A stretch of DNA of 64,000 bases. It comes from Paenibacillus sp. BIC5C1 (GTDB lineage Bacteria; Bacillota; Bacilli; Paenibacillales; Paenibacillaceae). A program made the translations under genes and the position numbers. Under the pieces are notes generated by a model. It made no database searches, was not told the DNA's origin, and saw only the letters and a list, made by a program, of their open reading frames with translations. Of this stretch, positions 1 to 64,000 are shown piece after piece (position 1 is the first letter of the stretch; every line of letters starts with the position of its first letter). Location: assembly GCF_032399705.1 (NCBI RefSeq), contig NZ_CP135922.1:4898001-4962000 (forward strand), read 5' to 3'.

Positions 1-126
1 CTCTTTCTCCACTGCGGCGTCAACATCAATCAGTCGGTAACCTAACTCGCGCGCGAGCATGTCAGCAACGGTTGATTTGCCAGTTCCCATCATGCCGATG
101 AGAATAATATTGTTAGACTTGCTCAA
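1..126 (-). CDS. aroK: Shikimate kinase, N-terminal part
   Basis: The first 42 codons run off the left edge. The start is TTG at 126 with an AAGGAG ribosome site about 8 bases upstream; no ATG start fits as well. The peptide has a P-loop GMMGTGKST at residues 11-19 and a DVD at 34-36 after a hydrophobic strand, which is the shikimate kinase pattern (ATP site and Mg/shikimate-binding Asp). By family it phosphorylates shikimate in the cytoplasmic chorismate pathway. Another small P-loop kinase such as gluconokinase is possible because only the first quarter is visible. Confidence 0.75.
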   Translation of the reverse strand, partial: MSKSNNIILIGMMGTGKSTVADMLARELGYRLIDVDAAVEKE

Positions 127-329
127 GGTGTACACTCCTTTAATTCAAGCAATTCGTGAGCACTTTTGTCCTATCATAACACAGCCCTGCAGACGGGGGA
201 AGGCCATAGTGCCCCCTTCCCTCCCAGCATCCGCAAGCACTTCCAGAGCATGTCGTAGCATGTTTATGTACTCCATACGATTTCAACGAATTCAGATAAG
301 TTTATTTTGAATTAGAGGCGATTATAAAA

Positions 330-478
330 ATCTAACGAATCTCAGGAAACTTATTTCACAAAAACACCCTCAAAACAGCGCAATTTCGCTCCATCTGTTC
401 TAAATAGGATCTTCTCATTTCGTTAGAGAATAGAAAAGGTTCATATTCATGAAATAAGGCTTCTCAGGTTCATAAGAT
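330..478. repeat. Intergenic imperfect inverted repeat element
   Basis: In the 519-base gap between aroK and gnd, a 29-base arm at 330-358 (starting atctaacgaatctcagg) matches the reverse complement of 450-478 at about 21 of 29 positions; both arms contain TTATTTCA. The 91 bases between them carry no convincing gene. The layout resembles a small palindromic interspersed element. No other gene is seen in 127-645. Confidence 0.45.
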
Positions 479-645
479 GTAGGATCAACAGCTTACATAT
501 ACGGTAAAAAAGAGACCTGGAGGTCATCGGTATGAACCGACTCTCCAAGTCCCCTTTCCAAGCTTCTGCCCATGCCTTTCTTCCAGCCAAGGCTCCTGAT
601 TCAGGACACTTTAGCCAACTCACACGGACTTGCATATATACGTTA

Positions 646-2055
646 CTATTCCATCCAGTTGTGGTGGAAACTGCCTTCTTTGTCCACACGTTTGAACGTA
701 TGAGCGCCAAAGTAGTCACGTTGTGCTTGCAGCAGGTTCGCAGGCAAACGCTCTGTACGGTAGCTATCGTAGTAGGACAAGGCACTGGAGAACCCAGGAA
801 CCGGAACGCCTTGAGTTACCGCAGCCGCTACAACTTCACGCCATGCACCTTGGTAGGATTCTACAATGTTTTGGAAATATGGATCCAGAAGCAGGTTTTT
901 CAGTGCTGCATCTTTGTCATACGCTTCTTTGATGTTTTGCAGGAACTGAGAACGGATGATGCAACCACCACGGAAGATCATGGCGATGTTGCCGTATTTC
1001 AGATCCCAGCCGTACTCGTCGGAAGCTGCACGCATTTGTGCAAATCCTTGTGCATAGGATACGATTTTACTTGCAAACAGCGCTTTACGCACATTCTCGA
1101 TGAACGCCTTTTTGTCACCGGAGAAGGCTTCAACCGCAGGTCCGTTCAGGATTTTGCTTGCTGCCACACGCTCATCTTTCATCGCAGACAGGAAGCGGGA
1201 GAATACGGATTCGGTAATCATGGACAATGGTACGCCGAGATCCAGCGCGCTTTGGCTTGTCCATTTTCCTGTTCCTTTTTGTCCGGCTGCATCCAGAATG
1301 ACATCAACCATTGGTTTGCCCGTTTCTGGATCGTATTTGGAGAAGATGTCTGCCGTGATTTCGATCAAATAGCTATCCAGCTCTCCCTGGTTCCATTCTG
1401 TAAAGATAGCGTGAAGCTCTTCAACGGACACATTTAACACAGATTTGAGCAGGTGGTAAGCTTCACCAATCAGCTGCATATCTCCGTATTCGATACCGTT
1501 ATGCACCATTTTCACATAATGTCCGGCACCGTCTGGTCCAATATATGTACAACAAGGATCGTCACCGACTTTGGCCGAAATGGCTGTCAGGATCGGTTCA
1601 ACCAGCTTGTACGCACTCTCTTGTCCACCAGGCATAATTGCTGGGCCTTTCAACGCGCCTTCTTCCCCACCGGATACACCTGTACCGATGAAGCGAATGC
1701 CTTTGTCTTCCAGCTCTTTGCTGCGACGTTGGGTGTCAGGGAAGTATGCGTTACCGCCATCAATGATGATGTCGCCCTCATCCAAATGAGGAAGCAGTTG
1801 TTCAATGGTAGCGTCGGTTGCATAACCAGCTTGTACCATGATCAGGATTTTGCGCGGGGATTCCAGGGATGCCACAAACTCTTCAATAGAGAATGTGCCT
1901 GTCAGGTTTTTACCTTCGGCTTCTTTCAGAAGATCGTTGGTTTTCTCCGGAGAACGGTTAAATACCGACACCGTGAAACCTCTGCTTTCAATGTTAAGGG
2001 CCAAATTTTTGCCCATTACTGCAAGTCCAATGACACCGATCTGTTGTTTCGCCAT
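646..2055 (-). CDS. gnd: 6-phosphogluconate dehydrogenase, decarboxylating
   Basis: 469 residues, the normal length for the NADP-dependent enzyme that converts 6-phosphogluconate to ribulose-5-phosphate and CO2 in the oxidative pentose phosphate pathway. An N-terminal Rossmann motif GVIGLAVMG sits at residues 7-15, IIDGGN at 97-102, and the catalytic segment has K182, H185 and N186. I placed the start at 2055 (MAKQQ) because GGAGG lies 6 bases upstream; an upstream in-frame ATG at 2079 has no comparable site. It stands alone, transcribed leftwards. Confidence 0.95.
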
Positions 2056-2224
2056 CTGGTCCTCCATCCTTTGCTCCAATTAATTTTATTGAATGAATTC
2101 TCAACAATACCCCCATTTTAACGGTTTTACGCATAGAAGTGAACCCCGGACTATGGTCACACAGCGAGAAAACACCCCAATTACCTGAGGTGTTCATCGT
2201 ATTTTCATAAATACAGCGTTATAT

Positions 2225-2824
2225 TCAGCCTTCCAGCATCAACATGTGCCCTGACAACTGCTTTAAGACTTTACGACAGGCATCTGCTTTTTCGATATTA
2301 TCCGTCTGAATGGCGGCATGCAGACGCTCCAGTTCATCGTCCACTTCCATGCGCAGAAGCATGAGTCGCTCCTCACCTTCACGCGAGAGGAACATTTCTT
2401 CCATCTCTTCCGCAGTCGGCGCAGGTTCCTTTTGAAAAATAACACGCTGTTTGAACCCGGATACTTCAACGAGACGAATGACTTCACCAAACAAAATATT
2501 CTCTACAGTCATCTGCTGATCCTTAAACCGCTTCACAACGGCATGCCCGCGTGTATCCCCAATCAGCTTCTCCAACCATTCCGCAAGCTTTGCATCCTTG
2601 ATAATATAATCTCCCGTCATCTTGTAATTCCCACTGCGCGTCTGTTGAAAACGGAGCTTTACCAGCTTGCGTCCGGTGCGGACTGACAGAATAAAAAAGG
2701 ATTCGTCCTCGCTCCAATATAGTGAATACCCCTCACGAATAAGGTCTTTGATCAAATTTTGGATATGCCGACGGTTGAACCGCAGCTCCAGATTGCAATA
2801 TTCAACTTCATAACTCTTATTCAC
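2225..2824 (-). CDS. Conserved hypothetical protein, 199 aa
   Basis: I do not recognise a named family. The protein is soluble, with a mixed alpha/beta first half (residues 1-75, several basic and aromatic positions) and a helical, acidic C-terminal half (about 135-199) with heptad-like Leu/Met spacing. No signal peptide or membrane segment is visible. It lies downstream of an unrelated gap and convergent with nothing; an ATG at 2824 is the only good start. Codon use looks like the neighbouring host genes. Confidence 0.6.
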   Translation of the reverse strand: MNKSYEVEYCNLELRFNRRHIQNLIKDLIREGYSLYWSEDESFFILSVRTGRKLVKLRFQQTRSGNYKMTGDYIIKDAKLAEWLEKLIGDTRGHAVVKRFKDQQMTVENILFGEVIRLVEVSGFKQRVIFQKEPAPTAEEMEEMFLSREGEERLMLLRMEVDDELERLHAAIQTDNIEKADACRKVLKQLSGHMLMLEG

Positions 2825-3203
2825 GGCACTCCCTCCATCTGTACCGGAGATGCTCCGGCCATCTTCTTCAATCGCTTCTACTCAATCGGCTTACCCTATT
2901 TTATACTTCATTTTATGTAAGGGTACTTGGTTATTTGACTATTTTTCACCGATTGATCCGGAGGATCGCAGCTTTCCGCAAATGCACAGGGGCAAGCCCC
3001 CGTTTTTCATGATATGATGGACGCGAAATGAAGGTATGCAGAGGTCATGTGCGGACTGCGAGTTGATGGGAATGATCTGCTTGCTACGGATGGGGACAAG
3101 TTCCTGGAAACAATTTGTTCACAGTTAGTTCCCGAAGTTGATCACTGCGGCGGGCAGAATGATCTTCACGTCGTTAGCTAAATGGATGCACTATATTACA
3201 TAA
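2825..3203. other. Intergenic stretch without a gene
   Basis: I see no supported reading frame in this stretch. It contains a short GC-rich hairpin near 2988-3000 followed by five T residues, too weak to call a terminator with confidence. Confidence 0.4.
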
Positions 3204-3244
3204 AAAGGGAGTTCCAAACCTGTACGGTTGTTGGAACTCCCTTT
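3204..3244 (-). terminator. Rho-independent terminator of the MFS gene
   Basis: A perfect 14-base stem (3204-3217 with 3231-3244) has a 13-base loop that can pair further. Read leftwards it is followed by a T run, so it serves the transporter gene ending at 3278. The other side also has TTTCTTATT, so it may act in both directions. Confidence 0.85.
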
Positions 3245-3277
3245 CTTATTAGATCAACCTTACCAGGCTTCATCGCA

Positions 3278-4570
3278 TCATTTAGCAGGAGCTGTACGAT
3301 ACGGTTTACGGGATAACACATAGTGCACAACAGCAAGTCCAGCCATAACGACAGCACTTCCGATAAATGGAGCCGGATGACTAATGTGATCCCACAGCAG
3401 TCCGGATACAATCGGCCCTACGACCATGCCTGATCCCTGAAGGGTCAGGAAGAAACCCCAGATCGCTCCGCGTTCCCCTTTGGGAATCAATGTGGCTACA
3501 AACGCATTCCAAGCCGGGAGAATCATCGCATAGCTGACACCGACCAGCATGACGATGCCGAACACAACAGGAATGGACGTAATGGAAGAAAAGGCAAACA
3601 GACTGGCTGCTGCCATCAAAAAACCGATGTTCAGGAACGGTGCCGTTCCAAAGCGGTCTACCATTTTACCTACAGGCAGCAGGGCAATGACCGTGATGCC
3701 ACCACCGGCTATCAGCAACAAGCTGTACAGGTTGGGCGAGATGTGCAGGTCTGTACGAGTATATAACGTAATCACGGGACTGAGCAGACCAATAACAAAA
3801 GACTGCATGAACAGTGCAGGATATACGAGCGGATTTACATTAAGGGTGCTGCGTACCCGTTGCAATGTGCCCTGAACACTATTTTTGAGTCGGATGAAAG
3901 GCGTAAGAATATTCGGCTTAGCCGGATATTTCATATCTTCCCGCTTGGGCTCACTATCCGCATGCTCTTCCTCAACAACAACACGTCCGGGTAGAATCAA
4001 GGCGACCAGAATGACCAGGATTGCAACACCCATCAATACCAGGAAAATGGTGCGATAATCGTGATGCGTCCGCTCCAATAGCCAGTTCATTCCGATCGGA
4101 CCAAGTCCAGTCCCTCCAAGTGCCGCCATCTCCAGCGCACCCATGGCTGTACCGTTCTTGTTCTGGGGCCCCGACATCGCGGTCACGCCCGTCATGGCGC
4201 AAGGCCAAAGGGGTGACGTACCAACTCCGAGAATGAGACAAGCCATGGCAAGGCCAAATGCACTTTTGAAAAATATAATCATGATTACAGCAACTAATGT
4301 ACAAATTAGGGCCGTCACCATTGTTGCCCGGAATCCGATTCGTTCTGCTGCCCAGCCAGAGGGAGCCCGGAACAGATTATCTCCCAAATATTGAAGGGCA
4401 AAGGCCACACCAATTACGCCAGCGGATAAGCCCAGAATATTGTCCATATACACGGGCAAAATAGCGACCAGCAGGGCACCCTTGATGATTTCAACTAAAA
4501 AAAGCGTTAGCCACATGGCGATAAAAAAAGGTGATCGCAGGATTTTGGCTGGTTTTGTAATGGTTTGCAT
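3278..4570 (-). CDS. MFS family transporter
   Basis: 430 residues with about 12 hydrophobic segments, a positively charged central loop (residues 190-235, basic and acidic mix) separating two six-helix halves, and Gly-rich helix packing in helix 5. This is the layout of a major facilitator antiporter of the drug-efflux type. I start at 4570 (MQTITKP) because AAGGGGG lies about 8 bases upstream; the frame is open further but without a ribosome site. The substrate cannot be told from sequence. It is monocistronic, with a strong terminator downstream. Confidence 0.85.
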   Translation of the reverse strand: MQTITKPAKILRSPFFIAMWLTLFLVEIIKGALLVAILPVYMDNILGLSAGVIGVAFALQYLGDNLFRAPSGWAAERIGFRATMVTALICTLVAVIMIIFFKSAFGLAMACLILGVGTSPLWPCAMTGVTAMSGPQNKNGTAMGALEMAALGGTGLGPIGMNWLLERTHHDYRTIFLVLMGVAILVILVALILPGRVVVEEEHADSEPKREDMKYPAKPNILTPFIRLKNSVQGTLQRVRSTLNVNPLVYPALFMQSFVIGLLSPVITLYTRTDLHISPNLYSLLLIAGGGITVIALLPVGKMVDRFGTAPFLNIGFLMAAASLFAFSSITSIPVVFGIVMLVGVSYAMILPAWNAFVATLIPKGERGAIWGFFLTLQGSGMVVGPIVSGLLWDHISHPAPFIGSAVVMAGLAVVHYVLSRKPYRTAPAK

Positions 4571-4808
4571 TCTTTTTCCCCCTTCGATGCTTGCTTGCCC
4601 ATCTCCTATCCTTACTGTTACCCTCGGGGATGTGTCCAAATCTCAGCAATTCGAAAAATTGTCAAGCAATACTGCTTGCATTCGGTTCTTAATTTGCTAT
4701 ACTCAAATTTGTTTAAGATTACAAAATGATAAGTTATCAGCGAAGCTGAACTAAATCCGTGATCGCAAGAAAAACATCCGCTACATGCGGTCTGTCTTCA
4801 TAGAATTT

Positions 4809-4826
4809 ACGTCGAAAGACGTTTTT
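4809..4826 (+). terminator. Small GAAA-tetraloop hairpin with T run in the decarboxylase leader
   Basis: ACGTC and GACGT (4809-4813, 4818-4822) enclose a GAAA tetraloop and are followed by TTTTT. It sits only 27 bases before the decarboxylase start, so it would lie in the leader of that transcript and could act as a weak attenuator. The stem is only five pairs, so read-through is likely. Confidence 0.35.
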
Positions 4827-4852
4827 CTTACAAATTATAATTAGGAAAGGTT

Positions 4853-6340
4853 GTGACAGCACTGATGGATCACCGCCGTACGCCGCTGTTTACCGCTTTA
4901 AAAAATCACGCGGCACTCAATCCGGTGCAATTTCATATTCCGGGACATAAAAAAGGATTGGGAACGGATACCGAGTTTCGTGAATTTATCGGCGATAATG
5001 CCCTCTCCATAGACTTGATTAACATCGCACCGCTAGATGATTTGCATCAGCCAACCGGTGTCATTGAGGAAGCGCAGATTCTGGCAGCCGATGCCTTCGG
5101 AGCCGATTATACCTATTTTAGTGTGCAAGGCACAAGCAGTGCCATCATGACCATGATTCTGTCCGTATGTGAGCCGGGTGACAAGATTATTGTGCCCCGT
5201 AATGTGCATAAATCGGTCATGTCTGCCATCATTTTCTCAGGAGCGAAACCCGTGTTCGTCTCTCCTGCGCAGGATGCCAATCTAGGAATTGATCACGGTG
5301 TCACTACGGGCGCGATCCGACGTGCCCTTGAGCGTCATCCCGATGCCAAGGCATTGCTCGTCATTAACCCAACGTACTTCGGTGTATGTACCGATCTGAA
5401 AGAAATTGTTGAACTGGCGCATAGCTATCAGGTTCCAGTACTTGTGGATGAAGCGCATGGCGTACTCATTCATTTCCATGAAGATCTGCCGCTCTCAGCC
5501 ATGGCCGCCGGGGCTGATATGGCTGCAACGAGTGTACACAAGCTGGGTGGTTCGATGACTCAGAGTTCTGTACTCAACCTGAACACGAAGAATGGCTATG
5601 TGAACCCGCAGCGTGTACAAACCATTCTGAGTATGTTGACTTCAACGTCGACTTCTTACATCCTGCTGGCTTCGCTCGACACGTCGAGACGTAATCTGGC
5701 TCTGAATGGCCATCAGATGGCACAGAAAGCCATTGATTTGGCTGAGTTTGCAAGACGCTCCATTAATGATATGGACGGACTGTATTGCTTCGGCAGAGAG
5801 CTGCTGGGCACAGAGGCTACCTTTAATTACGACCCAACCAAAGTAACTATTCATGTTCGCCACCTTGGCATTACAGGCTATGAAACAGAGAACTGGCTGC
5901 GTGAGCATTACAAAATCGAGGTAGAGCTCAGTGATATGTATAATATTCTGTGCCTCATCACGCCGGGAGATACGGATGACTCCGTAGAAATCTTGCTGAA
6001 CGCCCTGCAAGATCTATCCCGTACGTATTATCAGGTGAATCCGGCCCACGAGCTGGTGGTTAAGGTTCCAGATGTGCCACAGCTGATGCTGACTCCACGT
6101 GATGCGTTCTATGGGGATACCGAAGTCATTCCTTTCAAGGAATCCGCAGGCCGGATTATCTCGGAATTTATCTACGTATATCCACCAGGAATTCCGATTC
6201 TGCTGCCAGGTGAGGTTATCACTCAGGAAAACATCGACTACATCATTGATCATGTTGAAGTTGGACTGCCTGTAAAAGGACCTGAAGACCGTAGCGTAAC
6301 CAATGTAAAAGTCATCGTGGAAGCAGATGCGATTTTCTAG
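4853..6340 (+). CDS. speA: Orn/Lys/Arg decarboxylase family protein (SpeA-like)
   Basis: 495 residues, close to the short Gram-positive arginine/lysine/ornithine decarboxylases (B. subtilis SpeA is about 490). The fold-type-I PLP core shows HIPGHKKG at 28-35, a cofactor loop QGTSSA at 92-97, VDEAHG at 198-203 and the Schiff-base lysine K230 in SVHKLGG. The C-terminal domain ends near residue 495. By family it removes CO2 from a basic amino acid, probably arginine for agmatine and spermidine synthesis; lysine or ornithine cannot be excluded. The GTG at 4853 follows AGGAAAGG; an ATG at 4865 is the alternative. Confidence 0.85.
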   Translation: MTALMDHRRTPLFTALKNHAALNPVQFHIPGHKKGLGTDTEFREFIGDNALSIDLINIAPLDDLHQPTGVIEEAQILAADAFGADYTYFSVQGTSSAIMTMILSVCEPGDKIIVPRNVHKSVMSAIIFSGAKPVFVSPAQDANLGIDHGVTTGAIRRALERHPDAKALLVINPTYFGVCTDLKEIVELAHSYQVPVLVDEAHGVLIHFHEDLPLSAMAAGADMAATSVHKLGGSMTQSSVLNLNTKNGYVNPQRVQTILSMLTSTSTSYILLASLDTSRRNLALNGHQMAQKAIDLAEFARRSINDMDGLYCFGRELLGTEATFNYDPTKVTIHVRHLGITGYETENWLREHYKIEVELSDMYNILCLITPGDTDDSVEILLNALQDLSRTYYQVNPAHELVVKVPDVPQLMLTPRDAFYGDTEVIPFKESAGRIISEFIYVYPPGIPILLPGEVITQENIDYIIDHVEVGLPVKGPEDRSVTNVKVIVEADAIF

Positions 6341-6375
6341 AACAGCCACCTCTTCATGAGTTTGATCGATCTCTA

Positions 6376-6410
6376 AGGACCAAGCGGGATGCTTGGTCCT
6401 TTTTATTTTT
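6376..6410 (+). terminator. Rho-independent terminator of the decarboxylase gene
   Basis: A perfect 10-base stem AGGACCAAGC/GCTTGGTCCT (6376-6385, 6391-6400) with a 5-base loop is followed by TTTTATTTTT. It lies 36 bases after the stop codon. Confidence 0.9.
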
Positions 6411-6524
6411 TTCTCCACATAGACTTGTCCTGCCTCATGTTATGATCGCTGTCTTATTTGCATTTTACCACCTATTCCACTGTCCTTATCGCAAGAAAAA
6501 ACAGCATAAATACCTAATAGAAAG

Positions 6525-6557
6525 CAAACAAAAGGCCCCCTGTAATCAAGGAGCCTT
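6525..6557 (-). terminator. Terminator of the DUF1292 gene
   Basis: Read leftwards, AAGGCTCC pairs with GGGGCCTT with one G-T wobble and is followed by TTGTTTGCTTT. It lies just past the stop at 6581. Confidence 0.7.
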
Positions 6558-6580
6558 CTTGCTTTATTCCAAAAGGATGA

Positions 6581-6898
6581 CTATTCTTGGCTTGCAACGA
6601 GTTCGTTGTACGCCGCTTCAACACGGGTCCACTCTTCTTCGTCTTCAATATTGTAGAGCACCATTTCCTCGTCTTCTTCTTCCATACGCAGAATGATGCC
6701 GTCAGCTTCAGGATTGTTACGTTCCAGCAGGAGCGCATAAACATGCTTCTCCACGTCAAACGTCTCCACCAGAACCATCTCCACGTCATTTCCGTTCTCG
6801 TCTGTCAGTGTCAGAAGAACTTCTTCATGCTCGTGGTCGTGGTCGTGGTCTTGACCGCATCCGCAGGCATCGCCGTGTTCATGTGTGTGATCGCTCAT
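6581..6898 (-). CDS. DUF1292 family protein with His-rich N-terminus
   Basis: 105 residues. Residues 1-25 are rich in His, Asp and Cys (HTHEHGD, CGCG, then alternating His-Asp pairs), a plausible metal-binding tail. The remainder has the DUF1292 pattern of alternating strands and very acidic turns (MEEEDEEMVLYNIEDEEEW). Function in the family is unknown. The start at 6898 has GAGG about 7 bases upstream. It is transcribed leftwards on its own with its own terminator. Confidence 0.8.
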   Translation of the reverse strand: MSDHTHEHGDACGCGQDHDHDHEHEEVLLTLTDENGNDVEMVLVETFDVEKHVYALLLERNNPEADGIILRMEEEDEEMVLYNIEDEEEWTRVEAAYNELVASQE

Positions 6899-6995
6899 TG
6901 ATATACCTCGCTTTATAAATAGAAATTGTGTAACCTTGCATATCGTAACATGTTCAATGGTCCAGGTCAATTTAACCGCCAAGGTTATTTTTGCT

Positions 6996-7550
6996 TCAAT
7001 CGTTCAGCGCGGTAATGATTTTCTCGGCTGCCAGCACATAATTACTATTTGCATTTTCTTTAATATAAAAACCGACTTGGTACTTGCCAGCCCGGCTGAA
7101 ATCATACGTAAAATCGTACGTTCGGAACCAGAAGTTATCCTTCTGTGTCTTAAGCTCCTGGGACTGAATATCCTTAACCTCACCACTTGGATTGGTAATT
7201 GTCACCTTCACGGCAGCTATATCCGTTGTCAAACTGTCCACTTGCGAGAACACATTAAATTTCAATTTACCCACGTTCACGTTGCCAAACACGGTATCTC
7301 CCTTGAAGAGAAAAATATGTACATTCGGTTTGATAACCGTTACTCTCTTGTTTGTGCTATCCCATCTGGCGATTCCGCCCGCTTCCCTTACAGGTACATA
7401 GGTCGTTCCGTCAATCAGATAACCACCGTCAGCTGCTTCCTTGCCGTTAATGAGAACCCGAATCTTCTCGTTCACTGAATCTGCAAACAATAAAGACCCG
7501 CCGAGCAAGGAGAATACCGTGACACACAGCAAAATTCTTTTCCATTTCAT
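6996..7550 (-). CDS. Secreted protein with copper-amine-oxidase-like stalk domain
   Basis: 184 residues. A signal peptide covers about residues 1-23 (basic MKWKR start, hydrophobic core, FADS). Residues 30-72 (VLINGKEA ... LIDGTTYVPVREAGG ... KRVTVIKP) match the copper amine oxidase N-terminal-like repeat that is common in cell-surface proteins of Paenibacillus. Residues 75-184 look like a beta-rich extracellular domain without a family I can name. The start at 7550 has GGGAGGG upstream. The protein is probably cell-wall associated; the domain name does not imply oxidase activity. Confidence 0.75.
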   Translation of the reverse strand: MKWKRILLCVTVFSLLGGSLLFADSVNEKIRVLINGKEAADGGYLIDGTTYVPVREAGGIARWDSTNKRVTVIKPNVHIFLFKGDTVFGNVNVGKLKFNVFSQVDSLTTDIAAVKVTITNPSGEVKDIQSQELKTQKDNFWFRTYDFTYDFSRAGKYQVGFYIKENANSNYVLAAEKIITALND

Positions 7551-7675
7551 TCCGTCAATATTCCCTCCCCTGCTGCTAGCTGTTGTACATTTATACTGCA
7601 GGTTCATCCACAAAGTTGCGCTGTTTTTCATCATTTTTCATTTTTTATCCAGATTATTTTCCACCCCTTGGAACG

Positions 7676-7711
7676 ATCAAAAAGAGGCGTTCCCTGTTAA
7701 AGGACGCCCCT
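7676..7711 (-). terminator. Terminator downstream of the small Cys protein gene
   Basis: Read leftwards, GGCGTCC and GGAACGCC form a GC-rich stem followed by TCTTTTT. It lies about 70 bases past the stop at 7779. Confidence 0.6.
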
Positions 7712-7778
7712 ATAGTATAGTTGTTGGCAGTACGTAATTATACGAACTTCTTTTGGATGAATTTTATTATGCTGCTGA

Positions 7779-7976
7779 CTACGAAGTATGACGAGTTAAT
7801 ATGCAAGGTACGCCCTTGCCTACAGCTCCATCGGTTCGCATCCGTGCTGCATAATCCATTCCTCGTGTACAGGGGGTCTTGCAACGCTCACATACATCCG
7901 AAGTAACCAATTTCATGGATACACGAAGTTTGTCACTCTTTAACGCGGGAGCCTTTTTTCCCTTTGCTTTTGCCAT
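7779..7976 (-). CDS. Small conserved Cys-containing protein, 65 aa
   Basis: A 65-residue basic protein beginning with a Lys/Ala-rich tail (MAKAKGKK). The central segment CERCKTPCTRGMDYAARM followed by GVPC suggests a small zinc-binding knuckle (C29, C32, C36 and a later Cys). Similar small proteins are widespread in related Gram-positive bacteria as hypotheticals. The start at 7976 follows GGGGAATTC. It has its own terminator. No function is assigned. Confidence 0.6.
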   Translation of the reverse strand: MAKAKGKKAPALKSDKLRVSMKLVTSDVCERCKTPCTRGMDYAARMRTDGAVGKGVPCILTRHTS

Positions 7977-8076
7977 CCCGAATTCCCCATTTCCCCAATT
8001 GCTTGATGATGTAATGCATCATATGGGGATTCGCCCGGTTGTGTGTCAAAAGGAATAAATTTCGTGCATGATATCG

Positions 8077-8817
8077 TTAAATGAAACCGCCGTTTGCACG
8101 CAGCGTCTGTCCTGTAACCCATTGCGACTCTTCACTGACGAGGAAAGAGATCACATTTGCAATGTCTTCCGGCTCACCCAGACGACCAAATGCATTCATT
8201 TTACGTATCCCATCAAGCTGCTGCTCCGTCTTCCCGACAGAAAACAATTCGGTATTTACCGGACCTGGTGCAACAGCATTTATAGTGATTTGTCTGGAGC
8301 CAAATTCCTTCGCAAGCTGACGAGTAATCTGTTCAACTGCGCCTTTGGTACCTGCGTACACGCTGTATCCCGGAAACATCTGTCCAGTTACAGAAGTGGA
8401 GAAATTAACGATTCGGCCCTGATCCTCCATATGTTTCAATGCTTGCTGACAAGCAAAAAATGTACCTTTTACATTAATCGCAAACTGCTGATCGAATTCT
8501 TCCTCCGTCACATCTGCCAAAGGTGTTGTCTTCATGATGCCTGCATTGTTGATCAGAATATCGATTTTTCCAAGCTGGTTAATCGTTTCGGAAAATAAAC
8601 GCTCCACATCTCCCTTCCGGGCAAGGTCAGCCTGAACGGTAATGGCGCGCACTCCTTTTTGGCGAGCAATATCTGCGACCTGCTCTGCTTTGTCGGGGCT
8701 GCTCGCGTAATTAATGACGACATCCGCGCCCATTTCAGCGAGTTGCTCTGCTATAGCACGTCCGATCCCTCGGGATGAGCCTGTTACAACGGCCACTTTA
8801 CCTGTTAGCTTTTTCAT
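8077..8817 (-). CDS. SDR family oxidoreductase
   Basis: 246 residues, classical short-chain dehydrogenase length. The NAD(P)-binding TGSSRGIG motif is at 12-19, NNAG at 90-93, and the catalytic Ser142, Tyr154 and Lys158 (YAGTK) are present. The closest general type is 3-oxoacyl-ACP reductase/glucose dehydrogenase-like; the substrate is not determinable. The gene starts 6 bases after the TetR gene, so both are on one transcript and the regulator probably controls this enzyme. Confidence 0.9.
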   Translation of the reverse strand: MKKLTGKVAVVTGSSRGIGRAIAEQLAEMGADVVINYASSPDKAEQVADIARQKGVRAITVQADLARKGDVERLFSETINQLGKIDILINNAGIMKTTPLADVTEEEFDQQFAINVKGTFFACQQALKHMEDQGRIVNFSTSVTGQMFPGYSVYAGTKGAVEQITRQLAKEFGSRQITINAVAPGPVNTELFSVGKTEQQLDGIRKMNAFGRLGEPEDIANVISFLVSEESQWVTGQTLRANGGFI

Positions 8818-8823
8818 TTACGA

Positions 8824-9438
8824 TTACTTCCTCTCTTGTTCCAAATGTAATAATCCCTTTTCGATCAACAACCACACCTGTGCAAATTCCGCATCAATTG
8901 TAGGGCTTTGCCATTCATAGGCGTGTGCCGGATGATGAAAACGAGCTGTAGCCTGAAGAATCGCCGCTGCAACCATATCTGGGTTGTTGATTTTGAATAG
9001 GTTCTCCTGCTGGAGGACCTCACTCAAATGACGCACAAGATGCTGCACATGTTTATTGATAATATCTGCGGATTCCTGGGTTACCCGTGCGTACATCTCG
9101 AACAACTCTGCATCGGATTCGGCATAATGACGTTTAAGAGCGATTAACGTTTCTATATATACTTTCAGATGACGTATACTCTCTCCGTTATAACTCTTAT
9201 CCTTAGTTATTGTCGTCAAAGGCGCGATAATCTCATCTTCGAGCCATTGTGCGGTCACGCCTTCAAGCAATTCTTTCTTGCTTTTATAGTGCCTGTAAAT
9301 CGTACCGTGACTAACTCCAAGCAATTTAGCGACATCCGTGACAGATGTTTTGGCAACACCGAAGCGACGGAGAGTTTCCTGTGTTGCTGCGATAATTTGT
9401 TCCTTGGTTAAAAATTCAGAAGTTTTGTCCTTTTCCAT
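8824..9438 (-). CDS. TetR/AcrR family transcriptional regulator
   Basis: 204 residues. The N-terminal helix-turn-helix is typical: TSVTDVAKLLGVSHGTIYRHYKSKKEL at about residues 31-57 in two stretches. The C-terminal helical ligand domain is divergent, as usual. It is the first gene of a two-gene operon with the SDR enzyme. The promoter upstream overlaps a perfect 16-base inverted repeat, so autorepression is likely, with release by a ligand related to the SDR substrate (inference). Confidence 0.9.
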   Translation of the reverse strand: MEKDKTSEFLTKEQIIAATQETLRRFGVAKTSVTDVAKLLGVSHGTIYRHYKSKKELLEGVTAQWLEDEIIAPLTTITKDKSYNGESIRHLKVYIETLIALKRHYAESDAELFEMYARVTQESADIINKHVQHLVRHLSEVLQQENLFKINNPDMVAAAILQATARFHHPAHAYEWQSPTIDAEFAQVWLLIEKGLLHLEQERK

Positions 9439-9484
9439 ATGATTAAGATGGTTACACCATCCTCAAGTCACCTCCGTTGAAATT

Positions 9485-9538
9485 AGATTAACACAGCGAA
9501 TAACAAATGACAAATATTTATTTTTGTCATTTGTTATT
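9485..9538 (-). promoter_or_regulatory. Promoter with perfect 16+16 bp operator for the TetR-SDR operon
   Basis: Arms aataacaaatgacaaa (9499-9514) and its exact complement (9523-9538) are separated by 8 bases. On the minus strand, TTGTCA (9513-9508) lies in the arm nearer the gene and is followed after 17 bases by TAATCT (9490-9485), a good sigma-A promoter. A repressor bound to the palindrome would cover the -35 box. Confidence 0.75.
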
Positions 9539-9564
9539 TCGTTGACGATATATATGTACGGGCG

Positions 9565-9593
9565 TAAAAAAAGAGCCCATTTAATATGGCCCT
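9565..9593 (-). terminator. Terminator of the small membrane protein gene
   Basis: Read leftwards, AGGGCC pairs with GGCTCT (one wobble) and is followed by seven T residues. Confidence 0.65.
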
Positions 9594-9622
9594 TATCGAA
9601 AGTTTTAATGTTTCTCTTTTTT

Positions 9623-9802
9623 CTAGAACACGAACTTAAATAATACGAAGATCACCGCAAGTATTCCACCGAGAATCAGCCAATTGCTGATTTCCCACCA
9701 AATGCTCTTCCCTCCGGCTAAAAGCTGTTGTTCATTTTCTTCATGACGCTGTTTGTGTGTATGTGGTTCGGAGGCATGGGGCGGCTTGCTGAAGTCCATC
9801 AT
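9623..9802 (-). CDS. Small single-pass membrane protein, 59 aa
   Basis: 59 residues. The N-terminal 35 residues are hydrophilic with several His residues; residues 38-58 form one strongly hydrophobic helix ending at the C-terminus, so it is a tail-anchored type. I chose the ATG at 9802 because AAAGGGG lies 7 bases upstream; ATGs at 9799 and 9808 are alternatives. It lies just downstream of the YdhK gene on the same strand but has its own ribosome site. Function unknown. Confidence 0.55.
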   Translation of the reverse strand: MMDFSKPPHASEPHTHKQRHEENEQQLLAGGKSIWWEISNWLILGGILAVIFVLFKFVF

Positions 9803-9896
9803 ATACATTCCCCTTTCCAGCAGCTTTAATCTTATTGTTCCAGTATAACCCATAATTGAGTGGGAATTTGATCATTTATTAAAATGTATTAATGTA

Positions 9897-10457
9897 TTAT
9901 TGAATAGACAATTCTTCTTCTGTGACCCATTTATGATTCTTCACCGGATCTCCACCTGTAGTTGGGATGTAATCAACCATATATACCGTCGTTTGCTCAG
10001 CGGAGTCAACCTTTGCCTTAGCACCTTTCATTCCTGGCATGTGGTCAGCGTTCAGCACAACCTCTGCTCCTGCTGCATAAGGTTGATCCGTATGGCCCTG
10101 AATTTCCTCTTGGATGACCCATTTATGATTTTTTACAGTGTCTCCCCCTGTGGTTGGCGTGTACGAGACTGCATAGGCTGTCGTCTCATAGGCTCCCACA
10201 ATGGTCGCTTCTCCACCCTTCATTCCAGCCATATGGTCCGTACTCATCACGGCCTGGCTGCCCACTGGATATGTAGGATCTTTCTTTTCCTGAAGTCCTT
10301 CCGGTAATTCTCCCGAATCCGAGTGGTGCATCTCTCCTGTGCTCGCTGCATGACTGTCACTACTGCTATTATGCTGCTCAGTATTCTTGCCACATCCACT
10401 TAACATCAGACTGCCCGTGATCACCGTAGTCAGCAATATCATTGCATACTTTTTCAT
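9897..10457 (-). CDS. ydhK: YdhK family lipoprotein (two DUF1541 repeats)
   Basis: 186 residues. The lipoprotein signal MKKYAMILLTTV leads to lipobox LSGC with the lipidated Cys at 22. A Ser/His-rich linker follows, then two DUF1541 repeats, each with DHMxGMKG and TPTTGGD/IPTTGGD plus VKNHKWV. The Met/His pattern is plausible for copper binding. The start at 10457 follows AGGAG. The promoter carries a CsoR-like palindrome, which supports a role in copper handling at the membrane surface (inference). Confidence 0.85.
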   Translation of the reverse strand: MKKYAMILLTTVITGSLMLSGCGKNTEQHNSSSDSHAASTGEMHHSDSGELPEGLQEKKDPTYPVGSQAVMSTDHMAGMKGGEATIVGAYETTAYAVSYTPTTGGDTVKNHKWVIQEEIQGHTDQPYAAGAEVVLNADHMPGMKGAKAKVDSAEQTTVYMVDYIPTTGGDPVKNHKWVTEEELSIQ

Positions 10458-10494
10458 AAGTTGCACTCCTTTTGAACTTTCGATTTCTACACTA

Positions 10495-10523
10495 ATAATA
10501 TACCCCATATGGGTATATTTCAA
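10495..10523 (-). promoter_or_regulatory. ydhK promoter with CsoR-like operator in the spacer
   Basis: On the minus strand, TTGAAA (10523-10518) and TATTAT (10500-10495) are separated by exactly 17 bases, and that spacer carries the near-palindrome ATACCC-ATAT-GGGGTAT. ATACCC/GGGTAT half sites are typical of Cu(I)-sensing CsoR repressors. No csoR or copper pump gene is in the window, so the assignment rests on the site and on the target gene. Confidence 0.6.
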
Positions 10524-10579
10524 TCATGATTAATTTCTTTTTCTACTATTGGATATCCCTGAAGAATTAATAACATATC

Positions 10580-10603
10580 AAAAAACCTCCGATTCCTCGG
10601 AGG
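10580..10603 (-). terminator. Terminator of ohr
   Basis: A perfect 7-base stem CCTCCGA/TCGGAGG with a 4-base loop is followed, read leftwards, by TTTTTTG. Confidence 0.85.
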
Positions 10604-10693
10604 CCTTAAGTATGTTGGACATTATTTTAGATACATGCTTCAGACTTCAACAGTGACGTCCAAACGAAAGTATTGAATCGCCCCGGCTCAAGA

Positions 10694-11113
10694 TTAGGCT
10701 AGTCCCACGGTAACATTGACGTTCCCTTTAATGCCTTTGGAATATGGGCAGTAGTCATGAGCAAGTTTGACAAATTTCTGTGCTGTCTCTTCATCCAGAC
10801 CTTCAATTTTAACTTCAAGTTCAACTTCGAGCTTCACACCATTATCCTCAGGGTCCGTTACTAGCATAACCGTAGCCGATACTGTGCTTCTCTCAATTTC
10901 GACTTTGTGTTTCTTCAACTGAAACTCCAGCGCTGAATTAAAGCAAGCACTGTAGCCTGCTGCAAACAATTGTTCTGGATTCGTAGCTGTCGTTACTTTC
11001 CCCCCCAGTTCAGGTGGTGCAGCGACATCAAGCATAAATACGTTATCCGGCGATTGCACGATCCCTTGACGTCCACCTGTATTGATAACTGTAGTTTCGT
11101 ATAATGTTTTCAT
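10694..11113 (-). CDS. ohr: Organic hydroperoxide resistance protein (Ohr/OsmC)
   Basis: 139 residues, standard Ohr length. The two redox cysteines are C57 (SACFNS) and C122 (YCPYSKG), in the contexts typical of Ohr rather than OsmC. By family it is a cytoplasmic thiol peroxidase that reduces organic and lipid hydroperoxides with lipoylated partners. The start at 11113 has AGAGGAG upstream. It is monocistronic. Two palindromes upstream resemble OhrR boxes, so induction by organic peroxides is likely; ohrR itself is not nearby. Confidence 0.93.
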   Translation of the reverse strand: MKTLYETTVINTGGRQGIVQSPDNVFMLDVAAPPELGGKVTTATNPEQLFAAGYSACFNSALEFQLKKHKVEIERSTVSATVMLVTDPEDNGVKLEVELEVKIEGLDEETAQKFVKLAHDYCPYSKGIKGNVNVTVGLA

Positions 11114-11177
11114 GAGTATTGTCTCCTCTGTATGTTTTAGATTTTATTTTGTAAAGATGATGTCTCTTTATTTTGAT

Positions 11178-11208
11178 TACAATTAGATTGTACACAATTC
11201 AATTGTGT
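11178..11208 (-). promoter_or_regulatory. Two adjacent OhrR-box-like palindromes upstream of ohr
   Basis: TACAAT-TAG-ATTGTA (11178-11192) and ACACAATT-C-AATTGTGT (11192-11208) are both perfect inverted repeats. They sit 65-95 bases before the ohr start, over a probable promoter (TTGAAT, 17 bases, TAATCA on the minus strand). B. subtilis OhrR binds TACAATT/AATTGTA sites, which these resemble. Confidence 0.6.
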
Positions 11209-11230
11209 TTGTAAATAATTATTGTAAAAT

Positions 11231-11271
11231 TAAAAACAACCATTCCCTCTTGTAATAGCAGGAAATGGTTG
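11231..11271 (-). terminator. Terminator of the OYE gene
   Basis: Read leftwards, CAACCATT (from 11271) pairs with AATGGTTG (to 11237) and is followed by TTTTTAATTTT. Confidence 0.75.
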
Positions 11272-11335
11272 CTCCGTAATTGATAACTATCTATTAATGA
11301 TCCAAAAGTTGAGTCTACCTAATATAGTTTAGCTT

Positions 11336-12532
11336 TTACATTTTCTTCTCAAAGCCCTCCATCGGTGCAAGGGAATTCTGGTAGTCAGTCCCTTCCTGAC
11401 TGTCGGTAGTAAAGTGCATGACCTCCCGAAACGAACCTTCCAGATAAGTCTGCATTGCCAAAGGAATCTGCAGTTCATCCATATCAGACGGGGACATTTG
11501 GTAACGAATGCTGCCAAGGTCACCTGCTTTTACCTTCTGTACCCATTTCGGCTCGCGAATCAATTCCCGTCCGAGTGCAGCCAAAGTTGCTCCGGCGTTA
11601 ATAACTTCTTCTGCGTCTTCCGGCCTCTCAATCGATCCGATACCGATCAGAGGTTTTTTGTGATCCAAAACCCGAACGAATTTAGATAAAATTGGCTCTT
11701 TGTCATCGGGGTGGTTTAAAGAGGTTCGTTTGTAACTTCCCATCGACAGATGAATGTAATCAACCCGAGTGTCTGTCAGAGCCTCGGCAAACGCCAAGGA
11801 GTCTTCGAGCTGGATGCCCGGCATATGAATTTCTTCCGGTGAAATCCGATAACCGAGGATGAAGGGTTTATCCGCATGGGCATCGATAACCGATGCAACT
11901 TCCTGAATGACCTCCAGCGGAAATCGCATGCGATTTTCAAAGCTGCCACCCCACTGATCGGACCGTTGATTGGAATTGACGGAGAAAAATTGTTGCAACA
12001 GATACGTGTTAGCACCGTGAAGCTCTACCCCATCAAAACCAGCTTGAATGGCCCGTAAGGTTGCTCTGCCGAAATCCTTAATAATGCTTTCGATTTCCTC
12101 AGATGTTAATTCACGCGGTGTCTCAGAGCCGATTGGATGTGCGGCAGCGATTGCACTCGCACTGGTGGGTTGAACACCTCTTAGCGTTTTGGAGTTCGTT
12201 TTGCGACCTGCATGAAAGATTTGCACAATGGCTTTCGTTCCGTCTTTCTGAATGGCCCTTGCAATTTTGGACAGTCCTTTGATTGTGGAATCACTTGCGA
12301 TGGAAAGCTCACCTTCGAAGCCTTTTCCACCTTCGGTTACGTACGCAACACCCGTAATGATCATACCAGGGCCACCAGCCCGTTCTGCATAATAATCGAC
12401 TTCATCATTGGTAATTGAACCGTCGAAGAAACTGGACATCGTTGTCATCGGCGCCATGACCACTCTATTTTTCAACATAAAACCATTCGCAAATGTATAA
12501 GGCTGCAAGAAATTACGATTACTATTTTCCAT
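11336..12532 (-). CDS. NADH:flavin oxidoreductase, Old Yellow Enzyme family
   Basis: 398 residues forming a TIM-barrel flavoenzyme. Recognisable are the N-terminal strand LKNRVVMAPMT, the substrate-binding GVELHGANTYLLQQFFS (about 164-180), the RSDQWGGSFENRMRFP segment typical of the family, and the C-terminal FMN phosphate loop IGIGSIERPEDA. Members reduce electrophilic alkenes, quinones or nitro compounds. The start at 12532 follows AAAGGGAGAG. It is divergent from an HxlR regulator gene, the usual arrangement for electrophile-induced oxidoreductases. Confidence 0.92.
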   Translation of the reverse strand: MENSNRNFLQPYTFANGFMLKNRVVMAPMTTMSSFFDGSITNDEVDYYAERAGGPGMIITGVAYVTEGGKGFEGELSIASDSTIKGLSKIARAIQKDGTKAIVQIFHAGRKTNSKTLRGVQPTSASAIAAAHPIGSETPRELTSEEIESIIKDFGRATLRAIQAGFDGVELHGANTYLLQQFFSVNSNQRSDQWGGSFENRMRFPLEVIQEVASVIDAHADKPFILGYRISPEEIHMPGIQLEDSLAFAEALTDTRVDYIHLSMGSYKRTSLNHPDDKEPILSKFVRVLDHKKPLIGIGSIERPEDAEEVINAGATLAALGRELIREPKWVQKVKAGDLGSIRYQMSPSDMDELQIPLAMQTYLEGSFREVMHFTTDSQEGTDYQNSLAPMEGFEKKM

Positions 12533-12659
12533 ATATATTCTCTCCCTTTATTAGGCTTGTTCGCCCTTGTCTCTGTTTCATGGGTTATTGTATAGTAGGG
12601 TGGAAAAAGAGTATAGTATGCACTTAAAAGGTAGATACTATCTAAAAGGAGAGTGGAAT

Positions 12660-12998
12660 ATGGAAACTACTGAGGAAGTAAACGTTAAACCATTTTCACA
12701 TGCCATGTCGTTGATCGGCGGAAAATGGAAAATGCATATCTTGTTTTGGTTATGGAAAAAAGAAACATTGCGATATGGAGAATTGAAAAGAGCCTTAGGA
12801 GGGATTACGCATAAAATGCTAAGCTCTCAGCTGAAAGAATTAGAGGCCGACCAATTAATAATCCGTACAGAGTACCCACAATTACCGCCAAAAGTAGAAT
12901 ACTCTTTGTCTCGTGAAGGATTAACACTGATGCCTGTGCTGGAGATTCTCTGCGATTGGGGTAAACAGAATCTCGCTGATTTGCAGAAGAGTCAGTGA
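12660..12998 (+). CDS. HxlR family transcriptional regulator
   Basis: 112 residues. The winged helix of HxlR/YodB-type MarR-like regulators is clear: MSLIGGKWKMHILFWLW, LRYGELKRALGGITHKML, LKELEADQLIIRTEYP and PPKVEYSLSREG. I start at 12660 because GGAGAG is 9 bases upstream; the frame is open to 12567 with weaker starts. It is divergent from the OYE gene, and TATAGTA-like motifs recur in the shared promoter region (12590-12650), so it probably represses that gene and itself. Confidence 0.88.
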   Translation: METTEEVNVKPFSHAMSLIGGKWKMHILFWLWKKETLRYGELKRALGGITHKMLSSQLKELEADQLIIRTEYPQLPPKVEYSLSREGLTLMPVLEILCDWGKQNLADLQKSQ

Positions 12999-13134
12999 AC
13001 GTACTGCAAGCTTTATATTTTCAGTAGAATACTACAAGTGCAGCAGTACGTGAACTGAATTTACTTATTGCGATTTTAAAGTACTCTCAGTCATTAATGG
13101 AGAGCATCTTTCGGAGGAGTAGTGTAGTTTGGTT

Positions 13135-13514
13135 TTAATCTTCTGAACTTTCGAGTAGAAATTTTCCGATAACATTCTCGTTGCTATCGTACAAGTTTAT
13201 ATACTTATCTACTTTTGGTTCATTCATACTCCGAATTGCTTCTTCTGGATTTTGTGGCAAATCTTGATTCATATCTGAAGTCTTGATGTAACCTTCAGTT
13301 CCGTTACACCTATAGCCTTAACTAGATCTAATACTGTTTCATCATGATAAACAAATGAACCATATGTATCACCGTTATCATTGATTTTTATTTCCATTTG
13401 ATCTTCAGAGGGACTAGTATCAGCAGATGCAGCTCCCCAGCCATAGACACCTATTCCAACCCCTAAAGCAAAAGTCACTCCAACTGTAATTAATTTTAGT
13501 GATTTCGTTCTCAT
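13135..13514 (-). pseudogene. Frameshifted gene for a small secreted protein
   Basis: The frame from 13514 encodes a signal peptide (residues 1-31, ending SADT) and continues to VKAIGV, then runs out of frame and stops at 13269. Another frame continues from about 13308 to 13135 with TEGYIKTSDMNQDLPQNPEE and a C-terminal YDSNENVIGKF segment. Together they match the layout I know for small Paenibacillus secreted proteins (NxDTYGS, then GTxGYI, then PEEA, then IPLYD-like). One missing base near 13303-13308 would explain it. It may be a real mutation or a sequence error. Confidence 0.6.
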
Positions 13515-13868
13515 AAGAATATCCTCCTAATGATGAAAGATTGGTGTTATTTTATTCAAGTTATTTTTGGTCTGCTTGAAAATGCACCCTGATCTTTACT
13601 TGTGAGTACTCAAAACTTTGTTTGTAATTTTAATATCCTATATATAAATGAACACTTACAATCAGGAAATGTTACACAAAGAGAAAATTTTTTATTTAAA
13701 ATTAGAACTCCAGCAGTTCTGCAATTGTTAAGTATTTATGCCGGTGCTGGATCGCTGCATCATAAGCAGTTATTTTTCTCACTATGGAGGCTTTTGACGG
13801 CAAACAATCGATTTATAATCGTTTCTGCCAATTGATTAAATACTTTTGGCTGCTGTTTGGGTTAACGT
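13515..13868. other. AT-rich stretch without a supported gene
   Basis: A plus-strand open frame at 13602-13835 exists but has no ribosome site and no recognisable protein pattern. I see a short inverted repeat AGAACT-CCAGC-AGTTCT near 13703-13719 and nothing else. Confidence 0.4.
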
Positions 13869-13910
13869 AAAAAATACCAACTCACAGTTAATGTGATGTT
13901 GGTATTTTTT
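13869..13910. terminator. Bidirectional terminator
   Basis: AAAAAATACCAAC-TCAC (13869-13885) pairs with GTGA-GTTGGTATTTTTT (13893-13910, one bulged T) around a 7-base loop. A runs and T runs flank both sides. Confidence 0.75.
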
Positions 13911-14055
13911 TACCGATAATCAATAACAGAACTTGTAGAAAGCAATTTCAATTTAATTAACGAGATACTTAGCAAAAAAACATGGTCTTGACCATAAATT
14001 GACCATTTCTCTTTAATGAACACAAAATTATAGTGAAGTTTCTTCTATAAGGAAA

Positions 14056-14080
14056 AGAAGCCTTGCTCTGCAAGGCTTCT
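14056..14080 (-). terminator. Terminator downstream of the tRNA-like fragment
   Basis: A perfect 10-base stem AGAAGCCTTG/CAAGGCTTCT with a 5-base loop is followed, read leftwards, by TTTTCC. It lies 7 bases beyond the tRNA-like 3' end, the expected place for the terminator of a host tRNA gene. Confidence 0.75.
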
Positions 14081-14086
14081 CGCGTA

Positions 14087-14130
14087 TGATCTGTAGTGGG
14101 CTCGAACCACTGACCCCTACCCTGTCAAAG
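14087..14130 (-). other. tRNA 3'-half fragment, probable prophage attachment site (left junction)
   Basis: Read on the minus strand this has a TTCGAGC T-loop inside a perfect 5-pair stem (AGTGG/CCACT), a 5-base variable loop, one strand of an anticodon stem and a candidate anticodon loop. Counting back from the T-arm puts GAC (Val) at positions 34-36 after T33. The acceptor strand ACAGATC has no partner: the sequence that should hold the D-arm and 5' acceptor does not pair. This is what remains when a phage inserts into a tRNA gene; the complete tRNA should lie at the other prophage end. Confidence 0.55.
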
Positions 14131-14218
14131 GCATGGGGTCTTTATACTGAATTACCCTCCTGTTGTTGAAACCAAGGTTTGAAAGCCTTTATATCTTGAA
14201 AGCCTTCTATGATTTACC

Positions 14219-14302
14219 CTACAATCTACCACTTGTATTACAGTCTGTCCCCAGTTCGTCCCCAGATTGTCCCCTGAGATCATTCAAGAAAAACCGTGTA
14301 TT
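14219..14302 (-). pseudogene. Possible integrase C-terminal stub
   Basis: The last 27 codons of an open frame read FFLNDLRGQSGDELGTDC and then a short tail. A terminal GDxLGT peptide just before an attachment site is common in Gram-positive phage tyrosine integrases. There is no catalytic domain upstream in this frame (stop at 14303-14305) and a different small gene overlaps. It may be a relic, or a chance similarity. Confidence 0.3.
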
Positions 14303-14432
14303 CTATAGACGACGAGACAACTTTTACTACAACCGGAGTTTTGATCCCTTTCACAGAAATTAAAATCTGCGCAAGGGCTTTTGCTGATTTTTGTGTTATT
14401 CTATGGTTAACATCAATTTGGTGTAATCGCAT
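14280..14432 (-). CDS. Small phage protein, 50 aa
   Basis: 50 residues, MRLHQIDVNHRIT followed by helix and strand segments ending VVVKVVSSSIEYTVFLE. The ATG at 14432 has AAAGGAAG about 8 bases upstream, a good ribosome site. It is the last gene before the attachment junction and divergent from the HTH gene at 14589. The amphipathic KALAQILISV helix and closing strand pair look like a real small domain. No family recognised. Confidence 0.5.
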   Translation of the reverse strand: MRLHQIDVNHRITQKSAKALAQILISVKGIKTPVVVKVVSSSIEYTVFLE

Positions 14433-14588
14433 GTTGCACTTCCTTTGCTCTCATTCATTTGCTAACAGATTAAAAATGTAATCTAATAATTTCTTAAGAA
14501 GAGGTAAAGATGTCATTAGTGCAAGTTTATTTAATTCCGCAACACATGTTATACTAACTTTCGAAATTTGATTGAAGGAGTCCTCTTG

Positions 14589-14807
14589 GTGGAAGTTATC
14601 CGAGGGAGATGCTTACTTCAGTACTGGCTTGATCACCGCCAAATGACCCAAGCCGAATTCTCGCGTCGTACAGGTTGGTCCAAAAGAATGGTCTCGTTTT
14701 TCGCGACAGGTCAGCGCCCTATGAATGTAGAATCTATGTACCTGGCCGCGATGATCTTGGATGTTCAAATGGAACAACTGTATGAGTGGGAAGTACTAAC
14801 GAAGTAG
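14589..14807 (+). CDS. Cro/CI-type HTH regulator
   Basis: 72 residues containing one XRE-type helix-turn-helix: MTQAEFSRRTGWSKRMVSFF, then LAAMILDVQMEQLYEW. The GTG at 14589 is 8 bases after GAAGGAG; a TTG at 14586 is the alternative. It is on the strand opposite to most phage genes and close to the attachment junction. It could control the accessory genes nearby; targets are unknown. A TATACT -10-like box lies at 14550-14555. Confidence 0.75.
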   Translation: MEVIRGRCLLQYWLDHRQMTQAEFSRRTGWSKRMVSFFATGQRPMNVESMYLAAMILDVQMEQLYEWEVLTK

Positions 14808-15066
14808 TCGCGGAATATTCCGCTCTCCCCGGCCGAATGAGTACTATGCTAGTACTCAAAATTCTTAATCCACGTCCCTCACAAGCTTCATATCTATTCA
14901 CCTTTAAATGTTACCCTATGTCTATCTCCCCCTCAATATTCAATTCTTGTTTTTTCCAATTTAATAATAACATGTCGTAGCCGTGTAACTTGTCGATGGT
15001 TGTCGAAACTTTCCCTTGTTACCTAGTATCGATTTATCTTGACAATGAATGTATTTAGTGATAAAT

Positions 15067-15088
15067 AAAAACCCGGTTACCCCGGGCT
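15067..15088 (-). terminator. Terminator of the Agr-like operon
   Basis: CCCGG/CCGGG (15072-15076, 15082-15086) around a 5-base loop is followed, read leftwards, by TTTTTATTTAT. It lies immediately past the LytTR gene. Confidence 0.75.
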
Positions 15089-15091
15089 TGA

Positions 15092-15820
15092 TTAATTGAT
15101 AAGTCCTTTTAGAGCTTTGAGTTTACTTCTCGCTACAGTAACTTTATACTCAGATTCCTTAAAAATCGCTGTAGATCCAAATATTTGTTCATCAACTCTC
15201 TTAATCCAATAAGGATTGACCAGGTTACCGTTATGCGCAGGGTATAGATATGGCATAGCCTCAGCACAAGCTTTGTATGTAAGTCCAATTGTGAAGAGGC
15301 CTGTGCTTGTGTGGAATCGTGGTACATAATAGTTGGCTTTCGGCTCCCACATATCTATATAGTAAATATCACAAGCGTTAAAGAATCCACTTGTTGATAA
15401 CTGCCCGTTCTCCACTATTTCTACACCAAAAATCTGCCTGCTGTCCTTCTTTAACTGTTTTACTTCATCTACGATATCTTTCCAGACTTTGAGATTCTTC
15501 TTGTTGATTCCGGTATGTATATCGTCTTTAAAGTATGCAATCCCGCCATATGATCCGGTAAACACACGATCTATGTTATCGACATTCACCAGGTTTGAGC
15601 CATCAAGGAATTTGAAGTTAGGGAAAGCCATTTCGCATGCACTCAACGTTGTAAGCACGGTAAAGTTCCCTGCTCTTGTATAAAAAAATGGGACATTATA
15701 GTTTTTCGATGGCTTCCACATTTCGATGCCCATGATATCATTCTCGGAAAAGGAAAAGCGAGGCCCGTATGAGCCATCGCTTTGTACTTGAATACCTATG
15801 ATTAATCGATCATTCATCAA
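15092..15820 (-). CDS. Protein with two LytTR-type DNA-binding domains
   Basis: 242 residues made of two similar halves (about 1-125 and 126-242). Each half has the LytTR pattern: a beta strand with VPFFYTRAGNFTVL or VPRFHTSTGLFTIG, a helix, then SNLVNVDNIDRV or GNLVNPYWIKRV (equivalent to the SYLVNxxxI signature), two strands, and a closing K-rich helix. No receiver domain is present, unlike AgrA. It is the last gene of the four-gene Agr-like cassette and is the obvious transcriptional output. Starts TTG 15820 or ATG 15817. Duplicated LytTR domains in one chain are unusual and could bind a two-repeat site as a monomer. Confidence 0.75.
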   Translation of the reverse strand: MMNDRLIIGIQVQSDGSYGPRFSFSENDIMGIEMWKPSKNYNVPFFYTRAGNFTVLTTLSACEMAFPNFKFLDGSNLVNVDNIDRVFTGSYGGIAYFKDDIHTGINKKNLKVWKDIVDEVKQLKKDSRQIFGVEIVENGQLSTSGFFNACDIYYIDMWEPKANYYVPRFHTSTGLFTIGLTYKACAEAMPYLYPAHNGNLVNPYWIKRVDEQIFGSTAIFKESEYKVTVARSKLKALKGLIN

Positions 15821-15823
15821 GGA

Positions 15824-15946
15824 TCACTTCTTCTTCAGTTCTTCTGGCATTTTCATCACTCCAACAATGACTTTTCGTTTCTTGGATGATTTTTTTGCTC
15901 CTTTAGTAAGGTCAGTACCAAGCATTCTTGCTATTTTCTGATTCAA
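15824..15946 (-). CDS. AgrD-like propeptide, 40 aa
   Basis: 40 residues, starting at TTG 15946 with AGGAGG 8 bases upstream and one base after the AgrB stop codon. It begins MNQKIARMLG and ends in KMPEELKKK, which resembles the charged C-terminal leader (PEEL/PxEL) that AgrB recognises. Position between agrB and the regulator is exactly that of agrD. It has no Cys, and its only Ser residues (20, 21) are more than ten residues before the MPEEL motif, so the usual five-residue thiolactone or lactone ring cannot form in the normal place. Confidence 0.55.
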   Translation of the reverse strand: MNQKIARMLGTDLTKGAKKSSKKRKVIVGVMKMPEELKKK

Positions 15947-15947
15947 T

Positions 15948-16475
15948 TTAACCACCTCCTTCACGTTTTGTCCATACTGGAAGAATAAGAATGGCTTGAA
16001 CAAAGAATGCCAATGTAATTTCTGGTGATATAATTATGAAATTTACAATGACCATCGCAACTGATATCCACTTAAGCCACTTATCCCATTGGGTGGAATT
16101 TACGTATTCAAAATCATTTGGAGCGTAAATTAACATTATAATTAGGCTTACTGTATTCAATAAAATAATCGATTCGTAATTTAAATTAATTAAAGGAATT
16201 AACGCAGCGGCAAAGCCGGTTACAATTGAACATATCGTTATTGGCAAATGAATGCCACCTGAAAACTTTCTTAATGCAACAAATGAAAATAACGTAATCA
16301 AGGCACCGATAGTCGTTCCGAACGTTAATCCTAAAACAATCGTAAGAAACAGTCCGGTATACCAATTGAGTCGTAGTCCCAATTCGTACTCCAATATCTC
16401 AACAGTACCTGGTCCCTCAGGATCAGATTCTTTTATGCTTACTGCGATACGCCTCGACAGCCTTTCTAATATCAC
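15948..16475 (-). CDS. agrB: AgrB-like peptide-processing membrane protease
   Basis: 175 residues with about five or six membrane helices. The catalytic region LRKFSGGIHLPITIC carries the conserved GG, His76 and Cys82; in S. aureus AgrB the pair is His77 and Cys84, so the spacing here is one shorter. By family it cleaves AgrD and forms the cyclic peptide at the membrane. The GTG at 16475 has AGGAGGG upstream. The start overlaps the sensor-like gene by 53 bases and the end touches the AgrD-like gene, so the three are translationally linked. Confidence 0.75.
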   Translation of the reverse strand: MILERLSRRIAVSIKESDPEGPGTVEILEYELGLRLNWYTGLFLTIVLGLTFGTTIGALITLFSFVALRKFSGGIHLPITICSIVTGFAAALIPLINLNYESIILLNTVSLIIMLIYAPNDFEYVNSTQWDKWLKWISVAMVIVNFIIISPEITLAFFVQAILILPVWTKREGGG

Positions 16476-17139
16476 CTTGTTCCCTCCTTACTGAAAAGAA
16501 GTAAGATACAGCAAAAGTAGCAAGCGCTAGTATTAACAATCCTGTTGGTTCGGATCTGTATAACAACACTAGAGTCATGCAAATTGTTATCGTAGAGAAC
16601 ATCGTACCAATCAAGTAGGAAAGATTTGTCTTAGACAGATAATTCTCTTTGATAATAAAATCATGAGGAGGTCTTATAATGAAAGAAAATCCAAAATCGA
16701 ACATAGAAAAGATTAAGCAAATTAAATATGTAACTAATATAGAAGACAACTGCAGTAAATAAACCAGACTCCCCTCATTCTGTTGAACAATACCAGAATG
16801 CATTATATCCATCACCTCAAATACATGAAAAATACCCATTTGTATTGCTGCGTAAGCCGATATACCAGCGCCAGCAATAAATGATGAAATATGCGATTTC
16901 AATTCCATACCAAAACGTAAAAAAAGTATGAAGAAAATATACTGAAAAGGTAAATCCAATTTTGGTAATTCTAAAGTTATTCGCATCATATATGAGAACG
17001 AAGCCATGAAAACAACGAAGAAAAATATTTTCCCTGCAAACTCTCTAACCGGCAACATATATAGCTTTAGAATAATTAAAAGCACAGCGAAAGCCTCAAA
17101 AATACCGATCACGATATAAAAAAAAGTGTTCAAATCCAC
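16423..17139 (-). CDS. AgrC-sensor-like integral membrane protein without kinase domain
   Basis: 238 residues, nearly all hydrophobic, with about seven membrane helices (near 5-27, 36-55, 62-80, 86-105, 130-150, 175-195, 200-218) and a 20-residue basic cytoplasmic tail. No His-kinase or ATPase domain follows: the stop at 16423 is inside the start of agrB. The helix layout and position suggest the peptide-sensing half of AgrC; family membership is inference. GTG start at 17139 with AGGATGG upstream. First gene of the operon. Confidence 0.5.
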   Translation of the reverse strand: MDLNTFFYIVIGIFEAFAVLLIILKLYMLPVREFAGKIFFFVVFMASFSYMMRITLELPKLDLPFQYIFFILFLRFGMELKSHISSFIAGAGISAYAAIQMGIFHVFEVMDIMHSGIVQQNEGSLVYLLQLSSILVTYLICLIFSMFDFGFSFIIRPPHDFIIKENYLSKTNLSYLIGTMFSTITICMTLVLLYRSEPTGLLILALATFAVSYFFSVRREQGDIRKAVEAYRSKHKRI

Positions 17140-17152
17140 ACCATCCTACTTA

Positions 17153-17172
17153 AATATCTTTTTAAAGATATT
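17153..17172 (-). promoter_or_regulatory. Perfect palindrome upstream of the Agr-like operon
   Basis: AATATCTTT-TT-AAAGATATT is a perfect 20-base palindrome ending 14 bases before the sensor gene start, overlapping a TATAAT-like hexamer on the minus strand. It is a candidate operator for the LytTR protein or a phage repressor. Confidence 0.4.
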
Positions 17173-17228
17173 ATAAAGGAGGATGTGGCAATTCCATAGC
17201 CAATTTAATACAACTAGATAATATAAGC

Positions 17229-17327
17229 GAATACCACCTGTTTTTAAGCTTAATTCAATCTTCTCTTATTGTAAGCCTTTGGAATCCATTGCATAATAAA
17301 ATAAAAAACCATATTAAGGTGGTATTC
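17229..17327 (+). promoter_or_regulatory. Leader with ribosome-site-complementary repeat
   Basis: GAATACCACCT (17229-17239) is the exact complement of AGGTGGTATTC (17317-17327), which contains the ribosome site of the gene at 17332. The upstream copy would be close to the 5' end of the transcript and could fold onto and mask the ribosome site across 77 bases. A TAATAT -10-like box lies just upstream (about 17218). Confidence 0.4.
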
Positions 17328-17331
17328 ATCT

Positions 17332-17748
17332 ATGCGATACATGAATGAAGCATTATCAGTTGAGGATGTAAAATTAATGACCCCGGAGCAACTTGCGAAT
17401 TTCCATGAAAGAATCTTATGGGGAGATCCTGAGCCTGGAGAGAAATATTATGATTTCGAAACAGAAGAAGTGCACACTCTTATCTCCACAGATGGTGATA
17501 ACGACAAATTTGCTCTTGTCTATGAAGGAGGACAATCTCCAAATGCTGATAAATGTTTCCCCCTAATGACTATAGGAAACTTAATAGACACACTTTCCTT
17601 CGAAAACAATCTCGAAATAAGAAATTGGGGTGGCGGATGGTTTGTCATATTTGAAGGAACTATATGGGAAACCGAAGAACGCAATGGACTTCCAAGACTT
17701 CTATTTGATGCATTGAGACATAAATTAACGGAAGGCGTATACCTTTAA
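17332..17748 (+). CDS. Acidic protein of unknown function, 138 aa
   Basis: 138 residues, acidic (many Glu/Asp), no signal or membrane segment. It begins MRYMNEALSVEDVKLMTPEQ and has a strand-rich middle with NWGGGWFVIFEG and a final helix LPRLLFDALRHKL. No family recognised. AGGTGG ribosome site 10 bases before the ATG. It is on the plus strand, divergent from the Agr-like operon, and followed by its own terminator, so it is an independent cargo gene and perhaps a target of the LytTR regulator (inference). Confidence 0.55.
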   Translation: MRYMNEALSVEDVKLMTPEQLANFHERILWGDPEPGEKYYDFETEEVHTLISTDGDNDKFALVYEGGQSPNADKCFPLMTIGNLIDTLSFENNLEIRNWGGGWFVIFEGTIWETEERNGLPRLLFDALRHKLTEGVYL

Positions 17749-17783
17749 GACTTTATCTACAAATGCATAATCTTCTGACTAAT

Positions 17784-17825
17784 AAGCTCACCACAGGCTC
17801 ACTCTAACGGTGGGCTTGTTTTCTT
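17784..17825 (+). terminator. Terminator of the acidic protein gene
   Basis: AAGCTCACC pairs with GGTGGGCTT (one G-T pair) and is followed by GTTTTCTT. Confidence 0.7.
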
Positions 17826-17829
17826 GCAG

Positions 17830-18114
17830 CTAATATTTAGTCCAATAGTCAATGTTCCCAGACGATGGTGTCTGGTCTAACTTAGGACGTTCTCCCTCAC
17901 GTTCCCAGCCTTCCAAGATCACTATGTTAGCTGTGTCAGACCTGTCTTCCCAATGTATGTATTCCGCAGCCACAAGAGCGTCCAAAGCAGCCATGACGTC
18001 TGGTTTATGCTTACCTGTTTTGACAGTCAGTTCATGGATTGTAGGAAACCTACGCCGTCCACCTTTGTAGTTATATAAGATCCGGAGGACCTTCCTTTGA
18101 TAATCCGTTAACAT
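17830..18114 (-). CDS. Winged-helix DNA-binding protein, 94 aa
   Basis: 94 residues. MLTDYQRKVLRILYNY then FPTIHELTVKTGKH, PDVMAALDALVAAEYIHWED form a winged helix like the LexA DNA-binding domain, without any protease domain. The C-terminal 20 residues are hydrophilic and Pro/Gly rich. Start at 18114 with GAGGTG upstream. It may regulate the divergent plus-strand genes beginning at 18251. Confidence 0.6.
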   Translation of the reverse strand: MLTDYQRKVLRILYNYKGGRRRFPTIHELTVKTGKHKPDVMAALDALVAAEYIHWEDRSDTANIVILEGWEREGERPKLDQTPSSGNIDYWTKY

Positions 18115-18250
18115 GTAAATCACCTCTTCAATATTATATGCGAACATATGTTCTTTTATCAATCTAAAGATATTGCCATTTATTTTTATAGTCTAGTCTA
18201 GAATTTTATAGTAAAATCGAACTGAAAAAGTAAAAATATGGAGGGGTATT

Positions 18251-18598
18251 ATGGGAGCAAAGAACCAAGTTATTGCTGGTGATTACAAAGGAAAGTATTT
18301 AACACTGATGTTTGGATCAGTCAGCTTATCAACCGGATTCTTTTCTTCAATTAATCTAGATAAAACTACTGTTGAAGAATACGAAGTGATGGATGCAACA
18401 CGAAGTAAAAGTGCTGTGAGTGCTGTTGGAAGAGGTTTTGTTGGAAGTTTAATTCTAGGACCTGTTGGTCTACTTGCTGGGCTTTCAGCAAAAGAAAAAA
18501 GCACTCACACAATTGCCTTACAATTTAATGACGGGAAGAAAAGTTTAATTGAAGTTGACGACAATATATATAAAGCCATCATGAAGAAGCTCTTCTAA
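18251..18598 (+). CDS. Conserved phage-associated protein with Gly-rich hydrophobic segment
   Basis: 115 residues. Two beta-rich parts flank a glycine-rich hydrophobic stretch GRGFVGSLILGPVGLLAGL at about 58-76, followed by a conserved THTIALQFNDGKKSLIEVDD segment. Proteins with this layout are common in Gram-positive prophages and lack a known function. GGAGGGG ribosome site 7 bases before the ATG. It is first in a plus-strand run with the next three genes. Confidence 0.6.
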   Translation: MGAKNQVIAGDYKGKYLTLMFGSVSLSTGFFSSINLDKTTVEEYEVMDATRSKSAVSAVGRGFVGSLILGPVGLLAGLSAKEKSTHTIALQFNDGKKSLIEVDDNIYKAIMKKLF

Positions 18599-18632
18599 AG
18601 ATACAAGAGATCTACATAAAATCGGAAACGAG

Positions 18633-18917
18633 GTGTTTATCCTGGTTAAGATTGAACACTCCAAAGAGATGGAAGATTATTTAAATAACTTAGCAAGTGA
18701 AATTGAAAGACACTATAACATACCAAACCTCAAGGGTTCTGTAGCTCAGATTAAATGGGCACGAGATATCAGGATCAAATTTTTAAATCAAGCCCACGAC
18801 AAAGATAAAAATTTAGAGACTGTGTTGCCACTCCAAAATAAGACTTCTGCATCGTGGTGGATTAATAACAAAGATTTAACTTTAGAACAGCTCATTGAAA
18901 AATCATCGCAGAATTAA
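18633..18917 (+). CDS. Hypothetical protein with WAxxIR-WW(I)xN motif
   Basis: About 94 residues. The core GSVAQIKWARDIRIKFL and SASWWINNKDLTLEQL resembles a short helical domain seen in many phage and plasmid proteins (GSxKQxxWAxxIR ... KWWIDN). The start is uncertain: GTG 18633 overlaps the ribosome site, and a CTG at 18642 has the better spacing from GAGGTG. Function unknown. Confidence 0.5.
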   Translation: MFILVKIEHSKEMEDYLNNLASEIERHYNIPNLKGSVAQIKWARDIRIKFLNQAHDKDKNLETVLPLQNKTSASWWINNKDLTLEQLIEKSSQN

Positions 18918-18988
18918 GATGTCAATTCCACAACTTACCGCCTCTATCTATTGTAGTAAAACGCTATAATTGGATCAGAGGTGTTTTT

Positions 18989-19846
18989 ATGTTCATAAGT
19001 CCTATGTTACTCGAAACAGCACCGAATCCATTCAGTCACTCGGATTACATTTTTGAACCTAAGATTGATGGACATCGGTTGATATATTCGCAACAGTCCG
19101 GCAATGTCCGGTTATATACACGTCACAACAATGAATGTACACGCCAGTATCCTGAATTACTTTTGCCTTTTGACTCTGATATCATTTTGGACGGTGAAGT
19201 AGCATGCGCCGATCCCACAACGGGATTGAATGATTTCGAAGCAGTCATGAGCCGATTTAGCACTAAACAGGATAGTAAGATACAACAGCTCACTCGTACG
19301 CTGCCAGCCACGTTTGCGGTATTTGATATCCTCCAGTACAAGGGTCAGGACTTGCGCAAACTACCTCTCTTGGAGCGTAAATCTATTCTACACAGTATTG
19401 CCTTGCCCTCTCCCTCTTTTGGCATCGTGCCGCATATAGAAGGCGCAGGAGAAGAGTTGTACGCTCAGATATACACTATGGGAATGGAAGGTGTAGTTGG
19501 CAAACGCAAAGACAGCCAGTACGTCAGCAGACGGTCCAGAGAGTGGCAGAAGGTCATCAACTGGTCCTATGCAGATGTGTTCATCACGGGATACAAAAAG
19601 TCCGAATTCGGGTGGCTTGCTGCTGTTCCTGATCCAACTGGCAGGATGAGACCAGTAGGGATCATCGAGCATGGTCCGAGTCCAAAACATAAGCAAGCAT
19701 TCCGTGGTGTATGCCATCAGCTTGTGACAGGAGAGGACAAGAATCATGTTTACCTGGAACCACGTATACAAGCCAGGGTAAAGATGCGTAATTGGACCAA
19801 ATCAGGCTTGCTACGTATCCCCGTGTTTGATCAATTTATTGTGTGA
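18989..19846 (+). CDS. ATP-dependent DNA ligase
   Basis: 285 residues. Nucleotidyl-transferase motif I is KIDGHR with the adenylated Lys25; motif III-like ILDGEV at about 66-71, FDILQYKGQD at 112-121, motif IV EGVVGKR and motif V WQKVINWSYAD follow, then a short OB-fold domain. The size and pattern resemble phage-borne ligases such as SPbeta YoqV. By family it seals nicks with ATP as cofactor. AGAGGTG ribosome site. Lies directly before the SRAP gene, suggesting a DNA-repair pair. Confidence 0.88.
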   Translation: MFISPMLLETAPNPFSHSDYIFEPKIDGHRLIYSQQSGNVRLYTRHNNECTRQYPELLLPFDSDIILDGEVACADPTTGLNDFEAVMSRFSTKQDSKIQQLTRTLPATFAVFDILQYKGQDLRKLPLLERKSILHSIALPSPSFGIVPHIEGAGEELYAQIYTMGMEGVVGKRKDSQYVSRRSREWQKVINWSYADVFITGYKKSEFGWLAAVPDPTGRMRPVGIIEHGPSPKHKQAFRGVCHQLVTGEDKNHVYLEPRIQARVKMRNWTKSGLLRIPVFDQFIV

Positions 19847-19882
19847 TTATATATTGTAAGGACAATACAGGAGGTGCTTTGT

Positions 19883-20554
19883 ATGTGTGGTAGATTTACG
19901 ATTACTGATCCCATAGACGCTATCTTGGATCGGTACTATGCATCTATTGCAGAAGGATTTGAGTACAAGCCTAATTACAACGCTGCACCTATGCAGTACA
20001 TCCCAACCATTATAGGAAGCAAAGACGGTAATCGATTGGGTTCGCTCCGTTGGGGTCTTGTTCCTACTTGGGCCAAGGATGACAAGATCGGCAACAAGAT
20101 GATTAATGCACGAGCTGAGACAATCGCCGAAAAACCAGCATTTAAACGTCTGATCAGTTCCAAGCGGTGCATCATTCCGACGAATGGATTCTATGAGTGG
20201 AAGAAAGAAGGGTCTGCCAAGCAGCCGATGCGCATTTTGATGAAGGATGATAGCATCTTTTCTTTGGCTGGCCTGTACGACACCTGGACAGATCCAGACG
20301 GGAATAAGCTAAGTACATGCACTATCATTACAACGGAGCCCAATAGTCTAATGGAAGACATTCATAACCGTATGCCAGCGATCCTTCGCCCCGATGATGA
20401 GGCCGAATGGTTAAGCAGAGATAATGATGATGTTCAGTCCTTGCTCAGCCTGCTACAACCATATCAAGCATCTGAAATGAGAGCGTATGAGGTGCCGAAG
20501 GACGTCGGTAATGTGCGGAATAACAATGAGGAATTATTAAAGGAAAAAATTTAG
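19883..20554 (+). CDS. SRAP (YedK/HMCES-like) abasic-site protein
   Basis: 223 residues. The start at 19883 gives MCGRF, placing Cys2 at the processed N-terminus as required for the thiazolidine crosslink to abasic sites in single-stranded DNA; AGGAGG lies 9 bases upstream. Other family marks: NYNAAPMQ, LRWGLVPTWAKD, MINARAETI, NGFYEWKKEG (active Glu) and IHNRMPAIL (active His). By family it shields abasic sites during replication. An upstream in-frame ATG at 19874 would bury Cys2 and is rejected. Confidence 0.93.
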   Translation: MCGRFTITDPIDAILDRYYASIAEGFEYKPNYNAAPMQYIPTIIGSKDGNRLGSLRWGLVPTWAKDDKIGNKMINARAETIAEKPAFKRLISSKRCIIPTNGFYEWKKEGSAKQPMRILMKDDSIFSLAGLYDTWTDPDGNKLSTCTIITTEPNSLMEDIHNRMPAILRPDDEAEWLSRDNDDVQSLLSLLQPYQASEMRAYEVPKDVGNVRNNNEELLKEKI

Positions 20555-20573
20555 TGGTTTTATTTCGTTCAAA

Positions 20574-20610
20574 AAAATACTCTACTGGCTCATGGCCGGC
20601 AGAGTATTTT
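20574..20610. terminator. Bidirectional terminator between SRAP and the nuclease cassette
   Basis: AAAATACTCT (20574-20583) pairs with AGAGTATTTT (20601-20610), with more pairing inside (CTGGC/GCCGG). It separates convergent genes. Confidence 0.8.
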
Positions 20611-20672
20611 AATTTATTTACATAGTTCAAAATGCTTCTGCTGCATGAGGGGATCTCTTTACCTACAACTAC

Positions 20673-21374
20673 TTATTCATTAGATCCCTTTAAAAGAGCA
20701 GGGTGCTTCTCACTTAAAAACCTTTCAAAATTTGTTTGAAGTCTAAGAGCCTTCATTTTAGACTCGATCAACTCCAACAAACTATGACCTTGTTCTATCT
20801 TTTCAAAGTCACTCTTACAAATGTCAATGATGTAGGTCTTCTCTTCTAACTTTTCCTTCATGAGAAAAATCTTCTTGGTAAGTCCAACAGATGATGCCCA
20901 TCCGCTTCCAGCAAGACCATGATAAGAAAAGAGAATCCCAATTTTAGAATGATTGTCTGCTAGTAAAGTATACAATTTACCAACCCATGTCACTCCGATT
21001 TTCTTGTTATAATTTTTACACTCTGACAAGAAGATATCGCCGGGAAGATTAATAAATTCTCTTAACCTTTTACCAATATGATTCAACTCAACTAATTGGT
21101 CAATTTCGTTTGTTGAATTTCGAAGGTTCTCATATACCTCGAAGACGCTTGACTTCTCCAACAAAAATGCAACTAAATTCTCAAGCGCTTTTCCCTTTAC
21201 CTCTGTTGACGCATCACTTTGGGAACCTTCATGTAAATCTATTAATTTTGCAAGGAGGTCTGAATACGATTGTCTATCTTTATCATCTAACCTCGTGATT
21301 TCTCTAAATTTGTCTTTCTCTTCCGCAAACTGATTTAAGATGTACTCCTTTAAAGTAAACCCGTCACTACTCAT
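20673..21374 (-). CDS. PD-(D/E)XK (Mrr-like) nuclease-domain protein
   Basis: 233 residues. Residues 60-125 carry the restriction-endonuclease-like core: KGKALENLV (Glu65), NEIDQLVEL (Asp92) and LSECKN (Glu118, Lys120), followed by a helix and an ILFSYHGLAGSG strand-turn. The N-terminal 55 residues are helical and the C-terminal 60 are coiled-coil-like. This fits a DNA-cleaving effector. Its start overlaps the stop of the 124-residue gene by 8 bases, so it is the last gene of a coupled three-gene operon. Target and trigger are unknown. Confidence 0.65.
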   Translation of the reverse strand: MSSDGFTLKEYILNQFAEEKDKFREITRLDDKDRQSYSDLLAKLIDLHEGSQSDASTEVKGKALENLVAFLLEKSSVFEVYENLRNSTNEIDQLVELNHIGKRLREFINLPGDIFLSECKNYNKKIGVTWVGKLYTLLADNHSKIGILFSYHGLAGSGWASSVGLTKKIFLMKEKLEEKTYIIDICKSDFEKIEQGHSLLELIESKMKALRLQTNFERFLSEKHPALLKGSNE

Positions 21375-21741
21375 CAGACATCACCCTGTATACCACAATG
21401 CTATCGTTTATAGGATCTAGAGCTTCAAAACACTCATCACACTCCACGTACTCAGGAATCTGATTAATAGTTTCAAAAAATGCGATACCAGTTGACTTTT
21501 TACAGTCTCTACAATAAATTTCATAATAAGTTCTGATTATTCCCAGTTCCTTAATGAACTCGAGAATACTATAGACCTCATTCATTGTAATATTTAGATG
21601 CCTAATCAACGTTCCTGGGTATATATATTCTCCATGTTTATATAACTTGATTATCGAGAGAAACTGTTCTAACTTGTCCGGCTCTAACTTTTTCGATTGT
21701 ATCAATTTCTGTTTTATTCTCAATAATGTATTCGGTGACAT
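21367..21741 (-). CDS. Winged-helix plus zinc-ribbon protein, 124 aa
   Basis: 124 residues. Residues 30-70 look like a winged helix (YPGTLIRHLNITMNEVYSIL, then LGIIRTYYEIYC). Residues 76-105 hold two CxxC pairs (CRDC and CDEC), a zinc ribbon. Start 21741 has GGAGAAG 7 bases upstream although it lies 104 bases inside the preceding gene in another frame. Middle gene of the three-gene cassette; a sensor or adaptor role is inference. Confidence 0.55.
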   Translation of the reverse strand: MSPNTLLRIKQKLIQSKKLEPDKLEQFLSIIKLYKHGEYIYPGTLIRHLNITMNEVYSILEFIKELGIIRTYYEIYCRDCKKSTGIAFFETINQIPEYVECDECFEALDPINDSIVVYRVMSDE

Positions 21742-22822
21742 AATTCATCTTCTCCATCTCAGATTGACGACCATAGTATTGTAAAATGGTGAAATCTTGA
21801 TCTGAAACACCAAATTTAAACTTGACTCTAGTTTTGTCATTTTTCCATACTAAAGTCACCCATGGTAGATTAGCGAGAGTCTCTGTTTCGGAAATGAATG
21901 TTTCAAGCAATTGTTTGATTTCTGGGCTCTTATCGAAGAGAGCTTGATTTTCCTTTATCAATTCTTGAAGTTCACCAAGTAATGGCAGTACGTAACTTTC
22001 ATTTATTCCATTTTCAAGAGTAGCTCTACTGCCATTTTTAAAACTCATTGACTGAGCATGAACAGCGACTTCATCTGATTTGTTTTTCCTAATATGCTCA
22101 ATAATCGGTGGAAAATTCACTGGTGTGAATTTGCATTTTAAATTATCTCTAAACCATTTAAGAACAGAATCTATTGTATGTTCATAAAATTGTTCATTAC
22201 CACGAAACATTTTACGCACACTATCCAATCGCACTTCAAAAATACCTAAATTTTTGAAGTAAATGCCTAAAATCGGATACTTTATCTGTTTCTTTTCACC
22301 CACACCTAGAGAAAATCCAGTAAGCACTTTGCTGAATTTAAAAATACTTACTTGCCCAATAGAATATAAAGTAGGTTTTTCTACCATTACTTGATCTTCA
22401 TATTCATATTCCGTGGACACATCGTAGCTGTGATCTGGCGCAAAAAAATCATACACTTCTTTATTATCTTGCAGTTTTTTAATTGAAGATTCTTCTATTG
22501 GATCAACATAGAAAAAAGAAGAATATCTATAAGATTTAAAGAATTCGTCCTTCTCTATAAGTTTTATCGCGTTCTGTTCCATATCAATCGCCATAGACAG
22601 TTGTCCAATTGAATCTTCGATTTCAGAAACGTCCAATAAATGTTTCTCTTCAGACTTCTTCCTTCTACTCTTTTTGTAAAGAAGTACTTCGTTTCTCTCC
22701 ATGCTTTTCAGCAGCTTTTCCTGTAAATTTTGCGTATAACTTTCCGAGAGAGTTGATGTTAATAACTTTTTGTAAAAATCTTCTTCTGGGCTTGAGATCC
22801 CTACTTCGACATTATCCTCCAT
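21638..22822 (-). CDS. Unknown 394-aa protein, first gene of nuclease cassette
   Basis: 394 residues. The first 100 are helical and charged (YKKSRRKKSEEK at about 49-60); the middle (150-260) is strand rich; the last 100 are mixed with two short helices ending VSLDNQVI. No signal, membrane helix, P-loop or catalytic motif is apparent, and I do not recognise a family. Start 22822 follows AGGTGG. The 104-base overlap with the next gene and AT-rich codon use set this cassette apart from the lysis genes just upstream. Confidence 0.55.
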   Translation of the reverse strand: MEDNVEVGISSPEEDFYKKLLTSTLSESYTQNLQEKLLKSMERNEVLLYKKSRRKKSEEKHLLDVSEIEDSIGQLSMAIDMEQNAIKLIEKDEFFKSYRYSSFFYVDPIEESSIKKLQDNKEVYDFFAPDHSYDVSTEYEYEDQVMVEKPTLYSIGQVSIFKFSKVLTGFSLGVGEKKQIKYPILGIYFKNLGIFEVRLDSVRKMFRGNEQFYEHTIDSVLKWFRDNLKCKFTPVNFPPIIEHIRKNKSDEVAVHAQSMSFKNGSRATLENGINESYVLPLLGELQELIKENQALFDKSPEIKQLLETFISETETLANLPWVTLVWKNDKTRVKFKFGVSDQDFTILQYYGRQSEMEKMNYVTEYIIENKTEIDTIEKVRAGQVRTVSLDNQVI

Positions 22823-22897
22823 ATAGACCACCTGTGTTATTATTTTGGGACTTTCATCCTGAAATAATAACACAACATGGAAAATATAGGAATAGTT

Positions 22898-23776
22898 TTA
22901 TTGATTAGTTAGCACTTTAACATCAATTTCTTTACGGTAATTGATAACCAATTGCCGCCAGAAGTCGTAACTCCCTGCCTTATCAGCGATATAAGGCTTG
23001 TAAAACTCATAAGCAGATTCTGCCCATTTAGGACATTCCATGTTCTCCTTGGCCTTCTGAGCTGCGATCCATTTGGCCTGAGACTCAACCGTTGCCTTCA
23101 GTTCCTCGATTTGCTTCTTTTCTTCTGTTGTCATTTGTTTTTCGCCCCCATTCTTAATACTTTCAACTTCCTCTTTAATGGGCGGAATGAAACTCATTTG
23201 CGCTGCTGCTTTCGTATTTCCCGCTCCGAAAAAGTTTGTACCTGGACACGTCTTGCTTGATTGACCTCTTTTATAATCTCCCAGCCACGCTCCAGAATCT
23301 GTATACCAAGCGTGATACACGATATGGGTTGTATCAACAGGTATGTTTAGTTTAAGTGCGAGACAAGCATATAGGTGGACTACAGCTTGTTTCTGCGCAA
23401 CAGTCATTGTGTCTCCACCTTGATCAAAGTTACCTATGATCTCAATACACAAAGCACCTGTGTTCGCTCCTTTGATTCCAGCAGGCGTTTTATTGAGATC
23501 CCGATCTAAACTGATGGCGATACGTCCATCCTCAATTACAGTTATGTTCTGACCTGTACCGGACCATCCCTGTGATAAATGGTACGTCCTCATACCCTCA
23601 AGACATTTCCAGACATCCTGTTTGGCTACTCCATTGACCACCTGACGAGTAGTGTAGTTGGGTGCAGCCGTATGATGGACCTGGAGCTTGTCTATCTTTC
23701 TGGTTATTTTCTGTTTGTCGAGCCACCCTTTAAATTCGAATGGCTCAAGTAACAAGAAGTTGCCTTTTGAGATCAT
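22898..23776 (-). CDS. N-acetylmuramoyl-L-alanine amidase (endolysin)
   Basis: 292 residues. An Amidase_2/PGRP domain covers about 25-185, with zinc ligands His34 or His35 (VHHTAA), His155 (VYHAW) and Cys177 (KTCPG). A linker rich in Glu/Lys (about 205-245) leads to a C-terminal segment (PKWAESAYEFYKPYI...) that probably binds the wall. By family it cuts the amide bond between muramic acid and the stem peptide. Its ATG overlaps the holin stop (ATGA), so the lysis genes are coupled. Confidence 0.92.
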   Translation of the reverse strand: MISKGNFLLLEPFEFKGWLDKQKITRKIDKLQVHHTAAPNYTTRQVVNGVAKQDVWKCLEGMRTYHLSQGWSGTGQNITVIEDGRIAISLDRDLNKTPAGIKGANTGALCIEIIGNFDQGGDTMTVAQKQAVVHLYACLALKLNIPVDTTHIVYHAWYTDSGAWLGDYKRGQSSKTCPGTNFFGAGNTKAAAQMSFIPPIKEEVESIKNGGEKQMTTEEKKQIEELKATVESQAKWIAAQKAKENMECPKWAESAYEFYKPYIADKAGSYDFWRQLVINYRKEIDVKVLTNQ

Positions 23777-24042
23777 GACTGATCAGTCCCTTTCTTCGCT
23801 TGCTTGACCACCTGGTTACCGAATACCGCAAACGCACCAACCAATATTCCTTGGATAAGCGATTCGGGAGACCAGCCGAGTGTCCAACAGGTAATAACAA
23901 TAGCGAAGGCAGTCACGATGAAAACAATGGTCCAGTCCGGAATCTTCGGGATACGTTTTATGCCAACACCAAGTACCCAGCATGCAGTCAATACAATAAA
24001 TAACTTAGGATCAATAAGTGAAAATACAGTACTCCAATCCAT
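23773..24042 (-). CDS. Phage holin
   Basis: 89 residues with three hydrophobic segments (about 10-27, 37-55, 62-78) and a charged, Lys-rich C-terminus (KQAKKGTDQS). Size, topology and direct coupling to the amidase fit a holin that releases the endolysin. ATG at 24042; the stop codon overlaps the amidase start. Confidence 0.8.
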   Translation of the reverse strand: MDWSTVFSLIDPKLFIVLTACWVLGVGIKRIPKIPDWTIVFIVTAFAIVITCWTLGWSPESLIQGILVGAFAVFGNQVVKQAKKGTDQS

Positions 24043-24045
24043 GTC

Positions 24046-24348
24046 CTACACACCTCCCGTTTTCAAAATTAGAACAATTGCTCCGATTGCTATACCAATC
24101 AGGGTTGTTGCAATGGTCCTCCACAACCAGGTCTGAGCATTCTCAATCTTATCGAGTCTGTGATGGGCCGATTTGGTGGATTGCATAGCTTCCTTTGCCA
24201 GATCCCGTGTAGCTTCCAATGTGGCAGCCATTGCCGGTACTCCTTCAAGCGTCTTTTCCATTCTGGCCAACTGTACTTGGATACCCATAAGGACTTTCGT
24301 AGTTTCTTCCACAACACTGTTCACCTCACTTATAGTTGTGTCGCTCAA
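24046..24348 (-). CDS. xhlA: XhlA-like hemolysin family lysis protein
   Basis: 100 residues: an N-terminal amphipathic coiled coil (about 1-70, heptads with MxxIxxxLxxME) and one C-terminal membrane helix (TLIGIAIGAIVLIL). This is the XhlA layout known from PBSX, which works with holin and amidase. It ends 3 bases before the holin start. Confidence 0.7.
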   Translation of the reverse strand: MSDTTISEVNSVVEETTKVLMGIQVQLARMEKTLEGVPAMAATLEATRDLAKEAMQSTKSAHHRLDKIENAQTWLWRTIATTLIGIAIGAIVLILKTGGV

Positions 24349-24388
24349 TTGAATCCCCCATCTCTCTGTTCAGGATAAATTTCCTGAC

Positions 24389-24592
24389 CTATTCACTAAC
24401 TTCTGGCTTATCCTTTTGTTCTTGAATCTCAATTGCTGCCAGTGCATTCCCGATCTCCAAATCTAAAGCAGTCAGAATCTCTTTTTGATTGAGTGGATGC
24501 GAGCTAAGAACCGCAGAGATTACCTGTGTCAATTCTTCAGCTGGTTTATTCAGATCCAGTTCAACTTGGAGTGTATGTGTCATCTTTGCCAA
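24389..24592 (-). CDS. Small phage protein, 67 aa
   Basis: 67 acidic residues, MAKMTHTLQVELDLNKP then two helices (VISAVLSSHP, ILTALDLEIGNALAAIEI). Ribosome site AGGAAAGG upstream. Expressed just ahead of the lysis genes; similar small proteins occur at this position in related prophages. Function unknown. Confidence 0.55.
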   Translation of the reverse strand: MAKMTHTLQVELDLNKPAEELTQVISAVLSSHPLNQKEILTALDLEIGNALAAIEIQEQKDKPEVSE

Positions 24593-24612
24593 GACCTTTC
24601 CTCCTCTCTATA

Positions 24613-24648
24613 CGAAAATAAGCCCCTTCCAATTAAGGAATAGGGCTT
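24613..24648 (-). terminator. Hairpin terminator upstream of the lysis block
   Basis: AAGCCC..TTCC pairs with GGAA..GGGCTT around AATTAA; read leftwards it is followed by ATTTT. It could end transcription arriving from the membrane protein gene at 25007. Confidence 0.6.
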
Positions 24649-24748
24649 CATGTATTTAGCTTATTTGATTTTTGTTACTTCGGTACTACGGATAAAGAGG
24701 AATTATACTTAATTCTGTCGAATTTCGGAAAAAGAGAGGAGGAATACT

Positions 24749-24889
24749 GTGCCTAACAAAAAAGAAGAACCTCGACGTATACACGTCCAAGGTTCTGTAG
24801 ACAAAAGATCCGCTAGGCTTCAACCAGAAAAGCCAACAAAGGTTGAGCCGGAAAACACATCACAGAAATCAGAAGGAGACAACAAATGA
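24749..24889 (+). CDS. Small disordered protein with SVDKxSAR motif, 46 aa
   Basis: 46 residues starting at GTG 24749, 6 bases after GAGGAGG. The sequence is Lys/Glu/Pro rich with no hydrophobic core and contains GSVDKRSARLQPEKP. It is on the plus strand, inside a minus-strand region, and its stop overlaps the next start (ATGA). The shared SVDKxSAR motif with the following gene argues that both are real. Confidence 0.55.
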   Translation: MPNKKEEPRRIHVQGSVDKRSARLQPEKPTKVEPENTSQKSEGDNK

Positions 24890-25023
24890 GCCAGAATAAA
24901 TCATCCAGTAACAATTCGCCGCAAAGACCTCAAACGACACAGGGAAGACCGTCTCATAACAATTCTGTCGATAAACCAAGCGCTAGAATTGTTCCGAATC
25001 CTTCACCTACGAAGAAGAATTAG
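24886..25023 (+). CDS. Small disordered protein with SVDKxSAR motif, 45 aa
   Basis: 45 residues, Asn/Ser/Pro rich, with NSVDKPSARIVPNPSP near the C-terminus, paralogous to the previous product. Ribosome site GAAGGAG 6 bases before ATG 24886; start and previous stop overlap. Its end overlaps the convergent membrane protein gene by 17 bases. Function unknown. Confidence 0.55.
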   Translation: MSQNKSSSNNSPQRPQTTQGRPSHNNSVDKPSARIVPNPSPTKKN

Positions 25024-25693
25024 GAGATTGCGCCTTTTCGATGTCGTCCGGATCGAAGATTTTAATATATGTACCCGCCTTGGTATCATATAAAATCTGA
25101 GATACAGCGACTTGTCGGTTCTTGACCAGATCAGTGAAAAATTCTATATCTTCTAGATTAAGATAGCGTTCCGGCTCAAATGTTCGGGACGCTTTACTTA
25201 TACACCCAATTATCGGCTCACCATCACTATTCAATTTACCAATTTCAACGACTTGTGAATCATCTTTGAGAAAAATCTCATCCCACACAGAAGGATTCAT
25301 AGAGAAAGGTGCTACATTTCGTTTTTTTCGCACTTTGTTAATAAATTTAATATATTTATCATATACTTTAACAGCCCAAATCCAACTCATTCCATAGCTT
25401 ACCACTACACTTAATATCATGAAGACAACAAGAAACAGAATGTTGTCTGACTTGGAACTCAAATCTTTTAAAGACCAAACTATGTCGGCATTACCGAAAA
25501 AGCGTGAAACATAAATTCCGCCGTTATATAGCAATAGTGTAACAAACGAAGTCGGTAACCATAACAGCGCTGCAATAGCTGTAAACTCACCAGCCGTATG
25601 TTTTACAACGGGATTAACCCCAAATGATTGAATCCAGAAATACATTAGGAATCCAGGCAATATAAAAACGACTGTACCAATGAAATTTTCCAT
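25007..25693 (-). CDS. Integral membrane protein, DUF6338-like
   Basis: 228 residues. Three hydrophobic helices (about 4-20, 37-60, 85-108) precede a soluble C-terminal part (about 120-228) rich in strands. The opening FILPGFLMYF resembles DUF6338 membrane proteins, function unknown. Start at ATG 25693, 6 bases after GGGG; ATG 25699 is possible. It is a lone minus-strand cargo gene past the tail-operon terminator. Confidence 0.55.
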   Translation of the reverse strand: MENFIGTVVFILPGFLMYFWIQSFGVNPVVKHTAGEFTAIAALLWLPTSFVTLLLYNGGIYVSRFFGNADIVWSLKDLSSKSDNILFLVVFMILSVVVSYGMSWIWAVKVYDKYIKFINKVRKKRNVAPFSMNPSVWDEIFLKDDSQVVEIGKLNSDGEPIIGCISKASRTFEPERYLNLEDIEFFTDLVKNRQVAVSQILYDTKAGTYIKIFDPDDIEKAQSPNSSS

Positions 25694-25798
25694 TCCCATC
25701 CCCCTACACATGTTAATATTATGCAGTTACTATACCACTGTTAGCTATGTTCTCACTACTGCAATTCACCGATCATCTTCTCTGTAGGATGCAATTTT

Positions 25799-25960
25799 CT
25801 ATTTGACTTGTGTAGTCAAGATGTCTAGTCCTGAAATTACATTGATTACATCCGTAGGCTTCACGTTAGAAAATCCAACGGAAATACTTACAGGCGCACC
25901 TCCCTCAAAAATGAATTCTTTTTCATAGGACCAATCTTTCGTTTTCAGTTCTCCTTCCAT
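25799..25960 (-). CDS. Small hypothetical protein, 53 aa
   Basis: 53 residues (MEGELKTKDWSYEKEFIFEG ... VSGLDILTTQ-like C-terminus). Start at 25960 with GGTGG 9 bases upstream; a GTG at 25993 would lengthen it by 11 residues. Strand-rich, no family recognised. Confidence 0.4.
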   Translation of the reverse strand: MEGELKTKDWSYEKEFIFEGGAPVSISVGFSNVKPTDVINVISGLDILTTQVK

Positions 25961-26041
25961 TACTAAGCACCACCTTAACGTATTGTTGTCCACCTCAACA
26001 TATCACCTTTGCAATACGTCTCCACTTCGCATTCCACAAAC

Positions 26042-26071
26042 AAAAAAAGAGCCTGCTTATGTACAGGCTCT
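26042..26071 (-). terminator. Main terminator of the tail operon
   Basis: AGAGCCTG/CAGGCTCT (26048-26055, 26064-26071) with an 8-base loop is followed, read leftwards, by seven T residues. Confidence 0.88.
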
Positions 26072-26091
26072 CTCAGGTAAATTCTCTTATT

Positions 26092-26655
26092 CTATTTAGC
26101 AGTAAGTAATGCTTCATTAATTAGTTTTAATTCTGCTTCATATTTAGCAATTTCAGAATCATACTCTGAAAGTCGTTGCTCTGATACTTTAGCCGCTTCT
26201 TCGTTCCCTATGGCTTTCAACTCTTCAAGCGCTGAAGCAGTTGTTTCTCTAGCTTTTTTTAGTGGGGCAATAACATTGTTAACTGTGCTGTCTTTCAATT
26301 GATTCAAGCTTGATTTAGTTCCTCCGATATATTTATTTGTCTGAGAAGTAGTGGTATCAGAAGGAGAGCTTTCATTTGTTTCATTACTTCCTTCCACAGA
26401 AGTAATTGTTATTACTTTTCCGTTCACAGTAACATCAGCTCCTAGTGCTTCGGACAAAGTACGAGCCGGAACATTCGCCTTGCTATCAATTACCGCTCCT
26501 TTGTCCGATAATTTTGATCCGTTAACGATAACTGTATACTCTCCAGTCACTTTCTTTCCAATAAGAGATTTCACCTGATCAGCAAATGCCGCTCCCGCTG
26601 TCATGAAAACTATTCCGAGCAAGAAACCCATAGCAATATAAGCAACCTTTTTCAT
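26092..26655 (-). CDS. Secreted stalk-domain (copper-amine-oxidase-like) protein with coiled coil
   Basis: 187 residues. Signal peptide 1-25 (MKKVAYIAMGFLLGIVF). A stalk domain spans about 37-85 (EYTVIVNGSKLSDKGAVID, VPARTLSEALGADV), then a Ser/Thr/Asn linker, then a C-terminal coiled coil (120-187). ATG 26655 has GGAGG upstream. It is the last gene before the tail-operon terminator, so it is probably made late; being secreted, it is likely a cell-surface cargo protein. Confidence 0.7.
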   Translation of the reverse strand: MKKVAYIAMGFLLGIVFMTAGAAFADQVKSLIGKKVTGEYTVIVNGSKLSDKGAVIDSKANVPARTLSEALGADVTVNGKVITITSVEGSNETNESSPSDTTTSQTNKYIGGTKSSLNQLKDSTVNNVIAPLKKARETTASALEELKAIGNEEAAKVSEQRLSEYDSEIAKYEAELKLINEALLTAK

Positions 26656-26697
26656 TGATTTACCTCCGTATTGGTGCAATTTACCTATTATGATACA

Positions 26698-28917
26698 TTA
26701 CGGAGTGGTTGTCGTAAAGGTCCCACCGCCTGATGTCTGGTTCTGTGGGTTTCCGTGATTATGGTTGGCAGTTGTGACGCTGTGTCTGTGATTGTCATAT
26801 GAATATTGCAGCGCATCAATTTTGCTTTGTAAAGAAGTGAGTTGGCTCTGAAGTCCTACAATATCAGAAACTGATATCCCGTATACAAATCCTGTCCTAA
26901 AGGTTGCTGTTCCGCCAAATGTAACAACCCCCTGCAAACGGATAGGGTTTCCGGTATTATTTGATCCGAGAAAAAGGTCATTACTGAAAATAGTTAATCC
27001 TCCACTATTTTGGTAGGTGTTAATTTCTCCAGCAAATGCTCCTCCTGATCCAAAGAAAGACATCGCTGCTATTCCATCATCTGAATCAGTATTGATTCTA
27101 ATCCTATTTCTATTATTAGAGTCATATGTTCGAAATCCACTTGCATCTTGCTCCACACGTCTGCCTGTTGCTGCTGTACGGATCAAAGCACCTGTTATCG
27201 TACCACCATTAATATTTGTACCTGTAATAGTCGAAGCTGTAATTGATCCAGAGAAGTTCGCTCCAACTGCGGACATAATCCCGCCTGAAGTGACGGTAAA
27301 CATCCCATTACCTACATTTATTGAGGAACCTACGATTGCTCCATTTTTAAAGTTGGAGTACTCAATATTGGCATAGTTGGCTGTTAAACTATTCGCAATC
27401 AAATCACCCTTCATGTTTAAACGGAAAGGTGCGCTATTAAAAGCAGATGCTCCAGCAGCAATTCCGTTTGTATTGATCTGTACAATGTCTTCTCGGTTAC
27501 CGATTAACATAGATACAAAGTTACCAAGTTGGCCTATAACTTGCTCCGCCACTACGCCACCCGCTGTTATAGCAGCTCGTATTGTTTTCCATCCATCAGT
27601 GGATATCCCAAGTCCTTTAGAAGTGAACCTGACTTGTTCCAGTGGATTGGTTTTCTCTTGAGCCAATATACCGCCTTCTGGTGGATAGATCAGTTCGGTT
27701 TTGCTGTTGTTGATATCAATGACCGCTTGCTTAGCAAATGATTCAAAGACATCGGTCCGGATCTTTCCGTTTGAAAACAGGTTATTAGTAATATTCTTAT
27801 TTCGTTCCAGGTCACTGATAATATCATCGTAATCTCTTAAATTGAGATTGGAGATTGTCGGTTCAGCATGCTTATCCATACTGTATGGATACTCGGTAAG
27901 CTCTGTAATACGAGCCTTCATCCGGTTCATGCCCATATCTGGGTCGATACACATGACATCATCACCCAAGTGAGGTTTAGGTTCAGTGTGGTCGATTTTA
28001 AACAAGTCTGCCGTGGATATAGTCGCCTCCAGAGAAACTACCTCTTGTTCAAGCAACGCTTTACGTGTAGCCTTCAGCAACTCCTCTGCTTCTTCAATAT
28101 CCTGCTCGATGATCTCCCCATCATAAAACGGAACCGAATCACTCGCCCAGTACTGAGCAAAAGGAGATATGAGATAGTTGACCGCGAGTTTACCATTCAC
28201 AATCGTTCCTGGTATGCTCGACAATAAACTTCTTTCCAGTTCAGTCAGCAAGGATGCATCCATGCCGATAAACGTCCGACCGTCTTTCATTTGAGCATGC
28301 ATTCGGGTAACAAGAGATTCGCCTTTGTCTTTGAATGAGCTGGATACGATATTCTTTTTAAGCCGGTACTGTAATCCGTGGTCTGAACCTATTCTCTTCT
28401 TGAGATTAATAACGAAATTGTTGGGTTCTACCTCACACTCATACATATCAATGATTTTATTCAGGGCTTCAAGACAAGTTCCTCTTCCAAAGTCCTTAAC
28501 GTCATGTAAATCAAACGTATCGTGGATCATGAATGTAAATCTTCCACCTGTAGCTTTTGTAATCAATTCAGTCAGCTCGTTTAGATGCACGCCATAAGCT
28601 TCGTCGATGTATGAAGCATAAGGGAATTTAAAATCGTTAAGCTTGAACATGACATGATTACAATATATTGAAGCCATGAGTTTACGACCTTCACGGGATC
28701 GGCTCCGGGACTGAATGACATAAAATTGTCCGCGCTCATCTTGAACGTGGCCTTTAATTGCTATTTTTTCGCGGTAATCATCAGAGGTCATTGGAACCTG
28801 GAAGGTTATTTCATAATCACTGTTGATGCGTCTTCTTCGTTGAATGTCTGTGCTATCTATCAGCGTACCTGCACGCCGCAGATTTTTATCAAACACTTTC
28901 ATTGTAGGATTAGGCAT
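26698..28917 (-). CDS. Phage tail endopeptidase / tail-associated lysin (Tal)
   Basis: 739 residues. The first 380 follow the prophage endopeptidase tail family (gp44-like hub fold: FQVPMTSDDYREKI, QFYVIQSRSRSREGRKL, LVTRMHAQMKDG). The middle and C-terminus are repetitive and strand rich (ANFSGSITASTITGTNINGG in pieces, Gly/Thr/Ser rich), ending in a His-rich tail HNHGNPQNQTSGGG. It forms the tail tip. Start ATG 28917, just after GAGGTG; a TTG at 28929 is rejected as lacking a site. Confidence 0.85.
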   Translation of the reverse strand: MPNPTMKVFDKNLRRAGTLIDSTDIQRRRRINSDYEITFQVPMTSDDYREKIAIKGHVQDERGQFYVIQSRSRSREGRKLMASIYCNHVMFKLNDFKFPYASYIDEAYGVHLNELTELITKATGGRFTFMIHDTFDLHDVKDFGRGTCLEALNKIIDMYECEVEPNNFVINLKKRIGSDHGLQYRLKKNIVSSSFKDKGESLVTRMHAQMKDGRTFIGMDASLLTELERSLLSSIPGTIVNGKLAVNYLISPFAQYWASDSVPFYDGEIIEQDIEEAEELLKATRKALLEQEVVSLEATISTADLFKIDHTEPKPHLGDDVMCIDPDMGMNRMKARITELTEYPYSMDKHAEPTISNLNLRDYDDIISDLERNKNITNNLFSNGKIRTDVFESFAKQAVIDINNSKTELIYPPEGGILAQEKTNPLEQVRFTSKGLGISTDGWKTIRAAITAGGVVAEQVIGQLGNFVSMLIGNREDIVQINTNGIAAGASAFNSAPFRLNMKGDLIANSLTANYANIEYSNFKNGAIVGSSINVGNGMFTVTSGGIMSAVGANFSGSITASTITGTNINGGTITGALIRTAATGRRVEQDASGFRTYDSNNRNRIRINTDSDDGIAAMSFFGSGGAFAGEINTYQNSGGLTIFSNDLFLGSNNTGNPIRLQGVVTFGGTATFRTGFVYGISVSDIVGLQSQLTSLQSKIDALQYSYDNHRHSVTTANHNHGNPQNQTSGGGTFTTTTP

Positions 28918-28929
28918 ATCACACCTCAA

Positions 28930-29451
28930 TTAATACAGGAATTTGTCTCTATGTGTAACACGGATCAGTACGTTTCTACCTGTTTCAGGATCTGTCCATG
29001 TAAGATTGTTTTCTCCAAGGTTTAAATCAAAGAAATCTCCTTCAAGTAAATGTGAAGCATTAACTCCATTTTGAGTTATCTTATACGAATTGGCATCGAT
29101 AACAACTTGATCACCTGGTTTAAACGGTCCACTGAATTCCAAAAATTCCACATGGTACCGACTGCCTTTGCCGACTGCACCAAAACCAACGTTCATCACA
29201 GCTCGTTTGGTAATCTCTCGAATGAAATCCGCCTTTGTGCCAGCAGCTACATCCATAACCGCCGCAAAGGATATTTCACGGACAAAATCCCCTGCCGCTC
29301 CCACATTGACATCCATAACCGCCGAACCCGTCATTTCCATCGTTGCAGCAGCTACAGCAGATCCTGATATATCAGCAACTGCCCGGCCAAAGACGAATAC
29401 GGATATTTGGCGGTTAAAGGCCATGCGGTTAAAAGCCCCTCTGTTAAACAT
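28930..29451 (-). CDS. Tail protein with distal-tail (Dit) C-terminal-like domain
   Basis: 173 residues. The N-terminus is MFNRGAFNRMAFNR, a short FNR repeat. Then three imperfect repeats of about 20 residues (SAVMDVNVGAAGDFVREI, AAVMDVAAGTKADFIREI, RAVMNVGFGAVG). Residues 110-173 (PGDQVVIDANSYKITQNG, SHLLEGDFFDLNLGENNL, VLIRVTHRDKFLY) match the C-terminal beta domain of Dit proteins. Start 29451 with AAGGGG upstream. It sits right before Tal, where full-length Dit normally lies. Confidence 0.6.
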   Translation of the reverse strand: MFNRGAFNRMAFNRQISVFVFGRAVADISGSAVAAATMEMTGSAVMDVNVGAAGDFVREISFAAVMDVAAGTKADFIREITKRAVMNVGFGAVGKGSRYHVEFLEFSGPFKPGDQVVIDANSYKITQNGVNASHLLEGDFFDLNLGENNLTWTDPETGRNVLIRVTHRDKFLY

Positions 29452-29507
29452 GGCCTTCACCCCTTTTTGGACAAAATAAAAACACTCTCTGTTATTGGGC
29501 GTGCTGT

Positions 29508-29639
29508 TTACTTCTCAATCAGAAATTCAACTCCACTTTCAGTCAAAATAATGTCAACTTCTTTACGCAGAGACATAGGAACCACCTTGTACTCTGTTGT
29601 GCCGAAAATAATACGTTGTGCGAAGAACATAGCTACCAT
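29508..29639 (-). CDS. Small conserved phage tail-region protein, 43 aa
   Basis: 43 residues, MVAMFFAQRIIFGTTEYKVVP then LRKEVDIILTESGVEFLIE. Ribosome site GGAGG 8 bases before ATG 29639. A longer frame from ATG 29693 overlaps the previous stop but lacks a site. Proteins of this pattern are common next to tail fibers in Bacillus and Paenibacillus prophages; role unknown. Confidence 0.6.
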   Translation of the reverse strand: MVAMFFAQRIIFGTTEYKVVPMSLRKEVDIILTESGVEFLIEK

Positions 29640-29689
29640 GGCATCACCTCCTTCCAAGCGCAGAAGCAGCCAGAATAAAATGCGCTGGA

Positions 29690-30115
29690 TCATTTATATA
29701 CCTCTATGGCTATTTCAGCGATAACATCATCAGTGAACGCAGCTCGTTCTGCAAGCGCCTTGCTCTGCGCCTTCAAGAGTGTGTTGTCCTGCATAAGCGC
29801 ATCCACTTGCTTACTAAGTGCTGGGCGTGGTTCCTGTGGTGTTTCTGGATCAGTTGGATCTGGATAGGTGAAGAGTGCTTCCTTCGTTTCCAGATCAATG
29901 CGGGTAATGATCCCTCCTGCCTCTCTGTCTGACTTGTGATCCTCATAATCAAATTGTATAATTCCAACGGTTTCTGGGACACGTTCCGCAAGAGAGACAT
30001 ACGAAGCGAAATCCTGTTCAATTGTCGTGACTACGACATTACCCGAACGTTCTCCCACTTCTTGGATCACAATACCAGTATCCTTATCGTAGTAAATTCT
30101 TGCTCCAATCTTCAA
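29690..30115 (-). CDS. Phage baseplate/fiber-region protein, 141 aa
   Basis: 141 residues: a strand-rich N-terminal part (ARIYYDKDTGIVIQEVGE), a Pro-rich hinge (PDPTDPETPQEPRP) and a C-terminal coiled coil (LSKQVDALMQDNTLLKAQSK). The layout is typical of small proteins encoded after tail fibers. It follows the fiber gene by 12 bases. Confidence 0.55.
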   Translation of the reverse strand: MKIGARIYYDKDTGIVIQEVGERSGNVVVTTIEQDFASYVSLAERVPETVGIIQFDYEDHKSDREAGGIITRIDLETKEALFTYPDPTDPETPQEPRPALSKQVDALMQDNTLLKAQSKALAERAAFTDDVIAEIAIEVYK

Positions 30116-30127
30116 ATTAATCCCTCC

Positions 30128-31318
30128 TTATACTCGGAACGCTTCCCAAATATAATTAGCGTTCCCATAATACACTGGCAGTCTAAATCCATTAGGCCAG
30201 ATTGCGCTGGTGGCAGTGGTAGAACTCGCATACTCGTTAATTCTAAATATAGCTCCCATGTCATAAGTTCCATTTGTCTCATATATAAAATTGTAATCAG
30301 TTCCTTCACGCGGATTTGTAGTGTAAAAAGATTGTATATACTCCCCTATTGCTGCATCCGCATGACGTATCGTTATTCTGTTAGGCTTAAATGTTAATCC
30401 TGTCACCGCAATCATGTAGCGAGTACGATTAGTTGACCCATCCCTTAAGATTACGGTAACAGCGCCTGTTGTGGATGTCGCCGTCCCTGTTGCGTACATA
30501 GGTCCTTCGTTAAGAGTTCCAACTACGCCTCCTATGTTCACGCCGCTTCGGATATTGGCAGCAATTAGATTTGCAAATACGGCTTTAATAATACCTAATC
30601 CATTATGGTATCCAGCAGGGATTGTATACGAGCCGTTCTGAGACGTAATGTTCTGTGAAACAGCACCACGGTTAACCATCGTCCCAGCTATCCCGTTTGC
30701 CGTCGTATTACTAAACGTAGACCCTGCTAAAACTTGCGCTGCTGTTGCGTTACCCGTTGCACGGATGACTGCCGCAATCTTAGGGATAAGTTGATCCCAT
30801 GTCTCGGAAGTGGATGCCGATACCCCAATGGAGTTAAGCGCGGCAACCACTTCCGATTTCCGCTCAACCCCATACTGAAAAGCCGCAGCTACGGCAGATT
30901 CGGTGGCTGCCACGTCATCACGGTTTCCGTTCGTGGCTTTGGAAAGCATCGTGATTCCTTTTGTTGTAAGAGAAGCATTTGGAACGACAATGTTATCAAC
31001 CCTTCGGCTGACATCTTCGATATTCTCTCGGAAAGTATCATGGTCATATGCCGTGAAGAACCTTGCGAGTTTTGTGCCTACTGCCCAAGACTTGGCTCTG
31101 CTCTCAAAACCTCTGGTTATGCCTGTAATCTCATTTCCGGTTTTCCCGGTGTAAAGCACCGTCTCAGCAGATTCATCCGTTCCTAACGTAAGCAGATTAG
31201 GCGCAGGAGGTAAAACGGACCCATCCAATACTGTAAAACTGGTTTGTGCATCGTCGATCGCTTCAGCCAGTTCCGTTTGTTTACTGTTTACGGCTGCTGG
31301 ATACATTGTTTCAAGCAT
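30128..31318 (-). CDS. Tail fiber / receptor-binding-like protein
   Basis: 396 residues. The N-terminus resembles fiber attachment modules (NSKQTELAEAIDDAQTSFTV, LYTGKTGNEITGITRGFE). The centre has helical and Gly/Ala-rich repeats with NSIGVSASTSETWDQLIPKI, common in phage fiber proteins, and the C-terminal 120 residues are a beta-rich head (RDGSTNRTRYMIAVTG ... NGFRLPVYY). It probably contacts the host surface; receptor unknown. Confidence 0.7.
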   Translation of the reverse strand: MLETMYPAAVNSKQTELAEAIDDAQTSFTVLDGSVLPPAPNLLTLGTDESAETVLYTGKTGNEITGITRGFESRAKSWAVGTKLARFFTAYDHDTFRENIEDVSRRVDNIVVPNASLTTKGITMLSKATNGNRDDVAATESAVAAAFQYGVERKSEVVAALNSIGVSASTSETWDQLIPKIAAVIRATGNATAAQVLAGSTFSNTTANGIAGTMVNRGAVSQNITSQNGSYTIPAGYHNGLGIIKAVFANLIAANIRSGVNIGGVVGTLNEGPMYATGTATSTTGAVTVILRDGSTNRTRYMIAVTGLTFKPNRITIRHADAAIGEYIQSFYTTNPREGTDYNFIYETNGTYDMGAIFRINEYASSTTATSAIWPNGFRLPVYYGNANYIWEAFRV

Positions 31319-31331
31319 CGTTCATACCTCC

Positions 31332-31772
31332 TTAATTCAAGCGAATTTCAACTTGACCGGCCAGAAATTTGAAAATGTCATTATTCAAAATGCTTCGTGG
31401 TGATTCGAGGGTCCCGAAATAATAAAGGTTCCCACCCGTAGCAGCATCCCGCAGTCCGAAATGTGTAACAGTGCCCCAATTGGCTGTCGCTACTGCAAAG
31501 GCTACATCTGCCGCAGATTTGATGGCCATCTTTTGTATGTTATTCGTCAATACACCCGTGATCGGGTTAAACTCTTGAACTGTAATTTGAGAAGGTTCGG
31601 CAAAGGTTATCACTTGCCTGCCGTAACCTCCACCGGACACCTCTTGTCCCGTATCATTCCAGGTTGGATCGGATGTATAAAGAGCGACATAGAGCTTGTC
31701 CGGGAACGTGAATTTCTCGCCTCTTGCCGATACATTCAATTGTTTGGTCGCTAGAAATTTACTAATATTCAT
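31332..31772 (-). CDS. Phage tail fiber-associated protein, 146 aa
   Basis: 146 residues, beta rich, with PDKLYVALYTSDPTW, EVSGGGYGRQVITF and a final strand FLAGQVEIRLN. This VALYTSDP/GGGYGRQ pattern is found in small baseplate or fiber proteins of many phages. Lies between the Dit N-terminal gene and the fiber gene. Confidence 0.65.
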   Translation of the reverse strand: MNISKFLATKQLNVSARGEKFTFPDKLYVALYTSDPTWNDTGQEVSGGGYGRQVITFAEPSQITVQEFNPITGVLTNNIQKMAIKSAADVAFAVATANWGTVTHFGLRDAATGGNLYYFGTLESPRSILNNDIFKFLAGQVEIRLN

Positions 31773-31776
31773 CGTT

Positions 31777-32334
31777 TCACCCCTCTAATAAATATTCATT
31801 CATCAGTCTGAATTTTTTAATTGTTGTGGAGCCTGTATTGGTTAAAACAATTACCGGACTAGCTCGCTCATCCCCCGACGAAGATACTCTAATAGTTTCC
31901 GGTGAATTAACAATTGTTTCCTCCAGCATTTTTTCGTCACTTTCAGGAAATGGATGTTCACCCATCTTGATTGGGATGGTCAGTTCCCCGTCAAAAAGAA
32001 TCTTTTCAATATCAAGAGTACCGGCATATCTTCCGATGTATCTTCTTCCTGGTAAATCGTCGAAAGTGAATACGATATCCCCTTTTTTAGCATTAAAAAG
32101 AGCCGCCACTTGGGCGACTCTCCTATGATAGTCAAGGGTAGTATCTTCAGCCATTATGATACATTCCAAATTAATTACTCTTGGTCCATAGGTGCTACCA
32201 AAATCGATTTCTCCATCCCGCCCTGCAATTTCGAGACTGTAGTCCCTCGTCGGCGGCAAGACCGGGATGTTGTGTTTTTTTAAACCGAGTCCAATTGATC
32301 GGAAAGACTTACCGTCCGCTGTAGCGTCAATCAT
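31777..32334 (-). CDS. Distal tail protein (Dit), N-terminal domain only
   Basis: 185 residues. PTRDYSLEIAGRDGEIDFGSTYG split around Arg29-Gly51, RVINLECIIMAED and FTFDDLPGRRYIGRYAGTL follow the Dit N-terminal ring domain that caps the tail tube. The chain ends at SPVIVLTNTGSTTIKKFRLM plus a short tail, where longer Dits go on to a C-terminal beta domain. Its ATG overlaps the tape-measure stop (TGATG). Confidence 0.75.
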   Translation of the reverse strand: MIDATADGKSFRSIGLGLKKHNIPVLPPTRDYSLEIAGRDGEIDFGSTYGPRVINLECIIMAEDTTLDYHRRVAQVAALFNAKKGDIVFTFDDLPGRRYIGRYAGTLDIEKILFDGELTIPIKMGEHPFPESDEKMLEETIVNSPETIRVSSSGDERASPVIVLTNTGSTTIKKFRLMNEYLLEG

Positions 32335-35300
32335 CAGCCTTTACCTCCCCTTGCTTGCATCCTCCGCATCAAATTATCGCGTTCACTCCAAAAGACCTTC
32401 GCAGCCGATTCGTCTGCAATATAAGTATCTCCTGATTTAATTACGAATTGATTACCGGTTCTCTCCGTATTTACTCCATTTGAAGCTTGAGGAACTGAAA
32501 ATTCGGGCATTGAGAAGTCTAGTCTGTGCATTCGTAGATTCAAGAGATTAAATAACGAATCCTGTTGACGGTCATTAAGAATAGCCTCTCCAGCATGGGC
32601 GATAACTGGAACAGCCGCACCGCGTGGACCTTTGACCACTCCGCCTTCACTAAAATGCTGAAGCTTGCCTGTATCTTTATCTATTCCATATTTCTTACGA
32701 ATGGCATCGTTCTGTTCTTGAAGGAGTCGCATCGTTGCTGCATCACCACGAGCTTTAGCTGCATCCCAAGCATCCTTGTTAGCGTTATAGGTGTACAGAT
32801 CAATTTCCTTCTGATATGAAGAGTCCTTCGATGCAGTTCCAGGAGCCAATGATCCATCAGCAACTCCAGTCCCTCCAATTACAGCATTTGCCGCAGCAAT
32901 CTGATCAAGGCGACTCTGATACTCCAGAACAAATGTATCAAGCATTCCGAGGATCGTTTCGTTCTTCTCGCTCTCCTTCAAAATCTGAATGTTTTTCAAA
33001 TTCTCGGCAGACAATTCAGTATTTGAAGAGAATTCATCAAAGGCTGCTGAAAGATTATCGTAATGCGATTTAGCATCTTGGATTTTATCGTCAAAATCTT
33101 TTTCGCGAGTTGTTTTTTCTTCTTGCAAAGCTGTTTTTTGATCTTCGAGCGCTTGCTTCGCAAGTTTACGACCATGTTCTCTATCCATTTCTTCAATGTC
33201 TTTTTGAACTCGTTCTCTCTCTTTGATACCATCTGGCCCAACAGCTGACTGAAGTTCTTCCAGACGCGCTACTTTCTCCGCACGCAACCTTTCGAAGTCA
33301 TCCTGATCATTAGTTCGCTCCATAGATTGAATCAAATCATCAATGGCTTTGATTTTGGCTTCTTGCGCTAAGGTGAACGCGTCCTTCTCGGCTTGGATAC
33401 GCTTAATTTCCTCATCTCTCGCGCTGTCCATTAGCTTTTTCTGCTTAGTTACCGATTCTGATACTGCCTTAGTCATTTCGTCCATCAGTTTTTTCTTTAG
33501 ATCATAGACCTTTTCATCCGCATCCATTCGTTGATCGCTTCCTACCAGATAAGCAGCCTGAAGCTTCATATACTCAGCAAGTTCTTGCTCAGTAGTCATT
33601 TCACCGATGGCCTTCAAGTGGTTAATTCGTTTCTCAGCAGCGGAATAGTATTCTTTGTCCAGGTCATTTCGCTGCTTATATATTTTCTGTTCGAGATCCC
33701 ATTGCTGTTCAGTAGATAAGGTTTTATCGGCTTGCATTTTTAGATACTCTTGCAGTTCCCATTTCATGATGTCTACTTTTTGACTCCCGGCCATTTCCAT
33801 CTTCAAAGCTTCTTTGGTCATCCACTTCTCCGAAAATTCATAACGAGACTGAATTAATTTCTTCGAAGTATCCTGATACAATTTTTCTGCTTCTGCTCTT
33901 TGTTCTGCCTTTAGTGTCGTGTCATTTCGCATACGGTTGTATGCCTCAGCCTGCATTTGATAGATTTCAACCTCAGACTTACCTTGACGCTCCATCTGAT
34001 CGGTTTGTTTGTCTATCCAATTTGTCGAATTTTTGAATTTCAATTCCGTAACCTTGTTTGTCAGGTCATACACTTGTTTAGCTGATTCAACACGTTGTTC
34101 CTCAGTGAGAGCCGTATTCTTGAGTTGTCCCTGATAGAACTGAAGTTGGGTCTTGGTCATTTCCATTTCGGATCGACCTTGTTGACGCATACGCTCAACA
34201 CGAGCTTCCATATTCGCCTGTGCCGTATCAAATTGGTCACTGGCATACTGATCCTTCATGTCTTCTTTTTCGGACTGTACATCCCCGATTTTCTCAGTCA
34301 GGCTCCGACGCTTATTAGTCAATTCATCCGATTTTAGCCCAGACTGTTCGATCATCTGACGCTGTTCCTGCATAAGCTTTTGAATTTCGGTTTTCAGCTT
34401 TAATTGCAGTTCATATTCGGTTTTGTACTCTTGGGAGTCTTTCTTCAAATTTTTCTGACGTGCCTCTGATTGTTTTAAAGACAGTTCTTTGTCAGAGATT
34501 TTCATATCTTTGATTCCGAGTTTACTCTCCAGCTCGGCAACGTCGATGTTATATAGTTCATCACTGATACGGAGCGTTTCGCTTTCAGCGGTGTTTTTTG
34601 CATCGGTTAATTGCTTCTGCGTAGGTGGTGTACTGGTCTTTTGTGGTGAATAATCAGCTAAGACTTTATCTACATACCCAACATCTCCGTATACCTTGCT
34701 TTTATAGACTTTTTTGTACTTATCAGAATAAGCTTGCATATCAGCTTTGTTGTACCCGCCTGATTTTTGGAACCAATCAATGATACCAGCACCCATGTTG
34801 TAGCCACCAAGAGCCATGGCGACATCTCCACCGGATTTCTTCAGTAGCTCGGATAGCATCTTAGTACCCGCATCAATACTCTGTTTTACTGTCGCATTGT
34901 TCATGCCGTTAACTTGCATGACGTTTGTTATGCCATTGGCTCCAAAAGTTGATTCGCGTTGGATCACAGCAGCGACAAGATACGGATCAACGTTAAACTG
35001 ACTTGCAGCAGCATTGATTTCAGATGCGTATTTCCCTGCATACTTAACATTGCTGTTGCTCGCTTGAGTAACGTTTAATGATGTAGAAGTTGCATTGTCA
35101 TTGGATAACCCAGGAATACGAGTTGCACCATTGTACTTGGGACCCCAATAGCTATTGTTTAAATCCGAAACTTTTAGTCCGGACTCCCCCATTTGGATAA
35201 ACTTGCTGTCACCCATATAAATACCAACATGAGAGTTGTCCTTGCCGTTAGTATTGAAAAAAACAAGGTCTCCAACTTGTAGGTTTTTCTTTGAAACCGC

Positions 35301-38300
35301 AGTTCCGGCCTTAGCTTGTTGAGCTGCTGTTCTTGGGACTTGTACGCCAATCGTCTCAAACATCTCCTGCACAAACTGCGAACAATCCGAATAGGCCCTT
35401 TCTTTAAACTCATTGAACGAACCAGTAAACTCACCTGGTATTTGTTTATACTTCATCACGCCAGAGTTCGCCAAATCAACAGCAGTGGATAGCATTTTAG
35501 TGATATCTGTCGATGGCGCCCCGCCTGTTGTTATCTCCATCTGAGAGGATACGAGCTGTGATGGATCATTGTATCCTTGTTCATAAAGCTTTTGTTCCTC
35601 TAGTAAGGCTTCGCGTTTTTGTGCCAGGATATCAAGGTATTCTTTGGACGACTTCGCAACTCTTTTCTGTTGAGAATCCAATTTATCCAGTGATTTACTG
35701 TACCCTTCAATAGCCTTCTGTAAGTCGGTCATAATTTCAACAGTTTCTTTACGTACCTTATTATTATCTTCTACTCCATACGTGTCATCTTCCAAAAGTT
35801 TGGTCATGGCTTCAATTTGGTCGTTACTTAAGTTCAATTGATTCCCGTACTCTCGGATGGCATCTTTAACAATGTCTAATTGTTTCGTTTGTTCTTCCAG
35901 TTGTTCGTTTGTTTTCTTGCGAAAAAAATCGGCCATTTCCTTGCTCATGTAAAGGGAATTGGTAAGTTCTTCTTCGGTCTTCATCTTTTTGTCGGAAATT
36001 CGTTTTTCTATCTCCGCAACCTTCTGACGGGCATCTGAAATGCTGGTGATAGTCTCCAACTCTGTTTCGTAGAACTGGATTCTTTTTAGCGCCTCTACAG
36101 CAGCTGCGCTTGTTGAAGCCCTTTCAGCTTTAAGATCATCTATCGACTTTTTGATCTTGGATTGTCTAAGTTTTTCCAGTGCCTGTCCCTCAAAAGTCCA
36201 CCCATCTGTCGTCTTTCGGATCTGGGAAGCCAATTCAGGATACTTGAGAATCAGATCAGCAACAGTTTGAGCATTAAGAGATTGGCCTTCTGTTAAAGTC
36301 GCTGATGTTTTATTTAATTCAGCGACGGCAAATATACTGGCCTGCGTGACTTGTCGTAAAGCTTCAGCCTGCTCCGTTATGCTATCAGTTGCCTCCCCCG
36401 AGGCATCTGATATTTTTCCAGCAGATCCTGCCAAAGCATCTGTTTCTTCTTTAGCCTCACCTGTACTGATCGCCAATTTTTGAATCTCTTCACGGGTTTC
36501 GCCCATTGAGACAGTCAAATTGAGACCTTGAGTCTCTAAATCAGACAATTCGCTTTCCAAATTATTAATAGAATCAAAGGATTCGTCCAGACTTTTGAAA
36601 CTGAAAATATTCTTTAAAACATCCAAACCGCCTGCAGCTAAACTATTTTGTATCGATTCAATCTTCTCTTTTGTCTTTTCTATAGCTGCATTATTTTCTT
36701 CAATTTGACTATTTAGGTTCACTTCTTCTTTATCCAAGACAGCCTTGCGTGCTTTTTCCCTTACTTTTATCAATTCATTCAGTTTATCGATCTCTTTTTG
36801 TGTTGCTTGATCAGTGTATCCCGCTGCTTCTAGTCGAGCTAATCCCTCTTTACCGATAGTCATTGTAAGTGCCTTAGATACTTCTTCCAACTGACGTTTT
36901 GTTTGTTCATTCTTGCTTTCTGATAACGTCCCGCTTTCGATCATTTGCTTGAGAGAGTTATGAGCTTTGACCATTTTCGGCAGTAACTCGATTTGACGTT
37001 GGTACTGACTGACCATTTGTTGGCTAGCAGAATCATTATCTTTCATAGTCTGTATCCGGTCCCGTTCAGCTTTCTCCGCTTTACCGCTACTGAGTGCAAA
37101 CACAGCAATAGCGCCTACCAGCAGAGATAACCCTGCGGTTGCTGCTGCCATCGTAACGGTTGAGACTGCTTGCGCTTTGCTCAGTGAACTAGTCGCCACT
37201 GTAGCCGCACCTGTCGCTATTGTTTGGGCTTCTCTAGCAGCAGTCTGTTGCACTGTAGAGACAATCACACCTTCACTGGAAACGATATTTACTGTGTTTG
37301 CAGCACTGTTTGCTGCGGTTGCTGCTGTCCCTGCAACAGTCGTAGCGGCTTCTTTAGCTTTAGCTGCATTTAATACTTCAATTGCTGCGACTACAGCCAT
37401 TACAGGCCCTCGTAATGCTTTGTATGCCAAAAGCAAACCCGTTAATCCGGCAGTGGCTGCATAGACACCTGTTGGTATTTTTGTTAAGCCGATCAAGAGC
37501 TGATCTATACCGTCCAACACGTCTTTAATCATCTGGCGAAGACCATCTTCTCCCGCCGTGTTAAAAATTTCAAGGAGGGAAGTTTTGGTCTGTGCTGCCT
37601 TCCGTGAAATCGTGTCCATCTGAACGGTTAAGTACTGCATTGTCGAGCCGGTGGAACCAACTGACGCAGCCGTACCAAGAAGGATATCCCCCACATTAAG
37701 AGATGCAGCCAGTTTTGCGTACTGGTATACCCCCCGAGAGATATCCGCATAGGATTGTGTGAGGTCATAGTTCTTGTCTGTCACTTGGATGGACAAATCC
37801 AACAGAATATCTTCGGCTTTACGCCATTGTTCAACACCATCGACAACTTCCTTGGTCTTGACACCGAGACGTTCAATTTCATCCACGGCTTTATCCGTCC
37901 GGATTGTACCAAGGACTGTTTTCCACATGTTACCCAAGTTCTCCCCGGATAAGGCAGTGTTACGCACACCAGAGGAGATCAGACCGTTCATTACGTCGAA
38001 TGATACGCCTGTTTCGGCGGCTATCTTACCAGTACGTTGGAAGGCTGCGCCCAGGTCACGCGCTGGAGCCATCGTATCATGTGCAACTTTAGACCAAGAG
38101 TCCAAAACCCGGTTACCAATTACCATGGCATCATTCGCATTACTGATGTGTACACCATACTGAGACATAACCGATTCCATAGACTTGGTTGCATCTTCGA
38201 GTTCCACCATATCAACGGTGGACAATTTTGTAGACTGACGGACAAGCTCCTGGACTACGTTTACATCTTTGTACATACGGCCCCAGAGACGAGCTGACTC

Positions 38301-39233
38301 CGTTACATCCAGAATGTTTGAACCTAGCTCGTGAGCAGTATGGATGAATTGTTGAGTTTCCTTATTCAACCTTTGGGTGTCCATAATCATTTTGTTGGTG
38401 CCATCTTCGAAATGTACAAAATAATGCTCATTGGTCTGAACGTAACCGGCCATGTTTGATTCGATGTCAACCAAGCCTTCATTCATAGCCTGGGTGACTT
38501 CGTGCATTGCTTTGTACATCGTATGGAAGACAACGGCATGTGAAGCCATGTCTCCTATTCTACCAATCCAACTTTTAGAGACAGCATCCATTGTGGACCC
38601 CATCCGCTTGGTTTGCTGTTCAGTTTGAGATAAAGCTTGTCGAATCCGTTGTTCCTTTTGCAACACTTTTTCCCTAAGAGCTTCTTCTTTCCTTTGTCGC
38701 TCGGTCAGGGCCATTCGTATCTTCTGTTCTTCTTGCAAAACACGTTCCCGCGTGCGCTCGTCTGTACCCGTACCGGTTGCTTTCGCAGCCTCTTGTCCCG
38801 ATTTAACTGAACGATTTTGAAGAATCTGCATCTTTTGTTGGTGTTCACGTTCAGACTGCTCAATCTGTTGATTACGTCTCTTGATCAATGCTTGCTGCGC
38901 CTGCATCTTAGCATCAATCAAACGATTGGTTTGCTCAAGCTGTTGGGCCTTAGCGCCAAGTAAGGCGGTTTGAGCAAGTTTTTGCTTATGTTGTGCTTCA
39001 ACTTCAGCGAGTATTTTTTGGCGGCGTTGATCCGCAGTTAAAGCCATTTTATCCATTGCTGATGATATATTTTTGTATGACTTCTCAGCCGTGGATAACT
39101 CAGCATTTAGGGCTTTAAATGCATCTGCGTTCCCTCGTGCTCCAGTGTCGATGTTTTTGAAAGACTGTAAGACTGTGCCTGTATCTAAATTAATCCGCGC
39201 AGCAACGACATCTTTATTTGTACCCTCTGCCAT
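32334..39233 (-). CDS. Tail tape measure protein with NlpC/P60 and transglycosylase domains
   Basis: 2,299 residues; its length predicts a long tail. An N-terminal coiled coil (1-220) is followed by the tape-measure core with membrane-like segments (about 580-720). Near residue 1265-1390 lies an NlpC/P60 peptidase (YSDCSQFVQEMFETIG with the active Cys, NSHVGIYMG with the active His). Near 1420-1525 lies a soluble lytic transglycosylase-like domain (PYLVAAVIQRESTF, NVMQVN, LGGYNMGAG). The rest (1540-2180) is a long coiled coil. The two enzymes should open the peptidoglycan during DNA injection. GAGGAG ribosome site. Confidence 0.93.
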   Translation of the reverse strand: MAEGTNKDVVAARINLDTGTVLQSFKNIDTGARGNADAFKALNAELSTAEKSYKNISSAMDKMALTADQRRQKILAEVEAQHKQKLAQTALLGAKAQQLEQTNRLIDAKMQAQQALIKRRNQQIEQSEREHQQKMQILQNRSVKSGQEAAKATGTGTDERTRERVLQEEQKIRMALTERQRKEEALREKVLQKEQRIRQALSQTEQQTKRMGSTMDAVSKSWIGRIGDMASHAVVFHTMYKAMHEVTQAMNEGLVDIESNMAGYVQTNEHYFVHFEDGTNKMIMDTQRLNKETQQFIHTAHELGSNILDVTESARLWGRMYKDVNVVQELVRQSTKLSTVDMVELEDATKSMESVMSQYGVHISNANDAMVIGNRVLDSWSKVAHDTMAPARDLGAAFQRTGKIAAETGVSFDVMNGLISSGVRNTALSGENLGNMWKTVLGTIRTDKAVDEIERLGVKTKEVVDGVEQWRKAEDILLDLSIQVTDKNYDLTQSYADISRGVYQYAKLAASLNVGDILLGTAASVGSTGSTMQYLTVQMDTISRKAAQTKTSLLEIFNTAGEDGLRQMIKDVLDGIDQLLIGLTKIPTGVYAATAGLTGLLLAYKALRGPVMAVVAAIEVLNAAKAKEAATTVAGTAATAANSAANTVNIVSSEGVIVSTVQQTAAREAQTIATGAATVATSSLSKAQAVSTVTMAAATAGLSLLVGAIAVFALSSGKAEKAERDRIQTMKDNDSASQQMVSQYQRQIELLPKMVKAHNSLKQMIESGTLSESKNEQTKRQLEEVSKALTMTIGKEGLARLEAAGYTDQATQKEIDKLNELIKVREKARKAVLDKEEVNLNSQIEENNAAIEKTKEKIESIQNSLAAGGLDVLKNIFSFKSLDESFDSINNLESELSDLETQGLNLTVSMGETREEIQKLAISTGEAKEETDALAGSAGKISDASGEATDSITEQAEALRQVTQASIFAVAELNKTSATLTEGQSLNAQTVADLILKYPELASQIRKTTDGWTFEGQALEKLRQSKIKKSIDDLKAERASTSAAAVEALKRIQFYETELETITSISDARQKVAEIEKRISDKKMKTEEELTNSLYMSKEMADFFRKKTNEQLEEQTKQLDIVKDAIREYGNQLNLSNDQIEAMTKLLEDDTYGVEDNNKVRKETVEIMTDLQKAIEGYSKSLDKLDSQQKRVAKSSKEYLDILAQKREALLEEQKLYEQGYNDPSQLVSSQMEITTGGAPSTDITKMLSTAVDLANSGVMKYKQIPGEFTGSFNEFKERAYSDCSQFVQEMFETIGVQVPRTAAQQAKAGTAVSKKNLQVGDLVFFNTNGKDNSHVGIYMGDSKFIQMGESGLKVSDLNNSYWGPKYNGATRIPGLSNDNATSTSLNVTQASNSNVKYAGKYASEINAAASQFNVDPYLVAAVIQRESTFGANGITNVMQVNGMNNATVKQSIDAGTKMLSELLKKSGGDVAMALGGYNMGAGIIDWFQKSGGYNKADMQAYSDKYKKVYKSKVYGDVGYVDKVLADYSPQKTSTPPTQKQLTDAKNTAESETLRISDELYNIDVAELESKLGIKDMKISDKELSLKQSEARQKNLKKDSQEYKTEYELQLKLKTEIQKLMQEQRQMIEQSGLKSDELTNKRRSLTEKIGDVQSEKEDMKDQYASDQFDTAQANMEARVERMRQQGRSEMEMTKTQLQFYQGQLKNTALTEEQRVESAKQVYDLTNKVTELKFKNSTNWIDKQTDQMERQGKSEVEIYQMQAEAYNRMRNDTTLKAEQRAEAEKLYQDTSKKLIQSRYEFSEKWMTKEALKMEMAGSQKVDIMKWELQEYLKMQADKTLSTEQQWDLEQKIYKQRNDLDKEYYSAAEKRINHLKAIGEMTTEQELAEYMKLQAAYLVGSDQRMDADEKVYDLKKKLMDEMTKAVSESVTKQKKLMDSARDEEIKRIQAEKDAFTLAQEAKIKAIDDLIQSMERTNDQDDFERLRAEKVARLEELQSAVGPDGIKERERVQKDIEEMDREHGRKLAKQALEDQKTALQEEKTTREKDFDDKIQDAKSHYDNLSAAFDEFSSNTELSAENLKNIQILKESEKNETILGMLDTFVLEYQSRLDQIAAANAVIGGTGVADGSLAPGTASKDSSYQKEIDLYTYNANKDAWDAAKARGDAATMRLLQEQNDAIRKKYGIDKDTGKLQHFSEGGVVKGPRGAAVPVIAHAGEAILNDRQQDSLFNLLNLRMHRLDFSMPEFSVPQASNGVNTERTGNQFVIKSGDTYIADESAAKVFWSERDNLMRRMQARGGKG

Positions 39234-39245
39234 AGTAACTCCTCT

Positions 39246-39539
39246 CTATCTTGGCTGGATGAAACCGAGATCGGATAAGTATTTTGCTTTCTTCGGTTTT
39301 TTGTTTTCAACTTTACCGCCATGCAATACAATTTCGAACTCACGAGAACGTTGCTTCTCATTCATCAAAGCCCGAATTTTAGGAATGGTCATATTAGGCC
39401 ACTCTGTATCAGATATCCCGTTGCTGATACAGAGTGCCCATAGACCAAACCAATCCGTACCCGGATGATCTGATTCTTCCTCATCGTCTGAATCGTCATC
39501 TTCGTCATCCGGGTCTTGTGGGAATGATTCCTTATAGAA
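39246..39539 (-). CDS. Tail assembly chaperone frameshift extension (gpT-like)
   Basis: Open in the +1 frame relative to the gpG-like gene and lacking its own ribosome site. It encodes YKESFPQDPDDEDDDS, a strongly acidic linker, then a folded part WFGLWALCISNGISDTEWP ... EIVLHGGKVENKKPKK ending LSDLGFIQPR at 39246. If ribosomes slip at 39537-39540 the fusion is about 223 residues. This is the standard gpG-gpGT arrangement just before the tape measure. Confidence 0.75.
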   Translation of the reverse strand, partial: FYKESFPQDPDDEDDDSDDEEESDHPGTDWFGLWALCISNGISDTEWPNMTIPKIRALMNEKQRSREFEIVLHGGKVENKKPKKAKYLSDLGFIQPR

Positions 39540-39543
39540 ATCG
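39532..39543 (-). promoter_or_regulatory. Probable +1 ribosomal frameshift site
   Basis: Zero-frame codons are CGA UUU CUA UAA. Slipping one base forward lets the same tRNA-Phe pair with UUC and skips the slow CUA codon and the adjacent UAA stop. This UUU-C followed by a poor codon and stop matches known +1 sites better than a -1 heptamer, which is absent here. Confidence 0.6.
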
Positions 39544-39918
39544 ATCTAGGACATCATCAAGTTCCTTGATGCCCTCCATGTCTACCTGTTCATATTCTTC
39601 ATTCGTTAGACCTTCAACAAATATTAGATTAAACGCTTCTTGATATGCCTTCTCGATGGCTGGGCAGTCAATGGCTGGGATGTCTTGTTCTCCTACTTGT
39701 GTTGCTTCAATAGAATCTCGTCCAATTACATAGCTGAAACGAATACCCTTGAGGTTCTTTGCTTGCTGCCGAACTTCCCGGATCAATTTGATCGTTCCTA
39801 CCTTAATAGTCTTCTGAATGCCTTCAGCTAAACGTACTGTGCTTCCAATATTTAAAGTCTGGTCCAACGTCTTCTCTTCTTGTCCTTCAACTGCTTTTTC
39901 AACTTCACTCATGTTCAT
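39532..39918 (-). CDS. Tail assembly chaperone (gpG-like)
   Basis: 128 residues, acidic, mostly helical in its second half (IEKAYQEAFNLIFVEGLTNEEYEQ). Position between the major tail protein and the tape measure is diagnostic. Zero-frame product ends DDVLDRFL; a minority product is probably extended by +1 frameshifting. Ribosome site AAAGGAG upstream of ATG 39918. By analogy it binds the tape measure protein during tail assembly and is absent from virions. Confidence 0.8.
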   Translation of the reverse strand: MNMSEVEKAVEGQEEKTLDQTLNIGSTVRLAEGIQKTIKVGTIKLIREVRQQAKNLKGIRFSYVIGRDSIEATQVGEQDIPAIDCPAIEKAYQEAFNLIFVEGLTNEEYEQVDMEGIKELDDVLDRFL

Positions 39919-39949
39919 TCTCCTTTGAATTCAAATGGTTTTTACCAAA

Positions 39950-39979
39950 AAAAGAACCCCACCGAGGACCGGCAGGGTT
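39950..39979 (-). terminator. Attenuating terminator after the major tail protein
   Basis: AACCC-TG-CCG pairs with CGG-TG-GGGTT (39955-39979); read leftwards it is followed by CTTTTTTT. It sits 8 bases past the major tail gene and before the chaperone gene, so partial read-through would lower expression of later tail genes. Confidence 0.75.
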
Positions 39980-39986
39980 AGTTTGG

Positions 39987-40757
39987 TTAGATTCCGAATT
40001 TGATTGTCATTGCATGACCGTTCGGGTTTTCTGGTGTACGCTCAGGCTCCATGACTTGCAAATCCATGGTGGAAGTATTAGCTTTTTTACGCTCTTGGGA
40101 TACGTCAAGCGTACCACCACCCAGCGCTTTGTAGATAGTGAGCTGGCACTGAATCTCATTGCTCGTTTTGTCATCGATCAGTTTGAATCTATGTGTGAAT
40201 TTAAATGCTGTTGGGCGACGAGTCCCATCGAATGAAGTTTCCGTTCCCTGGTTAGACCACTTATAGGTAACAAGAAGCTCTTTATCATTATTTGCTGTGG
40301 TAGATTCGATCACTCCCTCAGCAGTAATCGTGTATTGTTTATCAGTCGGCGTTGATGCCACACGGGTAAGTTGAGTCAAGGCATCAGTATCCGGGTCCTT
40401 GAGATAGACTTCGTCACTGTCCACTACCAAGGTTTCTCCGAAGGCCAGTTTGTACTCGCCACCCTTCAGAAAAGCCGTTTCCGTTTCGTCAAACACAATT
40501 TCTTTCTTCTCTGTTTTACCGCCTTGAGACATATCAGCGATTGCCGCGGAGTAACGTGGTACTTCAATGCTGACTTTGTCTTGTAGATCACCTGCTGTGT
40601 AGTGGAATGCATATCCACTGTCGCCGCCCATGACCGCCTGCCAGTCAAATTGCAGTTGTAACGTAACCTTTGTTACCTTATCTTCAACGTACTTAATAGT
40701 TCCATCCAGATTCCGAGCAACGATTGTACCTACACCATCAAAAACGAGTGGTCTCAT
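39987..40757 (-). CDS. Major tail tube protein
   Basis: 256 residues, beta rich, with a variable insert. GVGTIVARNLDGTIKYV, TKVTLQLQFDWQAVMGGDSG and a middle Ig-like stretch (ITAEGVIESTTANNDKEL) fit siphovirus tail tube proteins, as do the position before the chaperone genes and the hairpin just downstream. GGAGGAA ribosome site. Confidence 0.8.
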   Translation of the reverse strand: MRPLVFDGVGTIVARNLDGTIKYVEDKVTKVTLQLQFDWQAVMGGDSGYAFHYTAGDLQDKVSIEVPRYSAAIADMSQGGKTEKKEIVFDETETAFLKGGEYKLAFGETLVVDSDEVYLKDPDTDALTQLTRVASTPTDKQYTITAEGVIESTTANNDKELLVTYKWSNQGTETSFDGTRRPTAFKFTHRFKLIDDKTSNEIQCQLTIYKALGGGTLDVSQERKKANTSTMDLQVMEPERTPENPNGHAMTIKFGI

Positions 40758-40787
40758 ATTAATATTTCCTCCTTATTTTTGTGACGC

Positions 40788-40994
40788 TTAAACAAGCTCC
40801 CAGAGCCTTGCGTCAATTTCTTCGATACGTTTGTAATCTTTGGTATCTTTGTATCCTTCGACAGGTTGTTGACCGTCCATCAATCCCAGTTTTTTGGCAA
40901 GACGAACCTTTTCTTGAACCAGCTTCTTCAGCTCAGGAAAATCTTCCTTAGGCTCCTGTTGCCCCTCCGCTGACTCATTCTGTTTATCAGACAT
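40788..40994 (-). CDS. Small phage protein, 68 aa
   Basis: 68 hydrophilic residues: an acidic N-terminal tail (NESAEGQQEPKEDFPE) and a basic helix (LKKLVQEKVRLAKKLG) ending RIEEIDARLWELV. GAGGTG ribosome site. Lies between the tail completion gene and the major tail gene. Function unknown. Confidence 0.55.
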   Translation of the reverse strand: MSDKQNESAEGQQEPKEDFPELKKLVQEKVRLAKKLGLMDGQQPVEGYKDTKDYKRIEEIDARLWELV

Positions 40995-41003
40995 ATTTTC
41001 ACC

Positions 41004-41438
41004 TCAATTCATTCGAAGATAGTCCACGTCGAAAATAGCCTTGTATCCTTTTACGCCTTGGATTCCGGTTGCGAAATCAGCGTCATACGTAAGTACACAA
41101 AGGTATGTCGCCCAACCTGGCATCGTAATCCGTTTGTCGTGTAGAATACGGAACGCTCTTTCAAACAGCAGCTTCGCGGCATAACCAGTCCCAGCATAAA
41201 AATCTAAGCAAAACTTTCCTTCGAAGACTAATTGATTCGGAGAAAAGCGCCCTGGCATCACATACTGGCAAATATGAGGCACAGTTTCATGACTTACAGT
41301 GATTTCTGGCTCCATTCCCTTGGTCAATCGTTTCACTACCTCTTTGGATGGTGAAGATGTATCAAGTTCTAGCAGTTCCATTAGCTCCAAATCACTTTTA
41401 AGCGCATGTTGAACTGCATCCAACAATTGCAAACTCAA
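41004..41438 (-). CDS. Tail terminator/completion-type protein
   Basis: 144 residues of mixed alpha/beta: an N-terminal helical start LLDAVQHALKSDLELMEL, then strands with PHICQYVMPGRFSP and KGYKAIFDVDYLRMN. Size and gene order (after an HK97-gp10-like gene, before the tube protein) suggest the tail terminator. Its ATG overlaps the previous stop. Confidence 0.55.
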   Translation of the reverse strand: MSLQLLDAVQHALKSDLELMELLELDTSSPSKEVVKRLTKGMEPEITVSHETVPHICQYVMPGRFSPNQLVFEGKFCLDFYAGTGYAAKLLFERAFRILHDKRITMPGWATYLCVLTYDADFATGIQGVKGYKAIFDVDYLRMN

Positions 41439-42013
41439 CCCTTCACCTCCCTGAAGTAGCGATGATATGGGAAATCAGTAATAACGCGACTGATTCCGTT
41501 CAATATCCGCTCCCGGTTCGATTCGATAGCAATACGCATGAAATAAGTAGGAGGAGTGGCTTTGAACGAAGGATCAAGATCCCCCCGTTCTGCCAACTCC
41601 TCCAAATCAACGCCTGCATATCCGCCTTTGGACTCCTTAATCGTTCCGTCAATTGCTCGGTACTTTCCTCTACCCCGGCCTACAACAACTCGGCTTCCCT
41701 TTGATCTCAGCCGGTTCCACCCTTCACTATTCATATAACTTACCAGACCCGGGTTTTGACTCGGGCCAGCCATAAGTGATCCTTTACCGAACTGTTCAAG
41801 CCAGGCTTGCCAGTAATCAGCAGTGATGTCTCCTGATATCATCTGGTTCGCCAGAACAGTCATTTGCATTTCCAAGCTTTCCCGGACGGCCGGGTAGTAT
41901 CTGATGCCAGTCTTGGCAGTAAGCATAACGATTTTTGTCAGACCTGTGATTTCAACCGCCAGTTTGTTCTCCAAATCCCTCGCCGCACGTTCAGCATCAT
42001 AACCTGTGATCAT
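41435..42013 (-). CDS. HK97 gp10-like head-tail joining protein
   Basis: 192 residues with a long helical N-terminus, a basic Gly-rich patch (GSRVVVGRGRGKYR) and SFKATPPTYFMRIAIESNRERI, the kind of C-terminal segment seen in gp10-type neck proteins. Overlaps both neighbours by 4 bases. Family placement is moderate. Confidence 0.55.
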   Translation of the reverse strand: MITGYDAERAARDLENKLAVEITGLTKIVMLTAKTGIRYYPAVRESLEMQMTVLANQMISGDITADYWQAWLEQFGKGSLMAGPSQNPGLVSYMNSEGWNRLRSKGSRVVVGRGRGKYRAIDGTIKESKGGYAGVDLEELAERGDLDPSFKATPPTYFMRIAIESNRERILNGISRVITDFPYHRYFREVKG

Positions 42014-42585
42014 CGCCGGTCCTCACTCAATTGGATGTATAGTAGATTCGGATACTTGATCCGATCCACTACGTCCACTTGATACTTCTTTCCAGCTATT
42101 ACGATGCGATTTGGCTGCAATAAATCAGGATCACTTGGCTCTTTGACATCAACTGTGATCTGCAAAAGAAGAACCAACGATGTGGTAGGGAGTAGGCCGG
42201 GTTCCTCTTGCTTGAGCTGCGCCGATACATGTTGAGCGAAACCAACAACATCCGCTGCGACAGAAACAAAATCAGGACGCCCTTTCGGGTTGTCCTGATC
42301 ATCATACTCTTGTGCATAGCGACGAACTTCAACGGTAACATTTGTCTTGATTAGGGAGCAGTAGTTGTCCCCGTCAACCGTTTTTCGAAGCGTCTGTACC
42401 AAGAAGATATCGTCAGTTCGTAATAAAGAACCTCTTTCAATCAATGAATCCGGTGAAAAGACTCCATTGTAAACGAATTCTTTGCCCATTACAGTGGTTG
42501 CTTTCGTTTCTCTGGACAGAATGACCGATTCTTCGTTTTCATCCACTAAACAGGCCGTGTGACGGTGAGAGAACTCATAGAACAT
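42010..42585 (-). CDS. Head closure/neck protein
   Basis: 191 residues, beta rich: VMGKEFVYNGVFSPDSLIERG, LLRTDDIFLVQTLRKTV, and a C-terminal KKYQVDVVDRIKYPNLLYIQLSEDRR split at Lys-Val. This fits head-closure (gp16-like) proteins by size and gene position after the connector. GGTGAAG ribosome site. Confidence 0.5.
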   Translation of the reverse strand: MFYEFSHRHTACLVDENEESVILSRETKATTVMGKEFVYNGVFSPDSLIERGSLLRTDDIFLVQTLRKTVDGDNYCSLIKTNVTVEVRRYAQEYDDQDNPKGRPDFVSVAADVVGFAQHVSAQLKQEEPGLLPTTSLVLLLQITVDVKEPSDPDLLQPNRIVIAGKKYQVDVVDRIKYPNLLYIQLSEDRR

Positions 42586-42595
42586 TTATCTTCAC

Positions 42596-43162
42596 CTACC
42601 TAAATGACCGAAGCTCGAACTCCGACAACAAATCGGCAATCTCCGGTGTGATCATGTTATTTCCAAAGTACTCAATGCTGTAATCGAAATCCTTCTTCGA
42701 CTTCACATTAGTATTAGGATTGGTAGACATTTGACCAATGAGCAACCCGCAAGCTACCTTCACTTTATCCGGTATGATGTCCCACCCGCTTGTGTAGCTC
42801 ACTTCCAACTCTTCGTAGGCTGATCCGAAAGGTGAATGTCCACACCAAATAGTTCCGATCTCCTTGTCCACATCTATGATACTTAAGTCATCAATGGTTT
42901 CGAAGTTAGGAGAACCGAAGAAATTCCCGAGAATACCCTGTGTAGGTCTTCCTTTTGCGTTAAGCACATCAACAACAGGGTAATAGGACAGGTGTCCTCG
43001 CTGCGCATCAGTGAGCCGTATGCGCTCGGTGTATGCCTTTACCCCAATCTCACGCTTACACTTGCCGTCAATAATGGCAGATGCACGAATGATCAAAGGT
43101 TCTGTTAGTTTGACACTGACAGGAACATAATCGATATCGGTAACTTCGAGGTAACGGCTCAT
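42596..43162 (-). CDS. Head-tail connector (gp6/gp15-like)
   Basis: 188 residues. Helices near the C-terminus (DKVKVACGLLIGQMST, PEIADLLSEFELRSFR) and a YTSGWDIIPDKVK segment match phage head-tail adaptor proteins, which dock on the portal. Its ATG overlaps the previous stop (ATGA). Confidence 0.6.
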   Translation of the reverse strand: MSRYLEVTDIDYVPVSVKLTEPLIIRASAIIDGKCKREIGVKAYTERIRLTDAQRGHLSYYPVVDVLNAKGRPTQGILGNFFGSPNFETIDDLSIIDVDKEIGTIWCGHSPFGSAYEELEVSYTSGWDIIPDKVKVACGLLIGQMSTNPNTNVKSKKDFDYSIEYFGNNMITPEIADLLSEFELRSFR

Positions 43163-43581
43163 TTCGCATAACCACTTTTGATGAGCGTATTTCCTAGTGC
43201 GCTTGGAACAAGTGTCTTTCCTTCCTGGAATGTCACAATCCCTCCGTTGAAATGGATAGAATGCGAGCCTTTACACTGGCTTGGCGTGCCGATCAAAGTC
43301 AATTCAACAACATCCGGTTTATCATCTTTTGGCGGTTCAACAACCTTGCTGGAGATAAAATCTTCTCGTGCTTCATTCAGCACGTTATTTCCAACTTCGA
43401 ATTGATTCGGTTCAGCACCATCTGTTGCTACCAATGATTCAGCTTCTTTGACAGCACTCTGAAAAGCTTCAACAGCAGCGATTGGATATTGCCCCGGATC
43501 ACTCCCAGCTTTCGTTTGAGATAGCAGTTCAATAGCAGCAGAAATAGCATCCTTCAATTTGTCCAAATTCGATTTCGCCAC
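43159..43581 (-). CDS. Phage head-region protein with helical repeat, 140 aa
   Basis: 140 residues. Residues 1-75 are a helical hairpin similar to small surface repeat modules (LKDAISAAIELLSQTKAG, AVEAFQSAVKEAESLV); residues 90-140 are strand rich with the closing VPSALGNTLIKSGYAK. Position straight after the capsid gene suggests a capsid accessory or decoration role. Function not established. Confidence 0.5.
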   Translation of the reverse strand: MAKSNLDKLKDAISAAIELLSQTKAGSDPGQYPIAAVEAFQSAVKEAESLVATDGAEPNQFEVGNNVLNEAREDFISSKVVEPPKDDKPDVVELTLIGTPSQCKGSHSIHFNGGIVTFQEGKTLVPSALGNTLIKSGYAK

Positions 43582-43601
43582 AAAGTCACTCTCCTTTCTG
43601 T

Positions 43602-43625
43602 AAGACGGCCCTTCTGGGCCGTCTT
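43602..43625 (-). terminator. Perfect hairpin just after the capsid gene
   Basis: AAGACGGCCC/GGGCCGTCTT is a perfect 10-base stem with a 4-base loop, 9 bases past the capsid stop. There is no long T run, so it may be an attenuator or an mRNA-end stabiliser that sets capsid in excess over later genes. Confidence 0.5.
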
Positions 43626-43633
43626 GAACTTGA

Positions 43634-44635
43634 TTAGCCTACAGAAGCGATTGTAGGACGTTCGATAGTTCCATACGCATGAGCGTAACTTGGACCTTTA
43701 GCAACTGGTGCGCCATATTTCACACCGATGTATTGTTCAAGCAAATTGCTTGTTGTTCCAAGTTCGAACAGGAACATACCCTTTTCGCCAACATAGTGAT
43801 ACTCAATCATGGATTCGGTGACAATCGCGATACCGTAATCCGTATTGCCTGTATTAGTCTCGTTTGCTTTAGAAGGCATAAACGGCTCAGGGATGATTGG
43901 TAACAAGCCAGCCGCTGTCATGATAGTTGGAACCTCAAGACCAGCTACAACTGTCTTGCCAAACGGATCAGACATTTTTCCGCTTTCTACAGCCAAACGC
44001 ACTTCTTCAGTCATGTGATAATGACCGATTGGGTGAATGTAAATCGCTGTCGGTAACACTTCATATTTCTCGCTTCCTACCATTGCCGCAACTTTAGCGC
44101 GAATAGCAGAAACAATTGATGCTCCAACACCTACTGTGAACGTATTTGTGATTTGACTTGGAATGCCCATGTATTGTCGAGTAGTAGGAACGGCCAAAGC
44201 AGTATCATTTCCTCGCCATAGCGCTTTACCATGTGTCAATGCAATTCCATTCAGCATGTCATCGAGATCCTTGGCTTTTAGTTCCGGGAAGTTATTTTGC
44301 TGTTGTCCGAGAGTGACATCGTAATGCCCGAAGTTAACCTGATTCGTCAAAGCCTTGATTTTCACACCATGAGGCGTGCGTTGATTGCTTGTTGGTGTAG
44401 CTGAAGGATTACGTGGGTCAATGAAATCCCCACCGTTTACCGTGTTTTGTTCATAGTAAGTCGAGATATCTCCCGTAGCCGGTACGTAATTGATTCGTCC
44501 ATCCAGAACCGATTTCCGGCGAAGAATGTCCGTAATTTCTTTTTGATAATCATCAGTGATCAGGGCACCTGGTCCTTGGAATTGAGTTGCTGCTGCGATA
44601 TCAACGAATTGAGCTTGCCCAACGCGACTGTTCAT
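43634..44635 (-). CDS. Major capsid protein, HK97 fold
   Basis: 333 residues. The sequence has an N-arm, an E-loop with the Asn/Thr/Gly-rich ATGDISTYYEQNTVNGGD stretch, a spine helix and a P-domain (YGIAIVTESMIEYHYVGEKG). Gene order (portal, protease/scaffold, this gene, connector) and a strong separate hairpin after it support the call. It immediately follows the protease/scaffold gene. Confidence 0.8.
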   Translation of the reverse strand: MNSRVGQAQFVDIAAATQFQGPGALITDDYQKEITDILRRKSVLDGRINYVPATGDISTYYEQNTVNGGDFIDPRNPSATPTSNQRTPHGVKIKALTNQVNFGHYDVTLGQQQNNFPELKAKDLDDMLNGIALTHGKALWRGNDTALAVPTTRQYMGIPSQITNTFTVGVGASIVSAIRAKVAAMVGSEKYEVLPTAIYIHPIGHYHMTEEVRLAVESGKMSDPFGKTVVAGLEVPTIMTAAGLLPIIPEPFMPSKANETNTGNTDYGIAIVTESMIEYHYVGEKGMFLFELGTTSNLLEQYIGVKYGAPVAKGPSYAHAYGTIERPTIASVG

Positions 44636-44638
44636 AAA

Positions 44639-45688
44639 TTACACGCTCTCTTTCTCGGCAAATTGTGCTTTTGCCTGCATTTTAAGTTTGAATGATTCAG
44701 ATGAAGAAAGGTTCAGAGCATCAACAGAGGCACAGAACGTTTTGTAATCAGTCTCAGCGTCGCTTACGGCAAGGTTAGTACCATATTTGGAGAGCAACGA
44801 AGTCGCACTGATTGTTTTTCTTTCTGGTTCTCCTGGAGGAGTGGCAGCAGCTTTCAACTCCTTGAGTTCCTTCTCCAACGCAGCCGTTTTGTCTTGAGCT
44901 GCTTTCAGATCAGCAGCGGCTTGTTCCTCTGCTGTCTTTTGTTCATCCTCTTCTTTCGATGCCTTCATGCTTGTAACTTCGGTTTTAATAGACCCGACCT
45001 CCGTCACAACACTTTGCACACTTGCTGTAATGGTCGTCATGCTGTCTTGCAACGCCTTCATTGCATCTTCCATCGCTTTTACTTGTTCCGGTGTCATATC
45101 GACATCCCCCTTGTTCTGTTTCGAATTACGAGCTGCAAAACTCGTTGTTTTATAAGCAGCGGCTTCGGCAAACAGAATAGCTGCTCCAGTACCGCAAAAC
45201 TCCATAACATCCAATACGTCATCTGCATCAGTAGCATTTTGCACGGATGCTTCCATTTCAAGTGATGCTCCAAATTGATATTCACTCCAGCTATGCTCCG
45301 AAGCTAGCCCGTTATAGTAACGGATTGTAGCAACCACGTCTGGAAAGTCTTTGCCGTAGATATAGCCCTCAATCCAAGCGTATCCATCCATTGCACGGTA
45401 AGCCTTTTCGATTACCGCCACTTTAAAACGCGGGTCATGATCAGACATGCCGTTGATATAGTCAATGTTTAAGGCCATACCCACGAACGTATGTAAACAT
45501 TGATCGCAAACACTGGATGAAATACGAATCTTTTTGCCTCCAGCTCCATGAGGCGAGCCATCACTTGGCTGGTCAACTGCAAACAACGCACACTTGAAAG
45601 GAACTTTATTGGGATGACTTCCTGCATCAGACATACTAAAGTCTTGAACACGCATGGTTTGCCTGCTCATTTTCAATGTTTTGAGCAT
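44639..45688 (-). CDS. Capsid maturation protease with scaffold-like C-terminus
   Basis: 349 residues. Residues 20-185 look like a phage prohead protease: FVGMALNIDYINGMSDHDPR, KAYRAMDGYAWIEGYIYGKDFP split at Arg-Ala, and FGASLEMEASV (His/Ser candidates in these). Residues 190-295 are a charged coiled coil (EEDEQKTAEEQAAADLKAAQ), like a fused scaffold, then a short C-terminal domain. ATG 45688 with GGGTGAG upstream. Assigned by position and layout; catalytic residues not proven. Confidence 0.6.
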   Translation of the reverse strand: MLKTLKMSRQTMRVQDFSMSDAGSHPNKVPFKCALFAVDQPSDGSPHGAGGKKIRISSSVCDQCLHTFVGMALNIDYINGMSDHDPRFKVAVIEKAYRAMDGYAWIEGYIYGKDFPDVVATIRYYNGLASEHSWSEYQFGASLEMEASVQNATDADDVLDVMEFCGTGAAILFAEAAAYKTTSFAARNSKQNKGDVDMTPEQVKAMEDAMKALQDSMTTITASVQSVVTEVGSIKTEVTSMKASKEEDEQKTAEEQAAADLKAAQDKTAALEKELKELKAAATPPGEPERKTISATSLLSKYGTNLAVSDAETDYKTFCASVDALNLSSSESFKLKMQAKAQFAEKESV

Positions 45689-45696
45689 TTAAATTC

Positions 45697-45807
45697 TCAC
45701 CCCCTCCCACGGAATTGGAGTTCCCGTCTTTCCCACCGATTTCTTGGAGTAGGAACAGACCGCTGATAAGTCATCCTTACCAGCTTAGAAACGATCTTCG
45801 AAAGCAT
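45697..45807 (-). CDS. Small basic protein, 36 aa
   Basis: 36 residues, MLSKIVSKLVRMTYQRSVPT then an Arg-rich end. It is in the gap between portal and protease and preceded by GGTGAG; its stop overlaps the ribosome site of the protease gene. Very basic; possibly binds DNA or RNA. Function unknown. Confidence 0.4.
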   Translation of the reverse strand: MLSKIVSKLVRMTYQRSVPTPRNRWERRELQFRGRG

Positions 45808-45831
45808 TTTCTCACCATCTCTCTGTGAAAA

Positions 45832-45863
45832 TAAAAAAAACACCAGCTTATTTAAGAGGTGTT
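45832..45863 (-). terminator. Terminator at the end of the portal gene
   Basis: AACACC/GGTGTT (45839-45844, 45858-45863) begins at the portal stop codon; read leftwards it is followed by TTTTTTTTATTTT. The stem is six pairs, so partial. Confidence 0.6.
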
Positions 45864-47178
45864 AAGGTTCATCTTCTTCAGTTATGTTTGGTGGAGGATC
45901 ACTCGTTGTTTCTTTTATTTGCTGTTCGGCAACAACAGGATCATTCAGGTTAACTACAGTCGTCTTGCCTGGAACAAGCAATACTTCACCATGACCGTTA
46001 GGCAATGCTTTTTTAGCTTGTTCATCACGAACCTCATCCGGCGTTATGACTCGACGATCTAAATAGATTGCATCAATATCCGCCTTGAGTTTTCGATCTT
46101 TCAAAGAAGTCGCATAGTGGAATTTGAATTCAAGCACGCCACCCATACCAAAAATCCCGTCAATAATATGATTGTTGATATGCTCGACGATATTCTCTGC
46201 AATGGATTGGACGGTATCTTCAGTGTCTTCGTCCTCGCTATCGGCTGTGCTCCTATTAACATCCTTGGTCTGCCCAAGCTTTTTGGGCGAGATATCAAAG
46301 GAGATAGCCACGATTTCAATCAAGAAACGCTGCCATTCAAGGAACAAAGCTTTGTCATCAGTAGCTCCAAGATCATGAACACTTGGATTTTCCCCGCCAA
46401 TAATCGGGTCAACACCTCTTCCCATGACCTCGTTTTCCCAATAAACACGAAATGCTTTCACAGCATTCTCATTTGCTTTTGTGCCCAGGTTAATTAACTT
46501 ACGCCTCCCTGCACCAGCCGTTTGCCTCCCAGCAGAGCGATGAGCGGAAATAAAACTCTCCGCAGACTCCCACACAATTTCGAGTGGAGAAAGACCAAAC
46601 GGAGTATTACTCCTCGGATTCATCCGAATATACATTAATTCAGAAGATTTCAGATGGATGTGTTGACCGTTCACTCTCTGTGCATACCTGTACGAAGTCG
46701 GTTTTCCATCCCATTCCGGGTACAAATCTACAGAGAACGTATCAACAGGATACATCCTGAATGGTCTGAGTGGATCTCCTGCCCGGATAACCTCGGATGA
46801 ACCAGCACTACAAACAAGCATGTCTTCAACAAGCTGTTCAATGCAAGATCGAAACGTATCACCCGGGTTAGGCTTTAAGAGAGTTCGCTCAATGATTTTG
46901 CATATTTCGTGATACTTCTCAGACTCATTCTCATCAATGGTTGCTACCGACCAATTAAGCTTTGTAATCCCGTTCTTGATGACGTTAATTGCTCTTCTCG
47001 GGATTGGTGACTCCGATAGCTTTCGCAAGTTTGTTGGAGTACGTTTCGGCGCTGGCTGGTTATTACCTTTACGCATCATCACTCCGTACGGAAAAGGATA
47101 ACTCTCTGTCATTCGGTCAGGCTCGTTTTTCGTCCTTCCTGCTTCAAGCCAATTAACAAACCATGATCTTACCCCCAA
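45862..47178 (-). CDS. Phage portal protein
   Basis: 438 residues starting at TTG 47178, which lies 7 bases after AAAGGAGG. SPIPRRAINVIKNGITKLNW, DMLVCSAGSSEVI, FRMYPVDTFSVDLYPEWDGK, NTPFGLSPLEIVWESAE and EWQRFLIEIVAISFDISPKK are typical portal features, as is the acidic Pro-rich C-terminus. The dodecameric ring is the DNA entry gate. A DUF4062 gene separates it from the terminase genes, where it would normally follow directly. Confidence 0.88.
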   Translation of the reverse strand: MGVRSWFVNWLEAGRTKNEPDRMTESYPFPYGVMMRKGNNQPAPKRTPTNLRKLSESPIPRRAINVIKNGITKLNWSVATIDENESEKYHEICKIIERTLLKPNPGDTFRSCIEQLVEDMLVCSAGSSEVIRAGDPLRPFRMYPVDTFSVDLYPEWDGKPTSYRYAQRVNGQHIHLKSSELMYIRMNPRSNTPFGLSPLEIVWESAESFISAHRSAGRQTAGAGRRKLINLGTKANENAVKAFRVYWENEVMGRGVDPIIGGENPSVHDLGATDDKALFLEWQRFLIEIVAISFDISPKKLGQTKDVNRSTADSEDEDTEDTVQSIAENIVEHINNHIIDGIFGMGGVLEFKFHYATSLKDRKLKADIDAIYLDRRVITPDEVRDEQAKKALPNGHGEVLLVPGKTTVVNLNDPVVAEQQIKETTSDPPPNITEEDEP

Positions 47179-47207
47179 TCGCCTACCTCCTTTCTGACAA
47201 AACAAAA

Positions 47208-47236
47208 AGAAGGCAGGAAATGTTTCCTTACCTTCT
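47208..47236 (-). terminator. Terminator of the DUF4062 cargo gene
   Basis: AGAAGG-TA-AGGAAA pairs with TTTCCT-GC-CTTCT, then TTTTTGTTTTG read leftwards. It isolates the cargo gene from the portal gene. Confidence 0.75.
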
Positions 47237-47299
47237 TTCTTTGGTCATATTTCTATGGATTTATAATATCATCACGTTATTGCGTTGTTACTACGGATT

Positions 47300-48319
47300 T
47301 TATTTTCTTAGGGCTCTTAACGACATCAAATAATCGTCACCATAAGGCGTTAGCATCCAGTATGTCGAGGTATCTTTCACACTTCTCTGTTTCGAGCTCA
47401 TTGCAATTAATCTAAGAGCCCTCAACTGAATTTTAATAGTTTGAAAGTCAGTCGAATCAACACTTACTGTTGTATTTCTAACTAACCCCCTCTCTCTTAT
47501 TTTTTTTCCATCTTCGTCTATAATAAGCCTAATCAAAGCTCTCGCCATCTCATCTTCAGTTGACTCATTCAACAATATAGGCCCGATATAATAAAATATT
47601 TCGTCCCAACTCACTTCTAATGTTCCGCGTAATCTGCTAATGCCGCTATTTTGGTTGTTCTTTGCGGGAAAAGTGTATCCCAGATCAAATTTATCATTTC
47701 CTTGGTGCAGGTTTTCTACTCCTATCGGCGGAGTTGTTCTAACCGTTTTCAATTCAGTTTGTAAATCATCTATCACAGTTTTTAACCTCAGTATCTCTTT
47801 GGCAGATTCACCATCTGACACTGAGTCCGCCCTTACCCAACCAACTGCTGGATTTGATTTTATTAGTTTCGTCAGACTCCTCGAAACTACAGAACCTAAA
47901 TCCGAAGGAGTACTCCAAGTACGAACTAACTTTTCTTGAGTTAATTCCCTGAATTCTTTTAGCTTTTCTCTGCCTTCCTTTTCAAGCTCTGTTCGATTAA
48001 CAGGCAGTTCATCAGGATTCTCATGAACGAAGGCAATGATTGGTTTTCCGGATTCCAAAGCATATCTATATTCCATCTCAGTATAACTAATTCCCTTAGG
48101 ACCAATTGAACCGTATCTTCCCCCTAGAACAACAATGTAATAATCACTGTCATCTATAACACTTTTAATAAGTGTCCATTGATCATCATTGGTAGCGGGA
48201 AAAAGTTCCATACCCGAGGGGATGCAATCCAATTCTAGTAAGGCTTGCATGATTTCCTTTCTTTCTTCTTGCAAATCCCGATATGTTGAACTCACAAATA
48301 CTTGATATCTTTTGTCCAT
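47300..48319 (-). CDS. DUF4062-domain protein
   Basis: 339 residues. Residues 3-100 match DUF4062: YQVFVSSTYRDLQEERKEIM, MELFPATNDDQWTLIKSVID, YYIVVLGGRYGSIG and SYTEMEYRYALESGKPIIAF, a TIR/STIR-like nucleotide-handling fold often found in bacterial conflict systems. The rest (105-339) holds a short coiled coil and a C-terminal winged-helix-like part (SWDEIFYYIGPILLN, TYWMLTPYGDDYLMSLRAL). Start 48319 with GGAGGG upstream. AT-rich, with its own terminator inside the packaging-head operon: a cargo gene, probably defensive. Confidence 0.75.
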   Translation of the reverse strand: MDKRYQVFVSSTYRDLQEERKEIMQALLELDCIPSGMELFPATNDDQWTLIKSVIDDSDYYIVVLGGRYGSIGPKGISYTEMEYRYALESGKPIIAFVHENPDELPVNRTELEKEGREKLKEFRELTQEKLVRTWSTPSDLGSVVSRSLTKLIKSNPAVGWVRADSVSDGESAKEILRLKTVIDDLQTELKTVRTTPPIGVENLHQGNDKFDLGYTFPAKNNQNSGISRLRGTLEVSWDEIFYYIGPILLNESTEDEMARALIRLIIDEDGKKIRERGLVRNTTVSVDSTDFQTIKIQLRALRLIAMSSKQRSVKDTSTYWMLTPYGDDYLMSLRALRK

Positions 48320-48402
48320 AATTCCCTCCATGTGGAAAAATTAAGTATTTAGGCTTAAGTAGTATAACACCTTTTTTTCAACAATGGGTTACTCCATGAT
48401 GA

Positions 48403-49824
48403 TTACCCAAAAGCAAACCCAGATTCTGTTTGAATATTAGCAAAGGCCAAAACAAAAGCATCTGCTCTATCGGGAGATTGAAGTCCTCGCTTCTTCATGT
48501 CCTCTTTCTTTTCCAGATAAATTCTCCCGTTACTGCCCATTCTCCATTTACGGCTTGTTAATTGTGTTACCAATTTCTCATCTTCCGGCAGTTCAAGGAC
48601 ACCAGGAACCCCAAGAATATAATTGCTCATGTTCTCTTCTAACAAAGATTTAATGTGCCCCCACATTTCGGAACCAAGATTTCCATAATGTGCATCGTCT
48701 GCCGAAGATCCATTGTTTACCCCGACTATTGTGTAACCAAGATTCCTCTCATCATTGATTTCGTTGAGACGATCCGTCACAGCTCCACCTATACCACTGT
48801 CATCGACTCTAATTTCAACTTCGTCCACTTCTAGATGTTCAGACTTAATATCATCAACAATGCGTAAAACCCAACCAGTAGTCGTCATTGTATCCTGCTT
48901 GTGGTGGAAGTGACTCTTCGCTACCTTTCCACCAACCTGTCCGTAAATCGTCGTCTCATCATCACCGAAGCGAGCCACGTCAACACCAACAGTAAGTTTG
49001 TGCCCGTTTGATTCAATTCGAACTTCGTTCTTCGCAAACTCAGCAGCTTCCAATGCAATGAAGGTGTCCGACTCTCCCCGAGGGAATTCCCCTTCAACCC
49101 GGACGCGCCATACATCAGATCCTCTGCCATACTTCCGTTCAAGCATAGCTATGTTCTCTTTGCTTGTCCGAGGACTGTTCAGACAGGAAACTTTGTGCGT
49201 GTTGTAATCTGCTCGATCCCTGTTGTGAGAATCATAAAACACACCGCTGGTCCGAGTCGGGTTTCCACACATGAGCAACTTATTGAATTCGCCTGAGAGT
49301 GTACCCAAGATCGCTTCCATGATCCGATCCTCAACCCCGGAAGCTTCGTCCACTATGAACAACATGTAGTCTTCATGAAAACCCTGCATGTTTTCTGGCT
49401 TAGTTGCTGTCCGGGCTGTAGCAAACCATCGTTCCTCGTAATTTCGCATGTAAATCTTAGTCTTTGTCCATTTGAGTATTCGCTTGAGCAGAGGGCTCTT
49501 CTCTTGCCATTTACTTATCTCTGCCCATAAGACATCATGCAACTGCTGACGAGTCGGTGCTGTACAGATAACCTTCGGAAACGGGAAACACGATAGGAAC
49601 CATAATGCCACCGCAGCCTCAAGACCTGTCTTCCCGACACCCTGTCCAGATCGCACGGACACTCGCGGACTTCTGGCTATGTCCATCAATACTTCCGCTT
49701 GCCACTCATCAGGAGTAAATTTCAGTAGCTCCACGCAAAAAAGAACCGGGTTCTTCCGGTACGCAGGAATACGTTTTTTGAATGCAGCAAAGCGGCGTTT
49801 CGTTTGCGGAGACTCTTTACTCAC
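48403..49824 (-). CDS. Terminase large subunit
   Basis: 473 residues. ATPase: Walker A RSGQGVGKT at 58-66, Walker B MLFIVDEA at 154-161. Nuclease (RNase H fold): GVDVARFGDD with Asp282, RVDDSGIGG with Asp341, and DRADAF with Asp452 and Asp455. By family it translocates DNA into the prohead through the portal and cuts it. Overlaps the small-subunit gene by 8 bases. Confidence 0.95.
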   Translation of the reverse strand: MSKESPQTKRRFAAFKKRIPAYRKNPVLFCVELLKFTPDEWQAEVLMDIARSPRVSVRSGQGVGKTGLEAAVALWFLSCFPFPKVICTAPTRQQLHDVLWAEISKWQEKSPLLKRILKWTKTKIYMRNYEERWFATARTATKPENMQGFHEDYMLFIVDEASGVEDRIMEAILGTLSGEFNKLLMCGNPTRTSGVFYDSHNRDRADYNTHKVSCLNSPRTSKENIAMLERKYGRGSDVWRVRVEGEFPRGESDTFIALEAAEFAKNEVRIESNGHKLTVGVDVARFGDDETTIYGQVGGKVAKSHFHHKQDTMTTTGWVLRIVDDIKSEHLEVDEVEIRVDDSGIGGAVTDRLNEINDERNLGYTIVGVNNGSSADDAHYGNLGSEMWGHIKSLLEENMSNYILGVPGVLELPEDEKLVTQLTSRKWRMGSNGRIYLEKKEDMKKRGLQSPDRADAFVLAFANIQTESGFAFG

Positions 49825-50545
49825 CAGTTTCCACCGCCTTCACCCAATCTTCAATCAGATCATCCTCGGTATCTCCATCACCATTCTTCAGTTTTTCAAT
49901 CTCAAGGCGGGTTTTCTCGACTTTGGCCTGCATCTGATCCAGTTTTAATCGGCGTTCATCTTCCTGCGGTGCAATATCAAGGAATTGTTTAATGGCTCCT
50001 CTGATCTCACGCATGACCGTAGCTTCTGCTTTGATGAAACTAGCATACTTATCCCAAGCAAACTGTATCTCCCATTCGTATTCATCTCCATACTCACCTG
50101 GTTTCTCCCTTTTCAACTCTTTGGTCATATCCTCTTTGTCTTTGATGAAGAAGATACGCTGCGCCCAAATGATTTTACGGAATCCCTGGGTGATGTTATG
50201 CCAGATCATGTCTATAGGTTCCATTTGCTGAACAATATCTATGAGTTCTAGGTACTCAGGATCTTGTGGTTCGAACTTGCGGAACAAACCATGTGTTACA
50301 GCTTTCTGATTCCCTTGTGGCCCGCCCTTGCCTCCCCTATTTCCCTTAGCATTCTGATTTCCTCGCGGAGCGCCAGGTTTACTGTTAGCCATCTTCCCTT
50401 CCCATTGATCAAGCGACTTCCATTTTCGAACTGATTCAGGGGTAATGTCCAACTTTTCTGCAATCTCTTTCGGCTTCATCGCCCCGCCACTATCTTTCCA
50501 GATTTTGAACGCTTTCTTCCGATTCGGATTCTGTTTTCTGCTCAC
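49817..50545 (-). CDS. Terminase small subunit
   Basis: 242 residues. The N-terminal HTH (KPKEIAEKLDITPESVRKWK) is followed by a Gly/Asn-rich basic linker (GAPRGNQNAKGNRGG) and a helical C-terminal region with a coiled coil (LKLDQMQAKVEKTRLEIEKL). It recognises phage DNA and recruits the large subunit. GTG start with AAAGTGGTG upstream. Confidence 0.88.
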   Translation of the reverse strand: MSRKQNPNRKKAFKIWKDSGGAMKPKEIAEKLDITPESVRKWKSLDQWEGKMANSKPGAPRGNQNAKGNRGGKGGPQGNQKAVTHGLFRKFEPQDPEYLELIDIVQQMEPIDMIWHNITQGFRKIIWAQRIFFIKDKEDMTKELKREKPGEYGDEYEWEIQFAWDKYASFIKAEATVMREIRGAIKQFLDIAPQEDERRLKLDQMQAKVEKTRLEIEKLKNGDGDTEDDLIEDWVKAVETGE

Positions 50546-50617
50546 AAAATTATCACCACTTTCATGTAATTGAGTTGGAATTCCTATTTAAGGTCAGTAA
50601 TAGTCAAACGTTACGAA

Positions 50618-50758
50618 TCAAAATAAGCCTCCGGCTGAATCGCAGGCTACTGTTCTGTACTCATATCCACTAAATAATGTAAGCTGACTGAAACATAAAG
50701 GTAATAGTGTTTCACTCATTTCAGGCATAAAATATTGTGTTTCTTCATCTAATACCAT
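50618..50758 (-). CDS. Possible small protein, 46 aa
   Basis: 46 codons from ATG 50758 (MVLDEETQYFMPEMSETLLP ... ending AGGLF). The ribosome site is weak (AGAAAAG) and there is no family. It occupies much of the 262-base gap between recombinase and small terminase that should also hold the late promoter, so it may be chance. Confidence 0.25.
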   Translation of the reverse strand: MVLDEETQYFMPEMSETLLPLCFSQLTLFSGYEYRTVACDSAGGLF

Positions 50759-50810
50759 GATATTTCTTTTCTGAGTGAACTAATCATTGTATTTTGTTTC
50801 ACTAATTTCA
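50709..50810. repeat. Direct repeat GTTTCACTxATTTC in the late-gene leader
   Basis: GTTTCACTCATTTC at 50709-50722 and GTTTCACTAATTTC at 50797-50810 differ at one base. They flank the gap between the recombinase and small terminase genes and could bind a late activator. I could not identify a clear sigma-A promoter here. Confidence 0.4.
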
Positions 50811-51368
50811 TCGCAACTTAAGTATTGCTCTGTCCATCATGTCCTGAGTTAACCCGATATAGTCCAATGTCTCTCTTGGATCGCTGTGTCCAAACATCTC
50901 CATTAGTAACGCTAAATTTTCTGGATCGTCCATATACAGACGGTATGCCCAGGTCTTTCGCAATGAGTGAACCCCTATATCTTTCAATCTGAATTCACGA
51001 GCTGCTTCACTCAGAAAACGATATGCAGTGGTCCGATCAATCGGCTGTTTCCGCATTCGACTTACTGTTTTAACTTGGCGGCTTGGAAATAGACAATCAT
51101 TCGGGAACATGTCCGCAGTGTACTCATCGAGATCTGATCGAATACTCGGATGAATTATAAATGTTTTAGCATGCTTGTTCTTTTGCTCAACCATGCTTAT
51201 GTGAGTTCCCTTGGTTTGCCACACCCTAAGACTCAGCAAGTCTGATACCCTCAGGCCGCTGTATATACCCATACAAAAGAATAAGTAATTGCGCATGCTT
51301 CGTATATAGAAGTATTCCTTCATTCCGTCTATAACACGTTCATCACGGATCGGCTGGACTTTCCTCAT
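50808..51368 (-). CDS. Minimal tyrosine recombinase
   Basis: 186 residues, only the catalytic domain. Active residues: Arg40 (SGLRVSDLL), a Lys in QKNKHAK (Lys63-Lys68), His134-x-x-Arg137 (VHSLRKTW), His161 (GHSDP) and Tyr170 (TLDYIG). The SAM-like arm domain of normal integrases is missing. It lies between early genes and terminase, not beside the attachment site, so it may resolve multimers or act at another site. Its ATG overlaps the upstream zinc-protein stop. Confidence 0.85.
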   Translation of the reverse strand: MRKVQPIRDERVIDGMKEYFYIRSMRNYLFFCMGIYSGLRVSDLLSLRVWQTKGTHISMVEQKNKHAKTFIIHPSIRSDLDEYTADMFPNDCLFPSRQVKTVSRMRKQPIDRTTAYRFLSEAAREFRLKDIGVHSLRKTWAYRLYMDDPENLALLMEMFGHSDPRETLDYIGLTQDMMDRAILKLR

Positions 51369-51535
51369 TTCATCACCTTCTCTGGATCATGGTCCTTCTT
51401 CCAACATCTCGGTATAATACATAGCTGATTCACTCCCGTCCACGTTCCCCATCCACACCCACGACATTGTTCCGGCTGCTTGTCCGATACCCTTGGAATA
51501 GCCGGTTCATTTCTGCTGAAATAGTTACCCTCCAT
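51365..51535 (-). CDS. Small zinc-ribbon-like protein, 56 aa
   Basis: 56 residues. CRGCGWGTW with a later pair of Cys (LCIIPRCWKK) could bind one zinc. ATG 51535 has GGAGGG upstream; its stop overlaps the recombinase start (ATGA), implying coupled translation and perhaps a partner role. Confidence 0.55.
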   Translation of the reverse strand: MEGNYFSRNEPAIPRVSDKQPEQCRGCGWGTWTGVNQLCIIPRCWKKDHDPEKVMK

Positions 51536-51552
51536 ACCCTTCCCTCCAATGC

Positions 51553-51575
51553 AAAAAGGCCGCTTTTCAGCGACC
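51553..51575 (-). terminator. Terminator ending the early operon
   Basis: AGG-CGCT and AGCG-CCT stem around GAAA, then TTTTTG read leftwards, about 65 bases past the stop at 51640. Confidence 0.6.
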
Positions 51576-51639
51576 TGATGTTATAATTCTTTATGGAAAG
51601 AGTCTATCTTGAAATTACTGTTTACCCACTACTAATTTT

Positions 51640-51948
51640 TCAAAATAACTCAAACAACTTGTTAAACTTCTCGGTTCCAAAGTAATTATAGTTACCAGCT
51701 CCACCATTAATAATGATTATATACGGCTCATCTTTGAACTCACTCTCATGGCGCTCATCGACTTGAAGAAGAAAACCATCTTTGTGTAGTCCGAATTGGT
51801 TAAAATTATTCCCTGTTTCCACAGAATAATAAGTACTCTTATTAGGATTGCTTTTAACGAGATTGTATATAATTTTCTTCAAGCCTATGTCAGAGAAATG
51901 TTCACCATCACCAGTAACTAATTTGAATGTTTCGTAAATTTTACCCAT
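51640..51948 (-). CDS. Hypothetical phage protein, 102 aa
   Basis: 102 residues, strand rich and aromatic (STYYSVETGNNFNQFG, EPYIIIINGGAGNYNYFG). AGGAGGTGG ribosome site directly before ATG 51948. Followed by a terminator. AT-rich compared with neighbours, so possibly a recent cargo gene. No family recognised. Confidence 0.5.
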   Translation of the reverse strand: MGKIYETFKLVTGDGEHFSDIGLKKIIYNLVKSNPNKSTYYSVETGNNFNQFGLHKDGFLLQVDERHESEFKDEPYIIIINGGAGNYNYFGTEKFNKLFELF

Positions 51949-52005
51949 TTTTCCACCTCCTTTATTTTTATATCGGTATGAAGCTGTTACAATTTAATCC
52001 TATTC

Positions 52006-52641
52006 TTAAAACGCAATACTTCTAAGTGCTATCTCGCCATCTTTGTTTCTACCCCGACCATAATCAATCGTAACAAAGTCCAAAGTCCTGTTGAATTTAA
52101 GGCTGTTAGCAATGCCTGCTATTGCCCTGCGCCGTTTATCTGCAAATGTAGTTGCTGCAATACCAGGAACGTCCTTACGATATCCTTTCTCCATGTAAAC
52201 TTGGGCCTTCAAATACTTCTTACCTTCCAAGAATAGCAATCTGGCTGCTACACTCTCATGAGGATCTTTAATGTTGTTTATGGCGAAACGAATGTTATTG
52301 GTTATGAATACGTAAAGCTTGTAGTTATCATGACGCTTGTCTTTCATAATGACCGAATTAGCTGTAACGTCTGCTGTCAGCTCATGACCTGATTCTCGCT
52401 TGGCAACCGAACCCTCAGCAGACAATAATTCGTATGCCGACATTCCATTTTCGATTTGTTTAAGTGCATATTCATAATTTTGTATGATGTCAATCATATC
52501 TACATATTTCCCAAGTAGCCATTTAGTTTTACGGATATCTTCTTTATCCACATCCGAAAAAAAATTTAACTGGATAATTTTATTTGTATCATCAATGTCT
52601 TCCTGCTTAGGCGTGATAACTACTACCTCTTCTTTGCTCAT
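52006..52641 (-). CDS. Possible late-gene regulator, 211 aa
   Basis: 211 residues, mainly helical. An N-terminal acidic strand is followed by a helical body (TKWLLGKYVDMIDIIQNYEYALKQ in two parts) and a basic C-terminal region (ADKRRRAIAGIANSLKFNRT). The position at the end of the early block ahead of the late genes is where ArpU-like regulators sit, but I see no clear HTH. Regulator status is inference. Confidence 0.4.
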   Translation of the reverse strand: MSKEEVVVITPKQEDIDDTNKIIQLNFFSDVDKEDIRKTKWLLGKYVDMIDIIQNYEYALKQIENGMSAYELLSAEGSVAKRESGHELTADVTANSVIMKDKRHDNYKLYVFITNNIRFAINNIKDPHESVAARLLFLEGKKYLKAQVYMEKGYRKDVPGIAATTFADKRRRAIAGIANSLKFNRTLDFVTIDYGRGRNKDGEIALRSIAF

Positions 52642-52868
52642 GCCGTTCCCTCCCGGATCTCCCGCTTACATTTTTCTCTCATCAATTCCAAGCACCTATC
52701 TTCGAACCACTCAAGTTCCCTCTTGACCTGATCCCGGTCGGAAGCAATCTTAGCATTGATTTCAGTCAGCTCTTTCATTGCTTGATCACGTTCGTTTATA
52801 GCTTCAATCAAATCCTCTGGAGCTACGCCTTCCCATTCACTTATCAAACCAGCCACTCGGTTGTTCAT
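52638..52868 (-). CDS. Coiled-coil phage protein, 76 aa
   Basis: 76 residues, one long charged helix (RDQAMKELTEINAKIASDRD, ELEWFEDRCLELMREKCK). Overlaps both neighbours by 4 bases, so it is part of a tightly coupled early operon. Function unknown. Confidence 0.5.
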   Translation of the reverse strand: MNNRVAGLISEWEGVAPEDLIEAINERDQAMKELTEINAKIASDRDQVKRELEWFEDRCLELMREKCKREIREGTA

Positions 52869-53104
52869 TCCACCACCAACTTCCCTAATTCCTTGATTTC
52901 TGCTTTGGTTTTCGCTTTGGTGAACCCATTGAGATAAGCGACCTTTTTCATGGCATGTTTAGACTCCACTTTGACTGTTTTCTTTTCCGCAGGCGACATA
53001 TCATGACTCACAAAGTCGTACCATCTCCGTTGTGCTTTCAACCCTTCGATTAAGCTCGACTGGATTGCAATCGCATCATCATACGTTAAACCGAATTTTC
53101 TCAT
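52865..53104 (-). CDS. Hypothetical early phage protein, 79 aa
   Basis: 79 residues, helical and basic (SPAEKKTVKVESKHAMKKVA, FTKAKTKAEIKELGKLV). Coupled by ATGA overlaps with the genes on both sides. No family recognised. Confidence 0.5.
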   Translation of the reverse strand: MRKFGLTYDDAIAIQSSLIEGLKAQRRWYDFVSHDMSPAEKKTVKVESKHAMKKVAYLNGFTKAKTKAEIKELGKLVVE

Positions 53105-53343
53105 TCTGTATCCGCTCCTTCCTCAACCAATTCGAAACAATCGTCCAGTTCAAGTGTCCCGTTCATATCCAAGCACCCTACGTATACTTCTCTTCCCTGG
53201 CTATCTGTCGAATAATATTCTTCTGACTCCTTGTGCAAATCTGCTACCAGTTCCTCACCGTAATTGACTGCACACACCAATCTACCATTGCCAAGGTTGA
53301 ATTCCTCAAATGAATCGGTGCATCTCACCTTAATCTGTTTCAT
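53101..53343 (-). CDS. Hypothetical acidic early phage protein, 80 aa
   Basis: 80 residues, strand rich and acidic (MKQIKVRCTDSFEEFNLGNG, then LDDCFELVEEGADTE). Start 53343 follows AAGGAG. Small SH3-like or OB-like barrel possible. Overlaps YopX by 4 bases. Confidence 0.5.
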   Translation of the reverse strand: MKQIKVRCTDSFEEFNLGNGRLVCAVNYGEELVADLHKESEEYYSTDSQGREVYVGCLDMNGTLELDDCFELVEEGADTE

Positions 53344-53753
53344 TGTTCCGCTCCTTCCTTGGGAGCCAACCACTCAGGGTTGTTGTAGATGTTCCCGATT
53401 ATTTCAGCGTCCGTCACGTCATATCCCGTCCATCCACCATTGCCTGCGTTTGCTTTGTACAAACTCACCGGTACCGCCTTAAACCGCGATTGTTTGGTGT
53501 CATAACAGATAATCCGAACCTCTACGTCATTTTCTTGAATGTCTCCTTCGAATATCGGATACCCGAATCTATCTTCCCGTCCTAATGGTTGCATGAATTC
53601 AAAATCACTCATTCGAAGTTTGTGATACCCTCTGCCATCCATCGGCAGATAAACGCCGACTACCTTCGTTTCATAAATAATGCTTTCAATCGTTTCTGGC
53701 GGTAACATAAGACCTAAAGGTTTGTACCACGCACGCGGTGCTTTTGGTTGCAT
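53340..53753 (-). CDS. YopX family protein
   Basis: 137 residues. The YopX signature is visible: LREDRFGYPIFEGDI-type motif (here GREDRFGYPIFEGDI), then GWTGYDVTDAEIIGNIYNNP and PEWL at the end. YopX proteins are common in Gram-positive phages; function unknown. Ribosome site AGGAGG upstream. Confidence 0.8.
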   Translation of the reverse strand: MQPKAPRAWYKPLGLMLPPETIESIIYETKVVGVYLPMDGRGYHKLRMSDFEFMQPLGREDRFGYPIFEGDIQENDVEVRIICYDTKQSRFKAVPVSLYKANAGNGGWTGYDVTDAEIIGNIYNNPEWLAPKEGAEQ

Positions 53754-53862
53754 CTTGTATATCCTCCTATTTGGGGAGACCAGAAACCCTTATCCGGCCT
53801 CGCTTCGCTTAGTATTTCGGTCGATTTCGATGGCCTTCGGCCTTATGCATCCGTACTGCGTA

Positions 53863-54102
53863 TCAACCGTAACCTACCTGTTCGCCATCAATAAATCTCT
53901 GCAAATCATCAAAAAATTGTTCTGATGATTGGAACTCGTTATTTCCGATCCTTACGGCAATAGCGTCTGCAAACTCATTATCCGCAGTGTCGATCCCCTG
54001 GGCATTCATCCAATCATATAGCGCCGACAAAAGCTGATGCTCTCTGTCCTTCACTTTCATGTATTGCTCAAAGGTGTTGATAATTCGCTTAGTAACTTTC
54101 AT
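53863..54102 (-). CDS. Hypothetical early phage protein, 79 aa
   Basis: 79 residues, helical and acidic (INTFEQYMKVKDREHQLLSA, QFFDDLQRFIDGEQVGYG). Start 54102 with AGGAGG 9 bases upstream; the frame is open upstream without a site. Function unknown. Confidence 0.5.
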   Translation of the reverse strand: MKVTKRIINTFEQYMKVKDREHQLLSALYDWMNAQGIDTADNEFADAIAVRIGNNEFQSSEQFFDDLQRFIDGEQVGYG

Positions 54103-54124
54103 CCGTCTATTCCTCCTATGAATG

Positions 54125-54469
54125 TTATAAGTCCAGTACAGCCAATAAAGCTGCCTTACATATTGCTTCAGATACGTTTTTACTGGTATAAACCTTCCGG
54201 CCGATATACACATCCACTTCACAAGCTGTGTTGCGCATATTCATCTCCCATGCCCATTCCTTTTGCGCGGTCTTTATTACTTCCCATGCTGCGGACATGT
54301 CCGTGCTGTATCTTTTCGGGCAACCTTCGAATTTTGGCCCCAGTTTGATCCAACCGTCTTTGAATTCACCCGCTTCATATCCCATCACTTCAATGGCTAC
54401 AATCAGATCCAGATTATTTCCGGGCTTTAGTGCCAACACTTGCTCCCGGGTCAACGCTGTTTGTGTCAC
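54125..54469 (-). CDS. Phage ABA-sandwich domain protein
   Basis: 114 residues. MTQTALTREQVLALKPG, DLIVAIEVMGY, YSTDMSAAWEVI and the closing AICKAALLAVLDL match the alpha-beta-alpha sandwich domain common in phage early genes. Function unknown. Confidence 0.7.
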   Translation of the reverse strand: MTQTALTREQVLALKPGNNLDLIVAIEVMGYEAGEFKDGWIKLGPKFEGCPKRYSTDMSAAWEVIKTAQKEWAWEMNMRNTACEVDVYIGRKVYTSKNVSEAICKAALLAVLDL

Positions 54470-54529
54470 GTTATATCCTCCTTAGTAGGGAGAGGCCCAA
54501 AGGACCCGACCCCTGAAATTCAATCTTGT

Positions 54530-55669
54530 TTACGCCGGATCTTCCTCAGCCGATTGTGGCAAGCAATGGTTATATATTTCGATCACTTCCCACGGCCACG
54601 AACCTTTCACGGTTACTTTTAGATTGCCGTTCACTTCGATAAATGTGATTTCAATCTCCCCGTTCGTCTCATCATCAAACAAGAACTTAAAGCCTCCGCC
54701 GATTGAAACGAACTCTCCATCAGAGAAACCATATCGCTTTTGGATGTTTGCTTTAACCGATTCAATAATTGCATCCCGTTTTTCGATGTTGTACCAGAGC
54801 GTCAATTTGTTTTCCACTTCAATCTCCCCTTGTTCTTCGAATTTAAGTTGGTGTTCCTTGTATCCTTCGTTGGAGAGAGTAACCTCTACCGTCCGTTGGT
54901 TCCCCTCTCCTTCCTGACCCAAAACTTTCTCTAAAGCCAGTAACATCGTTTCCAAGTCTTCTAAATCCGCTGAATAATCCGACTCTTTATAAACCCGAGT
55001 GTCCAATTTATCCAAGAATCCATAATCTATCGTCCATCCTCCTTCTCCATCCGGTTGCCGTGGGAACTTGATCTTACGTGCCTCTTCAAGCTCCTGCTGT
55101 AACTTGTGTGCTGCCTCCTGTGCTGCATCTCGTTCTGCTGCGTATCTTCGTGAATAATACTCATGCAGTTCGGTGAGGGCAGAGGTTGTATCGTCATCAA
55201 GTAAAGTAGTCATATGCTTAGTTTCTTGTTGTGCCTCTTCAAGCTCCTTGCGGAGCCGGTCTGACTTTTCTTCTGCGGCGTCATAGCATTTTTCCCATTG
55301 TTTACGGTTCTGCTTCGCGATATCTCGATCCAATAAGACTTCTTCCAACGTTTCCAGCAGATAAGCGATATATTCAGGAGCCTTGGCGATCAGGTTTGCA
55401 TCATTATCACGAATGTACACAAACTCTCCACCTAACCCGCATGCGTGACCCACGATGTTATCAGGGGCTTTCAACTGAGGATGGTCATACGCCGTTCCAA
55501 TCAACGTTTCCTCGCACTTGCCCACGGTAGTCTTGTAAATCGCCCACGGCCCCGGTGTGGCTGCTGCCAACGCTTGTTTGATTTCTTCCTGCTTACTCAT
55601 GACCGTTTTCGGTTTACTCAGAATGTTTTTGATAGGCAACTCGCCCTTTTGAAATAAACGTTCACTCAT
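54530..55669 (-). CDS. Ead/Ea22-like early protein with coiled coil
   Basis: 379 residues. Residues 24-110 carry the Ea22-like pattern ALAAATPGPW, FVYIRDNDANLIAKAPEYIA and LLETLEEVLLDRD. A long coiled coil (110-185) follows, then a C-terminal mixed domain (205-379) with AIIESVKANIQKRYGF and ITFIEVNGNLKVTVKG. Start 55669 has GGGGAGG upstream. The C-terminal domain may be a fusion peculiar to this phage. Function unknown. Confidence 0.6.
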   Translation of the reverse strand: MSERLFQKGELPIKNILSKPKTVMSKQEEIKQALAAATPGPWAIYKTTVGKCEETLIGTAYDHPQLKAPDNIVGHACGLGGEFVYIRDNDANLIAKAPEYIAYLLETLEEVLLDRDIAKQNRKQWEKCYDAAEEKSDRLRKELEEAQQETKHMTTLLDDDTTSALTELHEYYSRRYAAERDAAQEAAHKLQQELEEARKIKFPRQPDGEGGWTIDYGFLDKLDTRVYKESDYSADLEDLETMLLALEKVLGQEGEGNQRTVEVTLSNEGYKEHQLKFEEQGEIEVENKLTLWYNIEKRDAIIESVKANIQKRYGFSDGEFVSIGGGFKFLFDDETNGEIEITFIEVNGNLKVTVKGSWPWEVIEIYNHCLPQSAEEDPA

Positions 55670-55685
55670 GACTGTTCTTCCTCCC

Positions 55686-55799
55686 CTAATCCATTTGGCG
55701 ATACGCAAGCACTTGGTAACCTCTTCGTTCCATCTCTGCTACAAACAAAGTGACTGACCTCTCCCTTACATTTGCTTGTGCACCATTGACCGTAATCAT
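55686..55799 (-). CDS. Tiny phage protein, 37 aa
   Basis: 37 residues, MITVNGAQANVRERSVTLFV then VAEMERRGYQVLAYR. Ribosome site GAGGG 6 bases before ATG 55799. Coupled to the next upstream gene. Function unknown. Confidence 0.45.
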   Translation of the reverse strand: MITVNGAQANVRERSVTLFVAEMERRGYQVLAYRQMD

Positions 55800-55806
55800 G
55801 TATCCC

Positions 55807-55980
55807 TCACCGATCCAACGCCGCTTTGATTGCTTCTAAAACCTTCACTTCACGCGCTCGCGGCAGTATCAGGAACACTTTATCCAGATTCGCTGTGCCG
55901 CCATCCTTCGTTCCCGCTACGGCTTCTGTAACTGCCTTTTGCGCTTGTTTTAGATCGTCCGTTAGTTTTGTGTAGTTCAT
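55807..55980 (-). CDS. Small helical phage protein, 57 aa
   Basis: 57 residues: two helices (MNYTKLTDDLKQAQKAVTEA, LPRAREVKVLEAIKAALDR) joined by a Gly-rich turn. GGAGGG ribosome site 7 bases before ATG 55980. Function unknown. Confidence 0.5.
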   Translation of the reverse strand: MNYTKLTDDLKQAQKAVTEAVAGTKDGGTANLDKVFLILPRAREVKVLEAIKAALDR

Positions 55981-56011
55981 GTATATCCCTCCTTGGTTAG
56001 AGGCCGGAGCC

Positions 56012-56443
56012 TCACCATATTGATGTGCTAATGAGTGTCGGAAACTTCTCAGTCTGATTCAAAACGTCCATGATTGATAGATAGGTTTTTGACCCTTCTT
56101 CGCTCAAAATGAATTTACGCCGCAACTCTTCTTGATCTGTAATCACCGTTACTTCCACGTCTTCAATATCCTCCATGCCCCAATCGTCAATCATGAACTG
56201 CAAGGCTTGTTCGTCATCGGCTGCCGCCACGCGGAATGTTTCTGAGCCATCCTCGATCAGCCAAACCGGGACCGCAGGCACAACTTGTAATTGCACCTTG
56301 CCGGACGGTGTGACAATGTTACCTCCGCAATGACACTTCACAGTTTTGTCCGTGGCATTCTGGTCATAATTAACTTCGCTTGCATCATGTTCTGCCCCAC
56401 ATCCCCAGCAATAATTGATGAGTTTCAGGTTTCGCATATCCAT
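56012..56443 (-). CDS. Zinc-ribbon phage protein, 143 aa
   Basis: 143 residues. The N-terminus has CWGCGAEH and KCHCGGN, four Cys of a zinc ribbon (about 12-45). The rest is mixed, with FRVAAADDEQALQFMIDDWG typical of phage proteins that accompany early genes. GGAGAG ribosome site. Function unknown. Confidence 0.55.
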   Translation of the reverse strand: MDMRNLKLINYCWGCGAEHDASEVNYDQNATDKTVKCHCGGNIVTPSGKVQLQVVPAVPVWLIEDGSETFRVAAADDEQALQFMIDDWGMEDIEDVEVTVITDQEELRRKFILSEEGSKTYLSIMDVLNQTEKFPTLISTSIW

Positions 56444-56522
56444 GTGTTATCTCTCCTTTGGTGGGCCTAGCCCTCATTGTGTGGTGGGAAGGGAGGGTAT
56501 TCCCTTCCTCTGTTATGGGGTG

Positions 56523-57377
56523 CTAACCTAAATATCGTTTAACAGCTTGACCAACCCATCTGCCCATTGGGACAGCTACTGCGTTGCCGATCTGCCTGTA
56601 TGCATCGTTGTCCGATCCAGCAAACTGGAACCAATCCGGGAAGCCTTGCAACCGCGCATACTCTCGCACCGAATACGGTCGGATGGACTTTCCATCATTG
56701 ACCAACCGTGTGGACCTGTCCTTGGCGTAATGAGCCACACACGTTGGCGCCTTGCCGTCCAAACTAGTGATGATAGGCAAATCTCTGTACTCTCCGTTCA
56801 ATCGCTTCTGGACGTAATCTGGAGCGTACACCTCAGCGCCTACGTCAACAATGTCCCTCATGCTAACCGGGTTTGATTCAGGGTATGGAAGGTCATGTAT
56901 CGGTCGTTTTGTTCCAATCACGATCAACCGTTTGCGTTCTTGTGGCAGCCACATGTTTGCGTTAACCGGGCATTCCACGCGAACGTAATAGTTCGGGAGC
57001 CGTGTCAGACACTCCATTACAACCTGAAACTTCTTCATACCAGGAACATTCTCGACTACGTATACCTCCGGCTGAGCCAGTGCTACGTGCCGGAAGAAGT
57101 GGAGGAACAAATCGTCTCCGGTCCGGGTCCCATGAATATCTGCAATGGCGCTGTATTTGGTGCACGGGAATGTCCCGATATATACGTCCGCGTCCTGTTG
57201 GTCCAAGACGGTGATTTTGGTAATGTCTGATTCATTAACGTTATGGTTGAAGTTCTGCCGCAGCGTGTCGCAGGCCATTTTGTCGATCTCGAATGATTCA
57301 ATGACGTTTATTCCCGCCTCCATCATCCCGAGGTCCATGCCGCCTGCGCCGCTGAAATAACTCTTGGCTGTGATCAT
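56523..57377 (-). CDS. DNA (cytosine-5) methyltransferase
   Basis: 284 residues, short for the family. Motif I FSGAGGMDLG (8-17), catalytic motif IV FPCTKYS with Cys72, motif VI VVENVPG (Glu109), motif VIII QERKRLIVIG, motif IX PYSVREYARLQGFPDW and motif X RQIGNAVAVPMG are all present; the target-recognition region between VIII and IX is brief. No partner endonuclease adjoins it, so it is an orphan that probably masks phage DNA from host restriction or marks it for another purpose. Confidence 0.92.
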   Translation of the reverse strand: MITAKSYFSGAGGMDLGMMEAGINVIESFEIDKMACDTLRQNFNHNVNESDITKITVLDQQDADVYIGTFPCTKYSAIADIHGTRTGDDLFLHFFRHVALAQPEVYVVENVPGMKKFQVVMECLTRLPNYYVRVECPVNANMWLPQERKRLIVIGTKRPIHDLPYPESNPVSMRDIVDVGAEVYAPDYVQKRLNGEYRDLPIITSLDGKAPTCVAHYAKDRSTRLVNDGKSIRPYSVREYARLQGFPDWFQFAGSDNDAYRQIGNAVAVPMGRWVGQAVKRYLG

Positions 57378-57465
57378 GTGTGTCTTGTCTCCCTTCCTCT
57401 GTTATCCGGGGAAACTAAACCCCAAATAACATTACAAATTCGTTGTTATATGAATTATTTACATA

Positions 57466-58131
57466 TTAATCATCGAAGTGTCCGTATCCAAACGGGACCT
57501 GATGCTTCTCTTCAACTCTTACGATATCGTTGATTAACGATTCAAAAATAGAGATCTGTTTATCATCCATCATTTCAATAAGCCGGACCTCTTTTGCTTT
57601 CAACGAACGTCCTGCCGCAGAAGAAATAAGTTCTTTAACCGGGTTCAAAGATTGTTGGCGATTCTGTTTCTCCTGCTCCGCTTTCTGCAACGCATCTTGC
57701 TTCCGGTTATACTCGTCCCAATCTTGTTCGTCGAACCAAAAGCGGTCTCCATATTTATCACGGAAGGCGGAAATCCAAAATTGGAGTAATTCTTCGTTGG
57801 TTTGAATCCGATCATGACAGGGCCAGCAAAGCCTTAGGCCGTTGGTTTTAACTCCCCGTCCTTTTCTGCCTCGCGGATATACATGGTGAGTAGTTGTCCC
57901 TTCCGCAATCTTGCAGCATTCACAAATTCCGTTTGATTCTTCGATAAGTTCAGCTACGACTTCTTTCGGAAAATCGCCGCGCTCCTTCGAGCCTGGTCTG
58001 GATTGGTGATGGGCTAAAATGTCCTTCTTCCATTCCGGTACAGGCTTTTTGTCTTTCTTACTTCGCCCGAAGCTGCTCACTTTCTTTTCTTTCACTTTTT
58101 TCTCCGGTTTCCAGAATGTCTGATGGGCCAT
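57466..58131 (-). CDS. HNH endonuclease
   Basis: 221 residues. The core CECCKIAEGTTTHHVYPRGR, then NGLRLCWPCHDRIQ, has two CxxC zinc pairs and the HH/N/H catalytic residues of HNH nucleases. A basic N-terminus (KKVKEKKVSSFGRSKKDKK) may bind DNA. Start 58131 with GGTGGATGAGG upstream. In an early operon it may assist replication or packaging, or be free-standing. Confidence 0.82.
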   Translation of the reverse strand: MAHQTFWKPEKKVKEKKVSSFGRSKKDKKPVPEWKKDILAHHQSRPGSKERGDFPKEVVAELIEESNGICECCKIAEGTTTHHVYPRGRKGRGVKTNGLRLCWPCHDRIQTNEELLQFWISAFRDKYGDRFWFDEQDWDEYNRKQDALQKAEQEKQNRQQSLNPVKELISSAAGRSLKAKEVRLIEMMDDKQISIFESLINDIVRVEEKHQVPFGYGHFDD

Positions 58132-58195
58132 TTCCTCATCCACCTTTCCTTCCTATTCCCTGTGCTTATGCTTATATTTTGAACCTATTTCACTG

Positions 58196-58375
58196 CTATT
58201 CCACTACGGATTTTATAGGCTCCAATAACCCAACCTGTTCCAGAACAGCATAGTGCGCTTGTCTCTCCTCAGCGGTTGCTTGGACTCCGTTTACCGAATA
58301 ACCGACATAAAAAGCAATAGCTTGCTGCACTTCGGTAGGCTGTTCATCAAAGTTGTTTAAATCTACAGTACTCAC
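58196..58375 (-). CDS. Small phage protein, 59 aa
   Basis: 59 residues, mainly helical (PTEVQQAIAFYVGYSVNGVQ, HYAVLEQVGLLEPIK). GTG 58375 is 8 bases after GGGAGG, which decides this start over an upstream ATG at 58420. Function unknown. Confidence 0.5.
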   Translation of the reverse strand: MSTVDLNNFDEQPTEVQQAIAFYVGYSVNGVQATAEERQAHYAVLEQVGLLEPIKSVVE

Positions 58376-58388
58376 ATCAAAACCTCCC

Positions 58389-58568
58389 TTACAATGCCGA
58401 CAATCGACTATATTTTTCATCGAATTTTGATTTAATATCAGAAGGTAAATCACTGACAACTTCATCCCACACATTCAACAAATCTTTGTTATAAGAACTG
58501 GCCTGTCTAATCTGTGCATACCTTTCAGATAAGGCTGCGGAGAATTCATCTTTTTCAGCTTCAGTCAC
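58389..58568 (-). CDS. Small acidic helical phage protein, 59 aa
   Basis: 59 residues (EAEKDEFSAALSERYAQIRQ, LLNVWDEVVSDLP, SKFDEKYSRLSAL). The GTG at 58568 has GGGAGG 8 bases upstream; the longer ATG frame lacks a site. Function unknown. Confidence 0.5.
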   Translation of the reverse strand: MTEAEKDEFSAALSERYAQIRQASSYNKDLLNVWDEVVSDLPSDIKSKFDEKYSRLSAL

Positions 58569-58640
58569 AGAGCATACCTCCCAATTGACTATTAAGTTCC
58601 AGTACAATGTTGATCGTTCCAGTAAACTGTTTCTTTGTTG

Positions 58641-58667
58641 AGGTCAGGAAATGTTTCCTTTGCCTCT
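58641..58667. repeat. Hairpin sharing a 16-base core with the DUF4062 terminator
   Basis: CAGGAAATGTTTCCTT is identical here (58645-58660) and at 47214-47229. In both places it forms a short stem (AGGAAA/TTTCCT) extended by flanking pairs. This copy lies between two small early genes. Confidence 0.35.
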
Positions 58668-58681
58668 TAGTGGTGCCAACC

Positions 58682-58843
58682 TCACTGGACGTATCCAGTG
58701 AACGCTCTGAGCCTAATGGCCTGTTTTCGTTCGCTCAGACGAACTTTCAACTCTCTAATCCAGATGGTAAGTAAAGTGAGGTCGTATTCAAATTCCCAAT
58801 ACCCATCGGTCCAGTAAGGTGTTTCTTTGTAAGTTCTTCTCAA
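58682..58843 (-). CDS. Small basic phage protein, 53 aa, first early gene
   Basis: 53 residues starting at TTG 58843 with GGAGG 10 bases upstream: MRRTYKETPYWTDGYWEFEY, then a basic helix WIRELKVRLSERKQAIRLR. Aromatic and basic. It is the first leftward gene after the operator region, the place of an early regulator or host-takeover peptide. Function unknown. Confidence 0.5.
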   Translation of the reverse strand: MRRTYKETPYWTDGYWEFEYDLTLLTIWIRELKVRLSERKQAIRLRAFTGYVQ

Positions 58844-58869
58844 AATGATTCAACCTCCAATATATTATC

Positions 58870-58964
58870 CGTTATCGTATTTCGTATATTTGTTGTTTAT
58901 ATAAGCATATACGATATCGTATATTCAGTCAATTCATCTTGCTAATAAATATTCGTTATCGTAT
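58870..58964. promoter_or_regulatory. Operator array between divergent early genes
   Basis: A perfect 18-base palindrome ATATACGAT-ATCGTATAT lies at 58907-58924. The string CGTTATCGTAT occurs twice more, at 58870-58880 and 58954-58964, and TTTCGTATA adjoins the first. All share the ATCGTAT half-site. This three-site layout between divergent genes is like a phage immunity operator. Confidence 0.65.
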
Positions 58965-58988
58965 AATTCCTTTGAAAGGGTGACTACA

Positions 58989-59201
58989 ATGATTAACGTG
59001 AAACCAAATTTAATGCCTCTTTTAAAAGAGAAGGGGATTACTCAACAGCAATTATCAGAAATGACCGGTATCCCTCAGGGATCATTAAGTCGATTTGATA
59101 AGAATACCCGACATGAGTCTGCTCACTTGTTTAGTATCGCGAGAGCATTGGGTATAGGTGTAGAAGATTTGTTTAAAGTGCAGGAGCAAGAGGAAGATTA
59201 A
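58989..59201 (+). CDS. Cro/CI-like HTH repressor
   Basis: 70 residues with an XRE helix-turn-helix: LKEKGITQQQLSEMTGIPQG, SLSRFDKN, then LFSIARALGIGVEDLF. ATG 58989 is 8 bases after AAAGGG; a GTG at 58980 overlaps that site. It is divergent from the early block, directly beside the operator array, so it probably binds there. No protease domain, so it acts like a small Cro or needs another factor for induction. Confidence 0.8.
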   Translation: MINVKPNLMPLLKEKGITQQQLSEMTGIPQGSLSRFDKNTRHESAHLFSIARALGIGVEDLFKVQEQEED

Positions 59202-59216
59202 ACCTCTGTGCTCCTT
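59182..59216 (+). terminator. Terminator overlapping the end of the HTH gene
   Basis: AGGAGC..AGAGG pairs with CCTCT..GCTCCT, followed by TTTTTAATTTTT. The stem includes the last codons of the gene. Confidence 0.7.
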
Positions 59217-59229
59217 TTTAATTTTTCAT

Positions 59230-59523
59230 TCAGACAGGATTCTTAACTTCTGGAAGCTCCATCGTATCTCCAACAAACCTAAACTCCGTTTGATTGGGAT
59301 CGTGTGTCGGACCCCAATGACCGTTTTCTTGCAAAATTCGAACGATGTCTGTTGCATACTCTTCGTCCGTGTTAACAACCAGGTAAGTGTTCAACGCAGC
59401 TTTCCCCTCCAGAAGGCGCAGCTGCTGAATCTTCCACAGGAGACTAGAAAGTTCGCTTTTGTCCAGTTCGTTAAGATGCTTTTCGATATCCTCATTTTTG
59501 ATTACGGTGAATTTGATTTGCAT
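59230..59523 (-). CDS. Hypothetical phage protein, 97 aa
   Basis: 97 residues (MQIKFTVIKNEDIEKHLNEL, then LSSLLWKIQQLRLLEGK and a strand-rich end). Start 59523 with AGGGAG upstream; overlaps the end of the DUF1064 gene by 32 bases. The middle LLWKIQQLRLLEGKAALNTY pattern is seen in small phage proteins of unknown role. Confidence 0.55.
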   Translation of the reverse strand: MQIKFTVIKNEDIEKHLNELDKSELSSLLWKIQQLRLLEGKAALNTYLVVNTDEEYATDIVRILQENGHWGPTHDPNQTEFRFVGDTMELPEVKNPV

Positions 59524-59995
59524 TTTGCTTTCTCCCTTCATCTGCTCGTTTTTTAAGTGCATTCGTTGCTCGTTTACGTGCTGCTTTTTCTTTCTTGTAT
59601 TGCGCAAGCGGTATAAATTCCCCACGTTTTTTAATGAGTATATCAATGGGTAAAGTCGGATATTTTGCTTGGAACAGTTTCAGTTTTACTCGGAAGGTGG
59701 ATGTCTCCACTCCCTTGATGTCTACCACACGCCGGCTACCATCCAACTCAGTTACCATAAAATCAGCAATGTATGTGATCTTCGGTTTCTCTTGTAGAAC
59801 AAATTTAGGATGACATTCAAAGTCCTTGATTTCCCCATACTTCCGCTGTTGGAGGAGAAACTGGTAATACTCCCCCTCCGCTACACTGTCAAAACGTTTG
59901 CCAGTTACATCAAGTTCATGCTTTTTGACAATCCATTCTGTAAATAGGGTTCCGTCTTCAGTGACGATTACTTTCGTTGCATTGTATTTGTTCAT
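59492..59995 (-). CDS. DUF1064 family nuclease-like protein
   Basis: 167 residues. GKRFDSVAEGEYYQFLLQQR, GEIKDFECHPKFVLQEKPK, YIADFMVTELDG and RRVVDIKGVET follow DUF1064, whose D-(x)-DxK layout is that of a small PD-(D/E)XK endonuclease (Asp in ADF, then Asp-x-Lys in VDIKG). It is often found in phage replication modules as a Holliday-junction or flap nuclease candidate. Starts next to the clamp stop codon. The C-terminus is very basic. Confidence 0.75.
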   Translation of the reverse strand: MNKYNATKVIVTEDGTLFTEWIVKKHELDVTGKRFDSVAEGEYYQFLLQQRKYGEIKDFECHPKFVLQEKPKITYIADFMVTELDGSRRVVDIKGVETSTFRVKLKLFQAKYPTLPIDILIKKRGEFIPLAQYKKEKAARKRATNALKKRADEGRKQNANQIHRNQK

Positions 59996-61125
59996 TATAC
60001 TTCTTCCGTCCTATAAGGAAGTACCATATGGAGTGATCTCTCGTCACTTTCATCCAATATATAAATCGGCTTCAACTTACCAGGGAAAATCAGTGTCACT
60101 TTATCTCCTTCTAATGCTTTGATAGCATCTATGAAGTACTTGGAATTCAGAGCAACGGCGAAATTTTCACCTTTAAATGACAATGGAACCAAACTCTCAT
60201 TTGCCTTTCCAGATTCTTTTCCTTTGCCACGAATGCTCACTTCATTCTCTGTAATGCTGATGATGATCTGGTTATGCTTATCTTCCTTGGCAAGTGTGTA
60301 AATGAGATCAAGGCAACTCATTAATTCTCTTTTTTCGACGCTTACTTCCGTAACACCATCTGGCACGATTGACATCCGGCCTACATCCGGGAACGATCCT
60401 TCCAACACTCTGGAGTAAAAAGTGAATCGGTCTGTTCTCGCAAATACGTGTACTACTTCGCCGGTGAAAGATTTCGAAAATCCGAATTCAAGATTGTCTT
60501 TATCCAAGATGATCTTTTGCAACTCACCCAATGCCTTAGCCTCAATGACAGCTCCACCCAAGTTACCTACTTCTGTGTGCTGATCCGCTTTTGCAAGTCT
60601 GTGCCGGTCTGTCGCTTCAATGCCAAATACTCCGTCATTGATGTACACATGTGCTCCAGCTAGAATTGCCGCATTCTTGCCGGTTGGATCAGCAGCATAG
60701 GTTGCTTTTCTGAAAAGCCGTTTAAGTTCTCTGCCTGTAGTCTCAAATAACTCGCTGTCATCAATGTCAGGCACCCTTGGAAACTCTTCTGGATCAAATA
60801 CACCCATGTCAATTTCCTTCTTCCTAGATATGATAATCGCGTTGTTACCTTTTTTCTCAATGCTCACATCACCATTAAGTTTCTTGATTACTTCAAGGGA
60901 TAGCTTAGGGAGTGCGATCTGACCAGGCGATTCAACTTGAACGTGTTCACTGAAAATGTATGACTGTATCGTTGTACGTGTATCCGTTCCAGTGACCTTA
61001 ACACCTTCTGTACCAGCCTCGATTAAGAAGCAATCCAGAATAGGCATAATGTTCTTGCTTGCAATGGCCTTGCTTGCATCTTCCAAGGCTTCTGCCAGTA
61101 GTTCGCTATCAACGACTATTTTCAT
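59995..61125 (-). CDS. DNA polymerase III beta subunit (sliding clamp), phage copy
   Basis: 376 residues, full length for DnaN. Three repeats of the clamp fold are seen, with IALPKLSLEVIKKL, FARTDRFTFYSRVLEGSFPD, VSVEKRELMSCLDLIYTLA and a C-terminal HMVLPYRTEEV that replaces the usual LPMR ending. By family it holds polymerases on DNA. A phage-borne clamp may recruit the host polymerase to phage forks. Its ATG lies inside the small zinc-ribbon gene. Confidence 0.92.
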   Translation of the reverse strand: MKIVVDSELLAEALEDASKAIASKNIMPILDCFLIEAGTEGVKVTGTDTRTTIQSYIFSEHVQVESPGQIALPKLSLEVIKKLNGDVSIEKKGNNAIIISRKKEIDMGVFDPEEFPRVPDIDDSELFETTGRELKRLFRKATYAADPTGKNAAILAGAHVYINDGVFGIEATDRHRLAKADQHTEVGNLGGAVIEAKALGELQKIILDKDNLEFGFSKSFTGEVVHVFARTDRFTFYSRVLEGSFPDVGRMSIVPDGVTEVSVEKRELMSCLDLIYTLAKEDKHNQIIISITENEVSIRGKGKESGKANESLVPLSFKGENFAVALNSKYFIDAIKALEGDKVTLIFPGKLKPIYILDESDERSLHMVLPYRTEEV

Positions 61126-61249
61126 AAGGTCGATTCACCTCCAACGGTTTTTTCTTTGCGTTGGGATTGCACTCCGGGCAAGGTCCCAGCACCATCATTG
61201 CACCAATAAACTGATATTTCACTGTTGCGCCACCACAAGTTTTGCACAT
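61109..61249 (-). CDS. Small zinc-ribbon protein, 46 aa
   Basis: 46 residues with CKTCGG and CPECNPN, a four-Cys zinc ribbon. ATG 61249 has GAGGGG upstream and begins 4 bases after the loader stop; the end overlaps the clamp gene by 17 bases. Likely a small accessory protein of the replication module. Confidence 0.6.
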   Translation of the reverse strand: MCKTCGGATVKYQFIGAMMVLGPCPECNPNAKKKPLEVNRPYENSR

Positions 61250-61253
61250 TCTA

Positions 61254-62189
61254 CTATCCCCTCCGTCTATTTCTTCCGCCTACTGGCAGCAACTTTACAA
61301 ATGGTTCGATCCGCTCAATGATCCGAGCTGCCTTCTTCTCATCCTGAGATCCCTTGGCATTAGCAAAATGTTTGGACAACTCTTGTATCGTTAGATTGGA
61401 TGTGTAGATGGTCGGCAACCGCTCCATACGTCTCTGGAGAACCGGACCAATAACTTCATCCCTTACCCAACCACTCATCGACTCTGCCCCAATATCATCC
61501 ATGATAAGCACTGGTACCGTTCTGAGAGCATCCAGTTTCTTTGCTACGCTCTCTTTGGAGCCAATGGCATCTTTGACCTCTTCGATGAAATCGGGAACGT
61601 ACACCATAAGGACATCCACTTCACATTTAGCTAACTCCTGTGCGATAGCTCCAGCAAAACGGCTCTTACCGACTCCCATTGGGCCGTACAAATACAATCC
61701 CTGTACCGTTTCTTTGGGAACAAATTCACTACAAAACTTCACCGCTCCCGCAATAGCTGCCATCCTGGGAGCATCAGGCTCAATGTCATCAAAGGTGGCG
61801 TTCAAAATGTGTTCCGGGATGAAATGGCTTTTAATCCGTTGTCCTATACCCTGCTGCCGCTCGTGAGACTTTAGTAAATCGCATTTCCTGAGTCGGAACA
61901 CTAACTCGTCCGTTTTATCAGGGTTAGGCTCTTCGACGCTCCTATGCCCCTTCTGGACGTTCTGACAGCCTATTAGACCGGGGCACTTAGCGCACGCATC
62001 ACATTGAGCCAAATGTTCGGACACATCCCTGTACCGTCTTGGGCTTGTTAGGTCTCCTGAGCGATCAGGATAAGCCTCTCTGAGCCGTTTGACTTCGGGA
62101 TGGATATTAATCTGCTGAATAGCTGCCTGCTGCCTTTCTTCAAACCTTGGGGGAATTAGCGCTTTGAGTTCCTCCTGAAAGCTGCCCAT
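61254..62189 (-). CDS. DnaI/DnaC-like helicase loader (AAA+ ATPase)
   Basis: 311 residues. An N-terminal zinc-binding part with Cys63, Cys66, Cys69 and Cys75 is DnaI-like. The AAA+ domain has Walker A GPMGVGKS at 169-176, Walker B VLIMDDIG around 227-234 and a sensor region TIYTSNLT. By family it loads the replicative helicase at the phage origin. It follows the initiator gene by 4 bases. Confidence 0.9.
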   Translation of the reverse strand: MGSFQEELKALIPPRFEERQQAAIQQINIHPEVKRLREAYPDRSGDLTSPRRYRDVSEHLAQCDACAKCPGLIGCQNVQKGHRSVEEPNPDKTDELVFRLRKCDLLKSHERQQGIGQRIKSHFIPEHILNATFDDIEPDAPRMAAIAGAVKFCSEFVPKETVQGLYLYGPMGVGKSRFAGAIAQELAKCEVDVLMVYVPDFIEEVKDAIGSKESVAKKLDALRTVPVLIMDDIGAESMSGWVRDEVIGPVLQRRMERLPTIYTSNLTIQELSKHFANAKGSQDEKKAARIIERIEPFVKLLPVGGRNRRRG

Positions 62190-62193
62190 GTAC

Positions 62194-63219
62194 TCACACT
62201 CCTTGCTTTGACCTTAGATTAGCAAGCAACTCTTTTAAATCATCTGCGGTCACGTTTGATACCGTTTCAATCGGCGCATCTGGTACGGTAGTCGCTATTT
62301 GCATTTCGGCTGTGTTTGATTTTTCGCGTTTGGCATGCAACGAATATACAACCGTTGCACAGTAACTCAGGTTTCGTATCTGATCCCATTTGTTCTTGGG
62401 TTTAAAATTGTCAAACGATTGGTCAATACCATCGATAACTGTTTGGAGCGGAATCCTCTCAGCTATGAACTGTTTAACCGCAACTTCATCGTTTAAGGTT
62501 ATCTCCAGTCCCTTACCTCTTCTCAGGAGATAACGAGCTGCCACTTGATTACGATATTCGGTTTGGGAAACCTCCCGATCAGAGTCAGAATCTGCTTCGG
62601 GATTAGGAACAGAATCCGGGTTTCCCTTGTACGGTTCAAATACCGAATCGGAATCAGTTAAACAACAACCAACTTTAATACTGTCTTTAAACATGTCTTT
62701 AGAGGTGCCTTCAGCCTTACTCCCGCAAGGGATTGAAGCCTCTTCGACTTCCACTTTTCGTAACTCGCCAGTTACACTTTTCGTAACTTCGGAGTTACAC
62801 TTTTCGTAACTTTCAGGCAATTCATCTTCTTTTTGTGTTACACTTTTCGTAACTTTGGTTTTGCTCAAATTAAGTGAAATAAGTTCGGAAAATTTGTCTC
62901 TATCCCACTCTTTCACGAGACTGACTCGCCATTCATCATAGTTTTTATTAAGCGAATAAACTTGATTTCCGTCCCACATGATTACTTTGCATTGTTGCAG
63001 GTAGACAATTTCTTTCTTCGCGTCCTGTATACGCACTCCACATAGTTCAAAATGCTTTAGGAGGGGTATAACAGCCTCTTTCTTTTGGCAGCCATAAGAT
63101 AGCCTTAGAACGAGTTTGAGAATCTTCTGCTGTCGCTCGGTGAACTTTCTGCTGATGATCTCATCCCATATCTCATTAGCTATGCCGATATATCCGTTAC
63201 CTAACTGGGGACTTGCCAC
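62194..63219 (-). CDS. Phage replication initiator (lambda-O-type N-terminus, DnaD-like)
   Basis: 341 residues. Residues 8-95 match the replication protein O N-terminal winged helix: YIGIANEIWDEIISRKFTER, LKLVLRLSYGCQKKEAV, RIQDAKKEIVYLQQCKV. The middle (120-220) is low complexity, Ser/Glu/Asp rich, and is encoded by the iteron repeats (KVTKSVT twice). The C-terminal region has a helical part. GTG start with GGTGAGGTGA upstream. It should bind its own internal iterons and recruit the loader. Confidence 0.8.
   Translation of the reverse strand: MASPQLGNGYIGIANEIWDEIISRKFTERQQKILKLVLRLSYGCQKKEAVIPLLKHFELCGVRIQDAKKEIVYLQQCKVIMWDGNQVYSLNKNYDEWRVSLVKEWDRDKFSELISLNLSKTKVTKSVTQKEDELPESYEKCNSEVTKSVTGELRKVEVEEASIPCGSKAEGTSKDMFKDSIKVGCCLTDSDSVFEPYKGNPDSVPNPEADSDSDREVSQTEYRNQVAARYLLRRGKGLEITLNDEVAVKQFIAERIPLQTVIDGIDQSFDNFKPKNKWDQIRNLSYCATVVYSLHAKREKSNTAEMQIATTVPDAPIETVSNVTADDLKELLANLRSKQGV
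62748..62855. repeat. Iterons inside the initiator gene, probable phage origin
   Basis: GTTACACTTTTCGTAACTT is repeated perfectly at 62771-62789, 62794-62812 and 62837-62855. A partial copy ACTTTTCGTAACT lies at 62753-62765. The first three share an exact 23-base period. Each unit contains the inverted repeat GTTAC-7-GTAAC. This matches the lambda plan of an origin inside the O gene. Confidence 0.8.
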
Positions 63220-63245
63220 TCACCTCACCCCGGAACTTCTGATTT

Positions 63246-63653
63246 CTATCTTCTTGCACTTGCTGGATTGTCGTACTCAGCGAGCAGAACCTTCAGGCTG
63301 TATTTTAAAGAGTTTATAACTTGATCATTACTTTCCACTGCATTGTGCCAGCGAACCTTATCTGCCTCGGCGTCAGCCTCCTGGATACGAAGCTTAATGA
63401 TAGCCAGTTCCGCATGCTGCGCTTTATCTTTACCAGCAGCCAGGTACGCCTCGGCATAGACCCGCTTACGTTCGGCATAAATGCGTTTATAGTCTCTCAC
63501 CGCCTCCGCAGCTCTCCGGCCTAACAAAACTTGTACCTCGGTCAAATACTCGATCTTTCGCGCCAGTGTAGCCGGGTAATCGTGACTGCACTGTTCTGCT
63601 AAACTGTATAGTTCGCCTAGCGTATATTGTTTTTGTAGAGACAATGCAGTCAC
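63246..63653 (-). CDS. Hypothetical helical phage protein, 135 aa
   Basis: 135 residues, almost entirely helical (YKRIYAERKRVYAEAYLAAG, KLRIQEADAEADKVRWHNAV, INSLKYSLKVLLAEYDNP). GTG start with a weak GGAGTG site. It resembles small helical proteins upstream of phage initiators; function unknown. Confidence 0.55.
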   Translation of the reverse strand: MTALSLQKQYTLGELYSLAEQCSHDYPATLARKIEYLTEVQVLLGRRAAEAVRDYKRIYAERKRVYAEAYLAAGKDKAQHAELAIIKLRIQEADAEADKVRWHNAVESNDQVINSLKYSLKVLLAEYDNPASARR

Positions 63654-63668
63654 TCCTACTTAAATTTT

Positions 63669-64000
63669 TTAATAATCATCACCGTAATAGGTATCTACTT
63701 CATCCTCATCAACAACAACCTTCGCGCCTGTAGCGAAAATTTGGAACATTAACTTATCAAAGTCATAAAACGATGTCATGATCTCATTGTTTTTGGATAA
63801 TTCATGACTATCAATTTTGGAATTGTAGACATGACCTTCTTTATCTAAGTGAAGTTGATATTTATAATTGTATTTCGATCTGCTAGAGCGCCATGATTCT
63901 GTACCGTCACTTTCAGGATCAAGGTAAATGTGTTTGTAACCGTAATCGTTATCTTCAAGAATGAAGCCTATTTTTTCGCCATCTTTATCGCGATCCTCGT
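63669..64000 (-). CDS. Partial hypothetical phage protein, right window edge
   Basis: The last 110 codons of a gene whose start lies outside the window. It is acidic and aromatic: YGYKHIYLDPESDGTESWR, then KYNYKYQLHLDKEGHVYNSK, a helix FYDFDKLMFQIFATG and an acidic end VDEDEVDTYYGDDY. No family recognised. The reading frame is open to the edge with no stop. Confidence 0.6.
   Translation of the reverse strand, partial: EDRDKDGEKIGFILEDNDYGYKHIYLDPESDGTESWRSSRSKYNYKYQLHLDKEGHVYNSKIDSHELSKNNEIMTSFYDFDKLMFQIFATGAKVVVDEDEVDTYYGDDY

Follow-up and report, generated by a model that had tools for sequence, protein, structure and literature searches.

Arbitrium is a peptide communication system of temperate phages that uses a linear peptide and a cytoplasmic receptor, with neither AgrB nor a membrane sensor. 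The prophage cassette described here would likewise serve peptide communication by temperate phages, but differs from arbitrium in having both an AgrB and a membrane sensor. In the Agr/Fsr-type systems (AgrB-AgrD-AgrC-AgrA), C28 of Staphylococcus aureus AgrD attacks the acyl-enzyme that arises after cleavage between M32 and D33 (PMC10196373), and the resulting autoinducing peptide (AIP) has a five-residue, 16-membered ring (PMC10482373; PMC4979651). As described for S. aureus in PMC10482373, AgrC does not tolerate an altered ring size, linear AIPs are inactive, the lactam form of AIP-1 is no agonist, and AgrB1 and AgrB2 could not process a Ser-containing AgrD. Because S. aureus does not tolerate changes of the nucleophile, a system based on lysine would need an AgrB and a receptor of its own that are matched to it. 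In the LytTR regulatory systems (HdrRM, BrsRM), a membrane inhibitor holds a LytTR protein that lacks a receiver, and the operon promoter is autoregulated (PMC6193735); the main text of PMC6193735 makes no mention of AgrB.

Agr-like genes have also been described in phages. A 2014 study noted AgrB, a putative AgrD and AgrC-like membrane proteins that lack a kinase ATPase domain in phages Davies, Emery and Abouo, and the accessible text of that study mentions neither a lysine nor a LytTR partner for these phages (PMC3901668). A review of quorum sensing in phages from 2025 states that AgrA is missing from agr-carrying phages, which may rely on that of the host (PMC11945551). Within the open literature, outside which most subscription papers lie, we came across no paper that describes an AgrD of the lysine type, an AIP that is naturally a lactam, or LytTR partners for these cassettes.

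We analysed a 64,000-nucleotide stretch of the Paenibacillus sp. BIC5C1 genome (contig NZ_CP135922.1), henceforth the window, which carries the same cassette as Davies, Emery and Abouo. Compared to Agr/Fsr-type systems, the cassette has the same AgrB His/Cys dyad, a propeptide with a basic leader and a PxEL tail, an AgrC-type sensor half and a LytTR regulator, all encoded by adjoining genes. It differs in that there is neither a kinase nor a receiver, the order is sensor-B-D-LytTR, and the propeptide has Lys at -9 in place of the canonical Cys/Ser at -10. The agr3 locus of phiCDHM1 is, unlike the cassette, described with an associated kinase (PMC3901668). With the LytTR regulatory systems described in PMC6193735 the cassette shares a receiver-less, kinase-less LytTR regulator with a membrane partner, and in both the promoter of the operon itself carries a conserved element. 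On the other hand, the membrane gene of the cassette comes first and the LytTR gene last, whereas in the published systems the membrane gene lies directly downstream of the regulator (PMC6193735); moreover, the sensor is AgrC-like and a dedicated AgrB/AgrD peptide is added. Our main reading is that the cassette is a self-contained, kinase-free Agr-type prophage operon, with a Lys-lactam signal and a sensor that directly switches the LytTR protein, and we give this reading as a whole a probability of roughly 0.55.

Organization of the cassette

Four consecutive genes lie on the minus strand (17139-15092) in the order sensor, AgrB, AgrD-like peptide and LytTR protein, just where an earlier note, made from the DNA sequence alone, had placed them. 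The first gene (16423..17139) encodes a sensor-like membrane protein of 238 aa with 7 predicted TM helices and no kinase. It is overlapped by 53 nt by the gene of the AgrB membrane peptidase (15948..16475, GTG start, 175 aa), which matches PF04647 at 49.8 bits (cut-off 23) and has the His76 and Cys82 that the note had pointed out. The gene of the 40-aa propeptide (15824..15946) starts one base past the agrB stop codon, at a TTG (15946) preceded by a GGAGG-type ribosome site. As in AgrD, the product has a basic leader and an MPEELKKK tail and adjoins agrB; read from the TTG it contains no Cys, as the note had claimed, and no Ser at -9 to -11, where positions are counted back from the Pro of the tail. 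Pfam gave the peptide no match above a cut-off. The last gene (15092..15820, ATG at 15817) encodes a 241-aa protein with two tandem LytTR DNA-binding domains and no receiver. PF04397 is found in two stretches of this protein and a receiver gave no Pfam match in it. Its AlphaFold model (pLDDT 92.9) contains the fold twice, and its closest counterparts in the PDB are LytTR domains, that of S. aureus AgrA among them. Pfam and the structure prediction both agree with the two domains that the note had read from the letters.

Directly 3' of the LytTR gene, a consensus scan found an intrinsic-terminator-like hairpin (15069..15089, minus strand; 3 found by the scan vs 1.1 in shuffles), which is likely to be the end of the four-gene operon. 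Upstream of the operon there is an 18-bp box, TTGGCTATGGAATTGCCA (17186..17203, minus strand), that covers the -35 region, together with a TATAAT-like -10 hexamer (17170..17175, minus strand) that is the same in the window and its six relatives. No base of the box is changed in the window and 6/6 close relatives, the DNA farther upstream diverges, and the box is the sole copy with fewer than 3 mismatches in the 7.08-Mb genome. A conserved, single-copy box fits an autoregulation of the operon. The genome search gave no target for the box other than the operon itself. A search for direct repeats, which LytTR regulatory systems have just upstream of the -35, yielded none of the LytTR-site type ahead of this operon, although the conserved box lies there. 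A divergent gene for a 138-aa protein without a PHROGs match (window 17332-17748) lies directly upstream of the cassette promoter.

Prophage location and occurrence

The cassette sits 1 kb inside the near end of a prophage of ~55 kb (about 14129 to 69353 of the joined stretch). A genome of the same species matches the window up to 14128 and resumes at 69278 of the joined stretch, with a shared repeat of 76 bp. The left attachment-site repeat (14049..14128) lies in the 3' part of a tRNA-Val gene and recurs at a distance of 55 kb. In the same-species genome the empty site has an intact tRNA-Val that overlaps the repeat, which bears out the prophage location given in the earlier note. The far end carries an integrase gene (phrog_1, E 2e-56; product of 432 aa when read from the first start codon), and PHROGs recognises a terminase, an endolysin and a second integrase-family protein (50808-51368) in the prophage. 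An ATP-dependent DNA ligase-like gene (phrog_114) and a phrog_1599 protein are found between the cassette and the lysis genes (window 18989-20554).

The same genes lie at most 2 kb from an integrase/recombinase, near repressor-like genes, in phages Harrison, Abouo, Davies and Emery, and their fourth gene is LytTR by Pfam, above cut-off in the first two and below it in the others. The sensor was found in 8 of 50,697 records of a phage collection, with AgrB in the same 8, and in 3 of 72,556 plasmid records. Among 394 genomes of the host family, a seven-row sensor profile gave matches in 226 and the Pfam AgrB profile in 258; a 73-row sensor profile had matches in 40 of 398 genomes sampled from the class, six of them only via frames of 412-453 aa. 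In IMG/VR there were 27 loci for the sensor and 17 for AgrB; a species-genome collection gave 24 sensor loci, in Paenibacillus and Brevibacillus. The collection of homologues that the earlier note had suggested thus finds the cassette in distant loci, phages as well as genomes.

In comparison with six close relatives, dN/dS is 0.09-0.16 for the sensor, 0.07-0.30 for AgrB, 0.04-0.35 for the peptide and 0.05-0.07 for the LytTR gene (here one comparison was saturated, one relative had no gene found and one a fragment only). Since the values are 0.04-0.35 wherever computable, all four genes of this copy are under purifying selection. These data bear on the possibility that the cassette is simply a decayed Agr operon. 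The joint absence of kinase, receiver and Cys would agree with decay, as would the apparently broken LytTR genes or peptide in L054, L107, L125 and L175 and the sensor of L064, which is split across two frames. However, in the window the frames are intact and dN/dS is low, and the same form is present in distant phages and genomes; purifying selection and conservation rule out decay for this copy, and as an explanation of the cassette we give decay practically no weight. The earlier note had preferred a distinct system to decay, and the selection on the four genes and the conservation of the kinase-less, Cys-free form agree with its choice. Nor does the window hold a mutated copy of homologues that have kinase and Cys: as described below, the Lys form is a class of 108 peptides, and 42 of 66 Cys/Ser-type peptides are likewise beside a kinase-less sensor.

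A conserved lysine in the propeptide

A peptide was found at 180 of 190 non-redundant AgrB loci (the ten others were dropped, among them L175, whose peptide is apparently frameshifted), which gave 174 distinct sequences. Lys is found at -9 in 108 of the 174, a class that is defined by Lys(-9) itself and in which 11 tails had their anchor set manually once the pattern was known; one locus, L030, is mis-anchored, as its KxxPhi-G motif is closer to the Pro, and is counted only via another Lys. In each of the other 66 peptides a Cys or Ser occupies -9, -10 or -11, and no peptide lacks both Lys(-9) and such a residue. Lys(-9) is present in 84/84 peptides without Cys/Ser at -9 to -11, and the remaining 24 of the 108 also carry Ser(-11) (21 peptides), Cys(-11) (2) or Cys(-10) (1, L023). 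No more than 3 of the 108 have a Cys anywhere in the sequence.

Position -6 is hydrophobic in 105/108 Lys peptides and position -5 is Gly in 93/108 and His in 12/108. When 38 representatives with less than 50% AgrB identity are considered, Lys(-9) is kept in 38/38, with -10 and -8 free. The median AgrB identity within the class is 33% and there are 55 tetrapeptides at -9 to -6 among the 108 peptides, i.e. the neighbouring residues vary while Lys(-9) does not. If the lysine does close a ring, this diversity would also suggest private signals. In the window, the proposed ring residues are K25-V26-I27-V28 (15863..15874, minus strand; -9 to -6 from Pro34), followed by G29 at -5.

The earlier note had concluded that the ring nucleophile is missing along with kinase and receiver. 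Its view of a distinct, selected peptide system without an operon kinase or receiver holds; the simple lack of a nucleophile does not, as Lys25 could serve in this role and the Lys form is consistent throughout its class. Taken together, the data point to a real, selected and widespread variant in which a Lys at about the position of the Agr ring Cys hints at a new ring chemistry and the lack of the kinase relay at a new signal route.

Six loci (L137, L142, L143, L147, L164, L223) have Cys(-11) and a GHxP tail; here the tail is seemingly one residue longer and the ring could stay at five residues.

Proposed ring closure and the role of AgrB

The tail Pro of S. aureus AgrD is residue 38, which places its Cys at -10 and puts the cut between -6 and -5. 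A five-residue ring closed by Cys(-10) then has 2 + 12 + 2 = 16 atoms, and a four-residue ring in which Lys(-9) closes on -6 has 2 + 9 + 5 = 16 atoms, the Lys side chain being three atoms longer. Pilin sortases resolve a Cys acyl-enzyme with a lysine amine. In our best reading, AgrB would bind the 40-aa propeptide through its leader and PxEL tail and would cut after residue -6 (V28) to give a Cys-bound acyl-enzyme. The side-chain amine of K25 would then resolve this intermediate into a 16-atom lactam ring of the form Lys-x-x-hydrophobic, and the lactam with its N-terminal tail would be trimmed and exported.

His76 and Cys82 of AgrB are invariant in 173/173 aligned proteins, including 108/108 from Lys-type loci. 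Asn120 is found in 71/108 Lys-type AgrBs vs 0/65 others, and the 118-136 loop is less basic in the Lys type (net +0.79 vs +3.15). The peptide, Lys(-9) excluded, is more basic (+0.66 vs -0.12). In a published model of S. aureus AgrB the loop between helices 4 and 5 contacts AgrD (PMC10196373), and the 118-136 loop may correspond to it. As the Lys-type AgrBs can all form one clade, these AgrB differences may be plain ancestry.

Our second choice is that the signal is linear: AgrB would only cleave, water would resolve the acyl-enzyme, and Lys(-9) and Gly/His(-5) would be residues recognised by AgrB or the sensor. The near invariance of Gly(-5), resembling a cleavage motif, is in keeping with this, and so is the loop charge of AgrB, which shifts in step with that of the peptide as recognition requires. 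However, a linear product leaves unexplained why every Cys/Ser-less peptide has a Lys at a single register and why the 16-atom ring is kept. The inactivity of linear S. aureus AIPs (PMC10482373) is also against it, and we regard it as unlikely, at about one chance in four.

Residues -5/-4 are acidic in 2/108 Lys peptides vs 25/65 others and D33/E34 of S. aureus AgrD matter for cleavage (PMC10196373), so the cut could be elsewhere in the Lys class. A further variant is that Lys closes a five-residue ring that includes -5 (KxxPhi-G), cut after the Gly, giving a 19-atom lactam. The five-residue rings of AIPs tabulated in PMC10482373, the Gly at -5 in 93/108 peptides, and peptides with Ser(-9) as nearest nucleophile, which suggest a cut that can move by one residue, would fit such a ring. 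Against it, the Lys peptide of L099 and the Ser peptide of L049, whose nucleophile is one place earlier, have an identical HSPEAPKEL tail, and the inferred cut in L049 is before the His. A 19-atom ring would also depart from the usual size, and we find it improbable. A 16-atom lactam made by AgrB is retained as our best reading of the sequences.

The sensor and its LytTR partner

The sensor belongs to no Pfam family above cut-off and to no NCBIfam family. Its model, built from the 73-row alignment (pLDDT 95.0, pTM 0.90), has seven long helices, the last of which ends at residue 236 of 238, with no domain after it. Together with the absence of a kinase family this confirms the kinase-less, seven-helix protein of the earlier note. 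The profile of the relatives' sensors also matches, with low score, the N-terminal half of AgrC-like proteins of 406-450 aa, mostly beside AgrB, a match that points to common descent of the sensor and AgrC. A kinase domain gave no Pfam match in four scanned homologues of this length from other Bacilli. One of six in NCBIfam (L278) has weak DcuS/MalK-type sensor-kinase matches, far below cut-offs, and longer homologues such as L278 likely have a degenerate kinase half. Two regulators neighbouring these homologues are receiver + LytTR proteins by Pfam scan. The sequences hint that coupling by phosphorylation may have been lost stepwise along the sensor lineage. The AgrC-like proteins beside AgrB in L272 and L274-L278 are possible pseudokinase intermediates.

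A GFSFIxxPPHD stretch that separates helices 5 and 6 is conserved in the sensor and would be cytoplasmic if the N-terminus is outside. The pattern is present in 67/92 sensors of Lys/Gly peptides, in 1/15 of other Lys peptides and in 0/42 of Cys/Ser peptides. In the 58 loci with both the motif and a LytTR gene, a longer C-terminal tail of the sensor (about +14 aa) pairs with a double LytTR 28 to 3 and a short tail with a single LytTR 26 to 1; the three exceptions with a long tail and no double LytTR have short, apparently broken LytTR frames. This pairing may reflect shared ancestry. A kinase-less sensor is upstream in 108/108 Lys-type loci, partly by selection, as most of them were found via the sensor profile. 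The AgrB search contributed 66 loci: the sensor was present at 9 of the Lys type and 26 of the Cys/Ser type and absent at 25 of the Cys/Ser type, and 6 loci had no peptide.

Across the loci the open frame before the first LytTR domain is at most 60 aa, too short for a receiver, and single-domain partners are LytTR by Pfam in 7/7 scanned cases, 5 of them above cut-off. Among the 102 Lys loci with enough downstream DNA, 19 have no adjoining LytTR and 2 a fragment only.

Proposed signal transfer without a kinase

Given that the operon encodes no kinase and no receiver, the signal would most simply be passed on by direct contact. The seven-helix, AgrC-type sensor would read the peptide outside the cell. 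Through its cytoplasmic loop and C-terminal tail it would then hold or release the stand-alone LytTR protein, for which the membrane inhibitors of the LytTR regulatory systems set a precedent, and the released protein would act on the operon's own promoter, giving positive feedback, and probably on prophage or host genes.

We also considered that the sensor is a two-component input that borrows a host kinase, or that LytTR is constitutive and the sensor otherwise employed. The relatives of 406-450 aa occur near receiver-LytTR proteins in two scanned cases, in keeping with a stepwise loss of phosphorylation coupling, and the 19 Lys loci without an adjoining LytTR would also agree with such a role. 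However, the LytTR partners are too short for a receiver, so phosphorylation would have no known target here, and sensor tail and LytTR architecture change together; we give this explanation little credence. Direct switching of LytTR by the sensor is the route that we favour.

A wider reading is that lactam AIPs are natural and widespread, made by AgrB acting as a sortase-like lysine transpeptidase, with the ring one residue shorter and its 16 atoms kept, and that the kinase-free AgrC switches LytTR by contact in cassettes spread by phages. We regard this reading as tentative, at slightly below even odds. If it is true, a ring closed by an amide, more stable than thiolactones, would join the Agr signals and AgrB would be able to use lysine. 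A merger of Agr with the LytTR regulatory systems would let an Agr receptor function with no kinase, and temperate phages would gain a secreted peptide channel besides arbitrium.

Some loci depart from the common arrangement. The kinase-less sensor homologues of L063, L065, L067 and L069 have no AgrB within the fetched locus. The AgrB loci L074-L098 and L100 mostly have Cys peptides such as ...CCMTFFHEPKIPMEL, with no recognisable sensor in the short fetched locus. L055 (7738-9439) and L058 (2924-4154) each have, some 1 kb from the Lys-type cassette, another cassette of the Ser type whose sensor frame is short, and in L058 the AgrB of this Ser-type cassette is split across two frames. Davies, Emery and a Brevibacillus genome (L003 6004-7408, L004 5268-6669 and L071 4985-6390, respectively) have two tandem kinase-less sensor genes before one AgrB.
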